Positions 1-64,000 of a stretch of DNA of 64,000 nucleotides are shown here, in pieces. Source of the stretch: Ilyonectria destructans. Taxonomy: Eukaryota > Ascomycota > Sordariomycetes > Hypocreales > Nectriaceae. The position numbers were made by a program, and so were the translations under genes. The stretch's first letter is position 1. Every line of letters begins with the position of its first letter. A model generated the notes under the pieces. It was not told the DNA's origin. It ran no database searches and was given only the letters and a program-made list of their open reading frames with translations. The stretch is taken from the NCBI GenBank assembly GCA_020740775.1, contig JAHEWK010000036.1:62001-126000 (forward strand), in the 5' to 3' direction.

Positions 1-820
1 ACCTTGAGACCGTTACAATGTCTTTGAAGTCATTCTATGACCTAATGCGTGGCATCTGCTGCATTTAGGTTGTGCCTTTGGCTGTGCTGCTGCCTCAACT
101 GCCTCAAATGCACTTGGCTCTCTCTGAGTGCTTGATTGCTGTCTAGTTGAGCTGGCAGCTATCCGATCAGGTCGATGCCGAGGCTCTAGTAGCAACTGAT
201 GAACACCATAGCGGTTGAGGTGCCAATGCGTGTGACAATGCTCTAGGCGAAGGGCTTGGTCTTGTTCTTGTAGAGCCTTAAGAGTATGGGCGCAAGGGAG
301 CCCTTGAGATCGAGTAAAAGAGCCGGTGCAGCTAGGCAGGTCTTTTGTAAGAGCCACTTCCGTTGTTCCTCAACCTTCCGTAAAGCCTCATGAGGTATCT
401 AGCCACGTATAGCACTATATAGTGATCCAGAGAGCTCAATTGGTATCCGCATTTGCTGGCTGGCTTGGTTGGATCGTAGCTCGGCTAATTGATTAAGCAG
501 CGCATGCTTCAAAGTTCTCCAAGCCTCGAAGAGATCTAGTGTAGATTTCTTGAGATGGCTCTTAAGTAGCCTATGGATACCCTCAACCCGTGAGGTAACT
601 ACATTACCAAAGTGAGGGTGCTGATCAACCCAGGCCTTGACAAGCTTTTCCTTGTACGGATCGAGCCAATTGGCCTTAATATACCCAACCTCTTTAAGGT
701 ATTGCGGTAGGTAGCGCTTTTCAAGCTCTTGTACGCGCTGATTAAAGGCCTCTTCATGCTCAGGAAGAGGAAAAGCGCCGGCTTTTGAAGAGAAATGCCC
801 AAGACGAAGTCATCTACATC
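1..820 (-). pseudogene. MULE (Mutator-like) transposase, 3' part, degenerate
   Basis: On the minus strand the stretch reads as the C-terminal half of a fungal MULE transposase. The segment FGNVVTSRVEGIHRLLKSHL (about 640-570) is the usual region after the DDE domain. It is followed by a SWIM-type zinc finger (CTGSFTRSQGLPCAH, about 320-280) and a Cys-rich tail (CSRCHALGH). The frame is broken: a TAG stands where RGW-IPHEAL is expected near 405-410, and there is a frame change near 355. The gene runs off the left edge, so its last codons are not visible. The DDE core is missing, because the region above about 820 has another identity. This is a dead transposon fragment, possibly of the same superfamily as the MULE at 53269-55501. 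Confidence 0.75.
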
Positions 821-1605
821 AGGAGGTATTTAAAGAGATCAGGGCACGCGTACAGCGTAGCGTAAGAGATGTGAAGGTTAAGGAGATCTTTAGCCATAAG
901 AAGAAGCATTGGAGGCCCCTTTTACAGTTCAAAAATCAGGCTGACTGGTGGTGCAAGGCTGATCATCGTGTCTACCTTGACTCGGCTATGATGCTCAGTC
1001 AACGGTATGCCCTATGCGAGCTTTGGGAACAGAATAAGCTTCTTCCTGAGTGGCAGCCAGCCATGAAAATGCCCTCTTTTTATGATACTACAGTCATTGC
1101 AGAGGCTCTGAGATTCATCGTATTAGATGAGCAAGAAAGCTGTGTAAATAAAGCTCTGATGTTGAGCTACGAGGCTGACGGGCTAGAGATAACAGAGGAA
1201 GTTGATGGTGAGGATAACACCGAGGGATTCATCATGGTCAAGGGCGAAGACAGCGAGAGAGACCTATAATTATCATGCATTTCAATTCACCAGTTGAAAC
1301 GCTATATAATCCCTTAATTGCGTGCGAAAAATGCGACTCTCTAGCTGTCAATTCAGGGGTCGCGATGCTCCTTTAGATGCGCGCGTAAAAGTTGACTTGC
1401 AAATGCACATAAGTATGCTTAAAATGAAGTGACATCTAATCCCCTAGTAAAATGGCTGCATGTAGAGGGTACCTTATTTTTGCAATTCAACGTGACTTTT
1501 GCTAGTCAAACAGACCCCCCGTCCAGGAGGTACGAGTGGCGGGGATGGGCGACTCGCAGCCCTTCCCTAGTAGGCACTTCGTGGTCTTCGTTCATGCCAC
1601 TCGAC
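780..1605. repeat. Left arm of a diverged long inverted repeat
   Basis: Reverse-complementing 2710-3450 gives a colinear match to this arm: the ORF at 841-1269, then CTTAAT..TGCGAAAAA (1313), TTCAGGGGTCGCGATGC (about 1353), ATGCTT-AAATGAAG, GGGGGGTC..TGAC..GCAAAA and an inner end at CCTAGTAG. By eye the identity is roughly two thirds, with short indels. The arms enclose the RS-rich gene at 1905-2486. The outer limit on this side is uncertain, because MULE sequence abuts it near 780-820. Confidence 0.6.
841..1269 (+). CDS. ORF of unknown function, paralogue of the ORF at 3069-3428
   Basis: This open frame of about 140 codons lacks an ATG near its start (the first alternative start is GTG at 871), so it is probably the surviving C-terminal part of a longer protein or an exon. 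Recognisable blocks are EIFSHKKKHWRPLLQ, a DWW motif, LDS..LSQRY, NKLLPEW, RFIVLDE and DGLEITE, ending in an acidic tail. The same blocks in the same order occur in the minus-strand ORF at 3069-3428. I do not recognise the family. Its position in a long inverted repeat points to a mobile element product rather than a host gene. Confidence 0.45.
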   Translation, partial: RARVQRSVRDVKVKEIFSHKKKHWRPLLQFKNQADWWCKADHRVYLDSAMMLSQRYALCELWEQNKLLPEWQPAMKMPSFYDTTVIAEALRFIVLDEQESCVNKALMLSYEADGLEITEEVDGEDNTEGFIMVKGEDSERDL

Positions 1606-1904
1606 CCCAGTCCTTGTTTTAACAAACTTGCATGAAGATTCCATCATGATGACATGCACAGAACAACGATGGAATCTAAGTCGTCACCAGGTGGGGTTCG
1701 TACATACCGTGATCGATTCGTCTTAGACATACTTCGGAGGCGAATGTGGCGAGGGTGATGTCAGTATGACGCACGTCTGTGCCGGAGGGAATATCCCATA
1801 TCGCCAGAAGCATATCAAGTAAAGGATCTCTCTTGATATTGTCATGTCAACGTCTCCTTAAATTAGCCAGTCTCCAACAGTTTACCGCCATTTTATTTGC
1901 AATC
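1606..1904 (+). promoter_or_regulatory. Presumed 5' region of the RS-rich gene
   Basis: About 300 bp separate the inner end of the left repeat arm from the ATG at 1905. I see no TATA box or strong element, only a short AT-rich stretch just before the start. It has no coding potential. Confidence 0.3.
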
Positions 1905-2486
1905 ATGCATAACCTTTTTTCTCGGCGACGCCAAAAGAGTCCTTACGGCAGTTATCCAGATTCTTCTGATGATGAGGCCTATTATAGCGAAGACAGACGC
2001 AAACCAAGAGCCAGGTCTCTAAGTCGCGAAAGTTTTTACTGTTGGAGTCCAGCCCGAGATCATCGCCCCAGGAAGTCTCATTCCGAGAGGAGGCACGCTC
2101 ATTCCCTCGATCGTCCGCATCATTCCACTCGGCACCACCACCATCACCGCAGCCGCCCAGAGCCATCCCACCGAGCCCGTGATCACGATAGAAAGAGACG
2201 CGACGAAAGCGAGACATGGTCCCAACGGAAGCTAGAGCATGCGACCAACGCGGCCATCGACGCTGCTGCCGTGGAAGCATTCCGGCTAAGAAAAGAGCCT
2301 GGGGAGTGGACTGGAGCTAAGGGTGCGAGAGTCGCAACGGCAGCGGTGGGTGCGGCGGTTGTAGACGCGATGCTTGATGGGCATCCAGACCAACATAGCA
2401 AGCGAACTTTGGCTGAGTCAACTCTTGGGGGTCTTGTTGTTAATAGGCTGGTGAATGGGCCTCGACACGATCTGAGACATCGCTGA
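1905..2486 (+). CDS. RS/His-rich protein with conserved Ala/Gly-rich C-terminus
   Basis: The predicted protein has 193 residues from the ATG at 1905. An in-frame upstream extension exists, but it looks like leader sequence and starts less well. Residues 1-100 are low-complexity: Arg/Ser dipeptides, acidic serine patches (SDDEAYYSED) and a run of His (HHHHH). The C-terminal 90 residues form an Ala-rich helix pair (NAAIDAAAVEAF, ATAAVGAAVVDAML) followed by HSKRTLAESTLGGL and VNRLVNGPR. That arrangement occurs in many small fungal proteins annotated as hypothetical or DUF3824-like; this is from memory and unverified. No frame damage is visible. It sits alone between inverted repeat arms and reads away from both ORF-bearing ends. 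Its function is not known. Confidence 0.6.
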   Translation: MHNLFSRRRQKSPYGSYPDSSDDEAYYSEDRRKPRARSLSRESFYCWSPARDHRPRKSHSERRHAHSLDRPHHSTRHHHHHRSRPEPSHRARDHDRKRRDESETWSQRKLEHATNAAIDAAAVEAFRLRKEPGEWTGAKGARVATAAVGAAVVDAMLDGHPDQHSKRTLAESTLGGLVVNRLVNGPRHDLRHR

Positions 2487-2709
2487 TGTTGACGAGATCG
2501 AGGTATGAGGAGCATGGGGATTGGAAATTAAAGAATGATTCTTCAAACAATTCCAAATGAGTTGCAGCGTTGGCAAGTAAAAGTCTACGGTCCGTCCGCT
2601 TTTGTGTGTGAGTACTTATGTAATTAATGTACAAGTATGTAGTCTGCAGCTAAGAAGACGAGGCGGAATGTGTAGTCTATCACGACATGCTATTCAATTC
2701 AACCCGAGC

Positions 2710-3450
2710 CATTCGACTGTCTCCTCTACTAGGGGGGCCTTCAAGTCGGCCGTCCCGGCCATTCGTACCTCATGGACGGGGGGGTCCGCTGACCTGCAAA
2801 AACGACCTTGAGATGCAAAAAGAAGATACATCCGCACGCAGCCAATTTTCTATGTCTCTTGATGTACCTTCATTTCAAGCATGTTTTTGCCCATCTACAA
2901 GTGGGTTTTTGCATACAGGATTAAGGGGGCATCGCGACCCCTGAAATTACAGTCAAGAAGTCAGGTTTTTCGCATACGATTAAGGAAGTGTATAGTAATT
3001 CAGCTGGTCCATTGAAAGAAGGGAAATCAGAGATCCTCTTCATCATCTTCGCCCTTGACGACGATGAATTATTCGCAGTCACTTTCACCCTCAATTGCCT
3101 CTGTTATCTCTAGTCCATCTGTCTCCAAGTTCAACAATAGCGTCCGATTCGCACGCCTCTCTTTCTCTTCTAACACGATGAATCTGACGGCCTCTTCAAT
3201 AACTTCAGCGCCATAATAAGAAGGCCACGGCATGGCTGACTCCCAGTCAGGGAGAAGCTTGTTCCGCTCGTGAAGCTCACGAGGTAGAAAATACCGTTGA
3301 CTCAGCCATTCACCTGAATCAAGATGAAGGCGGCGATCAGTCTTTGACCACCAATCCGTGTGTTTCTTCCACTGTAGGAACGGCTTCCAATGCCTTTTCT
3401 GATGACTGTATATCTCTCTTATGTTCACAGCATTTTGCAGGGCGCGATGG
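2710..3450. repeat. Right arm of the diverged long inverted repeat
   Basis: This is the inverted counterpart of 780-1605. It contains the minus-strand ORF at 3069-3428, the block GCATCGCGACCCCTGAA near 2927, paired GTTTTTGCAT motifs, and the inner end CTACTAGGGG near 2727. Similar GGGGGGTC-TGAC-GCAAAA terminal motifs occur in the foldback element at 34428-34720. Confidence 0.6.
3069..3428 (-). CDS. ORF of unknown function, paralogue of the ORF at 841-1269
   Basis: The frame has about 119 codons. Its first listed codon is GTG, and the frame continues upstream without an ATG (...RHRALQNAV), so the true 5' end is unclear. It shares block order with 841-1269: EIYSHQKRHWKPFLQ, DWW, LDSGEWLSQRY, NKLLPDW, RFIVLEE and DGLEITE. 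The two copies differ at roughly half of the residues yet both stay open, which suggests they separated long ago or evolved under some constraint. The family is unknown. A role in a transposon is an inference from the inverted-repeat context. Confidence 0.45.
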   Translation of the reverse strand: MNIREIYSHQKRHWKPFLQWKKHTDWWSKTDRRLHLDSGEWLSQRYFLPRELHERNKLLPDWESAMPWPSYYGAEVIEEAVRFIVLEEKERRANRTLLLNLETDGLEITEAIEGESDCE

Positions 3451-4559
3451 CGCGCAACCGAGTGCCGGCCCTTTCGAGGGTCGATATGGAGCCGAGATCC
3501 GAGACAAGTATCGCATATCGCTTGAATGGAGTGAGCGCTTTAGCTCGAGTATTACCATGTCCGTTGTATGAAATGCATGGTACCGCTTCCGGCCCTCGCC
3601 ATGGATACAACAATACCGTGTATCCACACATCCGAAGACCACGGACTGGATGGGCAATGAGAGACAAAGTCGAGGCAAAGGCAAAGACAACAAGCCACCT
3701 TTTGTTCCCCCACCCCGCGTCTCCCGTTGCTGGTTTTGGGAACTAACACGCGTTCACTACAACTCGAATGCATAGCGCGCTAACCAGGGCACATTTTATT
3801 TATTTTGTTTTTTTCCTGCGGTTATTAGTTCTCTCGAGGTTCCATGGAGCATGGCAAGCCACTATCTCGTCTGGTGACACACACTAGGCGCGTCGTGGCT
3901 TTCTCCTCACCTCCCTTCCCAATCTCTAATTCCCCATCAACTATCTAAACTGGAATAATAAGATGAACGTTGGCGACAACAACTGTGAAAAGCGAGGCAA
4001 AAAGCCCGCGGCAAGACACACGAAGTCTACTGTACGAAGGACAGCTTGTTGCAGTAGCGTCCGTCCAGGGCCTACGGCAGGGGGGCCCGTCTTGGTGGCA
4101 CCATAATGCCGTCGCAGCTCTCATTGGCCGTCTTGCTGGCCATCTCCATTCATGTCTTGTCTCTTCTCCGTTTTCTCTTTGGCTCTCGGTTTCCCGCCGC
4201 GCTTGCCGTGCCAAGTTAATGAGGTAGGATAACTACCTGGGTACTCGGTTAGGAATCGAGATGCATTAACTTAATTTGGCTCCATCCATCGAGCAACCAC
4301 TAAGATAAAACCATACGGGGATATTGGTTGTTAGGGCGGCAGTTGGGTAAGCTAGTCCACCTCTAGCTTGCCGCTTGCAAGGTTTCCCGCAACATTTAAC
4401 AATGTGGCAGACGGTGGACCGCCAGCTCATCAAACTACTCTAGGCACAGCAAGTGAATGTGGATGAAAGCATGCGTCTGGGGAACGCCACAGCTTATGTT
4501 GTGTCCAGGAGCAGAATACATTTTGGGACCACGCTTAGCGTATCCTGGGAACCCTCCAA
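3451..4559. other. No gene seen
   Basis: Only short overlapping open frames without motifs occur on both strands. The sequence is mixed GC with pyrimidine-rich patches (for example 3890-3945). There is no TIR, LTR or splice-restored frame that I can support. Confidence 0.4.
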
Positions 4560-4811
4560 AACATCCGGATCTCGACAGTTCTAGTGCAGCATTTCAAGAC
4601 AAGCCTCGAGAAGTACGAGTCCGATCATTTCTTCAACCCCCGCATCCTGAGGAGCTGGTATGCCTTTGATAAGTATTACCTGAAGACTGAGGATTCGCCA
4701 TACTATGCGGCAGCTATGATTTTCCATTCCTCGCGCTGGATAGGATACCTAAAGCATAACTGGGACAAAAAGTGGGTGCGACCTGCTATTCAAGCTGTCG
4801 TCTCATGCTAG
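4560..4811 (+). pseudogene. hAT transposase fragment
   Basis: The frame reads HFKTSLEKYES, then SWYAFDKYYLKTEDSPYYAAAM followed by HSSRW and YLKHNWDKKW. This is the region just before the hAT C-terminal dimerisation domain, where family members carry W.K...YY...D.SP.Y.AA..L.P. Nothing upstream or downstream continues the protein, and it ends in TAG. It is on the opposite strand to the hAT remnant at 10629-12169, so it is not simply the other half of that gene displaced by the LINE. Confidence 0.6.
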
Positions 4812-4932
4812 ACGTGGGCGTTCGGATGTTTCATACATTTCCGGACCTAAGTCAAGGGTATTTAATCGTCGAGTCTCCATAATGGGTAGTGGCCTCTCCC
4901 TTACACCCAGTGTGTCCAACAACCAAGGGTAA

Positions 4933-5185
4933 GGATTTTATTTCGCCCGGGGGGCACACCCCAGAGGGCCTTTGCGCTAAGTTATTTTCGTTTCGTACAG
5001 TGCTTCCATAATCACCCAAAGCCCAACAATTTCACTTTTACTGACTGGTCCAATCTGGTGTATATGCCGTGACAGGCCTGCTTGAAGGCCAATTTCTCCA
5101 AGTGTTCAGCATCCTATCCTCAGCAGCTGAAGCACGGTCTGTCAAAATGAAGCTTTACGATGTTAGTAGGGTCTGATCTGAATAG
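4933..5185 (-). other. LINE 3' untranslated region
   Basis: About 250 bp lie between the ORF2 stop and the element end. It contains a GC-rich segment (CGCCCGGGGGGCACACCCC on the plus strand near 4946) that could fold. The same sequence, with few changes, precedes the second copy at 30389-30650, so it is a conserved part of the element rather than flank. Confidence 0.6.
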
Positions 5186-8100
5186 TTAGTATGCCTGAGG
5201 CTTCTGTCCCATGTCAAGCCTCCCCGTTGCAATGGCAAATTTGATCGTCGCCCGTACTGCCTGCATGTCTGGCGCCCATTTGTCACCGTCAGACGCTGCC
5301 TTTCCTCCCAAGAAGAACGAGAGGTTCCCCATCTTTGTTTGTGAGCATTTCAGCATGCCTTCCCGTTGTATTGTCCACTTTGTGCATCTGAATAGAAAAT
5401 GCGCAACTGTCTCGGATGCTTGACCACACTCGCACATATCCGATTCCACTGCACCGATGTTGTGCAGAAAGCTGTTCAGTCTTGCCATTTCCGTGCGGAG
5501 CTGGACCAGCACCTCTGCTTCTTTCCTCTTCAGCAGGTCATATAGAGTACGTGTATGCTTGCCAGGTAGTGCCGTGTCTATCGTCTTCGAGTATTTCCCG
5601 ACTCTTCCCGGCGGTGTCGTTGATTGCCGCTGCTTGATTATGGCTAGTCTTATCCTCGTGGATCTTGCTTGATACGGTGGCATATTTGGTCTGCATTCAC
5701 TTTCAGTGGCCTTCCGGGCTGCTGCTTTGGCTTTTGGTCCTAGTGCGAAGTCTTCGTCTCCTGCTGGAACCCACATCATCTGGAGAGAGTTGCCCTCGTC
5801 TTCAAGACGGTTGACATGCTTGTAGATTTGCCGAATGATCTGTTGACCGGACTGTTGTCGCGGCCGCCGTATGGCTTCTAGTGCGGAGCGGTTGCTCGTC
5901 ATGACGGTGATATTCCGTCGACGCAGTCCGAATGGCATGCATCTCAGCGCCATCTCTATAGCTCCCAGCTCGGCTATGTAGGGGTTCAGCTCCTCCTTCG
6001 ACCCGAGAGTGATGGAGTAGCTGGCCACTACCTCGTCGGTACTGTTGAGGGACGTATCTTGTACGACACCTCCCATGCCTACCATGCCCCCTCTCTGGGA
6101 GGAGCTGGTGGCAATGAGTATGCCTTCCACCCTATTTGCAGCTTCCCTTGCCCTCTCCCGGTTAGGGTCGCACGACATTAGTGTGCGGCCTCTCCATGGC
6201 GGTAGCGCGTACTCCTGAATGATCTCCATTCGTTCAGTGGTTGTCTCCCCTTGTGCCTGAGCAATCCTCTGCATCGGCGACACGAATCGGCGACACGCTT
6301 TCACTTTCAGTGTGGCCAACAGGTGTGTCCTGGGAAGGGTCCGGAGGTTGATCCAAAACCTTGTTGCTGCTTTCGCATGCCGTTCTTGCACCGGTTGAAT
6401 GCTAGCTTCGGCCTCTGCCACCGCTGTTGCCACGGTCCGGAAAGCTCCCGTGATCGCCTGTGCTCCGACCATCTGTGCCTTGTCCAACCAAGCTGCTTCT
6501 CTAACGCCACATGAGTGCGCCCACACGCTGGACGCATAGTCCATGGTGGGAGCTACTGTTGCTACGAACAGTTGTCTCGCCGTCCGCGGTGACAGCATCT
6601 TCAGTCTTCTCAGGCACATAGCGGCCGAGAGCCCCTTTGTGGCAGCTCTGGCTATGTGTTCCTTGTACCGTAGTTTCGCGTCCATGACCACTCCCAGGAT
6701 CTTGGCGCTCGTCTTGGGCTTGACTACTTTTCCTTTGATCATGAGCGGTGTGTCGCTGGTACGCGCGGCGTTTCGCGTGAAATGCACGATGGACGTTTTG
6801 TCTCCTTCGAACGTCGCACCGCTCCGTCTTTCCCAGCCCAGTGCTTCGTCTATAATTGATTGGATGCCGGTTCGGTTTTCCTCTGCTGTTGGTCCCACCA
6901 CCCAGGCTGAGTAGTCATCCACAAATGCCATCGAACCACCTCTTGCGTTGATTCTTCTCTGCACCAAATCTGCATTGAAGAACAGGAACAACACCGGCGA
7001 CAGCGGTGATCCTTGCGGGAGACCTGCCTGTGGCAACTCCCGTAGCTGTGACGTGTGCCCATTTACCACCATGGTGGCCGTTCGTCCAGAGCAGAAGGCG
7101 TCAATCCATCTCACCAGTCCACCAGGTATGCCTCTCGCCTTCAGCCTCTCCAGTAGTCGCTCTTTGAACACTCCGTTGTAAGCGCCTTTGACGTCGAAAC
7201 TGATCAGACTGAGCACCCTGCCGGCCCTCCATGCCTTATAGATCTGCTCCTGCAGCAGTATCAGTGCTTGTTCGGCTGACCTTCGCTTCCTTGCCCCGAA
7301 GTGGTTTGCGGGCAGCAGTCCATAGCTCTCCACAACATAGGATATCCGCTCTGCAACGACTGCCTCGAGTATCTTGCCCAGTGTTGACAGCAGCGATATC
7401 GGTCTCCATGCCTTGGCCACTGTGTAGTCTCCCTTGTCTGCTTTCTTTAGCGGGATGATCTTCGCACTCCTCCACTGGTGGGGTACCACACCATCCCTGA
7501 GGGATGTGTCGAAGAGGTGCAAGACACGGTATCTAACCACTGGCCAAAGCTGATTCCACACCATTGCTGGCAGACCATCGTCTCCAGGCGCTTTCCAAGG
7601 TTTCACTGCTAGCACTTTTTCTTCAACTTCCTCCATGGTCAGGTCTGGCATGTGCACTTCTCTCCGTTGCGATCGCTCGCCTTCATCGTCAATCCTAGCC
7701 GGCAACGGCGGGAAGAACGTGCTGAGCAGCTCCTCTGCCTGCTCCACCCTATCTTCCGTGGTGGAGCCGTCTTGTCTCTTCAAAGGGGTTACCCTGTCGT
7801 CCATGATGTCCTTTCCAGGTTTCAAGTATTTGGCCGCCTTCCATATGTTGACATCTTCTGCCAGGAAATCGTCCCAGTGCAGTGTCTTCTGTTTCCGGAT
7901 GGCATCATGGTACTCCTTGGATGCTTCCTTGGCCCGTCTTTCCAGGTCGGGCCTCACCTGACCTGCTCGCCGCTGTGCCCTGGCCTGATTCCGCCAGAAC
8001 GTATACACCCGCCGAAGTCTTGTCAAATCCTTCCTCCACCAGCGCTTCGCGTACGGTACTGGTTGTGCTCGGGGCGTCAGCTCGTGGATCGCCTCGAGGA

Positions 8101-8965
8101 CGATCCTCATTAACTGGTCTGTCTGTTCCTGCACGCCGACAGTCCAGGGAAGCTCTCGGAGATTGTCCTCCACCCTGGTTCTGATTGTTGTCCATGGTGC
8201 ATTCTTGAACAACAGTCTTTCCGCGGCAATCCGATTAGGCCTCGCGAGATCGAACGTCGTTTGGATCGCCCGGTGGTCCGATCCGTGTTCTGTCGGGTGT
8301 ATGGAGCACGTCACCATTTCGTCTGCCACTTCCGCCGTCGCCAGCACCAGGTCGATTGTGCTTTCCTTGTCGGGGCCTTGCCATGTCTTTGTGCCTCTCG
8401 GGAGAAGGCTGCAAAGACCGTGTTCGTTCATGAGGTCGATGATCGATTCGGCCTCGCTTTGCCTTGCCAATGGCACGTCGTCTCCTCCCCATAGCCGGTC
8501 GTGCTGGTTAAAATCTCCTGCCAGTAAGACGTCCACCACCATCCCTGTCCTGCTCCTGAGGTCGAGGATCACCTGGTGCAGGGTATGGCATGTGTGTCGA
8601 AGAGTCTGAGGCTTGCCCCCCGGCACGTACACTGACACGACCAACACTATTCGGTCCGGAAGTCGTATGGTTGCTGCTGTCAAGTCCGGGGACTGTATTG
8701 GTACTTGCTCGGCCTCCAAATCCCTATTCACCCACAACATGCTCCGGATTGGCCATCTGCCATCTCTCCAAATTGTGGGAACCATTTTGATCCATTTGGG
8801 GTGTCCCATGGGGACTGTGAGAAGTTTGCCGTCAATTTTCCGTGCCTGTGGTTCTTGGATCGCTATAACTGCAAAATCTTGGAGTCGCTTATCGTTCATT
8901 AGGCTTTCATGTACCATATCCTGTTTTCTCACATTCAGTTGGATTACCTGAAACATCCTACTCAT
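5186..8965 (-). CDS. LINE ORF2: AP-endonuclease / reverse transcriptase / RNase H-like
   Basis: From the ATG at 8965 the protein has 1259 residues; a longer open frame starts at 9277 but overlaps ORF1. The order is: an exonuclease-endonuclease-phosphatase domain (IQLNVRKQ, LLAGDFNQHDRLWGG, SDHRAI); a reverse transcriptase with KAWRPISLL, PQGSPLSPVLF and the catalytic FVDD box at about 6915-6930; an RNase H-like fold (IAELGAIEMAL); and a C-terminal Cys/His finger (CECGQ...H....C, about 5435-5380). It makes cDNA by target-primed reverse transcription in the nucleus. The ATG sits eight bases inside the end of ORF1 (ATGAGTAG), which suggests termination-reinitiation. The RNase H first Asp and the TDS-type Asp appear replaced (TSN). 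Confidence 0.85.
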   Translation of the reverse strand: MSRMFQVIQLNVRKQDMVHESLMNDKRLQDFAVIAIQEPQARKIDGKLLTVPMGHPKWIKMVPTIWRDGRWPIRSMLWVNRDLEAEQVPIQSPDLTAATIRLPDRIVLVVSVYVPGGKPQTLRHTCHTLHQVILDLRSRTGMVVDVLLAGDFNQHDRLWGGDDVPLARQSEAESIIDLMNEHGLCSLLPRGTKTWQGPDKESTIDLVLATAEVADEMVTCSIHPTEHGSDHRAIQTTFDLARPNRIAAERLLFKNAPWTTIRTRVEDNLRELPWTVGVQEQTDQLMRIVLEAIHELTPRAQPVPYAKRWWRKDLTRLRRVYTFWRNQARAQRRAGQVRPDLERRAKEASKEYHDAIRKQKTLHWDDFLAEDVNIWKAAKYLKPGKDIMDDRVTPLKRQDGSTTEDRVEQAEELLSTFFPPLPARIDDEGERSQRREVHMPDLTMEEVEEKVLAVKPWKAPGDDGLPAMVWNQLWPVVRYRVLHLFDTSLRDGVVPHQWRSAKIIPLKKADKGDYTVAKAWRPISLLSTLGKILEAVVAERISYVVESYGLLPANHFGARKRRSAEQALILLQEQIYKAWRAGRVLSLISFDVKGAYNGVFKERLLERLKARGIPGGLVRWIDAFCSGRTATMVVNGHTSQLRELPQAGLPQGSPLSPVLFLFFNADLVQRRINARGGSMAFVDDYSAWVVGPTAEENRTGIQSIIDEALGWERRSGATFEGDKTSIVHFTRNAARTSDTPLMIKGKVVKPKTSAKILGVVMDAKLRYKEHIARAATKGLSAAMCLRRLKMLSPRTARQLFVATVAPTMDYASSVWAHSCGVREAAWLDKAQMVGAQAITGAFRTVATAVAEAEASIQPVQERHAKAATRFWINLRTLPRTHLLATLKVKACRRFVSPMQRIAQAQGETTTERMEIIQEYALPPWRGRTLMSCDPNRERAREAANRVEGILIATSSSQRGGMVGMGGVVQDTSLNSTDEVVASYSITLGSKEELNPYIAELGAIEMALRCMPFGLRRRNITVMTSNRSALEAIRRPRQQSGQQIIRQIYKHVNRLEDEGNSLQMMWVPAGDEDFALGPKAKAAARKATESECRPNMPPYQARSTRIRLAIIKQRQSTTPPGRVGKYSKTIDTALPGKHTRTLYDLLKRKEAEVLVQLRTEMARLNSFLHNIGAVESDMCECGQASETVAHFLFRCTKWTIQREGMLKCSQTKMGNLSFFLGGKAASDGDKWAPDMQAVRATIKFAIATGRLDMGQKPQAY

Positions 8966-10268
8966 GCCGGGTAGGATAGAGTTTCGGGCAGCTTCTGCTG
9001 AACGACTCGTGCGGTCCACCACAGGGCAAACACTTGGGTATCTGCGTCTGGCACTCGCTATGATGATGGCCTTCGGCGGCGCATCTCGCACATACCCGAT
9101 TCTTGCTGCAGGAGAAGGCCTTATGGCCAAGCTCCTGGCAGGTGTAGCATTGTATCGGTCCGGTTCTCCGCTCGAACGCGTTGGTGTATGCCGATTCACC
9201 GGCTGCAAGGAAGTAGCGTTCCTGTAGGAGTCTCCTAGCATCGCTGTTTTTGGTAAGGTATGCCACCATGGATCCATACGCCTTTGCGCTGTCCTTTCGG
9301 CTCAACCAGGCGATCTTTGCAATTTGGATTTCGTTCTCTTGGCTCAAGGCTTCCATTGCTCCAGGGAGGACCTTGCCTTCCTGGTCAAGGACGGCGGTAC
9401 GGTTCACATTGTCAACTTTGACGGGGTACAGTTGGTCTCGGAGCACCCTCGTGCCTGGGGCCTTCTTGGCCTCGATGATCATCTTGATCCTCTTCAATTC
9501 TTCCTCATTCCTACCGATGATCCTCGGGCGCTTGGTATTTCGTCCATCTCTGGTTACCGCAACACATCGCCAGCTAGGTTGGTCGCTGGATGCTCGCATT
9601 TCCTGTTCAATGGTCCTGCGAATGACTGCTGGTGCAGTATCTCCAATATGATCCTCGGGCACCCTAGATGTGTCTACTGTGCAGAACATCGGTTCCGGGG
9701 TTGCTGATCGGACCGTGGATGGGCTTTGAGTGGTGATACTAGCAGGCGTCATTCTAGCAGCATCTGCATATGTCTGACCAGGCGACCTTGCTGCATGAGC
9801 ATTGTTTAAGGTGTCCAGTTGTAGCCGGATCTGCTCCAACTCGCTGCAAACCTGGGTAAGCTGCTCTCGGACTTGAGATAATTCTTGTGCCATCTGGGCC
9901 GTGGTCCTAGTGACTTCTTCAGCCATGCGGTCGCTAAGTTTTGTAAACTCGAGCTGAAACTCTGCCTTCATCGTTGCCATTCTCTTATTGAAGTCTTGTT
10001 CTAGGAGTAGTTCCAGACCCTGGATTGCCTCCGTCATGCTGCCAGCTGCCTTAGGCGTGGTCCTTTTCTTAGTTCTGGTGTGACTCAGAGCTTCCTCACT
10101 GCTCTCCTCCTCCTGCCATTCCATATCACCATTTTGCTGTTCGGATTCCAATGCCCTCGTCGTTCTGGTCCTTTTACGCAGGGGACGATGATATCCCCCG
10201 CCCGGAACATCCGGTTCGCCTTCCATGACGACAATGACGTCTGAAGCGGGGTTCGCAACACAAGACAT
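8958..10268 (-). CDS. LINE ORF1: gag-like nucleic-acid-binding protein
   Basis: The protein has 436 residues. The N-terminal third is charged and rich in RTR and KKR patches. Residues about 85-170 form a long heptad-like helix (repeated E/Q/L, QLTQVCSELEQIRLQL), probably a coiled coil for multimerisation. The C-terminal 60 residues hold three zinc knuckles: CYTCQELGHKAFSC, CARCAAEGHHHSEC and CLPCGGPHESFSRSC. This matches ORF1 of Tad and related fungal LINEs, which coats the element RNA. Its TAG stop overlaps the ORF2 ATG. No internal stop or frameshift is present. Confidence 0.8.
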   Translation of the reverse strand: MSCVANPASDVIVVMEGEPDVPGGGYHRPLRKRTRTTRALESEQQNGDMEWQEEESSEEALSHTRTKKRTTPKAAGSMTEAIQGLELLLEQDFNKRMATMKAEFQLEFTKLSDRMAEEVTRTTAQMAQELSQVREQLTQVCSELEQIRLQLDTLNNAHAARSPGQTYADAARMTPASITTQSPSTVRSATPEPMFCTVDTSRVPEDHIGDTAPAVIRRTIEQEMRASSDQPSWRCVAVTRDGRNTKRPRIIGRNEEELKRIKMIIEAKKAPGTRVLRDQLYPVKVDNVNRTAVLDQEGKVLPGAMEALSQENEIQIAKIAWLSRKDSAKAYGSMVAYLTKNSDARRLLQERYFLAAGESAYTNAFERRTGPIQCYTCQELGHKAFSCSKNRVCARCAAEGHHHSECQTQIPKCLPCGGPHESFSRSCPKLYPTRHE

Positions 10269-10517
10269 CCGCCAAAGGCCTGAATCTCCGCCAAGCGGCT
10301 ACCGGGTATTTCAAAAGTTATAAAGAAGATAAATAATGAGATTTCGAGAAGTGTCCTAGCCGGGAGCTGCTGGAGTGCTGGTCGGCTCATTAATGCCTGT
10401 CGGTGGTGCCGAGTGCGCTTAACAAATCGGCTCTGGTCTGTTGGATGTGACATCTTGTTCTGCATCATATATCCTCGACGTTTATTCAGCGGCTTACTAA
10501 TCGTCCCAAAAGGGTAA

Positions 10518-10628
10518 AAACATGATCTGGATCGGTTCTAGATATCCAGGAGGCAGCATGCCTTCGCATCTGGACTGGATTGGAGCGACCCTCGGATCCA
10601 GCTCCAATCCAATCCAATAAGATCACTG
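10518..10628 (-). mobile_element. End of a second hAT-like element inserted in the hAT gene
   Basis: On the minus strand the hAT coding sequence stops matching its family at GLEGDG and runs into CAGTGATCTTATTGGATTGG. This has the CAG-G start usual for hAT termini. The same terminus (CCAATAAGATCACTG on the plus strand) closes the hAT 5' fragment at 23146, and both are followed inwards by CCAATCC repeats. The other end is not visible, probably because of the LINE insertion. Confidence 0.5.
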
Positions 10629-12169
10629 GTCCATCACCCTCAAGGCCTTTCACAACCAGCTGGAAGTCAAGCAAAATGCCGTAAAGAGTCCCGAGCACAT
10701 GCCAATCATCAGTTGTCATGCGATTCTCTTCCTTCAGGAAGAAGGGCTGCTTGGAGCCCTTTTTGATGTTGCCAGCTCTCGTCAAGTTGACCTTCTCCCA
10801 CTCGTTTGACGCTCTCTGGACAAAAGAATTATAAAATGGCCTTAAAACCAGAGCACGCTCAATCATCGAGAATTGAGAAAGCCACCGGGTAGCATTGTCG
10901 ACCACAACTCCAACTGGACAGTGTTTCTTAAGCTGAGCGTCGTCAGAGAGTTGGCTCTCGACAGCCTGTACCTTCTTGAGCATATCGGTCGACGTGTCCG
11001 ATCTACTCACCTCCTAGGACTTCGTGAGTATAACAAATAAAATCGGGGGCTCAGCCACCTACAACAGCAAAGTTATGCCATTTTCCAACGGAGCCTCGCC
11101 TCCTCCAGACTTCATGCTCCTTCGCTGCCGTGTGAAGTCCTTCGAAGACCTCTTTCTCGAAAGCATCCGGGTTCTTGCCATACAGCATCTGTTTCACTAC
11201 TATGTTGACAACGTGGCCAATGCAGCGAACCCATCGCTTCTCCCAGTCAAAGCCAAATTCTAATGCAAGCTCCTCCATCGAGGTTTTATTGTTACCGGCA
11301 TTATCTAGTGTGAAATATCCGAGTTTATCGCCGATCTCGTACTCTCGAATGATCTCGATGATCTGCCCGGCGATATTCTCGCCTGTGTGCCGCTCTGTAA
11401 GCTCAGGCAGTCCGAGCACACACTTCTGTGGCCGATCGTTGGAATCCCGAAACACACATGTGATGCCGTACAAGGCGTGTCGGTTACCAGACTTCCAGCC
11501 ATCGTACTGGATATGGATCTGTCCTGGACTCTTTCGCAAAGCATCCTTCACTCTTTCCATGTTGTTGGTAAATTCTCGTTCTGCGATGGCACGCACGGTC
11601 ACGTCAGTAATGTTAGCTTTTGTGATCTCGACAGATAGATTGAGGTAGTTGAAGATGTCTCGAAGATCTTGATCATTGACGATCGAGAAGGATTGGTTAG
11701 AGTTGACAATCCAGTTGACAAGTTTCTGCTGGAATACAGTTTTGTCGAAACGTTTGATCAGCGTATTGATCAAATCTTGTTCCTTCGGCTCCTTGGGGTT
11801 CAACTGTAGGATTGTTGCAATGGACTGATGTGCTTTCTCGGATGCCTTTGCAGGCTTTTGCCTCTTGCCTGTCGGATCCATGATGCCATTGTGGTCCGTG
11901 TACAGGTGACCCTCGGCGTTCTGCAACCCTTTGATGGCATAACTCTTTGGCCTCGGCCGCTTTTGCTTGATGCAAAGGCAACACACCCATCGGCGTTCCC
12001 GCTTCTGGGCATTCTGGATATCGTAGCCGAACTGGTATACCCATTGACGCACTTGGCCGTCTCTCTCCGTCAAGGTCCAGCCTTTGTAGAGCTGAAAGAG
12101 TCGTTGATTGTCTTCTTCTGTACGTTCTGGAACGGGTGTGGTTGACTCGGTAGGATGGAGGGTGGCCAT
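10629..12169 (-). pseudogene. hAT transposase, 5' two thirds, truncated
   Basis: Exon 1 (12169-11063, 369 codons from an ATG) carries a BED-like zinc finger (CCLCIKQ...H) and the hAT core (HIQYDGWKSGNRHALYGI; GYFTLDNAGNNKTSMEELA). A 49-nt intron (11062-11014, GTAGGT...CTAG) joins VV to EVSRSDTS, and exon 2 continues with DNATRWLSQF and NSF to about 10629. It is then cut by another element end, so the C-terminal dimerisation domain is missing. The intron-restored frame shows the gene was intact before truncation. It sits directly upstream of the LINE. Confidence 0.75.
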
Positions 12170-12297
12170 TTTTGGGGTAGTAACGTGAGTAACAGTAAAG
12201 CCCCCAGAATAGACTTGTTTGAACTTTGTGTACGGATAAAACGGGGTGGCAAATCGATGTTATTGCGTTGTTGTGGGCGATAGAAAGTACTTAGGGT

Positions 12298-12500
12298 ATG
12301 CGCTATTTCACAAGGAAATCCAGGTATTTTCAAACCCCACCTAAAATTTCCATTCCTTTCCACAATTTCCACATGTGGAACATGTGGAAGGGGCTCCGTG
12401 GCGTGGATATGGAAATGCTGAAGCCCACGTGGAATGGAATGGATATGGATCCACATTATGGATCCATATGTGGATTTCGTGGTATGGATTTGAACCCTGC
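12298..12500. repeat. Palindromic subterminal repeats (CCACATGTGG / TGGATCCA type)
   Basis: This 200-bp non-coding stretch, 130 bp upstream of the hAT start, is dense in self-complementary motifs: CCACATGTGG, repeated ATGGATATGG, TGGATCCACA and ATGGATCCATATG. Such clustered short motifs in both orientations are typical transposase-binding subterminal regions of hAT elements. I could not identify the terminal inverted repeat or target-site duplication. Confidence 0.4.
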
Positions 12501-12528
12501 CAATAACACCGCCTACTCCAATATCTCG

Positions 12529-13399
12529 CCCGATTCGAGTTCGCCAACGGCCGGCCAGGCTTGAAGAATTTGAGGTTGAATATACGCCACAAGCTCGCCG
12601 CCCCAGAGCTTTACAACAAGAATAAGATGATGGATTCGATGAAGACGCGCTGCCGCAGCATGCTCGGGCCGAATTGGCTGAATTCGAGAGACCTACGACG
12701 AGATCTGTAACTGACACCCTTGCGTTAAGTGGCGACTACCGCGCTATGTCCGGACGTCAATTAACAACGCATGGGTCAAGGCAAATGAGTATTATGATAA
12801 GCTTGGAGAGTCACCGTTATTTTCTGCTGCTGTTATTCTACATCCAGCATTGAATTTGACTTGGCTCGAGGCGAATTGGGCAGCACCAGTTGCAGTGGTT
12901 GCAAGCTGCCAAACAAGGGCTCCAATCCTACTTCAATAAATGGTATCCTGCGTCAGCCTCATCAGCTTCGCCGTCGCCAATTCATCCTCAACAGCCCCGG
13001 ACGCAAAAGGGACCGGATCGATTCCTTCAATTCGTCAAAAGCAGGTCGAAGCAACAGCGGGTTAATATCGGCGGCGACCTTGACAGGTACTTTCGGCTCG
13101 GCCAACAAGAAGTTGAGGATCCTATTCAACGGTGGCGTGAGCGGCAGAACCTGTTTCCGCGATTGAGTCAACTTGCTTTAGATACCTTTGCTATTCCAGC
13201 GATGGCAGCAGACTGCGAGCGTGCCTTCAGTCAAGCGAAGCTCGTGATGACGTCACAGAGGCTATCAATGAAGCCGACGACGCTCGAGGCGGTCCAATGC
13301 TTGAAGAACTGGCTTCGACGCTCTTGTATAACTTTGGGCTGTTACTTTAGTGTTCAAAGTGGCAAAGAGGACGAAAGACGGGCGTCAGTACCGATATGA
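12529..13399 (+). pseudogene. hAT transposase C-terminal part, frameshifted
   Basis: In the + direction, one frame gives NAWVKANEYYDKLGESPLFSAA...LHPALNLTWLEANW. Another frame then gives QWLQAAKQGLQSYFNKW, FRLGQQEVEDPIQRW and the dimerisation segment TFAIPAMAADCERAFSQAKL. At least one frameshift (near 12890) and stops upstream make it dead. It is divergent from the hAT at 10629-12169 and belongs to a separate copy, joined back to back with it. Confidence 0.65.
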
Positions 13400-13429
13400 G
13401 CCTCATATAGCCACATAAGGTAAGGTACC

Positions 13430-13597
13430 TGTGACGGGACAAGAGCATGAACGAGGTCGAGTGCGACTTGGGTAAAATGATTGTTTACAAGGAGAGAAAG
13501 AGATTCCTAAGGAAAGCTCTGACTTAAGCTATTTACACAATATTCATAAAGTGAGACTATTCATAAAGTATGAAAGTCACATGATCGTTCCCTCACA
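13430..13597 (+). mobile_element. Solo LTR, family A copy 1 (168 bp)
   Basis: The element starts TGTGACGGGAC and ends GTTCCCTCACA. A second copy of identical length in inverse orientation at 26870-27037 defines the ends. It is flanked by gtacc / gtgcc, a 5-bp duplication with one mismatch. There is no internal coding part. A short TIR-like match between the ends also allows a MITE interpretation. Confidence 0.7.
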
Positions 13598-16217
13598 GTG
13601 CCTCTGACTTCCGGAACCGGGTTCGTAGCCGAATTCCTCTTCTTGATCATGGCGTCGACCTTCTTGCGGACAATGGGGTCTTTGAGCTGTTGGTTGACCT
13701 TGAATTCGATGTCTTTATCGGCCTTCCAGTTAGCTGGTCTGATAGACGGAACTAAATAGGGACATTCGGCATAGAATTAACGGTCCCCACAGAGGCATTT
13801 TGGTGCCCTTCGTGTCTTCGACTTTCTGGCTGTATCAGGGTCGTCAGAGGTCCATTGGAAGCTAGAAAAGGTACCTTTTGCAGCCGGCTGTGGAGGCTTT
13901 TCCTATTCAAACAGTTCACTGATAGCAAAGCCGTCCGGCACCTTAGTCTTCCAGTTAGTGATGCAATTTATTGTACACGTATGTACGTACGTACTGTATT
14001 TTAGCCATAGTACGTACGTACAATGGGGTTGTACATACAAATACGTACCATACAAATTTCCCCCTTCTATTTTAGGCAATACTGGTAGTAGGGTTCTCAC
14101 GGTCCTGTTCTTCTGCCATTCTAGCCTCAAACCTCTGATTCCACCTCAGTGCCAACCCTCAATATATCACCCGTCGACTGTAATACACCCTCCCACTCAA
14201 AATCCCCATTGGTAGAGGCCATCACGCCATCCATCCAGACCTTCTTGCCCTGCGCATTCACAAATAACTCGAGATATGAATCTTCGAGTTCTAGCCAGTC
14301 CTTCTCCTCAAGATCCGTCCAGCGCTTTTTATGGGCGTACTTCTGATCCTTAAGGCGATCTAATACGCGGTCGTTCATAAAAATGAAGGCCTGCATATCA
14401 GCGTGCATGGGCGTAAGCCGATTCCGAGCTTTCGTATGTATGAAACTAATAGCAGAGAAACTTCGTTCTGAGGGTACAGAGTTCGCAAGCGTGTTCATTA
14501 CCTTCACAGCTACTCTAGCCAGCATCGAGCCCTGGTCGAGGAGGCACTGCCACGCCATTGCTGGCTTGAAGCCATCGTCGTATACAGCGCTGTGCTTATT
14601 AAATAAGCCGTCTGGGCCGCCTGTACGCATTCGGAAGTGTGTGAATTCGGAAAGGGCACGGTGATATTCGTTGTCGTTTTTCAGCTGTTTCTGCAAATAC
14701 TCTTGTACGCGCGCAAAGACGCTAGGCGGCAGTTTCGAATTTGGGCCTGTTGTATCAGGCCGGAGGGCATCGGCGATCCAATGTATATCGTACGTTTGCT
14801 TATCAAGCCGGGCTTCGAATATAGCGTCAATATCGTCCCACGGAATATCAGGAAACTGATCAGCCTCTCTCATCTCAACCCATTTGCTTTTGATTTGCAG
14901 CCAGCGATTTACAACGTGTGCGATTCCCGCCCCATCAGCCTCGGAAGCGTGTTGAAATTCGTTCACGGGCTTTAGCACAGCGATCGCAGCCTCGAGTTTT
15001 AGCCAGAAGCTGTTGTCTTTGATGATTCGAACCGCTTCGGGTAGGAGAACGGGGCAATCTTGAGATCGCAGCTCATCTCGTACATCTTTTCGAATAGACC
15101 AGTCTCTGGCAGGGTCTCGAGAACGGAGGAGGGAGAAGAAAGAATTGTACTGAGAACCCCAGCGTGTAATTACACTATTCGGAACGAGCGAGTTGGTACA
15201 GTGATTTCTCAGTCACAGTTGGCGATTTACCGGTACCTTCTGATCAGCGCGCGAGTTACTCCGTTCCACCTCGTGCGCTGGCACATTCTCAATCTTTGCA
15301 ATTGTAATTTAGACCGTGAGAAGAACGTGAGAAGGGTGCTGACGTTATTAAAGAGATCCTCAAAGAATGGAAGAAGAAGGATATCTTTAATTAGAAGCTG
15401 AAGGCCATGAGAATCGCATAGAGAGAAGTTGATATGTGAGAGTTCTGGGAATTTCCCAAGCAAGTCGTGTACAGAGCGCATCGTGTTTTCGGTATCTGTA
15501 CAGATGGAATTGATTCTGGAGAGATCACCGCCGCACAGTTGCTGCATTTCTCCCCATATCAACTTCACCCAATTCTCCGCTGTGTGCTGTTCTTCTCCCG
15601 TGTCAAACGTTTTCCAGTAGAAGGCTGGGCCGTCTGGTAGTTGTACCGAGATATTAACGATTCTGTGGCCCGACACATTATCGGAAGCGTCAAATATGAT
15701 GTTGAACCATTCTGAGCTGGTAATGCGTTTGAAAACCTCATGATAGAGTTCCTGATAGAAATCGGGCAGAATTCTCGTGATAACGGCGCGGCTAGGAGGC
15801 TTCCAGCCAGGCTTAATGCGAGTGAAGAAATAACGCCAACGGCGGCTCTCGAAGAGGCTGAAGGGGCGGCCGCCGGCGATTACATACGGTCGCACATTAC
15901 CACATGGGTGACATAACCCTTTTGGGAAGCCTCAACCATGTGGAAATACTTAGTAATTTTGTGCCCCCTTGCAAGACTACAGTACCGCACACTATCCGGA
16001 AGGTATCTCTTCATTTAGATGGCATCTCCACCAGGGAATATGTCGTGATAATTCCTGGTGACGCGTCACAATTCTTCCACTCACACATCCACACCAGCGT
16101 CAATATCCAGCCCATCGCCACCCCATAGCTGTTATGGGCTATCCCCATCCATTCCCTAAGTAAGCTCGGGTCTATCCATCATGAGATTGTGCGACTGACC
16201 TTGGCTTGTACGTAGAT

Positions 16218-17467
16218 ATGCCCGATCACGTCCTATCGCAGACATGTCCCGATGTTCCGAAGACCGTGGCCCCTAAATCGTACCAACGGAGCCACGATTT
16301 CATCCGCGATAGCTACCCAGGGTCGAATCTGTGTCCATATTGCGGGAGACGTTGGCCCACGAGTATCTCCATCCTCGACAGCTCGCCAGTCCCGTTTCGA
16401 GACGTTGAGACAGCTTCCACCTCCTCCGCTATACAGTCTATCGACCTAACAGCCTCTGATCATTCCACGCCCTCGCAGACGATCTTCACCGGCTCTGGAG
16501 ACGGCCCTGGCCGTATCCTCGCAGCATCGCGGCCCTCCGCCGTGTATCGAGATGCCAAACTTACCCAGAGTCGGATCGCGAGGGGCATGAGGGCGAGCTC
16601 GTCGCAACTCAGTGAGGCTGTGGCTAAACAGAGCCAAAACAAGAGCAGACGAAAGATCTCGATGCGCCTCACCGTCTTCCTTGCGAGGCCTGACCCATGG
16701 GAAATGCTAGACGAAGACGAGGAGCCCCAGTGGTCTTTGGCTAGAGAGCTGCTGAAGGTCGCTTTGCGCCCTTTCGTCGACGAGGAACCATCTTTACCTG
16801 TCCACTTCTAGTTCGACAGCATCTTCTTCCCTCAGTTCAAGGACAAGCCTGCCCTCTCTTCTGTTCTTCAATTCGACAAGAGACTCGTTCAGAACGCCCA
16901 TATTAAAGAGGGTATCACGGAGCTGAGCGACCTCGACTGGGAGAGACAGACAGTCGCAGAGCTTTTCGGCGAGGACGCCCTTCCCGTTTCAGTAAAACAG
17001 AGGGCAGATATCTCCTGTTCCTTGTTTTCTATGAGCTATTGCCTCCTCGACCACAAGTCGCGGCCCCTCGTCATGTCAAGACACCGAGGTCAGCTGTAAA
17101 GCCGTTCACAGAGGAGAAGGGAATTAAGAAAGAGTTAGTCAAGGCCGAGGTGAAGGTACAGCCAGCCTTGTTAATCAGGAGCGAGTTCAACTTGCCCTCC
17201 TTGAGCCCCTCTCTGAGCCCAGTTCTACCTCCTTCGAGAGCTAGCGCAGAAGACCACATCGAGGTTATTACTAGCGACGTGGACGAGACCCGCGCGGGTC
17301 AGAAACGAGCTCGAGACTCTATAAGCTCAGCACTCTCGGTAGAGGCAGAGGATAAGGAGCTCTCGGCTGGCCCTGCTTTCACTGCCTATGGTCCCGCTGC
17401 TGGAACCCGAGGAGTTGATACGAGGAGGCCAAGTAGTCGGCATCCTCTTAAACAGACGAGGAAATAG
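16218..17467 (+). pseudogene. Companion ORF of the DDE element, unknown function, broken
   Basis: From the ATG at 16218 the frame gives 197 residues. It has a CPYCGRRWP zinc-ribbon-like knuckle near residue 40, Ser/Thr-rich linkers and a basic patch (KSRRKISMRL), and stops with TAG at 16809. The same frame stays open beyond it (FFPQFKDKPALSSVLQFDKR) to about 17096. A different frame from about 17039 to 17467 is Pro/Ser/Lys-rich. So the gene has one in-frame stop and one probable frameshift, or unrecognised introns. It faces the transposase and lies fully inside the TIRs. I do not recognise a family; a DNA-binding accessory role is only a guess from the Cys pair and basic patch. Confidence 0.5.
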
Positions 17468-17570
17468 TAGTTACTCTAGCTCAAGGTGACCCAGGTCCCC
17501 CATCAGCTCGTCCACACTATTGATAATATCGCCAGGTAGCTCAGTTCCGGAGAGGCTATTGTTAATAGGC

Positions 17571-19169
17571 TTAAGGTAGTTCTGCTTGAGGAGCTGAAGC
17601 TAAAGCATTGTCAGCTAGCTTTTGAGTGCGATGGAGTACTTTTTTACGTATGAATCTCTCTTTCCCTCCAACTGGACTCTCTGGGATGCTCAGCACCGGA
17701 CTTGCCCCGCAGTCGAGATGAACCTGAATCTTGTCTCTAAGCCGTAAGTAGATTGCGAGGTGTGGTCGCTTATGATCAAGCTCCCCATCTAGCTGACCAC
17801 CGAACTGAAGATCCCGGAGCTGTTGATCACACCAGTCTGTTGTTGTTGGGTCAAGAAGATCGTCTATATCGATAGAATCGACAGCGGCCATCATCTGGGC
17901 AAGCCCATCTCGAGCCGCAGGCCCTAGATGGACTGCCCAGTTCTCCACTTCGCTTGTATTATACAGATCCATTGGGATCCCGGCGACGAGATGCTCCCTA
18001 TTCTTCTGTGGCCGGATGCGATGGCCGTTCCACATCTCCGTGAAGTCCGCAACCTCTTGACGGATCATGGGTCCATAGAGAGCATACACCGCGATCTGGT
18101 GAGCAAGACGGTTTGGTTGGAAGAGGCCGCTATCAATCAGCTCGTGTGAGAACGCGATCCAGCGCTGACTGACACCTTTAAGTAGCTTTTCCCACCAAGA
18201 CTCGATCCGTTGGTTCGATGTGCTTGGGCCCCAGATATGACAGGAGCTCAGTCTCGCTCCCTGCCTATGGACTCGTTGGTCGTTATCATCGGTGGTATAC
18301 CGAAACTCTGTCTGATCAAGGTCGGCGAGAATCGCCTGGGCTCCGGCCCAAAGAGGAGTCTCGATACCATGATCCGAGCGGGTGAAAAGGGGCCGGACCC
18401 CTGAGTACGACACGGTCCGTAGAAACTGTTTGAGTGAACTCAGCGCAGTCATGTTCCCCCTGCCGACATATATCCAGATGATGGCTCTCGAGTACGTGTC
18501 GATACAGGCGTAGATAGAGAAGCCGAAGTTCTTGAGCTTCTCGTACCCATCGAGAGACCACATGAAGTTAGGCCCAGGAACCTGGAAGTTCTTCCGGTGC
18601 TTCCAATCAGCAAGGCGTCTTTGTTCGGCCCGCTTCTTCCACTCTGGGTTCGTTTGGTACTCGCGATATAAGGTATTCTGGCCGACAAGGACGCCGGCAC
18701 GGATGCGGACGTAGTGGTATAGATACCCCCTGCCAAATCCTCTGATGCTTGAAGATTGACGGTCGTCTTGGAAGAGGAACTCTCTTGCTTTTTGAATAGC
18801 ATCCTGTCGTTCAGTCAGATCTCGGAAGCGCCGCTTCATGCCATGCTTCAGACGATACTCCTGTACAGTCCGCTCGGAGATCTCGATGCCGCGTCGCTTG
18901 AGATCACGGACGATGGAAGTGTCGCTATATCCGTATCGGTAGAAGTAGCCTTTGATCAGCTCGACGAAGGTGTTGGTATCAATCTTTGAGTGAAGGGGGG
19001 AGTACTCCTGTGCACCCCATTCCGCTAACCTCCTTTTCAGGGTTCTGGCGTCGAGTACGTGCCCATCGTCGCGGAGATGGGCACATATAGTGTCAATGGA
19101 TAGTCCTTCTCGCCGCTGCTCGAGGATCCAGTCCTTGACGCCCTCCAAGTCTTTACGGGGCCTCGGCAT
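17571..19169 (-). CDS. Integrase-core DDE transposase
   Basis: The protein has 532 residues from an ATG, with no stop. Residues 1-55 form a helix-turn-helix-like region (LSIDTICAHLRDDG, TLKRRLAEWG), and 70-115 a second one (SDTSIVRDLKRRGIEISERT). The catalytic core has Asp207 in WSLDGYEKL, Asp266 in RSDHGIET and Glu323 in NQRIESWW: a D-D-E triad with spacings of 59 and 57, in the style of rve integrases. It should catalyse cut-and-paste of the surrounding 3.6-kb element. It converges with the companion ORF, 104 bp apart. The intact frame, near-identical TIRs and perfect duplication suggest a recent insertion. Confidence 0.85.
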   Translation of the reverse strand: MPRPRKDLEGVKDWILEQRREGLSIDTICAHLRDDGHVLDARTLKRRLAEWGAQEYSPLHSKIDTNTFVELIKGYFYRYGYSDTSIVRDLKRRGIEISERTVQEYRLKHGMKRRFRDLTERQDAIQKAREFLFQDDRQSSSIRGFGRGYLYHYVRIRAGVLVGQNTLYREYQTNPEWKKRAEQRRLADWKHRKNFQVPGPNFMWSLDGYEKLKNFGFSIYACIDTYSRAIIWIYVGRGNMTALSSLKQFLRTVSYSGVRPLFTRSDHGIETPLWAGAQAILADLDQTEFRYTTDDNDQRVHRQGARLSSCHIWGPSTSNQRIESWWEKLLKGVSQRWIAFSHELIDSGLFQPNRLAHQIAVYALYGPMIRQEVADFTEMWNGHRIRPQKNREHLVAGIPMDLYNTSEVENWAVHLGPAARDGLAQMMAAVDSIDIDDLLDPTTTDWCDQQLRDLQFGGQLDGELDHKRPHLAIYLRLRDKIQVHLDCGASPVLSIPESPVGGKERFIRKKVLHRTQKLADNALASAPQAELP

Positions 19170-20414
19170 TGTACGAGACGCAGACCAGGGGTTCGAGATC
19201 GTGGTAGAGGTCGGAATTCATACCTCCTTCCAAGGCTTCCAGCTGCAATATCCCCCTCTGAACCGGCATTATCGGAGCTTCGGCGCCGATGGAATGGCAT
19301 CAGCACCGCTTGGTATGGCATCAGCTTTGCTACATTGAAAACAGTGCGCTATCATATCAATACTGTAGCCCCATATAAAAACGCCGAAAGCCTATGTGCG
19401 AAATAGCTCCAGTCATTTTCGTACATGGTTTTGTCACCCATGTGGTAATGTGCGACCGTAATTACAGCAGCGGCGGCATCATAGGCGAAACTGCGACTCT
19501 CGTCTTGCGAGATATGCTGAATTCCGACCTCGGTTATCTTCTTTTGTATAGCTTCAGAATATGAGGGAAGATAGCCAGCGTTATCTTGAGCTTGACTCTC
19601 TTGTCGCTGCTTGGCTTGCCATTTCTCACACGCAGCGAGATGCTCTTTCGGCCTCCCAACAGAGGTCGCTGCAAAATCCTTCTGGCAGTGACGGCATCTG
19701 TACCGCTTGCTTTTCTTGGAGTTAGAGCGGCCGAGATCGATAAACTGTCGCCAAACGAAGGCAGCGTTAGCATTGGTGGGCGCCATCTTTTTGGCGATAC
19801 CTTCAATTGGGAGAGAATGGTAGAGTGCGTTGAGCTGCTAAGCGAGCAGAGTTTTTGTACAGCCCCGTATTTGTACGATGTGACCCACAAATTCCCTTAT
19901 TAGGAATATCATGGACCCTCATTGTACGTACGTAGTACGTGTACGTACTTTTTCTTTTTGTACGTATGTATGTACAACCGTGTTGTACGAAAAGTACAAC
20001 ATCACTACTTCCAGTCCGGGTCTTGAGACCTTGATAGGTCCCGCTTTCCCAATAGACTGAAAATGAGGGATTGATCTGACTGACTGCATCTAGGAAATCG
20101 AGGGTTGGCCGGATTTCCTTAGTATCAGGGAGATCTAGGCCCTTGGCTTCTGTTAGGACCTTCCGCCAGCTAGTGACCCAGGTCTCTAGTTTGGTCCGGC
20201 TAGGGCCCTTGAGGATAGTCTTCATCCGGGATAGGACTTCTCTTTCTCTGTCATAGCTGGTGGGTTCGACCCGTGCTCTCAGCAGGATTAGCTGCGTAGC
20301 CACATCCTTGGGCCTCACCGCACTCTTAGGCTGCAACCCGACATTCAAGCCTTGCCACCTTCCGCAGCCAAAGACCCATTGGATAAAGTGTCTAATTAGA
20401 CACTTTTCTCGCTA

Positions 20415-22606
20415 CCATCCAGTACCCACCTACGGCTAACACCCACCTACTGCTAAGCAAAATAAAATTTCCCCATACAAAATCCAATTTTTCAACCTCA
20501 CGGGACAAAATCACCAAAAATGATAAAAATAAAATTGTTTCTGGAATTCAACTAGAAATTGAATTAATTTTCATATTGTCTCGGTCTTTTTACCTCGCGG
20601 CCTGTGCGTGTGCGTACAACGGGTAAGTCTTCCACCTCCGAATTCGAGCTCTCGTCTTCTTCAAATCCTGCCACCTCAATCGCATCCTCAATAGTCTCCG
20701 ACACTTCAGTGACCTGAATTGGCTCGGAAATAGTTTCGCCAGCCGCTAGAGCTTCGGCTAGTGTCATGAACTTCTTGTTAGGATTGGGTATAGCCCTTCT
20801 CTTCTTGCCTCTGCTCAACCGGCTAACTTCCTCCTCCAGACTGGCTATTCTTGCCATCAGGGAGACTATCTTTGACTCCTGGGCTTCAAACCATTTAGAT
20901 ATCACAGAATACCGCCTTCTGGTTGATGGGGTCTTGTCTTTACTAAAATCTCTGACGTGACGGCTGGTCTTTGGTGTGTCATCGGAGTTGAGTTGCACGT
21001 CTCTCAGACCGTTCGGTTCAGGGGTGGTTTCCTTATCTGGTTGGATTTCTGGATGCATGAGCGCTTTCCGTCGTGAGATTGGCCAATTTCTAGTCACTCT
21101 CCATCCAGCGAGTATATTCTTCTTAGTCATACCCACTTCCCTGGCTTTGGCATAAGCCTTGATGAAGTTGACCTTATCTACTGGTGCGGAATCGGTTAGG
21201 GTTGCCAGCTTTTGGCGCTCCCTGCGATAAGCAGCCTTGGAAGCATTGAAAATACCATTGTCTAGTGGCTGGAGACCATAGGAGCAATAAGACGGCAGAT
21301 AACAACAATACACGTTGTTTAAAAAACAGCTAGCCATCCACTCATCCTGCTTCCAACTTAGCGAGATTTGTGGTTCAGACCAGTGACATACTTACAGATA
21401 CGTAACTCCCATGGCCATCCAAGATGATAAGCCTGGCATCGGACTCATCTGCTGGCTGCGTTTGAGGTAGATAGACGTCCTTGAGGCACTCAATTGCGAT
21501 ATGGTTATCCGTCCAGCCGTTCTCAGAAGTGATGTAATGCCAGTCGGCTATATTCTTAAACTCCTTGATAAACCATTGCTGCTGAAGTTCCTTGCCTTTA
21601 AAAATGATACCCGGTTTCAGAAGACGGCCATCTGCAGTCACAGCTTCGATGAAGCTAGTCCAAGCACGGGACTGAGAGCCTTTAAGGAAGGCCTTCTTCT
21701 TGGGGTCGCTACTGCCAACAACTAAGGAGTCCAAGCCTAGAATTGGAATGGATCAGTAAGTCTTATGATCAAAGATAATAAATACGCACCAAATCCAGCC
21801 ATAATACCGCCCTCGTCAACATTAACTGTGTTCTCAGGCTTGATCCAGCCATACTCCCTCTCGCGGATATCAAAGTACCAATTGACGGCCATTGGAGTGA
21901 AAGAATTGAACCTTGAGGCCTCCTGGCGTTTCCCTATCTTCGTCTTGATGGCTGGATTACGTTTCATGAATCTGGCTATCCAATGCACGCCGATGACGCT
22001 TTGCTGGCCTTGTTGCTGTAAGAGGGCAGTTACGGTAGCGCGAACTTGACTGTGAGAAAGAGCATAGCCCAGGGCCTCTTGTCGAAGTATCCAGGTGACT
22101 AGTCTGGCCTCCTGAGACTTGGATAGCAACTGGGCAGGCTGGGTGACTTCGAATTTAGACGGGAGGCCTCGTAATCGTGCAGAAAGAATTGTCTGAGGGA
22201 TGCCATGTTTCTGGGCGGCTCGGTTCTGCGACAGGCCGTTATCTGTGATATCGAATATGGCTTCAATGACTTCACTCTCTGTATAAGACGTTCGAGGCAT
22301 TTTGAGGCGATTGCTGAAGGTTGGTGTGGGCGGAGTCTTTTATTAAGTTTTACGGAGGCCAACTCATGAATGAGCTATTTGCAGAAATTTTACATAGGTG
22401 ATGTGCAATCATACCACCTCCGTAACGGAAAAAGTATAATCATGATATGAAACAACGTGAAACTCTCAATAATACACAGCTTGTTTTATGTAAATAACTC
22501 CAATATTGGCTATATACGGTGTAAGTGAAATTACGCATTTTGTATGGGAGAATTTTATTTTTGCTTAGCAGTAGGTGGGTGTTAGCCGTAGGTGGGTACT
22601 GGATGG
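20415..22606 (-). mobile_element. Pogo/Fot-type Tc1-mariner transposon
   Basis: The element is 2192 bp with inverted repeats of about 50 bp starting CCATCCAGTACCCACCTACG at both ends (one A-run length difference near position 47). It is flanked by TA on each side (20413-20414, 22607-22608), the target duplication of the superfamily. It encodes one spliced transposase on the minus strand with no disruption. It lies at the junction of the copia gag fragment and a hAT 5' fragment. Confidence 0.9.
20564..22300 (-). CDS. Pogo/Fot-type transposase, three exons, intact
   Basis: The exons are 22300-21790, 21736-21396 and 21346-20564. The introns are 53 nt (GTGCGT...CTAG) and 49 nt (GTAAGT...GCAG). 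They give an uninterrupted 544-residue protein. The N-terminus has a psq-type helix-turn-helix (LSQNRAAQKHGIPQTILSAR) and a CENP-B-like second DNA-binding domain. The catalytic acidic residues lie in NVDEGGIMAGFG, LIILDGHGSY and LQPLDNGIFNASK, the D-D-D arrangement of Fot/pogo. The C-terminus has a short coiled coil (SLMARIASLEEEVSRL) and a basic tail. It moves the surrounding element. Its coding integrity contrasts with the dead hAT and copia copies nearby. Confidence 0.9.
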
Positions 22607-22608
22607 TA

Positions 22609-23146
22609 TATCTTCACCATACTGCCAGAGAACTGATGTCCTCTTCTTGGTGTGCTTTTGGGACTTTGCTACGACACAGTAGCGAACATACTGCTTCCCA
22701 TTCAGCTTGAATTCGTCAGGTTCGATCAGGATTCCGGCGGGGTCATTTGGACGAGGACTAATATATGCGGGAGAAAGAATAACTCTGTCAGAATCCGGAC
22801 GCCGAGCGCTGGTAGCGCCGAAATAGCTGGAGATAGTGGCCATGGTGTAGCTGGTGAGTGGACTGTTTAGACACGTCTGCCATAGTAAAAGGACTGCTGT
22901 AGACGCGAGCGACGCGGTTTCCTTCATGTTTTTGCTCGACCTATCCGTTGCGCGTTGGTGTTAGAGAAGGTGCGCGTCTCGTGGTGGTGTGCGACGGGAG
23001 GCTACGTCACAACTACCAAATTAGGCTTAGATCTCGCCATATCGGGTTAGACCATTGGAGCTCCAGGAGCCTGTTGCCAATCAATCCAATCCAATCCAAA
23101 TTTTGGGCAACATGAAATCCAATCCAGCCATCCAATAAGATCACTG
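22609..23146 (-). pseudogene. hAT 5' end: terminal repeat, leader and BED finger fragment
   Basis: From the plus-strand terminus ...CCAATAAGATCACTG at 23146 the element reads leftwards through CCAATCC repeats to an ATG at 22843. It then encodes about 78 residues with a BED/hAT-type start (EFKLNGKQYVRYCVVAKSQK, SVLWQYGED). It is cut at 22608 where the pogo element begins, and the sequence beyond pogo is copia gag, so the rest of the hAT is gone. The terminus is the same as the one at 10628. Confidence 0.55.
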
Positions 23147-23261
23147 AACAAGGCTATCCCAGCAAGCTTGAAAGAGGGTCGCAGAGCCCAGTCTAACTAA
23201 ACTCGTGATGCCCGAGACACACTGAATGATCGACATATCGGACGATAAATAAAACCAAAAT

Positions 23262-24859
23262 TCAACTGCATAAGCTATGCCGCTCTCGTCTCTGGACTAC
23301 CTGCAAGGGCCACGATATCCATGGTCTCCAATAGCTTCCGAGGATATCCGCCACCACTTCCACGATTGCTTTTCCCCAACCCTCGAGGAACCAGTAATCG
23401 TTCAGCTCGTGCAGAAGGGCGCCAAAGAATGCAAACAGAACCAGGGCCGGGGGCTGTCTTTGTTGCAGGAGTGGGAAGTAAGATTCGGGCGCAAAATGGA
23501 TAAACGTTATAGGCCCTGACCAAGCCCTGTTGTATCCCCATCCGTCGATTACCTGTGGATCCATGGAGAGGAACTGCTGAGAGTATAAACGACATTTTCT
23601 GAGTGTTTGAAGCACCTGCTCATAAATATCGTGACCATTGGACCCCTTCCATGTCTCCCGGCTGCCACAAAAGTAACTATCCTCCAGACCAGAGCTGTTT
23701 TGGTCAGGATCTAGCTCATCCCAGTTACCGAGGCTCATGATAGTGCTCATCCTGTGAAAGGCCTCTAGTGAGTTGATTCAACTAACTAGTCCCTATGCTG
23801 TTTACTTTCAAGATGAAGAAAGGAAAGAATCTAAATACAAACTGGGTGCGTGAAGACGCGTTATATCTTCTTTAATATAGAAGATTCGAGAATCAACTCG
23901 ATGGCGCTGTGGAGAAGAATTCGGGCTTGGCGGCAGAGCCGCCAGCCAAGTGGGCCTGACCCGTTACACATCCTCCCAAACCGCAAATAGTTATGAGTGG
24001 GTTGAAGTACAGCATCCATACCACGAATCATGGGAATCCACTCAGCCCCGAGTATATTGTCATTTCGCGAAGACGCCGTAGAGTGAGGGACACTGCCTGG
24101 AGTATCTTGCCGCGGATTCGACATGGCGAAGACATACAAGACATTGCATATTGACCACGTGAACAGTGCTTCGCTGTTCTCTTCCGTTATGCAACGAATA
24201 GCGCTCTGAAAGCCATCCAGAGCCTTGTTGTGGTGGTAGACGGCTTCCACTAATCTGACTTTCCTCTCGGATGGGTCTTGATGAGCGATATGTAAAGCGG
24301 CAAAGCTTAACAAGGCATGTAGCACGAATGTGTGTTTGAATCCAATCTCGGGAAGTATAATTTGCCAGATATGATGAACTCCAGGGCATCTACAGAGATC
24401 AAGGCTCGTAGATACTGTCCAATGATGGAGCAGACATAGGTCGGTCAGCCCAAATGTCTCAGCTGTGTCATCGGCGAGACTAAAGAGCGGCGTGGTGGCT
24501 GGGGTCGGCTCTGATGTTGAAGAATACGACCGATGGCTCAGTGGGACGCGGGAATCCGACAGGGCTGACACAGACGCAGACGGGCTAGATGGACTCTGGG
24601 CTTTAGCTGGGTATTGGCAGCGGACATCGCGCCGCACGCATACCCGGCAACTCGGGCGCTCCTCACCACACTGGGGGAGAATATTCAGCCGGTGTCATGG
24701 CCACCTCCATAGAGGCGAACTCACCTTAACGCGACGTCTCCGGCAGTCGAGACAGCCGTTCCTAGATTTCCCGTGCGACTTGCGTACGCTGCACTGTTTT
24801 GGTGAAGCTCCCAAGCCATCCGACATGTTGGCAGAAGCCTCGGACCGAGTCGTATCCAT
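23262..24859 (-). pseudogene. Zn2Cys6 transcription factor (TF1) disrupted by a solo LTR
   Basis: Exon 1 (24859-24725) and a 54-nt intron (24724-24671) lead to the complete binuclear cluster CLDCRRRRVK/CGEERPSCRVCVRRDVRC. The rest matches the intact paralogue at 43655-44997: LHHWTVSTSLDL, FVLHALLSFAALH, LGAEWIPMIRG, LGNWDELDP and GWGYNRAWSGP. At 23753-23968 a solo LTR with duplication catcc splits the gene. Taking out 221 bp joins RFGRM to STIMSLGNWDELDP in frame and gives 440 residues. The LTR brings stops, so the protein now ends early with its DNA-binding domain intact. It would have been a nuclear regulator of neighbouring genes; that is an inference from family and position. Confidence 0.85.
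23753..23968 (-). mobile_element. Solo LTR, family C (216 bp), inside TF1
   Basis: Read on the minus strand, it begins TGTAACGGGTC and ends GGCCTTTCACA. It is flanked by catcc at 23748-23752 and 23969-23973, a perfect 5-bp duplication. Its start resembles those of LTR families A and B (TGTnACGGGnC). Confidence 0.85.
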
Positions 24860-25640
24860 GAGGCTGGCGATAAAAAGCAGCTAGAATAAACGAGGAAAAG
24901 GAAGTGAAAGGGAAAAAAAAATTCAAGTCCAACAGTAGAATCGCGACCAAGGGTCGGAATTAAGGACCGGAATTGGAAGCGAAGCTGCGTAAAACTCGGT
25001 TCTACCCGAAATTGGTATCCTTTTAATTATTCTCGTTCCGCCGTTCCCGACTTCGTCGCCGCCGCTCTCGTTTAACTTAGCTTTCGTTCAGTCTTGCTCA
25101 ATCTCGCTCACCCTCGCTTAGCCTCGTACCTTAACGAGACGAGTCACTCCTTAGTTCTTCTCCCAACCCCACAGTTCGTTCCTTCTTAATGGCCAAGCCG
25201 GGCCACCTGGATGCGAAAGTCTTCCCCGTCTAAGTAGCATAAATAGCCTAACTTGGCGCCAGGGCGAAGCTCATGGGTTTTCGGGTGAGATTGCGCAGGC
25301 TGTACGGCGCTTACGAGGCGCAGTCCATAGCAAAAGCGATGCTGAACTCTTGGCAGTTTCTCCCTGGTTGCTGTCTGCTTGGCGTGGCACAATTGGTGTT
25401 TAAATAGCAACATGAAATCAGTTCCGTCAAATCCAACTTCCCAAAAGATTTTGCCACTCAGCTCATCGTACCAATTACCAGGAGGAAACCAGAATAATCG
25501 GTCTGGTCTTGCTCCCCGAAACCGTGTTTCTTTGAGATAAATTCTTGTTGCCTTGCCCGAGCCTTTTATATTGCTCCGCGGTCCACGCCTCTCTGGGTAC
25601 CTCGCCCCGGCCGTATCGGTCCACAACAGTACATACAACC
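24860..25640. other. Intergenic region between divergent TF1 and the RTA1 gene
   Basis: This is about 780 bp between divergently read genes. Near 25075-25135 there is a short run of imperfect TCGCTCA/TCTCGCTCAC-like repeats (CTTGCTCAATCTCGCTCACC). A minus-strand open frame at 25186-25683 has no motif I recognise and overlaps the RTA1 start, so I do not call it. The promoters of both genes should lie here. Confidence 0.4.
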
Positions 25641-26646
25641 ATGTCTTATCAGACGTGCGATCGAGTCTCGCCTGAGTGTCCAATCGAATGGACTATCTAT
25701 GGTGACTATTTTACCTTGGGTGCCACGGCCACATATGCCGCGCTCTTCGGCTTGCTCTTGAACATCCAGCTTCCGTTGGCTTACAAGGCCAAGACATGGT
25801 CTTTTGGGGCCTGGCTCGCTACTGGGGCAGCCTTCGAGTTCATTGGCTATGTCGGCCGCTCAGTAATGACAGATAACCCTTGGAACTTCGAGGCCTTCAT
25901 ATCCCAGAACCTTTGCCTGGTTCTGGGACCTACACTCGTGACGGCTGCTATCTCGATCACCTTTAAACATCTCGTCCTTTGGTAAGGCCCTGAGCACTCC
26001 GTCATCCGTCCTGGACTCTACCTTTGGGTATTCCCCGGCACCGATTTCATCTCCATCTACATCCAGCCAGCTGACGGCGGCCTGGATAGCGCTGCGTCTT
26101 CCAATGAGGACTCCTCTTTTCAGCTGGGAAGCAATCTGCTTCTCGCTGGCGTCTCTTTCCAGGTGGTTAACATGGCCTTTTGCGGCGGTCTTATTCTTAT
26201 CTACGTCTGGCGCCGAAGACAGGCACCGAAACAGTAGTCGACAGGAGTGACCATCGACGGCAGCATTCAAGATGGAGATCTTGCCCCTTGCTCACAAGGC
26301 ACTCCCAGACAAATCCGACGCAACCGCAAAAGGGTTGGAACCTTCATATGGGGCCGGGTAGTTGCTTATATTGCCATTATAGTTCGCTGCATCTACCGGT
26401 TAGTCAATCCGAGCTGTTCTCCCCCTTCCAGACGTGTTGCCAGGCGAAAGCTGATACCTTGAAACCAGTATACCTGAGATGGCCATGGTATGGGGAAGTG
26501 ATCTAATGCAAAGGGAAGCTACATTCATGTCACTTGACGGCGCTATGCTGCTAATCTCTTGCGGCTTACTCACAATCTGTCATCCAGCAATTTTCTTTCC
26601 ATATATGGGCCAGGAGCATTCTCGAGTGTCGACGGGCAAGAAGTAG
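25641..26646 (+). pseudogene. RTA1-like membrane protein with two in-frame stops
   Basis: The ATG at 25641 (ACCATGTCT) opens a seven-helix RTA1-family protein. Family hallmarks are present: FEFIGYVGR, NPWNFEAFISQNLCLVLGPT, FKHLVLW, GPEHS.IRPGLY, and after a 70-nt intron (26399-26468) the motif RIPEMA...GSDLMQREATF and FHP-like FFPYMGQEHS. The frame is continuous over 312 codons but contains TAA at 25983-25985, where the family has Tyr (W-Y-GPEHS), and TAG at 26235-26237 in the cytoplasmic loop. No frameshift is seen. RTA1 proteins are fungal plasma-membrane or vacuolar proteins linked to lipid translocation and drug tolerance. An intact relative lies at 29227-30162. Confidence 0.85.
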
Positions 26647-26869
26647 CATGATTTAGCTTATCATCTCAAGAGACGCGATGACCGCAGATTAGCAAAGAAC
26701 GAGATACGAAGAATAAGACTGAACCCCAGAGAGCTGCCACGTCATGGCCCAATTAGCCCCTTACTTCCTTTTGATCGATGAAATTTAACCGTCCATTTTC
26801 ACAGAACAACCAGCAGTAAGGTAAATCTCGGTACACCTAACAAGTAGTGTGTACGACTGAAGCCCTATC

Positions 26870-27037
26870 TGTGAGGGAACGATCATGTGACTTTCATACT
26901 TTATGAATAGTCCCACTTTATGAATATTGTGTAAATAGCTTAAGTTAGAGTTTTCCTTAGGAATCTCTTTCTCTCCTTGTAAACAATCGTTTTACCCAAG
27001 TCGCACCAGACCTCGTTCGTGCTCCTGTACCGTCACA
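26870..27037 (-). mobile_element. Solo LTR, family A copy 2 (168 bp)
   Basis: This is the inverted copy of 13430-13597 with the same length. On the minus strand it starts TGTGACGGTAC and ends GTTCCCTCACA. It is flanked by ctatc on both sides (26865-26869, 27038-27042), a perfect 5-bp duplication. Confidence 0.85.
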
Positions 27038-27452
27038 CTATCAACATGGGCGATGCCTCAGCGACTCTAAACCTATTCCCTAGCTCTGTACCAAGTAGGG
27101 CAACTGATGCAGTAGCGTAAGAGCCAGTAATCCTGGGTTTCTAGCAGGTAGTTCCTGCAGGCAGCTGTTGGAGATTGAGTGTAAATTGGAAGAGCGAGCA
27201 AGTGTACGTGGCATCAACGCGCCACGCTTCCACCTGTTCGCAGGAATGGCCATGGCCGCAAGGTTGCGTAACCGGAAAATGAGACTCTGCACGTAATATC
27301 TATCCCTTCAATCTACTGTTGACATTTAGCCGTACTATCGCCTTCCACTGGATCCCATCTCCCACTTTGTCTGTTCATGTGCTGCAATCCGTACAACGGC
27401 ACCTATTAGACGAAGTCTGATGCGCCATGTGCCACGTCCTGCGGCCTCCTCC
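27038..27452. other. No gene seen
   Basis: About 400 bp lie between the solo LTR and the DUF2985 pseudogene. Only short motif-free frames occur. It probably holds the 3' flank of the pseudogene. Confidence 0.35.
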
Positions 27453-28491
27453 TCATGGTGTCCGCCTTTGACGGGCGTTCGGCAGCTTATTCCGACCTGC
27501 GAGCTCTTGCTCCTCAGCCTCATTCCCCAGCATTGATGGGTGGGCCATTCCCTCGATCTGCTTGACTGCCTTACCCTCAATAAACGCTACCACGCCGGCA
27601 GCCATCGAGGAGATAAATGCCAAACAAAGAAAGAGCCCGACAGGCCAGCTCGGCCGAGTATGCCGGCTGTAACCCCACATGAATCCAGACAGGATGGCTT
27701 GAAACACCGTGTTCATCAGGTTCAAGCCAATCACAACCTGCAGTTTCCATAACGCAGTCGGCATCGCTCGTCGACCAGAAGGAGGCGCCTCCGGGATGTC
27801 CCGTGCGGGATAAGGCACTACATCCTCTACAGACGAGACTTGGCGCAGCCAGAGCTCAACTTCAGCAGGGCCAACGTCGACGGGCAGTAGCCTGTGAACC
27901 AGGAAGCCGAAACCACGCCCGATATGTCGCCGCCAGGCGTCGTAACGCCGCGAGGTCTCGTCCTGAGACGTACCGAAGCAGCCGCCAGGCCTCGCTAGAT
28001 CGTCGAGGGGCGAGCCCAAACGCTGGCACACAGAACAAGGCGTTGAGAATCTGTGAGTCTATCTCGATCCATTTCCGGCGGGGAGAGTTGATATCGTCGC
28101 AAGTTGGGCGGCACATGGCTGGGGCAGCGGTGCAAAGCAACAGGAAGATCATTCCTCCCCATGCGACTACATTAAGACAGTAAACGATGAGAAGGGCTTT
28201 GAAAATCGTCATATGCCTGACCCAAGACACTGCTATAGACATCTTAGATATCGGAGGACGTGAGGTACCACAGGAGAGGTTCTGGCCGTCTTCGTCCAAA
28301 AAGCCGCGTGAAACCCGTCGGAGGAAGCGTTTGCCTGCCTGAGCGACTCCATCTCTTGGGCGCTGTGACTATTACCTAGTCGATAGGAATTCTGGCGGAC
28401 TATCAGCCGCGGTGGTGATTTCGTCAAACGGCTCCTTCGAAGTGCCGTCCAGCGTCGCCCAAACGGGCACATGTTGGTGGTTATTTGACAT
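27453..28491 (-). pseudogene. DUF2985/PLAC8-type membrane protein, frameshifted
   Basis: From the ATG at 28491 the N-terminus (HVPVWATLDG) loses frame near 28375. A second frame then gives SRGFLDEDGQ, IFKALLIVYCLNVVAWGG, LLLCTAAPAMCRPTCDDIN and WIEIDSQILNALF, which I recognise as the fungal DUF2985 core. Near 27900 the frame changes again to GFLVHRLLPVDVGP and AMPTALWKLQVVIGLNLMNT, with a last pair of membrane helices (GLFLCLAFISSMAAGVVAFIEG). So there are at least two frameshifts but a full-length layout. These proteins are predicted multi-pass membrane proteins of unknown activity. The damage is by short indels, not stop-type transitions. Confidence 0.75.
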
Positions 28492-29226
28492 AGTGCATTT
28501 CCTTGAATGTTTTGTGGATTTATTCATAAAGCTGAATGAATGGGTGATTCTTGGTTTGGTCCGTTCTTATAGTTCGAGACCTTGGCGTCCAGAATTGAGG
28601 ACGAGCTGAAACGGTCTGTAAATGAGATTTCATCTCGGCCACTCGCAGAAACGAATTCCAGCAACCATGTCGCTATTTTAGCACGAAGTCTAGCGCCCTG
28701 ATTTACCCTGATCGGACCGCCGCCCCCCATCTCGTATGCGTATTTCGCTCGGTAACTGATTAGCGGCGCCAAGGCATGATGTGTCAATGAGGTAGCCAGC
28801 CGTCATCCTCGACACGTTGCATCATGTTACCAGCAGAGCATTGACCCCAGAAGATGGCCGCATGCACGATAACCTATGCAACGGAGACGGATGAGGCAAT
28901 TCTCACGCCCATGGAGTTTGTTGCAATGCAATGTTGAGGGCAGTCACGCAACCTCACAGACCTATTACTGACTACGTATTCTCGATTGCCTCCCATCAAA
29001 ATTCTTCACTTGAAATAAAATGCCTTTTTAAACCCGATCTATTGAGTCTTCCCAGTGCCAATACTGTTGTCTAAATAATCTTTCCATCCATTTGCAATGA
29101 CCAAACTCAGCGCTCTCGCAGTCCCAAACAATTCAAGCTAAAATTTCTACTCGGCAGAAACTCCGACATGCGCGAATAACTCGTTCGAAGGCCAACCTGC
29201 CCAGCCTCTCCGGAATATATGTTTGA
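28492..29226. other. Intergenic; no gene seen
   Basis: This holds the promoter side of the DUF2985 pseudogene and the 3' flank of the RTA1 gene. There are short frames only. A C-rich block (CCGCCGCCCCCC near 28720) is the only compositional feature. Confidence 0.35.
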
Positions 29227-30162
29227 TTACTTTCTTTTTGGGGGCAGCTGTTCCAACATACCGTCACTATCATCATGGCGACGGCGCCGACGGGTGTTGT
29301 TCTTTGGCCTGAGCTGTTCCACATACCAGATTAAGAAAATAATCATGACAGCGGCCATGAGGATTGTGTCGAAGATATAGAGGAAGATTTCATGAGAAAT
29401 CAGATATCCATCATTTCCTTGGAGATACTCAACCACACGGAAGACACTGCGGACCAGGATGATGATGCTGGTGATATAAAGAACCCAGAGGTATCGCCGC
29501 CAAGGGATGTCGCCTCTCGCCGCTACACGAGTTGGTGCCATGCTGAGGCGGCGGTGGAAGAGCATCGCTGTGACGATAAAGAAGCCGAAAACGCAGATCT
29601 GACAGAAGAGACCGGCGATGATAATCTTTTCGCCGGTTTTGTAAAGGTCTAGCGTTCCGCCAGCTTGTATGCCTCCACCCCCCGCCTGTAGAGAGAAAGC
29701 AACGACATCGCCGGTGACGAAGATTCGTGTAACCCAGTTCACAGGGATTAGAGACAGGTGTTCAGCGCGGAGGGTGCGAATCAGGCGGCCCAAAATCATG
29801 TAAATAGAGGCGGCGTAGAGCGCGGGGGCCACGAGGATCAGGATAGCTTGGACGACAAACCCGCCAATTGCGAGGGTATCATAGTGACTCCATATTCTAC
29901 CGCAATAACCAATCGTTTGAACTACAGAAACAGGGTAAGCGTTGCTCGATCGATTAGCCTAGGATAGAATTCGCTCACAAAGGCCGCCGATTGTGAAAGC
30001 AGAAAAGTAGAACGCTCGAGCTCTGAGCAGCCGCCAGGTGTGAAGAACCGTGAGAACGGCGAAGACAGCAACACTTGCGATAGCTGCAGCCAGCGACGGG
30101 GTGTAGCGATACAGTTTGAAGTCGAACCCCGAGTCCACTTCGGTGCCTTGGCTACTCGCCAT
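29227..30162 (-). CDS. RTA1-like membrane protein, intact, two exons
   Basis: Exon 1 is 30162-29979 and exon 2 is 29921-29227, with a 57-nt intron (GTGAGC...CTGTAG, possible branch site GCTAATC). Together they encode 292 residues. Splicing produces the family sequence GGLFQTIGYCGRIWSHYDT, followed by APALYAASIYMILGRLI, ITGD-like FVTGDVVAFSLQAGGGGI, and a third block RSVFRVVEYLQGNDGYLISHE. Seven hydrophobic helices can be counted, and the C-terminal tail is strongly basic (RRRRRHDD). It should sit in the plasma or organelle membrane, where RTA1 relatives affect lipid movement or toxicant tolerance. The substrate is unknown. It is the only undamaged member of this transporter-like group here. 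Confidence 0.9.
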
Positions 30163-30375
30163 GGCGTGGCCAGGTTAGGTATACTGGATGCGTAAACCGG
30201 ATCGCTTGCTACTGGAGGAGATAAGGATCGCGGGGAGAAAACGGTGGAGGGCCAGGGTGGCAGGGGCTCAAAGTGAGTGAGATGCTGCAGGTGAGGATAA
30301 GAATTAAAGAGGGCAGTCGAATGGGCAAGAAGGGGGATAGGGGGAAGCTCGTGGAGTATAAGGATTAAATACCGT
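30163..30375 (-). promoter_or_regulatory. 5' flank of the RTA1 gene, interrupted by a LINE insertion
   Basis: About 210 bp of pyrimidine-rich (on the minus strand) sequence precede the start, then the LINE fragment begins at 30389. Original promoter elements further upstream were displaced by about 1.4 kb. No clear TATA box is present. Confidence 0.4.
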
Positions 30376-30388
30376 TGTCCGACAAGGA

Positions 30389-31755
30389 TGGATGGATGGA
30401 TTTTATTTCGCCCGGGGGGACACACCCCAGAGGGCCTTTGCGCTAAGCTATTTTCGTTTCGTACGGTTCTTCCATAATCACCCGAAGCCCCACAATTTCA
30501 CTTTACTGACTGTTCCAATCTGATGTATATGCAGTGACAGGCCTGCTTGAAGGCCAATTTCTCCAAGTGTTCAGCATCCTATCCTCAGCAGCTGAAGCAC
30601 GGTCTGCCAAAATGAGACTGTATGATGTTAGTAGGATTCAATCTGAATAGTTAGTGTGCCTGAGGCTTCTGGTCCATGTCAAGCCTCCCCGTTGCAATGG
30701 CAAATTTGATCGTCGCCCGTACTGCCCGCATGTCTGGCGCCCATTTGTCACCGTCAGACGCCGCCTTTCCTCCCAGGAAGTATGATAGGTTTCCCATCTT
30801 TGTCTGTGAGCATCGCAGCATGCCTTCTCGTTGCGCGGTCCATTTTGTGCAGCGGAATAGGAAGTGTTCCACTGTCTCTGATGCTTGCCCGCATTCGCAA
30901 GTGTCCGATTCCATTGCTCCTATCTTGCACAGAAAGCTGTTAAGTCTCGCCATTCCGGTGCGGAGCTGCGACAGTACGTCTGCTTCCTTCCTCTTCAGCG
31001 GGTCATATAGAGTACGGGTATGCTTGCTTGGCAGTGCCGTGTCTATCTGCTTCGAGTATTTCCCGACTCTTTCTGGTAGTGTTCTTGTTTGCCGCTGCTT
31101 GGTTATCGCTAGTCTTATCCTTGTGGATCTTGCTAGATGTGGTGGCACGTCTGGTCTGCATTCTCCTTCTGTGGCCTTCCGCGCTGCTGATGGTCGGAGC
31201 ACAGGCGATCACGGGAGCTTTCCGGACCGTCGCAACGGCGGTGGCAGAGGCCGAAGCTAGCATCCAATCGGTGCAAGAACGGCATGCGCAAGCGGCAACA
31301 AGGTTTTGGATCAACCTCCGGACCCTTCCCAGGACACACCCGTTGGCGACACTGAAAGTGAAAGTGTGTCGCCGATTCGTATCGCCGATGCAGAGGATTG
31401 CTCAAGTACAAGGGGAAACAGCCACTGAACGAATGGAGATCATTCGGGAGTACGCGTTACCACCATGGCGAGACCGTATCCCGGTGTCGTGCGACCCTGA
31501 CCGGGAGAGAGCGGCGGAAGAAGCAAAGAGGGTGGATGGCATAGTCATTGCCACCTGCTCCTCGCAGAGAAGGGGCATGGTAGGCATGGGAGGTGTCGTA
31601 CGAGACACGGCGATCAATAACGATGACGAGGTAGTGGCCAGCTACTCCATCACTCTCGGATTGACGGAGGAGCTGAACCTATACATCGCCGAGCTAGGAG
31701 CTATAGAGATGGTATTGAGATGTATGCCGTCTGGACTCTGCCGGCGGGATATGAC
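30389..31755. mobile_element. 5'-truncated and 5'-inverted copy of the Tad-like LINE
   Basis: The minus-strand part 31188-30389 is the ORF2 C-terminus (ARKATEGECRP, then CECGQASETVEHFLFRC) plus the 3' UTR, ending in a (GGAT)n-like tail. The plus-strand part 31189-31755 is an upstream ORF2 piece in opposite orientation (MVGAQAITGAFRTVA to RRDMTV). The two pieces meet head to head. About 170 bp of ORF2 between them (RNITV to GPKAK in the full copy) is missing. TGTCCGACAAGGA flanks the whole (30376-30388, 31756-31768), a 13-bp target duplication. This is the layout expected from twin priming. Confidence 0.85.
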
Positions 31756-31768
31756 TGTCCGACAAGGA

Positions 31769-32239
31769 CACAACACGGTAAGAGGCCGATAATCCCGGGT
31801 AACAGGCGTAAGCGCAGTAGCGTAAAGCTTGTTTTCGTTACTGTGGATAAAGAAGATGATCTATTCTGGATCTCAGCAAGAACGAGATACGAGCAAGCGG
31901 AGCGAGGGGTCTACGAGCTCGGCGTGGGTCTGTCTACATTGCGTTTAGGGAAGACCGTTTGTTGCGTCATGGGTTTGTGCTGGGCACAGGATCAATGTTC
32001 CGCTTTGCCGGACTTCCTCCCTGGTGTCAAAAATGTACTTCTGAGATCGGTCGTGAGATCGGTTAGTCCGAATGTGGCGCTCAACGACTGGGAGGGTTGC
32101 GTTGAAAGAGGTCGACGGATGTTCTTAACGATGGGCAGCTTGATAAAGGGAAAACCCTTTTTCTCTTCCCATAGAAAAAGAAGGTATTATTTGAGATTGG
32201 ACTGGTTAGTGTAGTATTCTCTATGAAGTCGACACCCTC
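31769..32239. other. Unassigned stretch
   Basis: An open frame runs on + to about 32214, but it starts inside LINE sequence and has no motif I can name. At 32202-32276 there is a hairpin with 12-bp arms (CTGGTTAGTGTA / TACACTAACCAG), one arm of which is the 3' end of the regulator remnant that follows. Confidence 0.3.
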
Positions 32240-32760
32240 TTCTACTGCGATTTGACGGCGTTACACTAACCAGCCTATCTCTTCAGCTGATTTATAAATC
32301 CACGCTCTATGCTCCTGGTCCAACTGCCCATACACTTCACACATAATACGATTTGCCCAGCCCTGCAACCACCATTGAGCTTCCGACTGCTTTATCATAA
32401 CGCAGAAATAGACAAGGATAGCGAGAGACTCATGGGTAGGAAGCTTCAGTAGTGGTAGGAAGCCGTCGCTATATCTGGAAATCCAGACAAAGGCATCTAT
32501 ACCCTCCCAGTCGGCAGATTAATATGCTGCTGAGCGAAGACAGTTGACAGTTTTGAGGTATATCTGCAACCTCGCTGTGTCACTGACAGAAGCGCAGATC
32601 CGATCCTGGAGCTCGCACAGCATGTCGTTACCCCACAATCCAACAACTGCGGAGTGGCATTGAAGATTCCATCTCTCCCCACCAAACCTTAGGAGAGAAG
32701 ATAAGGGGCTGCTCGAGGTGTCTTCTCCCGAAGCGTCTGTCAACTGCTTTGTTCCTCAGA
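32240..32760 (-). pseudogene. C-terminal remnant of a Zn2Cys6-type regulator
   Basis: On the minus strand the reading is WNLQCHSAVVGLW-like, then ADWEGIDAFVWISRYSDGFLPLL, ESLAILVYFCVMIKQSEAQWWLQGW and HRAWIYKSAEEIGW. This resembles the C-terminal middle-homology region of UPC2-like fungal regulators (compare PPALVLFAFFGALLHELNDYWFLEGW in TF1). A TAA stands before SADWEG, and no Zn2Cys6 cluster or N-terminal half is found upstream. It is a truncated third relative of TF1/TF2. Confidence 0.6.
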
Positions 32761-32805
32761 TCAGATATATCCAGTCCCTGAAACTGCCTTCTTCGGCGTG
32801 GATAC

Positions 32806-32992
32806 TGTCACGGGCCAGAGCCCATATCCTTGCGGCTGTGCCGCAAGACGTACTAGGCTCGTGCACGCCAGGGATGAGAAATCGTTCCACAGCTCAGGGA
32901 CACTTAGGAACTTCTTTCTTTCTTCTTTATCTTTGATGTAAATAGCATCCTGGACTAGATAGCTAGAATACAGTTACTAGAGGCTGTTCACA
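32806..32992 (+). mobile_element. Solo LTR, family B copy 1 (187 bp)
   Basis: It starts TGTCACGGGCC and ends GGCTGTTCACA. It is flanked by gatac at 32801-32805 and 32993-32997, a perfect 5-bp duplication. A near-identical truncated copy is at 59532-59703. It contains a GC hairpin (CTTGCGGCTGTGCCGCAAG) near its start. Confidence 0.9.
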
Positions 32993-32997
32993 GATAC

Positions 32998-34427
32998 TCC
33001 CAAATGCCGACCTTTCAGGGGTAGCCAACGCTAAGGCAATGAGTTAACCTGGATTCTGTCATTTTGCATTTACGAACATGGGAAGAGGTGGGAGATCTAA
33101 CCGATGAGAATCGCGAAGGCGGAAAATATGAATAGGCTTTCAGCACTCTCTTTTGTAACCTGTTCTAGCCGTTTTGTAGCTTCCTTCGACGCCTCTTGAT
33201 GGTGTGTCAAAGCTCTCAATATGTAGTGTGATAGTGCTGATTGACGCACTGGAGTTTAATGACAGCAGGGCTAGCCTGACGTGCTAGCTACTACTTAAAG
33301 GAACTGCCCCTTCCAAGTGATTGGAAGGGCACGCTTTTTCCCCTTCTTGAATTTTTGCCTTTTGAGACTCAGTCAGTCCTACGCCATGCCCCTAGACAAG
33401 CTGTCGCAGCAGCTCTTATCATTTCCTTGACATTCCTTTTGCTCTATTACATTCTAAAGCACTTAATCAAGTGCTTCCAACCTTCATTCAAGCCCATTCC
33501 TCAGCTGGTCTCAGCTAAAAGCCCTCCTTCCAGCTCGAACTGTAGGGTAGCCCGGACTCTGTCTCCGGCCCTGTCCGCACTAAGTGCATCTCCCACCAAC
33601 AAAGTAGCAGTTTCTTCGCTCCGGCCTATAGCGCGCCAGATGCAAGGTGGACAAGGCGAAGACTTCCCGCATTAGATACCCGTTTTCAAAAGCCAAAAGA
33701 GGGATCGTAATTCTCCAAAATTCTCTCAAAGCCAGGGACGGCGAAAATGATACGCATGTCGATGTAGAGTAAACGTGAAAAGCTCTATATCCTGGAGATT
33801 GATTGGGTCGGGTGTTACAGTGGGCTTCAAGCTCGAGCTCGCGGTTGACGGCAATGTTCAGTACTCACATGTTTCTCGCAGACATTTGCATTTAAAACAT
33901 GATGGCAGCTGTTCGTCGCACTAAGAAAATGATGGTCAACTAGCAGATTTATCGAACTTCTGTGAATTCTGTCTGAATGCTGACCTTGACCTTCCGTTTT
34001 TTGCACACGGTACAGCCCTTCCTAGATTTTAAGTGCGAGATTCTCTTACCCGGCATTCGACCACGCGTTTAGGAGTCGTAGATTTCTGAGGAGCTGACTG
34101 GCGTGTGTATGGTTGAAGGTGGGCTTTGCGACGATTCAGGCTTGATTGCCTCCATGGCATCAAAAGAAGGCATCGAAGCCGGCTTGGTGATGGGACATTG
34201 ATTGCTGGAGAGGTTGATTGCAGCTGCTAATCTAATATGAGCTCAGATGTTCGTAGTAAGCGTTTGTTCGACAAATGTGGAGATACCGGCGCTCATGGTT
34301 GGCTTATCTCATGATCTACATTGTGTCGACCCGAGCAAGGCAGTAAAGAAAAACAAGATGGAAGACCGACTGCGGAACGAGAACTAAACGAGACGAACAT
34401 GACAGAGACAGAAATACTGGTGGTAAT
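32998..34427. other. No gene seen (1.4 kb)
   Basis: There are scattered short frames; one on + at 33355-33675 lacks an ATG and contains only a hydrophobic helix. I found no TIR, LTR or spliceable family motif. It may contain old, unrecognisable repeat sequence. Confidence 0.35.
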
Positions 34428-34720
34428 TAATCCGGGACCCCGCGGTCGCTCCACTCCCTAGGGGGGTCACTGACTCGCAAAAGTTGCCTTTGATTCGCAA
34501 AAATCTATACTTCTAATTAGCGCTAAATTTCTTAAGGCCATCAGTCACGTTCTTCTGACACTGACCCTAAGCGAATTTTATTCTAGACCATGAGGTACAT
34601 GATAACTAGTGGGTCTACCACCTATTTCGAGGTATCTTTCAATCTTTTGCGAATCAAGGGCACCTTTTGCGAGTCAGTGAACCCCCCTAGGGAGTGGAGC
34701 GACCGCGGGGGGCCGGATTA
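34428..34720. mobile_element. Foldback element / MITE (about 293 bp)
   Basis: The two ends mirror each other for about 80 bp: TAATCCGG..CCCGCGGTCGC, CCACTCCCTAGGGGGGT, CACTGACTCGCAAAAG and GATTCGCAAAA. There are a few mismatches and one 1-bp gap. There is no coding capacity and no clear target duplication. The GGGGGGTC-TGAC-GCAAAA block is shared with the inner ends of the inverted arms at 1500-1550 and 2757-2810. Confidence 0.7.
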
Positions 34721-35004
34721 GAGGCGCCCACCAGTACGGCCCAAGCTTCTGCAAGTGGGTTCCCGGGGCAGTTTCCCGATTTGACAACCGAATCCACATT
34801 CCTGCTTAACGAGAAACGAGTAGCAATACGAGATACACCGACCGGCCCGAATAAATGGCCGGGTAGGTCTAGAATGACAAAGAGCGGCAGACTCAACATG
34901 GTCTATGTTAACAAGAACAATGGCAGTCTAAACGAAGTATCCCAAAGCATTTCAAAGAATCCATTACCGTCCATAGAGTGCAGTTCCAAATTAAACCTCT
35001 CGAT

Positions 35005-36998
35005 CTACTCAGCCCTGTGGTTCTCCAAGTTGGTCACGAGATCCGCCCGGGCTGCTTCGGTGATCTTCACTTTCAAAGGTGGTTTCTCCCAAAACACAAA
35101 CACTTTCTGCCAGCTAATCCAGCCATCACTTTCCGACACAAGCTCGAAATCAAAGTGCCAGAGCATGCGAGCCAGCACTAGGCGCATCTCGGCCCAAGCG
35201 AAGCTAAAGTTGTTAGACATCAGAAGTATCAACAGTGAGGGAATTACACTCGGGTCTCGAAACCGTACGTACTTCTTCCCGGGGCAGTCCTGCGGCTCCG
35301 TGCTAAACGGTTTCATCGCATCCCTGTCATCATTCTCGAACTCCGCGGGCCGAGTCTTCATCCATCGCTCGGGAACCATGTCGTCGGGCGCATGGAAGTT
35401 CAGCGGCGACCGGTTTGCCGCCCAGAGATGCATAGTAAGACTTGTGTTAGATGGAATCATCTCCCCCATCACAACGTGTCCTTCCCTCTGCGTCCGTCGG
35501 AACAAGTTTCCTGGCGCTGGTGGGTAAAGGCGGAGGCTTTCTTTTATGACAGCATTGAGGTATTCCTGCCCTTGAAGCGCAAGTAGCGTCATGTCGGAGC
35601 TCCTGTGGAACTGTGTGCGCAGGATCGAGGTGAGCTTTTGCAGCATCACGGGGTGCTTCAAAAGCAGGTAAACTGAACCTGTGAGCAAGGTGGCCGCTTT
35701 AAAATGTCAATCAACATCGGACATCTGGTAAGGGATCGAGTTTCAGGGACGATGACTTACTAGTCTCGCTTCCAGCGATGATGAGGGCCATTGTCATGGC
35801 TTCCATCTCACCAGACGACACCCTGCAGCATCGTCAGCAAAGATCTAAAGGGCACCACAGTGCTTGAAGATTGGGGAATGAACCTTTCTTCGCCAGGAGC
35901 CTCCAACATACGTGAGATGAAATCGTGACGGTCGGCTCCCTTCTCAATCCGCCCGGAGATGGACGTGGCCGTTAACGACGCCCTCCGAAGCCCCTTGCTC
36001 CGGGACCAGCACGCATCAATTACCCGAAGAACACCTGGATATCGACTTAATTCTCTAACGGAATTAAAGATCTTTACAGCCCATGGGATGGCAGCGAGCC
36101 AGGGATGACTCTGGCCGCGTTCGAGGCCGCCAAAGCTCTCGCCAAGGATCAATGCACCGACAATGTCTGTCGTGAGGAGGTTGATCCAGTAACGGAGATC
36201 GACTACACCGGTTTCCGACTCGCTCCGAGATTCTTGGAGCTTGGAAATGAAGAGTGTGGTAAATTTCTGAAGATAGACTTCCTGGTGAGACGGTGTAAAC
36301 CTGTCTGTCAGAAGTCGGCGATGACCGTCGGTATTGAAAACTCCCTGTATGGTCATTGAACAGCGTGAGCACTCTGTCACCTTTGCATTATGAAGCAATT
36401 GTTGCCATAAATCCGCGTGAGGCGTGGTTATGAGCGATAAAGGAATGAGGTTTGTTGCACACACCTTTTGGGTCTTCATGTAGTACTTGGGGTCTTTGGG
36501 GATGTTTCCTCGGCTCCCGGGTCGCTTCGGCCCATAGATATCTTTAGTCTTGTTAGACGCGCATGCGAGTTACGCTGCTGGATGGTCTTGACGCGATATG
36601 GCTATCGGAACCAACTCACCGGACCATGCTCGGCTGGAGGTGAATGAGAGCGTGTCTGGGTTGACGCGCACGACGTGGCCGTACTTCTCATGTAGCTCTT
36701 TGGTCTCTTTTGCCGCAGTTCCTCGCAGTATTGAGATTGTGTAGGGTATGCGGCTTGCTGCCAGCCACCAGGGCCCAGGATACTTGTGAAGGGGATGGAA
36801 TCTAACGTTGTAGATGGCGTGTAGAACGACGTAGAACAGGCACTACAAAGGGTTTGTATTAGACTGCATCATGAGCGGCGGCATTCCAGAACTAACCAGG
36901 AAGAATGAGACTCCAAGGATCGTCTTCCACGAAGAAGACGTGGACGGGATAGAGAGACACGGAGACATGACTCCCAGCGGTAAGTTAGAATTAGACAT
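35005..36998 (-). CDS. Cytochrome P450 monooxygenase, seven exons
   Basis: The exons are 36998-36897, 36842-36620, 36541-36465, 36344-35884, 35822-35761, 35696-35273 and 35203-35005. The six GT-AG introns are 54-120 nt. The sum is 1548 nt, or 515 residues, the normal P450 length. Residues 25-45 form an N-terminal membrane anchor (TILGVSFFLCLFYVVLHAIY), followed by KYPGPWW. The I-helix has AGSETT, the K-helix ESLR, the PERF-like box PERW, and after the Cys ligand KNFAWAEMRLVLARM. The heme loop is FSTEPQDCPGK: the usual Gly and Arg of FSxGPRxCxG are Glu and Gln. It would be an ER-bound oxygenase of unknown substrate. It is intact among broken neighbours and divergent from the GH43 pseudogene. 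Confidence 0.85.
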
Positions 36999-37414
36999 CG
37001 TGCAAGTCGTGGGCGAAAGATTTCAAGTGTCCCGGCGTTTATGTCCCGATGGATTCGGCTCTTTTCATAATCACAGTTAGGAAATACCAGGACAGCAAGA
37101 ACCACATGTCGCTTACACTCCACTTGACTCCCCAAGCGGCCAGCGGGGTGCTGACGCATACGAACTTTGCCAACTCGGCACGCTCGGTCAGCTCGCTCCG
37201 GCTCGTTTAAGGTACGAGGGACGGGAAAGGCGTAATGACGGCATGATGAGCCAAGAGACCAAATTGGAGCTATATACGTACCCCGGCCATGGAAAAGCCA
37301 GCACATCCGCCAGACACACGATGGGTGGAAGGACCCGAGTTGATCAAAAAGGCAGACTCGATCCCATTTCTTCAAAAGTCTTCAACCGCAGTAACCAGTC
37401 GATTGAGGTCTACT
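36999..37414. promoter_or_regulatory. Divergent intergenic region, P450 / GH43
   Basis: About 415 bp separate the two start codons, enough for a shared bidirectional promoter. A palindrome-like GAGCTATATACGTACC at 37267 is AT-rich and could act as a core promoter for the + gene. Nothing else is distinctive. Confidence 0.35.
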
Positions 37415-39454
37415 ATGGCGGTCTTGTTCAAATTTGTTGCCGCGCTGCTTGCTGTAGGCAGCGCGTCATGCAACCGAGACGAGCCAAGCCAGAGGCGCTA
37501 TAATCCAGTCATCCCTGGGTGGCACAACGACCCCAGCTGCGTCTTCGTCGCTGAGAGGGACAACACCACCTTCTGCACCTCGTCGACATTCCTGCTGGCG
37601 CCGGGCCTCTCTGTTCCCGCCAGCAAAGATCTCACTCATTGAAAGTGTCAGACGGAACTGGTATGCTAGGAAAACCCTGTCTTTGAACAGGCCTGTGGCT
37701 TCGAGTCTAGGCGGTTCCTTCAAACCTAATAGCCGAGACAACCTAATCCGATATCTAGATCAGCAGGATCCCTAGGGATAAATAGCTGGCTTTCCTCCCT
37801 ACTAGATAGAAAAGACAAGATCTTCCATCGTCCTCAAGCTGTTCCCACAAATCCATCTTATTTGATAGGAAGCTTATCAGCCACGCCTTGTCCAGGGAGA
37901 GCCAGTACCCGGAATATGACCAGTCACTCGCCCAGAGTGACGATATTTGGGCCCCGACAATCAGATACCACAACGGCACTTTCTACATTATCACTATCTA
38001 AAACAACCAAGTCCAGTCTAAGAACACGGGATTGATTTTTAGGACGACGGATCTGTTCAGCGACGCTGCCTGGAGTGATCCCATCAGATACAACGCCAAA
38101 TTCATTGACTCTGATATCTTTTGGGACGATGGCACAGCGTACATTCCCACCGCCGGCACTTATCTGCAGACGGTCGATCTTGAAACAGGCATCCTCAGCA
38201 AGCCCCGTAACATCTGGAACGGCACCACAAATGAGTTCCTCGAAGGGCCGCACATTTACCGGAAAGACGGGTACTACTATCTCATGGTTGCGGAAGGAGG
38301 CTCTGGCCTGAGCCACTCTGTCACTCTCGTTCAACCGACATCTGGGGACCATACGAGAGCTATCCCAGAACCCCAGTCCTGACGAATCAAAACACCACCA
38401 AGTACTTCCAGAACATTGGCCACGCAGACCTCTTTCTCGACGCCAGAGGCCAATGTTGGGCGGCGACCTTAGCTTGGCGCTCAGGGCCCGAAGGCAAGAA
38501 CGTATCCCATGGGCCGAGAGACGGTGTTGACCCCCGTGACGTGGGAGGACAGAGAATGGCCAGTCTTTACGCCCGTTCGTGGAACAGAGAGCGGATGGTA
38601 TCTCCCCCCTCGAGAGATATTCGCGGAGACGGGATCTTTATCGACGAGCCCGATGTGGTTGATTTTGAGCCAAACTCGACCATCCCTGCCAACTTTGGCT
38701 ACTGGCGCTGGCCAGATACGGATGCTTACATGGTTTCGCCCCCAGGCCATCCCAACACGTTGCGTCTATCGCCGTCGCATGCGAATATCACTGCTGGCTG
38801 GGAGAATTGCACGGCCGGCTATCAGATCGTCAATCTGACAATGATCACAAGGTTGCAAACAGCCACCCTTTTCCAGTATAGTGTCGACGTATGCTTCCAA
38901 CCAAGTGCCAGCGATGAGGAGGTCGGGGTCACGGTGTTCCTGAACCAAGTTCAGAACATCAACCTTGGCATCGTCATGCTGCGGGCGGATGTCACCACAA
39001 ACGCGACCACCAATTCGGCGTTGGTGCCTCATTTCCGCTTCATCGTTTCCGGGCTCGGAAGTGAGGAGAAAAACATCCCTGCGCCAGGCGTCAAGCCAGT
39101 TCCCAAGGCGTGGCTCAGAGACCCTATTCGCCTCAGCATTCGAGCTGAAAACGCTACTCGTTACAGGTTTTACGCTGCCTCTAGCTCCCAGCCGAAATAA
39201 CCTACGAACTCGGACAGGCACCGGCCACAATCGTCACTGGTGGTATGGGGCCATTCACAGGTACAAACTAGAACCCGGTTCCTTTCTCCTTTGCCTCGGC
39301 CTGCTGACATTCCGCTCTAGGCTCTCTTCTAGGGGTCTATGCAACTAGTAACCGAGGCAATGGATCCACGCAGTCATACGTCTCTCGATGGAGGTATCAG
39401 AACGTGGCGCAAGAGGTTGCGAAGGGAATTTTCGTCACCCAAGATGCAGAGTAG
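37415..39454 (+). pseudogene. GH43-type glycoside hydrolase, broken
   Basis: The ATG at 37415 starts a signal peptide (MAVLFKFVAALLAVGSASC) followed by the GH43 opening YNPVIPGWHNDPSC, with its catalytic-base Asp. The frame stops after SKDLTH, where about 220 bp of foreign or intronic sequence precede KLISHALSRE. Later blocks are DIWAPTIRYHNGTFY, EGPHIYRKDGYYYLM (acid Glu), GHADLFLDARGQ and a C-terminal beta-sandwich domain (FGYWRWPDTDAYMVSPP, LVPHFRFIVSG). At least three frame changes and a TAA after FYIITI are needed to read it. The final exon (SLLGVYATSNRG) follows a short intron. The intact form would be a secreted beta-xylosidase or arabinofuranosidase. Confidence 0.8.
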
Positions 39455-39870
39455 TTGTTGGGGTGTGACATATTGAGTCCAGCTTCGGCTGGTTGTTTCA
39501 AATTGACTTTCCATTCTTTTTGTAGTTATTCCTTATTTTAGCTTAGAGAATCCTCTTTCGTCTAAAGCATCCGTCTCTACTTGACACGGCGGATGGCCCA
39601 GAGGCTCCTGATCTGTCAGACGACAATCGTTATGCGGCATGCTCAGTCCATTGGTAACGCTCAGTTGAGATAAACCTTCTTATCGCTGGTTGAAATACCT
39701 CAACTCCATGCTGAGACGAGTCTTAAAACGTGGCCTCATATTCTCTCTTTCAAATGAAGCCCAATGTATGCACTGCGTCATGTGGTTGAGAGTTTACCAA
39801 ACGGTTGATAACTTGGCTACCGCATTACTAAAACATAAAGCATATCGTTCGATAGCGCCTATGTATTAAG
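39455..39870. other. Convergent intergenic region
   Basis: About 415 bp lie between the 3' ends of the GH43 and glycosyltransferase pseudogenes. No feature is seen. Confidence 0.35.
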
Positions 39871-42800
39871 CTACAAGCGCTCAAAGCGACTTAGCAACTC
39901 GCTCGAGTCCACCTGGGCTCCTCTACCTTTCTCCATCATCCACACCCTTTCTCCATGGCGCTCCGCTTTGCGGGTCGAGCTGTGCACCGCCGTCCGCAGG
40001 CTTTTGCTGATGCCTGCGCTTGGATAGGCAAACACCCCGAACATGCCAGTCCCGCTCTTGGTCGCTAGACTCATAACACCCTTTCCAAGGCCCTTAACAG
40101 TCCCCAGAGCACCCTCTTTCCTAGCGCCCTTGTATGCCTGCATCACGACGTCGTTGATGCCGTCGATGAAACCCCAAGCAAAAGTCTTACCTGCGACGAT
40201 CATTCCACTCTTGGCATCGGTCACGGGGCCGTGATCGCGCACATTGCCGCCGTAGTGGTTCGGCACTGATTTTAGACCTTCAGTCAGAGCAAGCGGGATA
40301 TCGACCACCATGCCTTTTAGAGCAGTGGGCCCGATCTTTCCTATGCTCCTGGCGGATGCGCCTGCCATTCTACCTGCTAACGAGCCCGAGTTCTCACTCC
40401 TTGGCCGCCCCGAATCGCCCTAAGTCTGACTTGTAATGCTGGTGCCGCCATCTCCAGCCTTTTCCTGGATGGTGGTAGGACCTCGAGCTTGAGTCCTCTT
40501 CAGCTCACGAGCGCGCCGCTGGTTCTCGTCTCGGTACTCTTCCACTGGCTTGGTGACGATACCCGTGATAGAACCGGCCATCCCTGTTGCTGTTGCCATG
40601 ACCGCCGAGGCGCCCCCCGAAATGGGACCCCCATCGCGTGGTTTCAATGAAGATGGGATTGCTCTGATAGCTGCGGTGAGCAAGTTAGCATAGCAAGTCG
40701 TTGTTGAGCGCACTAAAAGGAGAGACTGGATACTGACAGCTTCAGGTGCTTGGGCTCGGTCGACGTGCTCGACAGGATAACCTCTGCAGCGACTTTGGAA
40801 AGCTTGATTGGACGTTTCGATTTACTATACAACCACACAGCCGGCTCACTAGGGATTAGGTCGCAGGGGATCCGTCCAGAGGTAACTGTCTGTGGAATGA
40901 CTGCACAGCAGCACGGACGCCTACCTCGGACGCCATCTTGGCGGCGATCGACTCGGCCGCAGCCGCAGCCTCCTGCGAGAGACAGTAGCGAATGGCTTGG
41001 GAAAGGTTGTGCATCGTTAGTTCCGTATGGGGTATTGGGCTGGGGCCCGCGCCTGCGTTGGCCACCATCTGGCCCCAGAAAGGTTGGCTGGCGGTCGAGG
41101 ATTAGTCTAGATTTGAGATTTTGCCCGGACTACATTTCGGAGGGTGACTGATTAGCAACTTACTCTCCGAAGAAGGGGACGATGGTAGTGGGCTTCCGTT
41201 CCTCAGTCCGCAGGCCGTTGTTCCTGCACCTCCATGGTGAACCACGGCGGCAACATGCTGGAAAAGCCACTCGTGGGGGCAGTCTCCTATCCAGTATATG
41301 TTCTCATTCTCCGAGCCCACGAGGTCGGACCAGCCATTGGAGATGATGGCGCGGGCGCCAGCAACGTGGACAGCATCGAGGATAATGCTAATCATCCTTT
41401 CCGGGTTGTCTAATACGATGCTACCGAAGCCGATGTAGACTGGCGGCGGACCGGCCTCGAGAAACTGGACAAGATCTGCTGGTGGAGAGAATTGAGGAGC
41501 GTCGCGAAAGAAGAATCCACAAACGTCTATGTTTGGTCCTTAGCGGTAATCTGGGCACATATTTGTCGCGTGGGGATGTCAGACCGATATGCGAAGCCAA
41601 GTCGGCCGGCTTTGGCACTAAGGCTGGTGACCAACAGGATGTAAAGGGTATTTTCAACATTTGCGTTAGCATAGGGGCATCAAACATGGCCACCTCTTCC
41701 AGGTCTATTGACCTTCGCCACTTGTTGACGGGGTCACCTAGCCTTGCGGTCAAAAGCGTCAGCAGGGGATTCCTATAGTAACTGCGGCCCAGAGCAGAGG
41801 AAGAGGGAGCTTACCCTTGCCAGGTCAACCACTCCACCACGCTGTAGGAGATATAATTCTCAAGACGAGGATCGATGCCAACCTTCCTCAGATTGGCAAG
41901 TGGATGTGGGAAAGCTCTGGTGCTGCTCCAAGGCATCGTAAACATCAGGTGCACAGGTATACCGGGCGCCTGGGCGCAGTGGATATGTGCAAAGCTGGGG
42001 GGTTAGCGATTATAGCATAAGCTACAAAAGGCTGACCAGTCAAGGCATCTGGTCTCAACCATGAATGCCAGAAATTCTCGAGCATCCCTTGGACCATGTA
42101 GCGCTTTTGCTGGATTTCGCCAGCCGCGAGACTCTTCATACTGGGAACAAGGCCCGGATTCTTAACCATGTAGGCCATCAACTCGGCCGGGTCGCCGCCG
42201 ACAGGGTAAAACTCTAGGCCTGAGCCTCGTACGAAGTTCTCGAATGTGTCATGAGTCGCCAGGCGGACGCGGTGGCCGTGTCGCTGGAGCTCATTGCCAA
42301 GGGCGATAAAAGGCTGTACGTCTGCTCCCCACAACTTGAATGACAATGTTCAGCTTCGTGGCCCATGACTTAGTTTGCGGTTTTGTTTCCGAATACTCTA
42401 GTGACGGAGTTCCCGGTTACTCGTGCTTTTCGGGCGGCGTGTAGTAGAGGTAGGTAAGGCTGCGAACCAGCTTCGAATTGTTGAGATCCGTGGTTTAACG
42501 GATTAATGGCTATTCCGATCCATTGGTGGCTAGGATGTAGATGCCTTCTTGTCCATAGCTAGCGCTAGTCTTTTTTCTTCAATCAACATAACATGCTCAT
42601 TTCAACACGAATTGCAGTCGATGTCGACCCAGGCATCATCTTTAGGGCCGGTAAGCCTCGATACCTACATGTGCGGGACAGAACATACCTCAAATTTTGA
42701 CACCGTTACCGAGAAGATTGCCGAACGTGGATGGCGAGGAACCCAACGACACGCGCTCGGCGGGCAGTTCTGCGGCATGTGCCAGGTCGCCGCCGGTGCT

Positions 42801-42911
42801 GGCGGCTTTTCTCAGGCTCGGATAAGGTGGCGCCGGGCTAGCCGGGCTAAGGTACGGGGACTCATCGCCGGCGAGCTCGTATCGAATGGCGTCTCTTTTC
42901 TTGTCAGCCAT
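39871..42911 (-). pseudogene. Sterol 3-beta-glucosyltransferase-like gene, multiply frameshifted
   Basis: The ATG at 42911 begins an acidic N-terminus, MADKKRDAIRYELAGDESPY. Further on, in changing frames, are [65 protein letters not shown], and the nucleotide-sugar block [24 protein letters not shown] followed by TTACGLRNG. The C-terminal region has GPISGGASAVMATATGMAGSI and GKTFAWGFIDGIND. The disruptions I could place are: a short deletion at the GSRGDVQP loop (about 42320), 1-nt losses near 42005, 41195, 40870 and 40630, a 4-nt gain near 41085, and a TAG at 40420. Plausible introns lie between. The intact enzyme would glucosylate membrane sterols in the cytoplasm. Confidence 0.85.
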
Positions 42912-43239
42912 TGTTGACGATGTCCGCTGCCTCCCGCCTCGAAAACATGGAAAAATGACGAAAGCGGGAGGTTAATTAAAAATGCCGTCGGGAGGGCCCA
43001 GAGACGCGTTGGAGAAGGCAGTGCCGCAAATTCCTCTTAACGAAGGCGTCGTAAGTGGCGGGGCTACATGTGCCAAGCGAACTCTACCAACTCGTACCCG
43101 CTTCGTACTTCGTTTATGTTCAGCCACCCGCGGAAGAGCTTGATTTTCAACACGCACGACTAGATGTACCGAGTGAAGCTGACAGCTACAAAGATTGGGG
43201 CTAAAGGGAGCGAGTGTGCGACAGATTGATCTATTATTA

Positions 43240-43570
43240 CCCGTTGGTTCATGTGGAGCGAAGCTCCAAGGCGAACCAACTAAGCAAGCTTAGTTGGCCA
43301 CAAAATTGCGAGACAGCCACAAAACTGCGAGACAGGATCAAAGATCACATGAATTTTGCTATCAGATTGTTAACCGAAGAGAGCCCGATGCGATTTTCGA
43401 GAGCCAAATTTTTGAGCCGCAGATATACCTTTTGTACTAACAGATTTACGCCAATTTCCCCGCCAACTCTGATGCTGTCTCGCGTTTTTGTGGCTGTCTC
43501 GCAATTTTGTGGCCAACTAAGCTTGCTTAGTTGGTTCGCCTTGGAGCTTCGCTCCACATGAACCAACGGG
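43240..43570. mobile_element. MITE with 85-bp perfect TIR (331 bp)
   Basis: The ends are exact inverted copies for 85 bp (starting CCCGTTGGTTCATGTGG), and about 97 bp with three mismatches. TA flanks both ends (43238-43239, 43571-43572). Each arm contains two tandem copies of GCCACAAAA-TGCGAGACA and nested small palindromes (GGAGCGAAGCTCC). The central 140 bp are non-coding. TA duplication and layout fit a Tc1-mariner-type MITE. Confidence 0.9.
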
Positions 43571-43654
43571 TACTCAGGGACAGTCATGTTTCCTGGCAAT
43601 TGTCGAAGGCCTTGATTTGGTGTCGGGGTTGATCATTTTCTCAAGGCTGAGTTT

Positions 43655-44997
43655 TTATTCATGGATGTCCACAACCCTTTTCGGCCATCCCATCCACTGG
43701 CTCCAGTACTCTCCCAGGAGTTCGTTAGCCACATCTACCATACTCCGGCCCCAACCTTCCATAAACCAGTAATCATTGAGACCATGGAATAAAGTGCCAA
43801 GGTACGCGAAGATCAGTAAGGCAGGAGGCTGCCGTTGTTGTAGCAGCTCGAAATACTCATCCGGGGCAAAGTGCAGCCAGATAAATGGCGCAGACCAAGT
43901 CTGATTATATCCCCATTGAGTTAAAACCTCGGGGTCCATCGTTCTGAATTGTCTCATATAGATATTGCATTTTCGAAGAAGGTATAATGCCTTGTCATAG
44001 ATTTGCGCATCGCTGCTGTGAGCCCATACCCCTTGAATACTGCGAAAGTGGTTGTCGTCGGCCACCGACTGATGGTTTGGATCCAGTTCATCCCAGTTTC
44101 CGAGGCCAAGCAGTGGGCTCAAGGGTCCAAAACGTACTCGCTCATGAACCGGCTGCAGCACGGCTCCCACGCCGTGGATCATCGGGATCCACTCAGCCCC
44201 CAGGATCCGGGACTTGCGGTCTGTGGTAGGGTCGTCGTAGAGCGGCCCGAACACGCCAAAGACATACAGCATGTTCAACGATGCACAGACGAATAGAGCG
44301 TCGCTATTATTGTCGCACATGTGGCTGATGCCGTCTTGAAACCCTTGCAGCGCTATGTTGTGATGATGGGCCGCTATCAAGATAAGTCGCCGTCTATCGG
44401 CAGACTGCCTGTACGCGAGGTGCAGGGCTGCTAGGCTGAGGATGCCATGCATGACAAAGGCATGCCTGAATGCGATCTGGGGAAATACTTTTTGCCAGTA
44501 ATGGTCCCCATCTGGAGATTTCACAATGTCTAGGCTTGTCAACAGGGTCCAGTGGTGCAGCAGGGCTAGATCATCGAGCGCGAAGGTTGTCGTCGTCGAT
44601 GACGACGGCGGCTGGTTGGTGTCGATGAGGCAGGGGATCGAAAGAGAAGATGTCAATGATGCTTCGTCAGCCTGCAGGGTTGACACGCTGGATCGGATAG
44701 CGGAGTGGTCGCTGCTCGGGTTCGGAAAGGGAGTGGCGATCTTGGTGGATGGATAGACGCATGGATGGTCGTGTCGCACACATGCCGTGCAGGCCGGTTT
44801 CACTTCATCACACTGCAGCATGAATTAGAACGCAACCGACAGCAGCTGAAGTGCTAGGAAGAAAGAGAGAGAGAGAAAAATGGAGAAGCAATGGTTCCCC
44901 ATACCTTGATTCGTCGCCTCCGACATTCAGCGCATCCCGTTCTTGATTTCCTGTGTGGTCGTCGCCGGCCTGCCGACGGCTGTTCCGGCGTCTCCAT
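43655..44997 (-). CDS. Zn2Cys6 transcription factor (TF2), intact
   Basis: Exon 1 (44997-44905, 31 codons) and a 92-nt intron (44904-44813) join CAECRRRRIK to CDEVKPACTACVRHDHPC, a complete C6 cluster. Exon 2 runs to 43655, for 416 residues in total. The regulatory half shares many blocks with TF1: LALLHHWTLLTSLDI, FVMHGILSLAALHLAYRQ, ILGAEWIPMIHGVGAVLQP, LGLGNWDELDP, QRQPPALLIFAYLGTLFHGLNDYWFMEGW (split here by family position). This layout resembles UPC2-like sterol-uptake regulators. It acts in the nucleus on unknown targets. It lies about 19 kb from TF1, at the other side of the enzyme and transporter genes. The MITE at 43240 is 85 bp beyond its stop. Confidence 0.85.
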
Positions 44998-45925
44998 CAC
45001 CCTCAAGAGCCGTGTTCAAAAGGGGATTTCCGAGGTGGGAACGAAGAAGAGAAAGTTCAAGTGGCGGGTCGCAGGAACGATGTAAGCGGGGAGCGAAATA
45101 AGAGGAACGAGATACGGCGAACGAACTACGACAGTACGAATTACGAATTACGGGGAACGGACCAGACCTGGCATGGCGGAATGCTTATGTAAAGTGCTCC
45201 GCTGCCGTAGGCACGAGCCACAATGGCCTGAGCTTGCTGAGGTAAAAATGCCGCTGATACGTGAAATCACGTGCGGAGCATCAGTCACGTGAGCAAAGGC
45301 AGTGAGTCAGGGACTCGTTGTCTTTGGGGATGCTGATCACTTGATCAGATCCTTGCTACAGCTAGGGCTAAGACTGCTGCAGCCCCCTTCAACAGGAAAG
45401 GCTGCTCTGCACAGGGACTAGTGGCCTGACCCATTGGGACCATAAAAGAGGAAGCTTTGGATGTTAGTAGATAGAAAGAACACCAACATCCCCCTTTGAA
45501 GATTATCATCGCCAACTTTAGGCAGGATCAATCTTCGAGCTCAATTTACAGCCTTTTCAGCCCATCTTTTCCAGCCTCTTTTGACGTGAACCGTTTGATC
45601 AAATGGTCCCGGATGCAGTGGCCTTTGGCCCTGCTCAATTGATCCATTTTGCCGTCTTTGGCACTGACCCCTTTTACTCTATCAGACACATCACTACCGC
45701 AGTCATCACCAAGCCGCCTTTTTGGGTGGGTTGTGGGTTTCTAGTGTCTCTTGTCCCCGCCCATCACTCAGCAGCTAGCCTCAAAAGGGCCTGCAGGGCC
45801 CTTCTGACTTTGCTTCTTCATCATTCTTTTTCATACAACAATACAATCCATCACCTGCTATTGCAGCTTTCTGGCCCTTCGTGCCCCCTAGGGCCTCTGG
45901 CCCTTGGCCATCGCCTCTTTTCGTA
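44998..45925. promoter_or_regulatory. Upstream region of TF2
   Basis: This is about 930 bp between the TF2 start and the TF3 stop. It has two CACGTG E-box-like sites close together (near 45267 and 45286, in TCACGTG contexts) and a CCATAAAAGAGG core-promoter-like box near 45440 facing right. A + frame of 112 codons from an ATG at 45603 has no motif and overlaps the TF3 3' end; I do not call it. Confidence 0.35.
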
Positions 45926-47881
45926 TCAGCCGCTCATATAATCAGATGTCCGATCCCCAGAACGAGCCACCCTTATAATTATTAGCATAAACCACCATAG
46001 TTCTATTGCATACTTCGTGAATCCAGGCTGAGCGGCAGGGTCTGCTTCTACTTTTGCCACTGCTATATCCCAAAGCGCTTTCCATCGCCTACAAGCACGG
46101 TGTAGAGCATTGGAAAGTGTGGAAGTGAGACAGTTTGCCTTCGCAACTGATACAATCAATCCTAGAGCTAAAGATAGTATAAGTGACGGCTCGAGCTGTA
46201 GGACTGGGCAGAGCCTTACCACTAATAATAATGAACAAATCAGTAGGTATAAGCCGGCTGAAAGATTCATCCTCTAGTCCTGGGCAAGCATCTGAGAGCA
46301 GAAGGAAAATGAAATCTGCTAATGGTTTGGACGGTATTCCAGCAGGTTCCAGCGAAAACAATTGTTCAAATTTTTGAGCTGTCTCCGCTTCAAAGGGCTT
46401 CTCTCGGCAGGGCATATCGCCAATCATTTCGGACACAGAAATTAGTAGAATGCTGTTGAGCGCGCTTGCCATAAGGCTAGCATAGATCTGAGTCCAATGT
46501 GCTAGGCTGCATCTCTGATTAGTTAGGGACAGCAAACAGATTTCGAATTCAGTTACCGGATGCAGCTTTCGTGTTGAATAAATATGGTCCAATCCTTAGC
46601 AGTGTAATCAGTTATGGAGATTCGATGCTTAATCCGGAGAACGCCAGACAATCGGACTGCAGCATTTAAAAGGGGATTCTTCTCCACTCGAATTCGACGA
46701 CGAGTTAATTGATCGTTTATGCCACACTGGATAATGAGAATAGTCAAGGCAGCCTGCAGTATTTCTATAGTCTCGATTGTCGGGTCCGTAGGAGAATTGC
46801 TTCCGAGGAGCAACTGTCTAAAGGTTGGGTGATTGAAGATAAACTCCTCTGAAATGTGGAAGAAATGGCGGGCTGAGAGGGCATGATCCATAGTTGGAGA
46901 AAAGAGGGCCCCTAAGAGGAATATGGCCAACAAAAGAGGTAGCGAAACCTGCTCATAGCTGAAGGTCGGGATGTGAAGAATAGGATGATATGACCAGATG
47001 GTATAGGCATAGATGCCAAGAAAGTACTCGAGATTAGGTACAGTAAAGACGGACTTTGCTAGAGAGATATCAAAGTCTGGCAGATCTGTAGCGTTGCTTA
47101 ATGCCATGATTTGACGCGTCTTCGATAATTGAGCAATCAACTCCTCGACCCGCTTACTTAGCAATGGTGAGCTTATGGTTTTCAATGTATAGTCCTCTGG
47201 AAGTTCCGCAGTGACGCTTGGGAAAAGCTCTGTTAGCCAAGTTGCACATGAGGCTTCGTTCTCGAATGTCGGCTCCAACATCGAGAGCCATGCCATGTCG
47301 CAAGATTCATTGCTAGGAGAATCCTCTCTTGCAATTGATTCAGAAGTTCCGAATGCAGATGGGTCAGTGAAACTCAGGAGCCAAGTTATCTTGATCGGCG
47401 TGGTTCCATCTGTCGTGTATCGAGGCGATTCCTGGCAATTAATTCGCTGATACGAGCACTGATGTTGGCGAGACAGGCATCGCGAGCACGGTGTACCTGA
47501 GTCGCATGAAACCCTCTTCTGTGAACAATTGTCACATGCATGAGGTTTCTTCCCGCGTCGTTTAGTTGGTATATAGATTTCTTGGCCACTTTCGACGCAG
47601 CTCTGCATGTGCCGACGAGCCACATCCCTATCTCTGGTTAAGGAAATGTTAGATAGATCATGGTAGAGAAGCTTACCTCCTTGCGAATGTTTTAGAGCAA
47701 GACGGGCAAGCTATCGAAGGATTGTCTGTATCTGCTGAAGATTAGTGCACGGACAAGAGAAGGAGACGGTTGTTGTACGAGTGGCTTCATGACGACGTAG
47801 GTGACTCTGCCTCAAGTATTTCTTCCCGCATGCATTACATCCAAACAGGGATCCGGCGGAATTACTTGACGAGCCTGACAT
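45926..47881 (-). CDS. C2H2 plus Zn2Cys6 fungal transcription factor (TF3), five exons
   Basis: The exons are 47881-47755, 47710-47677, 47633-46557, 46512-46220 and 46167-45926. They total 1773 nt, or 590 residues, all joined by 42-52-nt introns. The N-terminus carries a C2H2 finger (CNACGKKYLRQSHLRRHEATR) and a second one assembled across introns (CPSCSKTF...RDVARRHMQSC). A Zn2Cys6 cluster follows: CDNCSQKRVSCDSGTPCSRC with a sixth Cys. The middle region (YHPILHIPTF, LPLLLAIFLLGALFS) is the fungal-specific TF domain. This domain mix is known in fungal regulators, often near metabolic genes. No damage is seen. Its promoter holds a minisatellite. Confidence 0.85.
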
Positions 47882-47929
47882 GTTGCGCATATGCGAGGTA
47901 GATAGCTGAGCTGAGGCAGGCAGATGTTG

Positions 47930-48082
47930 TGGGTTTTCTTCCGGCTTGTGTGGGTTTTCTTCCAGCTTGTGGGTTTTCTTCCGGCTTTTATGGGTTTTCT
48001 TCCAGCTTGTGGGTTTTCTTCCGGCTTTTATGGGTTTTCTTCCAGCTTGTGGGTTTTCTTCCAGCTTGTGGGTTTTCTTCCA
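47930..48082. repeat. Minisatellite of eight GGGTTTTCTTCC units in the TF3 promoter
   Basis: GGGTTTTCTTCC starts at 47931, 47952, 47971, 47992, 48011, 48032, 48051 and 48070, so the spacing alternates 21/19/21/19/21/19/19. That amounts to a 40-bp higher-order unit (GGCTTTTAT and AGCTTGT spacers) repeated. The array begins 50 bp upstream of the TF3 ATG, with the purine-rich strand as the TF3 sense strand. Confidence 0.9.
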
Positions 48083-48116
48083 TCTAATGGGCCACCTGTG
48101 ACCTTTCGGTAAAACA

Positions 48117-50552
48117 AGTTCAGCCTCACCGTGTTGCCTACCACAATTTACCCCTGTGTCTGTTTAATTATATCAATTCGTTGAGGTTCGGCACCCGCGG
48201 ATCTGTGCCTATTAATAGTATGAGCCCCGAACGTTTCATTGATAAGCCTATGTCAATGGAAGCCGCCGCGTCATTTCCTCCAGGACAGGACTATGAGTCA
48301 CGCGAAGCCTTATTCAAGGCGATTAATGACTGAGATGCTCTGAGACCGAGATGGTGATAGTGGTTGAATACTGTTTAATACCAATCTAAGGGGCACGTAG
48401 CTCGAAATGAGCGCCGTCTTCGCATTCGAGCTTCTGTGATGCCTTAGCCATCAGGTCAACAAATCACTGCCAGATCAAGATACAGAATTCGTCATGTATA
48501 CGTCAAGGTGGGCGTTTCAGTCGGGAGAGGCGGATGGAGAAGCACCCCCAGAACGCAAGCCAACCAACCGCCCGCCGTCCTTTACCAGTCACATCCATAC
48601 CGGGAGCTCCTCTCGGCAAGGCACGCACCAGCTCCTTCAAGTGCAGGGGTTAGGTGAGAAAGTGCCGTACCTTCCATATCATGTATCTCTGCGTGTTATT
48701 TACTTTTAAAGATGCTTTCCCTGACGGCAAGGGCGCAGTGCGTTGCCTTAAACGGAGGAAAAGTCTGGACGGGCCCCGAAATGAGTGGAGGGAAAGAGCC
48801 ATCAGAAGGAAAGTTGTTGGGGAAAGGGTGGGGTGCGAATAAACAATGAAAGCAAGGCAGGGCGAAAGGGGGTAAAAGGTGTTGAGTTGACCGCTGGCCC
48901 CTTGTTTGGATTGAAGGAATCTCCCCCCAGCCTTTGGCGCAATTGTCGAAAATGCAACGGCCAAGTTCGCAATCATGGGCTAATTTTTGGGCCCATCATT
49001 TTCTAGTTGTACCTGTCTTTTTAGATTTCAGGGAATGGGAGATCTCGGCAGCTAGGGGCATGCGGCTTTCGAGATTAAGGAAAGATAGGTAATCAGAAAT
49101 GCGGTGGTTGTAAGAGTTCGCGCACTGAGTGAGCTGCATTGTGCATGTATTAGCTATTGGAGAGTCAATCATTAGTATGAGAATTTTGAGATCGGGATGG
49201 TGTCAATTAACCTGTGATAGCTGCCATTGAGAGAGCTACATGAAAGATACTTTTACATCTTTGATACCTCGGGATGCTCTTCAGATTATCTAACAGATGG
49301 CAACTGAAGCTTAACCATCAATCTTGTTCTTCATGATTCCAACAGGCAGATCACCAGCTAACAAATCTCGGAAGATGATGTACCGACTAGGTATCTCGTT
49401 GGGAAAATCTCTGCCATCTACCGGGACGGAGCCGGCAGGAGCAGCAAAAGGCGCCCCCGAGGTTTGTGCACGCACCTGTCTTCCATCCGTCCATCCCCAA
49501 TTGATTTTTTTTCTGTTCATGCATCAACAGCAGGGGGTGTCGGTACAGAACAGGAAAGGGGTGGGTACGTCAACGCTCGAAACAAGATTCTCATCAATCT
49601 TCACAAGCTAAAAGATAATCAGGAAGAGATGCCAAGAAAAACGATTCACCGAGGCACGAAACATCCCCGAGCGGAGATTCGGGGCAATTGAAGTGTCTTG
49701 ACGTGATAGAACGTCATTGTCAACAAGAACAAACAGTGTTCCTCCGCCCCATCTTGATCTCCAAGCTCTTCCCCAACCTCAGCTTGCTCAGGTACCTGAA
49801 AGACTGGAAACCTTCCTGTGCCATCCGCTAGCACTCTACAGTTAGACTGCAACGGGCCCCGTTTTGGCCTCCCGCCTCCTGCTGTAGTAGACTTGTTACA
49901 GAAGGTAGCGTCGCCTACTAACGGCATGCCCTGGTTGCTGCTGCTTCCATTGATTGTACAAACCTCTTTGAGGCAGCTCACTCAAAGTCACTTCCTCCAT
50001 CTGCCCTTTCAACAACCAGGGTCACTTAGTTTTCTCCTACTACAAGCTTTCGCCTTCTTCATCAGCTTGTCCTTTTCTCACTGAACTGTTGTGGCCATTT
50101 CTTTTCCTGCTGGCGGTGGAGGAGGCGACACAAGACGTAGCGTCCCTCCATAATAGGCTCCTCCACTCCACTTATCCCGCGCCTCTTCACAAATTTTCAA
50201 GCCCTCCACACACCCCCTCGAGCACCTCCCCCGGTCTCCGCCTCTTTCCTTTAATCCACATAACTCACTACTCTTCGCCCGCCTCCGGGTGACGGGTCTG
50301 ATATAAAGCCCTTAGGGCACCCTCAGCCCCAACCGCCTTCTGTCTCTTCATTCCTCTCATCCTATTCACTCTTTTAGGATACCTCCTTTATCCTAAAAGC
50401 CTTCGTCCTTCCTTTCGCTCCCCCGATCGCCCCCCCGAGATACCATCTCAACAGTGGTTCTACTGTGTGCCGGTACCGAGTCGACGATCGACTCTCCCAC
50501 CGTTGTATCGTCCTCACAAATTCCTGAGATCGTGTTCAACACGATCATCGAA
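48117..50552. promoter_or_regulatory. Long gene-free region and desaturase promoter/5' UTR
   Basis: This is 2.4 kb without a supportable gene; the frames are short and overlapping. The last 400 bp are strongly pyrimidine-rich on the + strand (CTCCACTCC, CCCCCTCGAGC, TCTTCATTCCTCTCATCC), as is common before highly expressed fungal genes. GATATAAAG at 50299 is a candidate TATA box about 250 bp before the ATG. Two GGCC-flanked stretches near 48850-48960 have no known meaning. Confidence 0.45.
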
Positions 50553-52061
50553 ATGGTGTCCTCTTCGATGGCCAAAGAGGCTCGAGCCTTCCCTGACGGC
50601 ACCAAGGACTACGTTCCTCTCCGTGGTGCTGGCAACAAGAACACCGCTCCCAAAGTTCATATTGCCGATACCCCGATGACCTGGAAGAACTGGCACCAGC
50701 ACGTCAACTGGCTCAACACCACCTTCATCATCTTCCTTCCCTTCATTGGCATCATCTACTCCTACTGGGTTCCCCTCCGCCCTTACACGGCCATCTGGGC
50801 CGTTGTCTACTACTTCAACACCGGCCTCGGCATCACTGCTGGTAAGCTCAGCCCAAATGTTGCGGGCCCTCCTCCGGATTGCCCGACTTCGAGCAGAGTT
50901 GGATACTAACATGACCTTCCTGCAGGTTACCACCGTCTTTGGGCTCACTCTTGCTACAGGGCCAGACTTCCCCTCAAGATTTACCTTGCCGCTGTCGGCG
51001 CTGGCGCCGTCCAGGGCTCCATCCGATGGTGGTCTTCTAGTCACCGTGGTCACCACCGCTACACTGATACTGAAAAAGACCCCTACTCCGTTCGCAAGGG
51101 TTTCTGGTACTCTCATCTCGGCTGGATGGTCTTCAAGCAGAACCCCAAGCACAAGGGCCGAACCGACATCACCGATCTGAACGAGGACCCCGTGGTTGTT
51201 TGGCAGCACACGAACTTCCTCAAGTGCTTTGTCGCCATGGGCCTGGTCTTCCCAATGGTTGTTGCTGGTCTCGGTTGGGGTGACTGGCTCGGTGGTTTCG
51301 TCTACGCCGGTATTCTCCGTATCTTTGTCGTCCAGCAGGCTACATTCTGCGTTAACTCTCTTGCCCATTGGCTCGGCGAGCAACCCTTCGACGACCGAAA
51401 CTCTCCTCGAGACAACGTTATCACTGCCCTCGTCACTCTTGGTGAAGGTTACCACAACTTCCACCATGAATTCCCCTCCGACTACCGCAATGCAATTGAG
51501 TGGTACCAGTATGACCCTACTAAGTGGTGCATTTGGATATGGAGCAAGCTCGGCCTTGCCTATGAGTTGAAGCAGTTCCGTGCCAACGAGATTGAGAAGG
51601 GTCGTGTCCAGCAGATGCAGAAGAAGCTCGATCAGAAGCGTGCCACTCTTGACTGGGGTATTCGTCTGGATCAGCTCCCCGTTATTGACTGGGACGACTT
51701 CGTTGCTGAGGCCAAGGCCGGAAAGCGTCTGATCGCTGTTGCCGGCGTTATCCACGATGTCACCGACTTTATCAAAGACCACCCTGGTGGCGGTGCCCTC
51801 ATCAACTCTGCCATCGGCAAGGATGTCACTGCCATCTTCAACGGTGGTGTCTACAACCACTCCAACGCCGCCCATAACCTTCTTTCGACCATGCGTGTTG
51901 GTATCCTCCGCGGTGGTTGCGAGGTTGAGATCTGGAAGCGTGCTCAGTTTGAGAACAAGGACGTCACCTACATGAACGATTCTGCTGGCCAGCGTATCGT
52001 CCGCGCCGGTACCCAGGTCACCAAGGTTACCCAGCCTGTGGCCATCGCTGACGCCGCCTAA
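50553..52061 (+). CDS. OLE1: Stearoyl-CoA (delta-9) desaturase with cytochrome b5 domain
   Basis: The ATG at 50553 (GAAATGG) opens exon 1 to 50841. An 84-nt intron (GTAAGC...ATACTAAC...CTGCAG) ends at 50925, and exon 2 runs to 52061. The product has 474 residues. Membrane helices are at the start ([18 protein letters not shown]) and middle ([17 protein letters not shown]). All three di-iron His boxes are present: HRLWAH directly after the intron, HRGHH, and HNFHH in [18 protein letters not shown]. The C-terminus is a cytochrome b5 domain with DHPGG and the second heme His ([11 protein letters not shown]). It introduces the first double bond in palmitoyl- and stearoyl-CoA at the ER. It is fully intact, with strong codon bias (C-ending codons), unlike its neighbours. 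Confidence 0.95.
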
Positions 52062-52689
52062 GGCAGTGTGATACTATGATGAGGATGAATTCGATAATTG
52101 GGTAATGTGTTGAAGACATGGGAGGAGCTTGCATGTCGAGTAAAAAACAGGGAGGTGGAGGGGTTGAAGGATCTCGTCAGGCACAGTCACATGCTTTTCG
52201 AAGCCTTCGTCCCCACACTGCCCTTCACCGAGGAACTCAGGGACACGGCACTTTTGACGCAAAATCGACTCACGAAAGAATGGCGTTTTGGTGGTGGGGT
52301 TGGTTTCTTTTTTGTTTTGAAGACTATTTTTCTCACATGATCCATTATGAATCGAGCCCAAAAAGAAAAACGAAGATGGGGTTAAATATTAATATGGAAA
52401 ACCCTTTCCTGGTCACAGCAGATCAGTAACTGGTTTTCAAGACAACTTAGATACTTGAAAATACAAGAATATCTCATGAGAACACATGGCTCTTTTGTGT
52501 GAGACCTGTCTCCGACTTGAACCTAGGATGTTGAACGATACCATGATCAGAATTTGAACCATAACTTTGCTTCTAGAGCAGGATTATGAAAAGAACACGG
52601 GCGTAGGGATGCATGTGAATTTGACTCGCTATTACGCCGGCTAGGAATATGTTACATAGCAGAACTGATATCCAAGGGTCGGACCAACT

Positions 52690-52850
52690 ACACTGCATAT
52701 CCACGTGGACCACATATAAGTGGCCCATCTCTATTACATCCACTTGTCGGCGCTCAGATTACGTGATAATCCACTACATTTGGACCTGAAAGTGGATGTA
52801 ATGGAGTGGATTTAGGTGGATTTAGATACAGTGAGATATTCCCTGACCGT
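52690..52850. repeat. Foldback with GTGGAT motifs
   Basis: ATTACATCCACTT at about 52734 pairs with AAGTGGATGTAAT at about 52790. Further GTGGA/TCCAC copies flank them (CCACGTGGACCAC, GGAGTGGATTTAGGTGGATTT). It resembles the motif-dense region at 12298-12500 and may be a hAT subterminal relic. Confidence 0.45.
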
Positions 52851-53034
52851 GTACGGTTCACAGTACTTATTTTTGTATATAATCGCCTATTAAATCGAGG
52901 TACCTGGACCCAAGTTAGCCGAGGTCGATCACCCCTACAGTTAATCTTATAACAACATTATACGAGAAACTACCCCTATTGAGCGCGTTTTCTACAGATT
53001 TCCTGCTTTGTTTTTGCAAAAAAAAAAAGGCAAT

Positions 53035-53090
53035 TGCTAGGGACGCATGACGTTTTGCTAGGGACGCATGATCTTACGGACGCATGACTT
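53035..53090. repeat. Three direct copies of GGACGCATGA upstream of the MULE
   Basis: GCTAGGGACGCATGA occurs twice and ACGGACGCATGA once within 55 bp, spaced about 20 and 17 bp. It lies 180 bp before the MULE ORF, so it may be a subterminal transposase site or an element end. No inverted partner was found downstream. Confidence 0.5.
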
Positions 53091-53268
53091 TTCTACCCCT
53101 CTCATTGGCTCAAAAATAATTGTTAGTACCATCGAATTCTGCCACCTCCACTTCTTGTACTCCTTCTGTTCAGCTCCCTTAAATCTTTACCCCTAAGAAC
53201 AATCATTACTAGCATATACCAACAACCATTCCTAGAGCCTACCCCCCAGCCTTCACCTCTGATTTAAT

Positions 53269-55501
53269 ATGCCACGTCAACCACATACCCACCCTGAGCA
53301 GGATCTTAGGCCTCGAAGATCCCGAAGTCGAAGCCGAAGCCCGAGCCCCAGCGATCAATTGATCCCTTCGAAGCGCCGTCGCGTCGAGCGCGAAGCCGAC
53401 CTACCGAGTCCATCGCACCTTTCGAGTCCACCGCGCCCTTCGAGTCGTTCGACAATAGCAAGCAGCATCTCTCCATTCTACGGTATTGGAGACGATAATG
53501 CCCTCGATAATCTCTTCGCATCATACCCGCAAAGGTTCTCTGATGTCCCCAGACCACATGGCCAGCGAGGCATGAATGAGTCTACCTGGTCGATGCGTAA
53601 CGATCACGAGATTTATTTCAACACCGACCTCATCCTGGTATCATCATCTGTTCGTCGAGTAACAGAACTGATTCCGGGTGAATACCCATATTCATTATCA
53701 TCTTCTTCATCCCCTACACCCAGCTCTCCACCATCTTCAACATCTTCAATACAAGGACCCCCTCAAGCAACTAAAGCTGAGTTTCAGTCTGCTCTAAAGC
53801 TTGTACAAGAGGTCATTGGAAAGGTCGGCGCCTTACACTCGACCTCGCCCGTCAATATGGGGCTGGTCGCCACTTAGCCCAGGAGCTTATGAACCCCCTC
53901 CTCCATACTCTCCGCCACGAAATCCACAATCAACATCAAGTCCTCCTGTGACTACACCTCCCAATATATCTATACAATCTTCGATCGAGCCAGAGCCAGA
54001 GCCAATACCCAACCCCCTTATTCCAGGTGATGCTGCCCCAGATGCAGAGACTCTCTTCAACACAATCAACACCTTTGCTAAGGAGCATGGATTTGGCATT
54101 GTTCGATATAATGGATATCAATATCAGGGTCGGATAATCAGATATACATTTCAATGTGATCGATTTGGACAACCAAGATATACCAGAGGAGTTGGATTGC
54201 GACAGCGGAAGTCTCGAAAATGCGGCTGTAAATGGAAGGTTATTGCTGAAGCCCTAGAAGAGGGGAAGTGGTTCTTACGAAAGCACCCAAATATAGAACA
54301 CAGCGAACACAACCATGGACCCAGTCTCGCCCCATCAGCACACCCTACCCATCGACGACTGACTTCATCTATCAAGGCCACTATTGAAGCTACAAGTCGA
54401 CGGGTTGGTGTGCGTGCTCGCGATGTACAAGCAGTTGTCAAAGATCAGCACCCAGATACCAGTTTCACTCAAAAGGATATCTACAATGCCCGGGTCACGA
54501 TCAATCGCGATAAGTTGAATGGGTATACCTCTGCTGCAGCACTTATCAAGCTTTTCGATGAGAGTGGAATCCTCTACTTGGTAAAGTGGGCAGATGATGA
54601 GCCAAATCGAGTTGTTGGCTTAATATGGACCTTCCCTTATTGCCTTCAGATGTGGAAGCGCTTTCCAGAGGTCATCAGCTTCGATAATACATACAATACC
54701 AATCGATTCAAGCTGCCTCTTTTCCAAGCAACAGGGCAAACATGTTTGGGGACTGTCTTCAATGCTGCGTTTGGTCTGATTGATAATGAGAGAAGGGAAG
54801 GATTCCAATTCCTTGCAGAGGGCTTTCGACAGCTGATTGATGAGCAATCTATCAAAGACCCAACTATTATCATCACAGACTTTGATAAGGCAATGAAGGC
54901 AGCACTAGACGATCAGTTTCCCAAGTCACAGCAGCAATTGTGCATCCACCATATCAACTCAAATGTCCTTCTTAAGTCAAAGCAGAAATGGCTTAAGACT
55001 TCTGAACCTACTAGCAGCTCAGATATCAGCGATGTTGAAAAGTCCCCTCAGTATGAAACTCAACTCAGCTTAAATGATCGAGCACTGGTTGACAATTCAA
55101 CAACCGACAAGATTCCTCATACCTATCGGGGTATCTTCCAGATGTGGAAGGTTGTACTGTTTGCTGATGATGAGGCAGCTCATGAGGAGGCTTGGAAAAT
55201 GCTATGCAAGGAGTTTGATGATCAACGACCAACCTTGCGTTACTTATATGGTACTTACATGCCTGTAAGAGCTCAATGGGCCCGCTGCTTCATCAAGACA
55301 TACCGTAATTTCGGTATTCATGTCACATCTGGCACGGAAGCAAGCAATAATAATGTCAAAAGCTATTTGCGTAATGGCATGAGCAACCTCTTTCGTCTTG
55401 TTGAGGCAATGCAGGATATGATAAGGGATCAAGAGCTGATACGTGAAAAACCAGTCTTGGGCCTGGTGCTTAAGACTGGCATTATATGTAACATCACGTG
55501 A
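53269..55501 (+). pseudogene. MULE transposase, 5' part, frameshifted and truncated
   Basis: An ATG at 53269 gives a Pro/Ser/Arg-rich N-terminal region (to 53877). The reading frame then shifts near 53860 to a second frame that runs to 55501. The second part has a FAR1-type zinc domain (FQCDRFG...KCGCKW...EHSEHNH). It also has a MULE DDE core with VISFDNTYNTNRFKLPLF (Asp), IIITDFDKAMKAAL (Asp), QQLCIHHINSNV, and TSGTEASNNNVKSYL (Glu). The normal C-terminus with the SWIM finger is absent; the frame ends after DQELIREKP. The left-edge fragment at 1-820 contains exactly that missing C-terminal region from a related element. Confidence 0.8.
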
Positions 55502-55829
55502 GGAAGGAGACCTTATGCTCCCGTCCTCAACTGTAGTCTTAGCTCGTCATCCATCTTTCTACATCTACATGACAACTTCACTTTATGTGACCTCCGCGGT
55601 ATATTCGCATCAACAACTCACTGGGGTACGAGCTACTGGGCGAAGACTGCAGCCGAATATCCGTAGAACAAGAAGTCAATGGGAGCTGATAAGCAGTGAT
55701 GAGGAGTGATATCATGTTAGAATTACTGGGTATAGGTAGAAATAGTAGGATTTTGATCCCTTGTAGTTGAGCTGAAAATTCAATTACTAGTGATTGAAAT
55801 TATACTATTACACTCAATCACATACAATC

Positions 55830-55965
55830 ATAATATAGTGATAGTACTATTAGGTTGTCTTAGGTTAATATGACCTGATGGTACTATCGCTGTGCAGTCC
55901 TAAGAAAACCTGATGGTAATATTGTTATACAGTCCTAAGACAACCTGGTAGTATTAATATTTAAT
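55830..55965. repeat. Hairpin-forming AGGTTGTCTTAGG repeats
   Basis: Four copies of AGGTT(G/T)TCTTAGG in alternating orientation (about 55850, 55897, 55938) surround TGATGGTA motifs. Left TACTATTAGGTTGTCTTAGG pairs with right CCTAAGACAACCTGGTAGTA. It is probably a small foldback element between the MULE and the copia LTR. Confidence 0.5.
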
Positions 55966-55984
55966 AGAAACATATTGTCAGATA

Positions 55985-56126
55985 TGTCAGTGGCGAAAGT
56001 TGCCACCTATTGCCACCTATTGCCACAAGGCTTAGCAATCAGCTTCTAGATGATTCTATACAGAAGAGAAAGGGTATATAAAGCTTGCTCTGAAACCTCA
56101 AGATATAGGGGGAGACACAACACACA
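55985..56126 (+). mobile_element. Probable copia 5' LTR
   Basis: The sequence starts TGTCAGTGGCG, contains GGTATATAAAGC (a TATA box) near 56075 and ends near ACAACACACA before the gag region. Its length is about 140 bp. The right border is assigned by the TG...CA rule only, because the 3' LTR is lost. Confidence 0.55.
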
Positions 56127-59100
56127 ATTTTTTACCCTAATATTTGACAATTAAGAGTCTCACTGCCTCAACCCATTTTAATATCTTTGAGAATCCCTCT
56201 ATCTTATCTATGATGCTGCATAGGAAATCCCAGAAAGAGGGTCTTACGGCCACTCTTATAAAACCTGGGGACTTTCCGGACTGGGAGCACGAATTCCTTC
56301 TTCAGGTTGACCTTCTAGGTCTGCAACAGCACCTCAAACGAAGATTTTCCTTGAAGAGGAACCGGCCTTCCCGGATATCAGAAGACGCAAATACACCAAG
56401 ACAACAGCAGCACAACGGACCATTCGATCAGAAACACCTGAGACTGAAGGGACCAATTCAGATGACATACAGGAGACAAACAATGGAACATGGTCTCTAT
56501 CTGACCTAACTGAACAAGGTCAGAAGAGCTTCCAACAGGACCTCTCTTTCTATCAGCTTCAAGAAAAGTCATCAGAAAGACAGAGGAAGTCTCTAAGAAC
56601 CCTCCAAGACTGGATTATCCGAACTGTCTCTCCTAGTTACATCCGGACCTGTTGTCAGCCGCGCAAGTCGATCTATGAATGGCACTACAATCTCCGTGCC
56701 CGGTGCGGGAGGTCGGAAGCAGACGAAACACGAGATGCTCGAAATACATACTTGACCCTCATGAAAACACCTCCAAAGACCGCAACTCAAGCACTCAAAT
56801 GGTTAGAAGAGTGGGAGGAAGCCTTGGCTAAAGGACAGCAACAAAAGGTCCCTGAGACCCTCTTTTGCAGCTCCAGGGCATATGACTTTCTTAACGTCTC
56901 TTCACACCTTCTCCCTGCCTGGACGGCAGCCTATGAAATTAGCCAACAAACCTGATCCAAGAAGAATCCCTTATCTATCGAGATCTAGCGAAGTTCGCCT
57001 TCCGGAATAAGCTCAAAAATGCAGAGGTCTTACGGGGCCCAGGTCGCACGGGAAAAATCTCCCAAGGTGCATTCTCTGCGAGCTTTGCTGGGGAGGACCC
57101 CCAGGATGATGAACCAGAGGACGCTCGCATCATTGAAGGCCAGTACCGTTCTACGAAGAAAGGCGGGGAAAAGACGAAGCGTCAGAGGTCTCCTAATGAT
57201 CAGGAGAAATGCCCGGCGTGCGGTCTACCCCATTCTCTTAAGAAATGCTTCTATGTTTTTCCAAACATAGCTTGGAAAGGGTTCAGGCCTCGAGAAAAAT
57301 TTCAGACAAAGGTAAGAGAAGCCCTTGAAGAAGACCTAGACCTCCAGGCACAAGTAAAAGCTCTCACTCGGAAGAAGTCCAAGAACCTACCAAAACCAGC
57401 TATTGAGGAAACCTCTGACCAATAACTATATGGCCGGCTTATTGCTAAAGTCAACGCCGCATTTGCCGCCCAAAGCAACGACTATCCCTTACGAAAATCT
57501 CAAATCCTAGACCCAGGAACAACGATCTCCATCACAAATGACCCCAATCGACTAGCTGATCTCCAGCCGGCTCTTCCAGGCGACTTCATCTGGTCAGGTG
57601 ACCGAAAGTTACCAATTTTGGGATATGGAACAATGATAGTCAGGCTGACAAGAACTCGAGCCCTGTTGCTTGAAGATGTAGCCTACTGTCCCCGACTCCT
57701 CACAACTCTAGTCTCCTTACGTCAGCTACGGAAGAAAGGACTCTATTGGGATAACAGACGTGATCCAACGACCCTCCGCCATTCCGATCAGACAATCGCC
57801 TGCCCGATCAAGGACCTATACGGTCAATACGTCATTGAATACCAACCGGCAGAGATGACCCCGGCGGTTTGGGCAGCCCACAGGTTCACCTCTCACACTA
57901 AGAGGGCTCCTTTAGCGGGAGAAGCCATCCGCTGGCACAACCGCCTAGGGCATCCGGGACCGCAAGCTCTTGAACACCTCGTCTCAGCATCTCAGGGGGT
58001 GCGAATTCGAGGACCAACAACAGTCGAATGTGACGCCTGTGGCCTATCAAAGATCAAGAGACAAGTCAGACGGGCTCCAAGGCAGTCTGGCCAGAGAGCC
58101 GGCGAACGCATCGCTGTCGATTTCCATGACTATGAAGAAGGGATAGGTGGCTATACCTCGCAGATGTTGCTTACCTGCTGATCAACGGGTTACATTTGGG
58201 ATTATTACCTCACATCTCGGACAACGGAGGCTATTATCACAGTCTTCAAATCCTTCTTCAAACACCTAGAAGTTCAACATAACATTAAGGTCAAAGTCAT
58301 CGAATGCGACAATGAGATCACAGAGGTCAAATCACAAGTCGGAAACTTCATACGGAACAGAGCCATCATTATCGAGCCCTCAGCACCATACAGCCAAGCA
58401 CAAAACGGCGGTGCCGAACGCTCAGGGGGTGTGATAAAGGATAAGGAAAGAGCTATGCGAACAGGCGCCAGGTTCCCTCATCAGCTATGGCCAGAAATCG
58501 GCAGAACGGCAGTTTATCTATACAACCGAACGCCAAACTATAAATCAGGCTGGAAAACACCATACGATCAATTACATACTGCGATAGCCAGAGCTGGAGG
58601 AATTCCACAATCGGCGAAACAGCCCGACCAAACACATCTAAGAGCATTTGGCTGCAAGGCCTATGCCATGACCCCCGAGGCACAACAAAAGTTCAACCGC
58701 AAGATGCGGCTCAAGCCGAAAGGATGGATCGGCTTCCTAGTCGGATATAGATCCTCAAACATCTACAGGATCTGGGTCCCTACAATCAATCGAATAGTGA
58801 GCACCCGAGACGTCATTTTTAATGAAGACAAGGGCTGCAACGGAGACTGGGAAAATTTCAAGGACGACCTCTTGGAGGCAGACCTAGAAGAAATTGCACG
58901 AATTGCATCCCTTCAACAAGACGAACCGATTGATCAGTTAGAGACTGAAGACCGTATTGAGGTGGATTTTCCTGAAGAGGAAGACTCAAATGAACTCACA
59001 GGGAATCGTCTTATAGTGGCGATTGATGAAATCTCGCAGGCAAAGAGGGCAGAATATGAAGACTTCCTTACGCCTCCAGATACACCGCCATCTGCCCTAC

Positions 59101-59531
59101 TTGCACAATTACCTCAAAATGTGTTAGAACAAGGGAACAAAACGATCACGTGGCAGGCAGCTTTTCTAGCTGGAACCAAATCTCCTCCACAAATCTCAAC
59201 AGAACGGAAGATCCGTCAAGGGGTAAAGCTGCATAGAAATGCACTACCTCCGGCACCAAGAAAGCATCAAGATCTCATAGAACATCCATTAGGAAATCTC
59301 TTCCAGAAGGCTGAAGAAATTCATCTTCAAAGTCACAAGGAAATGAGGTCATGGACTGAGATCCGAGCCAAGGACCCTCGAGCATCTGATCAACAGGTCC
59401 TAGGCTGTATGTGGGTGTACGTCTATAAAACAGACAAACACGGTTACTTTCAAAAATGCAAGGCCCGACTAGTGGTTCGAGGAGACCAACAAGCAAAAGG
59501 GCAGCTTCAAGACACATACGCAGCAACCCTA
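56127..59531 (+). pseudogene. Degenerate Ty1-copia gag-pol, 3' truncated
   Basis: The gag region (IKPGDFPDWEHEFLLQVDLL) is full of stops and shifts. A zinc knuckle (CPACGLPHSLKKC), a protease (LDPGTTISITND, with DPG where DSG/DTG is usual), the pre-integrase motif RWHNRLGHPG and the CDACGLSKIK pair follow. The integrase has DFHDYEE, IECDNE and NGGAERSGG as its D-D-E. The RT begins (CKARLVVRGDQQ) and is cut at DTYAATL by an LTR of family B. Stops include TGA at 58179, where Arg CGA is expected, and TAA at 57424 (CAA), both C-to-T type. The polyprotein cannot be made. Confidence 0.8.
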
Positions 59532-59703
59532 TGTCACGGGCCAGGGCCCATATCCTTGCGGCTGTGCCGCAAGACGGCTCGTGCGCGCCAGGGATGAGAT
59601 ATCGTTCCACAGCTCAGGGGCATTTAGGAACTTCTTTCTTTCTTCTTCATCTTTGATGTAAATAGCATCCTGGACTAGATAGCTGGAATCCAGCTACTAG
59701 AGG
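59532..59703 (+). mobile_element. LTR, family B copy 2, 3' end missing
   Basis: It matches 32806-32984 closely (TGTCACGGGCC..., GGAACTTCTTTC, ACTAGAGGC) but lacks the last nine bases. It is inserted into the copia RT sequence and abuts the hAT-like element at 59704. It has a 7-bp internal deletion relative to copy 1 (GTACTAG region). Confidence 0.8.
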
Positions 59704-60213
59704 CAGCGCTCCTAATAGTGCAATCAGTCCGTCTGGACGCCTCAGACTGGCCATTTAGTCCGTTTGGCTTGGCTAGACTAAACTAGCAGTCCGTCTGACT
59801 TTGGTCGAACTGGACTAGCAGTCTGACTGAGATGTGCAGACTGGACTGGCAGTCTGACCGAGATGTGTAGACTGAACTATCCGTCCGTTCGTCACCGTTA
59901 GACTAGACTGTAGTGCAAACTGCGGTCTAGACTAATAGTCTAGACACGTGACTCCCGTCTTCGTCGATAAACCCGATATGACATGGGACAGCGAGAGTGG
60001 ACGAAAATGCTTGAGAGCCAAACATCTTTCAAGCGGACTGGACATGGCTTAATCTGGGCTTTGGGCCGTTCTCTCGCAGTGACAGTAACCATAGGCTCAC
60101 TGCGCCACGTCACTGATATCGGTCTTTCGACGGTCTTTCGATGATTCGGGAATATATCTCTGATCATGATGGAATTGATACCAGACGGAAGCTCTCAGCA
60201 CGGTAGATTCGGT

Positions 60214-62943
60214 CAGTGCTGGATAGACACGCGTGTTGTTTCATACTGTTTCATATGAAACTGTAACCCTCCCAGTTTCATATGTTTCAGTCGGTTTCAT
60301 ATGTTTCATATACGCCCGATAAGTCCCAAATATCTTAGTACTTAACCAAGAATATTTTGCAAGCAAATGCCTTCAACGCAGTTCGAAACTTGCTAATCGT
60401 AAAAATGTCCTCAGCTTCGCCTTCTCCCTTGTTCTCAAAGCCTTCTGACGAGTCTCCGGCACCTGCATCGCATGACTCTTCCGTTCCCGCGAAACGCGCA
60501 TTGAATCGCTCTCCCTCTGATCGGGCTGGCAAGCGCACCAAAGGCCGTACAAACAACAGCACTTGGAACGAGGCGCGCGACCCTTATGAAGAGAGAGGAG
60601 AGAAAGCTTGTGATTCTTTATACCACGAAATCTGGTACTGCAAGTACTGCGACTCCACGAAAAAGCCTAATTCGGTAACGACGAATATGAGCCGAGCCCG
60701 CAAGTACCTGCGGGACTTTTACAGCATCCGTGTTATAGAGTATGCCGAAAGGTCGGATCTGAAGAAGCAGCAACATGGCACCATCACGGATTTGTTTGGA
60801 AGGCAGGAGGAACGTCAAGCCAATCGAGACCTCAACGAGGAAAAATATTTGGCAAATACTATTAATATTCCTATATTCGAGGAAGCTCTTGCCAGGCTTC
60901 TTGCAGTTCGCAATATTGCCCACATATTCATCGAGTACCTCGAGTTTTACGCTGTTATCCTCTCCTGTAACTATATAGCCCGGGACGTCCTCCTACACAG
61001 CTGCAGAGCGGTACTGAAACTTCTCGGAAAGACGTTCACTCAACACAAATAAGGCCTCGTCAATAAGCTTTATGGTTCTCTCTCTTCTATGGTCCACTTT
61101 ACTATTAATATGTAGACCTTATCGGAATAGAAGGCAGCATATCAGGCAATTGTAGTCTATTTTGTAGATGCGGAGACTAGAGAAGTCGCTCAAGTGTTAT
61201 TGTTACTGCGCGAGTTTAAAGGAAGCCACAATGGGAAATTACAAGCCAAGACTTTCCTGGAGGTTGTCGAAGAGTACGACCTCAGCAATAAGATTGGCTA
61301 CTTTACGATGGATAATTACGATGCTAATGATACTATACTTGACGACGTCGCAAAAGAGATTGATGGTTTAGATCCGGTTGCCAGGCGACTATGCTGCAGT
61401 AGCCATATTATAAACCTCATTGTTTAAGCCTTCCTTTTCCGGAGTAAAGCAAAGAAGATTCAGGAGGATAAGCAAGAAGAGATTGATAAGGCGTATAAGC
61501 GACTGTGCAGGCTATCCGAAAAAGAAGAAGGGGGCGTTATTATAAAGGCACAAGCCACCGAGGAATGGCGGGAGTTTAATATTCTGGGGAAGCTGCACAA
61601 CTTGTGCATGTATTCAAGGAGCTCTACCAGCATCTGCAACAACTTCAAGGCTAAGATTAGCAGGGCCTTGCCGAGGGATAATGATACACGCTGGAATTCA
61701 TGGTTTTATCTTATTGACGTGGCAATTAAGAGGCGGGCAAAGTTTATGGATTGGATTTAAGAAAATCATACCAAGATCGAGAAAGATATATTGGACTACA
61801 ACAACTAGAACGAGCTCCGAGACATCTATATATTTCTACAACTATTTCACCAGATCTCAGTATACTAAGGCCGGAAGAATACACTCGATGAAGTTCTATC
61901 TTATATGGATTTCCTCTATCATCACTTCACGCAGGCTAAAGATAAGGCTTTCAGTAACCCACGCTTCTACGCGTGCTTTTATGTGGCTTGGCTAAAGTTC
62001 GAGAAGTATTACCAGCTTACCGAACAGGCCCTCGTGTACGTGGCTGGTATCCTCCTCCACCCAGCACTCCGAAAGAGCTATCTGAGTGAGCAGTGGAAGA
62101 GAAACCCAGCCTGGGTTAGCAATACCGTGAAGTCTGTTAGAAAGATTTAGTCCACAGAGTACAAGAGCTACCAGCTCCAAGATAAGCAACAGGAGAAAGG
62201 GCAAGAACTCGACGAGTTCGATCGCTGGAGGCAGAAGGTGTACAGCACAGCGAGCGAGGTGAAGGATAAATTCGACTGCTTTATTTATATAAGTAATTTG
62301 AAGCCTTCTACCTAATGGCCAGGTTTTGACGATACTTCGCAGGGCTTATAAGTTGGGATTGGACAACAAACGGCCTTACAGTGGTGGCTTGAACCGACCC
62401 AGCAAGAGAATTTTCCCCTCCTCTGCCGTATGGCCGTTGACATATTCTGCATTCCTCCGATGTCTACGGAAGCAGAGCGAATTTTCTCAGGCGCAAGACG
62501 GCAGGTTACATGGGATAGAAGTAGCATATCTGCCAAAATGGTAGAGGCATGTGAGTGTATTAAAAGCTGGATAAGGGTTCCAAAGGGGAAAAGCAGGCCG
62601 CTTCTTGCAGGGGTGTTTAGAGGAGCGGAGGATATCGACGCGGCTGTAAGGATTCTCCAAGAAGATATTGAGGTGGGCAAGGGGGAAGAAAGCGATAGCG
62701 AGGCTAGCGAATTGGTAGCATAGGTAGGCAGGCAATGCGAGACATCTTTGAGGTGCCCAGTGGTAAGGTGTATGTCGGCACCGAGGTTACCAAAGACAGG
62801 GGGGGAAAAAACAAAGGAATTAGATATTGATTCATATGAAACTGAAACCGGTTTCATATGAAACCGAAACTATACTGGCGTCCGGTTTCATGAAACTGAA
62901 ACTCACCCCAGTTTCAGTTTCATAGCGTGTCTATCCAGCACTG
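60214..62943 (+). mobile_element. Complete hAT transposon, RIP-like inactivated
   Basis: The element is 2730 bp. It has perfect 19-bp inverted ends, CAGTGCTGGATAGACACGC. GATTCGGT flanks both sides (60206-60213, 62944-62951), a perfect 8-bp duplication. TTTCATATGAAAC-type palindromes cluster within 100 bp of each end. One transposase frame spans the interior. It is nested in the 59704-63771 element. Confidence 0.95.
60405..62723 (+). pseudogene. hAT transposase with about ten nonsense codons and no frameshift
   Basis: From the ATG at 60405 to the TAG at 62723 one frame of 773 codons can be followed. The order is a BED-type finger (YCKYCDSTKK...), DLFGRQEE, a core (AAYQAIVVYFVDAET, GYFTMDNYDANDTIL, CCSSHIINLIV), DTRWNSWFYLID, ILLHPALRKSYL, and the dimerisation end DIFCIPPMSTEAERIFSG. 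Stops occur after FTQHK, INM, LSE, NLIV, MDWI, DYNN, QISVY, VRKI, KPST and SQGL. Every one is TAA or TAG where CAA (Gln) or TGG (Trp) fits the family. No indel is needed. That pattern fits C:G-to-T:A mutation of repeats (RIP) rather than random decay. Confidence 0.9.
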
Positions 62944-62951
62944 GATTCGGT

Positions 62952-63480
62952 GACTATATCGTAACTAGTATGAAATATGATTCTGACGCAGAGACCTGCG
63001 TGTTTACTAGCATCTCAATTGGCTTGCTGAGATCCGTGTTACTGCGAGCGAACCTACCCTACATGCGCCGGATAGGGGATACTTTGCATGCCACCTACCT
63101 GTAATGGCAGGGCTGGTATCTCTTAACGCCACCGGGCCGGTTATCGCCGCTCAGATAACATGCACTTCATCATCTCTCACGTTGCAGATATTCTTCCTGG
63201 AATCCGGCCAGGTAGCCCATTCAAAGCTATAAAATTAGATTGCTGTTGAACAGATGTAATTCTGGGATCTTGTTAGGCCGATGGTTTCAGTTGCAAGATA
63301 CTTGGTTTGCTATAGATTAACGCAGTGCTGGGCGGTACCGGCTAACATATCTTAGCAGTGTGTCGAATTTTTTACCAAACGCGTGTCACGCGTTGGACGC
63401 GTCGGACGCGTTGGATCGCGTACTTGAATTGGCACTCTGCAGCAGGCCACAGATTTGGAAAGACTGCCTGAGTCACCCCG
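62952..63480. other. Internal non-coding part of the hAT-like element
   Basis: No coding potential is seen. A short cluster of GCGTTGGACGCGTCGGACGCG (MluI-like ACGCGT repeats) lies at about 63380-63420. Confidence 0.4.
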
Positions 63481-63784
63481 AATCTGGACAGACTAATAGT
63501 CAGACTGTTAGTCTGGGACCCTCGGACTGGACTACTGGTCAGTCTGGTAGAAGTCAGACCGAACCATCAGTCCAGTCCAAGAGACGTAGACTGGACCGTC
63601 GGTCTAGTCCGAGAGACGCGGACTGGACCGTCAGTCTAATCCAAGAGACGCGGACTGGACCGTTAGTCAAGTCCGAGAGACGCAGACTGGACCAATAGTC
63701 CGTGGACTACTAGTCTGGACTGCAGTTTGGACTAATAGTCCAGTTTTTGGTCTGGACTATTAGGAGCTCTGGCGAGCCTTCATT

Positions 63785-63903
63785 TCTTCTGCTGCATGTA
63801 CGTGATAACGGGAGTGCGGTCTACGGGCCAAATACCACTCTTGGTGAACCCAGAGATGATGTTATGCTTCGTAAATCCGGCATCAAATATATCCTGATAT
63901 ACG
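63785..63903 (-). pseudogene. Pogo-like transposase fragment
   Basis: The minus strand reads DIFDAGFTKHNIISGFTKSG followed by IWPVDR and then a stop after QQKK. AGFT..NI..GF...GIWP is typical of the region after the DDE core in fungal pogo/DDE_1 transposases (compare MTKKNILAGWRVTRNWPIS in the element at 20564). Both ends are cut: by the hAT-like element on the left and by an LTR on the right. Confidence 0.55.
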
Positions 63904-64000
63904 TGTCACGGGCCAGATGAGATCAACTCAAGAGGTAATGCCACTGTATTGCGAGAATACTACGATGGAGAGGAAAGAGAGAAAGCGGGCAGGCGCGTAG
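63904..64000 (+). mobile_element. LTR start, family B-like, runs off the window
   Basis: TGTCACGGGCCAGA is identical to the start of family B LTRs, then diverges. It interrupts the pogo-like fragment. It may be the 5' LTR of a retrotransposon continuing past the window edge. Confidence 0.5.

Follow-up and report, generated by a model that had tools for sequence, protein, structure and literature searches.

The window analysed here is a 64,000-nt stretch of an Ilyonectria destructans contig in which a transposon lies within a hAT transposase gene. The following features were located in it, where "burst" denotes a set of 15 near-identical copies of the element found elsewhere in the genome.

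14127–15884, minus strand: hAT transposase gene, 3' part, with DUF659 and hAT dimerisation domains and a probable 62-nt intron
15879–15884, unstranded: left target site duplication (TSD) ATTACA, from the sequence and empty hAT sites
15885–19460, minus strand (that of the transposase gene): IS3EU-type transposon, 3576 bp
15885–15918, plus strand: left terminal inverted repeat (TIR), 34 nt, starting TACGG, with a single mismatch to the right arm
15964–17663, unstranded: mosaic segment, 54 substitutions and 1 gap relative to the burst majority
16218–17467, plus strand: ORF2, 416 codons in burst copies
17471–17599, minus strand: transposase exon 2, a C-terminal tail of 42 codons followed by the stop
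17600–17651, minus strand: probable transposase intron, 52 nt, based on the burst-copy donor GT and protein P0003
17652–19169, minus strand: transposase exon 1, 506 codons with D207, D266 and E323, matching PF24764
19427–19460, minus strand: right TIR, 34 nt, ending CCGTA
19461–19466, unstranded: right TSD ATTACA, from the sequence and empty hAT sites
19467–19786, minus strand: hAT transposase gene, 5' part, start codon at 19786

The boundaries given in the original prediction were reproduced, with 33 of 34 positions of the TIRs paired (97% complementary) and the direct duplication ATTACA read on both sides. The hAT frame closes once the flanks are joined, that is, when the insert and one duplication are ignored. 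Exactly 2016 nt resulted from two of the 17 listed one-intron models (62-nt introns, in one case GTACCG..AATAG at 15236–15175) and from none of 119 two-intron models with introns of 45–90 nt. The predicted length of 2016 nt was therefore retained, while the three predicted exons become two, the first of which is split by the insert. The uninterrupted hAT site was also found elsewhere in the genome, where 12 of 15 matches span the joined site over at least 375 bp.

The window copy contains an open frame of 532 codons (17571–19169, minus strand) in which the catalytic residues D207, D266 and E323 were found at the predicted spacings of 59 and 57 positions. In an alignment of 35 sequences D207 and D266 are invariant and E323 is present in at least 90%. 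The proposed search against transposase profiles matched PF24764 (E 3.2e-28). The claim that this 532-residue transposase is intact was not borne out, as the frame runs into a probable intron, the donor of which has changed from GT to AT in the window copy. The donor is GT in 15/15 burst copies and AT in the window copy, its twin L022 and the older copy L043. If spliced at this GT..AG intron, the burst-copy transposase would have 548 residues, and the F. solani protein P0003 is this 548-residue spliced form. The C-terminal tail encoded by exon 2 carries the pattern LL..N...L.G that is common to relatives. In-silico splicing covered 17 of the 30 copies, and the exon and intron coordinates in the window follow arithmetically from the 1518/52/129-nt split of family copies; an initial 46-nt intron (550 residues) was replaced by the 52-nt model after other copies had been read. 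The 532-residue product is thus probably an intron read-through, and an alternative GT, located 12 nt farther downstream than the lost donor, could still provide an in-frame transposase in the window copy. Fold searches returned TnsB, IstA and RSV integrase as the best matches, at E 1.4e-4 and weaker and with low whole-length TM-scores. The N-terminus is all-helical in the predicted structure and is probably DNA-binding. The transposase, with its integrase-type RNase H core, would probably bind the 34-bp TACGG ends, cut at the TA termini and join the ends to the target with a 6-bp stagger, repair of which would generate the 6-bp duplication.

A second gene, ORF2, faces the transposase gene from the plus strand and was absent from the original prediction. 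It runs at full length without a stop in 19 of 80 family matches; in the window copy it is broken by an in-frame TAG (16809–16811) and a 1-nt deletion near 16976. Within the genome, ORF2 dN/dS was 0.24–0.57 in ten older copies and 0.40 in the window copy, values that are confounded by post-insertion decay and RIP-like change, and coding columns were not less variable than noncoding columns among family copies of the same genome. Selection was for this reason evaluated mainly against the diverged copy L079, where dN was 0.28 and dS 1.38, while shifted frames in the same comparison gave dN above dS. Judged from these substitution patterns, ORF2 is conserved and under purifying selection. No Pfam family was assigned to it, the sole match up to E 5 being DUF6527 at 0.06, and PDB sequences gave nothing better than E 1.3; a structure model was worthless (pLDDT 33). 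An alpha-kinase identity was rejected on these Pfam and PDB results. A whole-genome scan with PF02816 (alpha-kinase) returned a single match, at C74:1381071, roughly 1.4 Mb from the listed family remnant on C74, and none at ORF2. ORF2 would encode an accessory protein that is conserved and possibly nuclear.

The genome search that had been proposed yielded both other copies and empty sites, with the same boundaries and the same 6-bp duplication. Absence of copies, another duplication length and other boundaries had been named as grounds for rejection, and none of them was encountered in this genome; other fungi were covered as proteins only. In total, 32 of 118 genome matches to the element exceed 3.3 kb, and 15 copies differ from the majority sequence (3,577 bp) by 0–3 substitutions each, so that a recent multiplication of the family is well supported by sequence comparison. 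Both ends were read in 30 copies, 29 of which were aligned (L048 was omitted as too long). All of these ends start with TACGG; the end search used a 29-base motif with at most 3 substitutions, which strongly different ends would escape. An exact 6-bp TSD was found in 15 of the 30 copies and the other half are without one. With a single match at 4 bp and zero at 3, 5 and 7–10 bp, the 6-bp length is not due to chance. Five further two-ended elements were found, two with a TSD (TTTGGG for the 235-bp derivative L051 and TTCTTC for a mutated copy on C4) and three without (C8, C29:39195 and C30:45654).

The window copy lies outside the set of 15 burst copies. Compared to these its left half carries 54 substitutions and its right half 0, and in the mosaic segment L022 alone, out of the other 28 aligned copies, agrees with it. 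This twin, located on C25, matches the window copy without a difference over all 3576 bp, so the mosaic must have been duplicated as a unit at least once, either by transposition or by conversion along its full length. L022 has no TSD and is therefore not unequivocal evidence for a second insertion. A further copy, L038, is a mosaic in reverse, with a burst-like left half and 18 substitutions in its right half, demonstrating that recombination between copies occurs in the family. The window copy is best read as a recombinant whose parents were one burst copy and one older copy. It has lost ORF2 and the normal transposase splice donor, and its insertion into the hAT gene was most likely carried out by proteins from intact copies. 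The prediction of a recent, possibly mobile element is well borne out for the family but doubtful for the window copy. It is also conceivable, at somewhat less than even odds, that the window copy inserted intact, that its left half was gene-converted in place from an older copy and that it was never mobilised while defective. Conversion in place would likewise leave TIRs and TSD perfect, and L038 attests to exchange between copies, but the whole-length identity of L022 requires that the mosaic itself was copied, and none of the 29 aligned copies qualifies as donor of the left half.

Three near-identical copies, at C15:53776, C18:137783 and C30:325830, have permuted flanks, and the hexamers of their target sites (CCGTTA, GGCCGT and GGAGGG) link up into a closed three-way cycle. 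Uninterrupted versions of two of these ancestral sites were found elsewhere. L025 and L032 show 0 differences from the majority and L037 a single base, hence only reads longer than 3.6 kb distinguish them. The permuted flanks reflect either ectopic recombination or misassembly. Under recombination, near-identical copies would serve as crossover substrates by which flanks were swapped among the three contigs. That the assembler connected unique flanks wrongly across these near-identical 3.6-kb elements is a real possibility that we rate slightly below an even chance: the near-identity of the copies would permit it, and a mis-resolved repeat would produce just such a closed cycle, with none of the six flanks lost. 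Against this, 10 of 17 young copies are attached to their own TSD, and the assembly comprises 74 contigs totalling 71.7 Mb, which suggests long reads. Of the seven young copies without a TSD, three are accounted for; the other four are L022, L023, L027 and L028. With the joined flanks of L022, L023 and L027 as queries, left-flank paralogues stopped at the element boundary (1, 3 and 6 matches, respectively, covering query positions 1–250 with own loci excluded) and were not followed by the right flank in the matches listed, so these loci look rearranged or deleted. No exchange partner for the three was present among the 89 element ends read. Flank overlaps of L030 with L028 and of L034 with L032 proved to be chance once 80-bp flanks were read, and single hexamer matches were left uncounted (L030/L034, two complete copies with complementary hexamers; L040/L043; L033/L053; L055/L058).

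Taken together, the window element is best explained as belonging to a two-gene family of IS3EU-type DNA transposons that multiplied recently, with the window copy a recombinant and with crossovers between near-identical copies; we put this reading at a probability of roughly 85%. Both element proteins share 91–95% identity between Nectriaceae (Hypocreales) and Verticillium dahliae (Glomerellales). In the excerpts available from a Verticillium transposable element survey, Tc1/mariner, hAT and Mutator DNA elements are described for VdLs.17 and an IS3EU-like family is not among them (PMC3441728). It would be a bold and rather improbable extension that a compact two-gene IS3EU lineage with a conserved, hitherto unnamed accessory protein (ORF2) crossed fungal orders before its burst in Ilyonectria, and that the identical copies there cause genuine multi-way exchanges among contigs that are mostly small and bring defective mosaics along. 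Many natural copies of the family are identical, 3.6 kb long and to all appearance complete, so that the role of ORF2 is open to testing, and the mosaic copies make trans-mobilisation testable. The closed three-way hexamer exchange is a simple signature of transposon-mediated translocation, for which any fungal genome assembled from long reads could be screened.

Assignment to IS3EU rests on published features and profile matches rather than on a tree. Passages describing IS3EU give TA..TA ends, in rust families of the form TAYGG..CCRTA, and 6-bp TSDs (PMC10045372, PMC12730594). The element terminates in TACGG..CCGTA, shares the 6-bp TSD and encodes an IS3-related, integrase-type D-D-E transposase, in agreement with the predicted likeness to IS3EU. 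The IS3-family model scored best among NCBIfam models (E 4.6e-8) and IS481 gave E 4.4e-5, both far under the curated cut-offs; the bacterial IS3 and IS481 elements resemble the element in their integrase-like DDE core and differ in having TG..CA ends (PMC10045372, in part). A Ginger-type or LTR-retrotransposon-derived integrase element is very improbable, since the integrase-like core, the weak match to Pfam rve (E 0.008) and retroviral integrases among the fold matches are outweighed by the published IS3EU ends and TSD length and by IS3 as the top NCBIfam model. GingerRoot, as described in sections of PMC10045372, shares 6-bp TSDs and mostly TA..TA ends and forms one lineage with IS3EU in the tree given there, but was described from a clubmoss.

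The prediction of a poorly described fungal family was partly right, as fungal IS3EU elements are in print, in the portions available of reports on Styx (PMC10853768) and on rust and truffle elements (PMC12730594); the element is a further member of a known, little-studied superfamily with fungal members. By the same partial account, the rust set has 6-bp TSDs, TIRs above 30 bp and TAYGG..CCRTA ends, and rust and truffle elements carry a second gene opposite the transposase (PMC12730594). There the opposing gene codes for an alpha-kinase and is separated from the transposase by a TET/JBP gene, while ORF2 of the window family has no Pfam family and no alpha-kinase lies opposite its transposase. 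Styx of Zymoseptoria is an active IS3EU element and, among the reports consulted, the one shown to move, according to the extracts of PMC10853768 on which the comparison by description is based. At about 7.9 kb it is larger than the two-gene element of 3577 bp here, and of its four coding sequences two are confined to Zymoseptoria. The resemblance extends to 36-bp TIRs (34 bp here), 6-bp TSDs, an integrase-like transposase and a recent burst of near-identical copies, and Styx has been tied to a chromosomal translocation and to the movement of copies whose integrase gene is defective (PMC10853768).

The assembly of Ilyonectria destructans that was searched comprises 71.7 Mb in 74 contigs and places the window at C30:62001-126000. 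The following mobile elements were recognised within the window.

5186-10268: LINE-like retrotransposon with a 1363-aa frame for endonuclease and reverse transcriptase and, upstream of it, a zinc-knuckle frame
14012-19933: possible extent of a hAT element; 8-bp ACGTACGT on each side, imperfect inverted ends (10/14), tentative as the surroundings are rich in ACGT repeats
15885-19460, transposase on the minus strand: 3,576-bp element; 34-nt terminal inverted repeats, 97% complementary
20564-21337: DDE_1 transposase fragment adjoining the hAT element (PF03184, E 2e-9)
53801-55501: MULE transposase carrying a FAR1 domain; 566-codon open frame

The element at 15885-19460 is bordered on both sides by ATTACA, and its 532-codon open frame on the minus strand matched the integrase core domain PF24764 in a profile search (E 3.2e-28). 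Residues D207, D266 and E323 are spaced by 59 and 57 positions; across an alignment of 35 sequences both aspartates were invariant and the glutamate was present in at least 90%. The AlphaFold2 model of the transposase had a mean pLDDT of 81, and Foldseek ranked TnsB, IstA and Rous sarcoma virus integrase highest (E 1.4e-4 to 3.8e-4); whole-length TM-scores were low, at most 0.28 in the top rows.

The insertion interrupts a hAT transposase gene, for which profile search returned DUF659 (E 3.6e-9) and the hAT dimerisation region (E 3.7e-4, marginally under its cut-off). Joining the flanks at a single ATTACA made the hAT frame continuous over the junction, and the length of exactly 2016 nt given in the original prediction was obtained in 2 of 17 one-intron models of the joined gene. 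Searching the genome with the joined 400-bp site (junction at 200) returned 15 rows. Twelve cover at least 375 bp at 90–100% identity (four matches are given as 100%, a rounded figure), another spans 1-225 and thus crosses the junction, and the remaining two are the window's own halves. These matches are paralogous empty sites and therefore demonstrate the insertion, together with its 6-bp duplication, directly. The hAT family is itself multi-copy, the uninterrupted site being found at C24:13457, C19:344450 and ten other places (90–100%), and given these sites it may have been recently active too.

A genome search for the family gave at least 118 rows, including at least 32 single matches longer than 3.3 kb. 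An exact 6-bp duplication was found in 15 of the 30 copies with both ends read (L021-L050); a 4-bp match was seen in one copy, and matches of 3, 5 or 7–10 bp in none. Fifteen copies (L023-L037, the burst copies) carry 0–3 substitutions each relative to the majority sequence over 3,577 bp; this IS3EU-type family has therefore multiplied recently. Among older copies the number of substitutions rises to 136, and one on contig C4 has 49 in-frame stops within the transposase that look like repeat-induced point mutation. An internal-deletion derivative of 235 bp (L051, C16:744061-744295) has its own duplication, TTTGGG. Most of the long matches (27/32) lie on contigs of up to about 1.1 Mb, within C13-C38 of the host assembly G000; the 16 contigs bearing them total roughly 9.4 of the 71.7 Mb, counting match-bearing contigs only. 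Small contigs rich in family copies are possibly accessory chromosomes. A second, distant transposase group (~35% identity) occurs at C22:100713, C37:30552 and elsewhere.

Facing the transposase gene, the plus strand of burst copy L030 holds an uninterrupted 427-codon frame, ORF2, with 416 codons from the first ATG. It is full length and stop-free in 19 of 80 genome match rows, and diverged versions (36–58% identity) adjoin diverged transposases on C14, C25, C26 and C60. Over 154 codons, comparison with L079, the version on C14, gave dN 0.28 and dS 1.38, while dN exceeded dS in both shifted frames. These sequence comparisons show ORF2 to be a real protein under purifying selection. Pfam profile search of ORF2 gave no family match and structure prediction no usable model. 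Its sequence includes basic stretches and, close to the N-terminus, a CPYCG motif; IDLT and IEVI, followed by acidic residues, look like possible SUMO-interacting motifs. A search of limited sensitivity found 16 relatives, the named ones from Fusarium, Ilyonectria, Dactylonectria and Verticillium dahliae. The window copy lacks an intact ORF2: a stop interrupts it at 16809, and 1 nt is deleted near 16976.

Splicing of the transposase gene is probable: from all 15 burst copies a 52-nt GTACGT..CTGAC..TTTAG segment can be removed in silico, giving 548 residues with a C-terminus (LQLLEQNYLEPINNSLSG..) nearly that of the Fusarium solani relative P0003, likewise of 548 residues; its LL..N...L.G pattern is common to several more distant relatives. 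AT stands at the donor position in the window copy, in L022 (its twin on C25) and in the older copy L043. The 532-residue frame, originally predicted to be an intact transposase, is thus probably intron read-through, and loss of transposase function in the window copy appears likely. A GT 12 nt downstream of the lost donor could serve as an in-frame donor.

The window copy is a mosaic. Positions 15885-17663 differ from the burst majority by 54 substitutions and one gap, whereas 17664-19460 match 13 of the 15 burst copies without a substitution and differ by one from each of L036 and L037. L022 equals the window copy over the entire element; besides this twin, no source of the left half was found among 29 aligned copies, the closest others having at least 51 differing sites. 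L043, with its AT donor, possibly hints at the lineage behind that half. L038 is a mosaic in reverse, its left half being majority sequence and its right half carrying 18 substitutions. In the simplest account, a burst copy would have recombined with an unseen older copy and the mosaic would then have been copied whole; the main rival is that the mosaic arose in place by gene conversion. As both genes of the window copy are damaged, it would probably have been moved by proteins of intact copies. Comparable movement of defective copies is reported for Styx, an active IS3EU element of Zymoseptoria (PMC10853768).

Ten of the 17 young copies (the burst copies, the window copy and its twin) have their own duplication, and three of the other seven are linked in a closed cycle: L025 has on its left the hexamer that L032 has on its right (CCGTTA), L032 has on its left the right hexamer of L037 (GGCCGT), and L037 has on its left the right hexamer of L025 (GGAGGG). 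By chance, about 0.01 matches are expected over the 42 ordered pairs of seven copies, assuming equal base use. The joined CCGTTA and GGCCGT sites were both found uninterrupted elsewhere in the genome; one search gave 14 of 41 rows of at least 285 bp across the junction (88–100% identity), the other 6 of 39 of at least 286 bp (94–100%), and shorter rows also cross it. Being single copy, and with its hexamer in a GA-rich, low-complexity stretch, the GGAGGG site is the weakest of the three. The cycle and the uninterrupted sites indicate that the flanks of these near-identical copies, on C15, C30 and C18, were formerly paired otherwise. Ectopic recombination would yield such flanks; misassembly through near-identical repeats gives the same pattern. 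Left-flank paralogues of L022, L023 and L027 stop at the element boundary.

Both genes have relatives in V. dahliae (Glomerellales), the host being a member of the Nectriaceae. The V. dahliae transposase P0005 showed 95% local identity over 69% of the query and 91.4% over 384 aligned columns, whereas an Ilyonectria sp. paralogue (P0008) reached only 76%. P0005 lies on a contig of 2.3 kb, short enough that contamination is possible; the V. dahliae ORF2 relative P0042 (91% over 41% of the query) belongs to a cluster whose longest contig is 2.58 Mb. Taken together, these identities point to possible horizontal transfer between the Nectriaceae and V. dahliae lineages.

Fungal IS3EU elements have been described in rusts and truffle (PMC12730594), in Zymoseptoria (PMC10853768) and in Colletotrichum lupini, and are mentioned in papers on Ganoderma, Phlebopus and Metschnikowia. 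No description of the 3.6-kb two-gene family was found in the portions consulted of the IS3EU/Fusarium and Ilyonectria transposable-element literature. Within the family, ORF2 may be a gene not described before. The family itself is apparently new and belongs to the known IS3EU kind.
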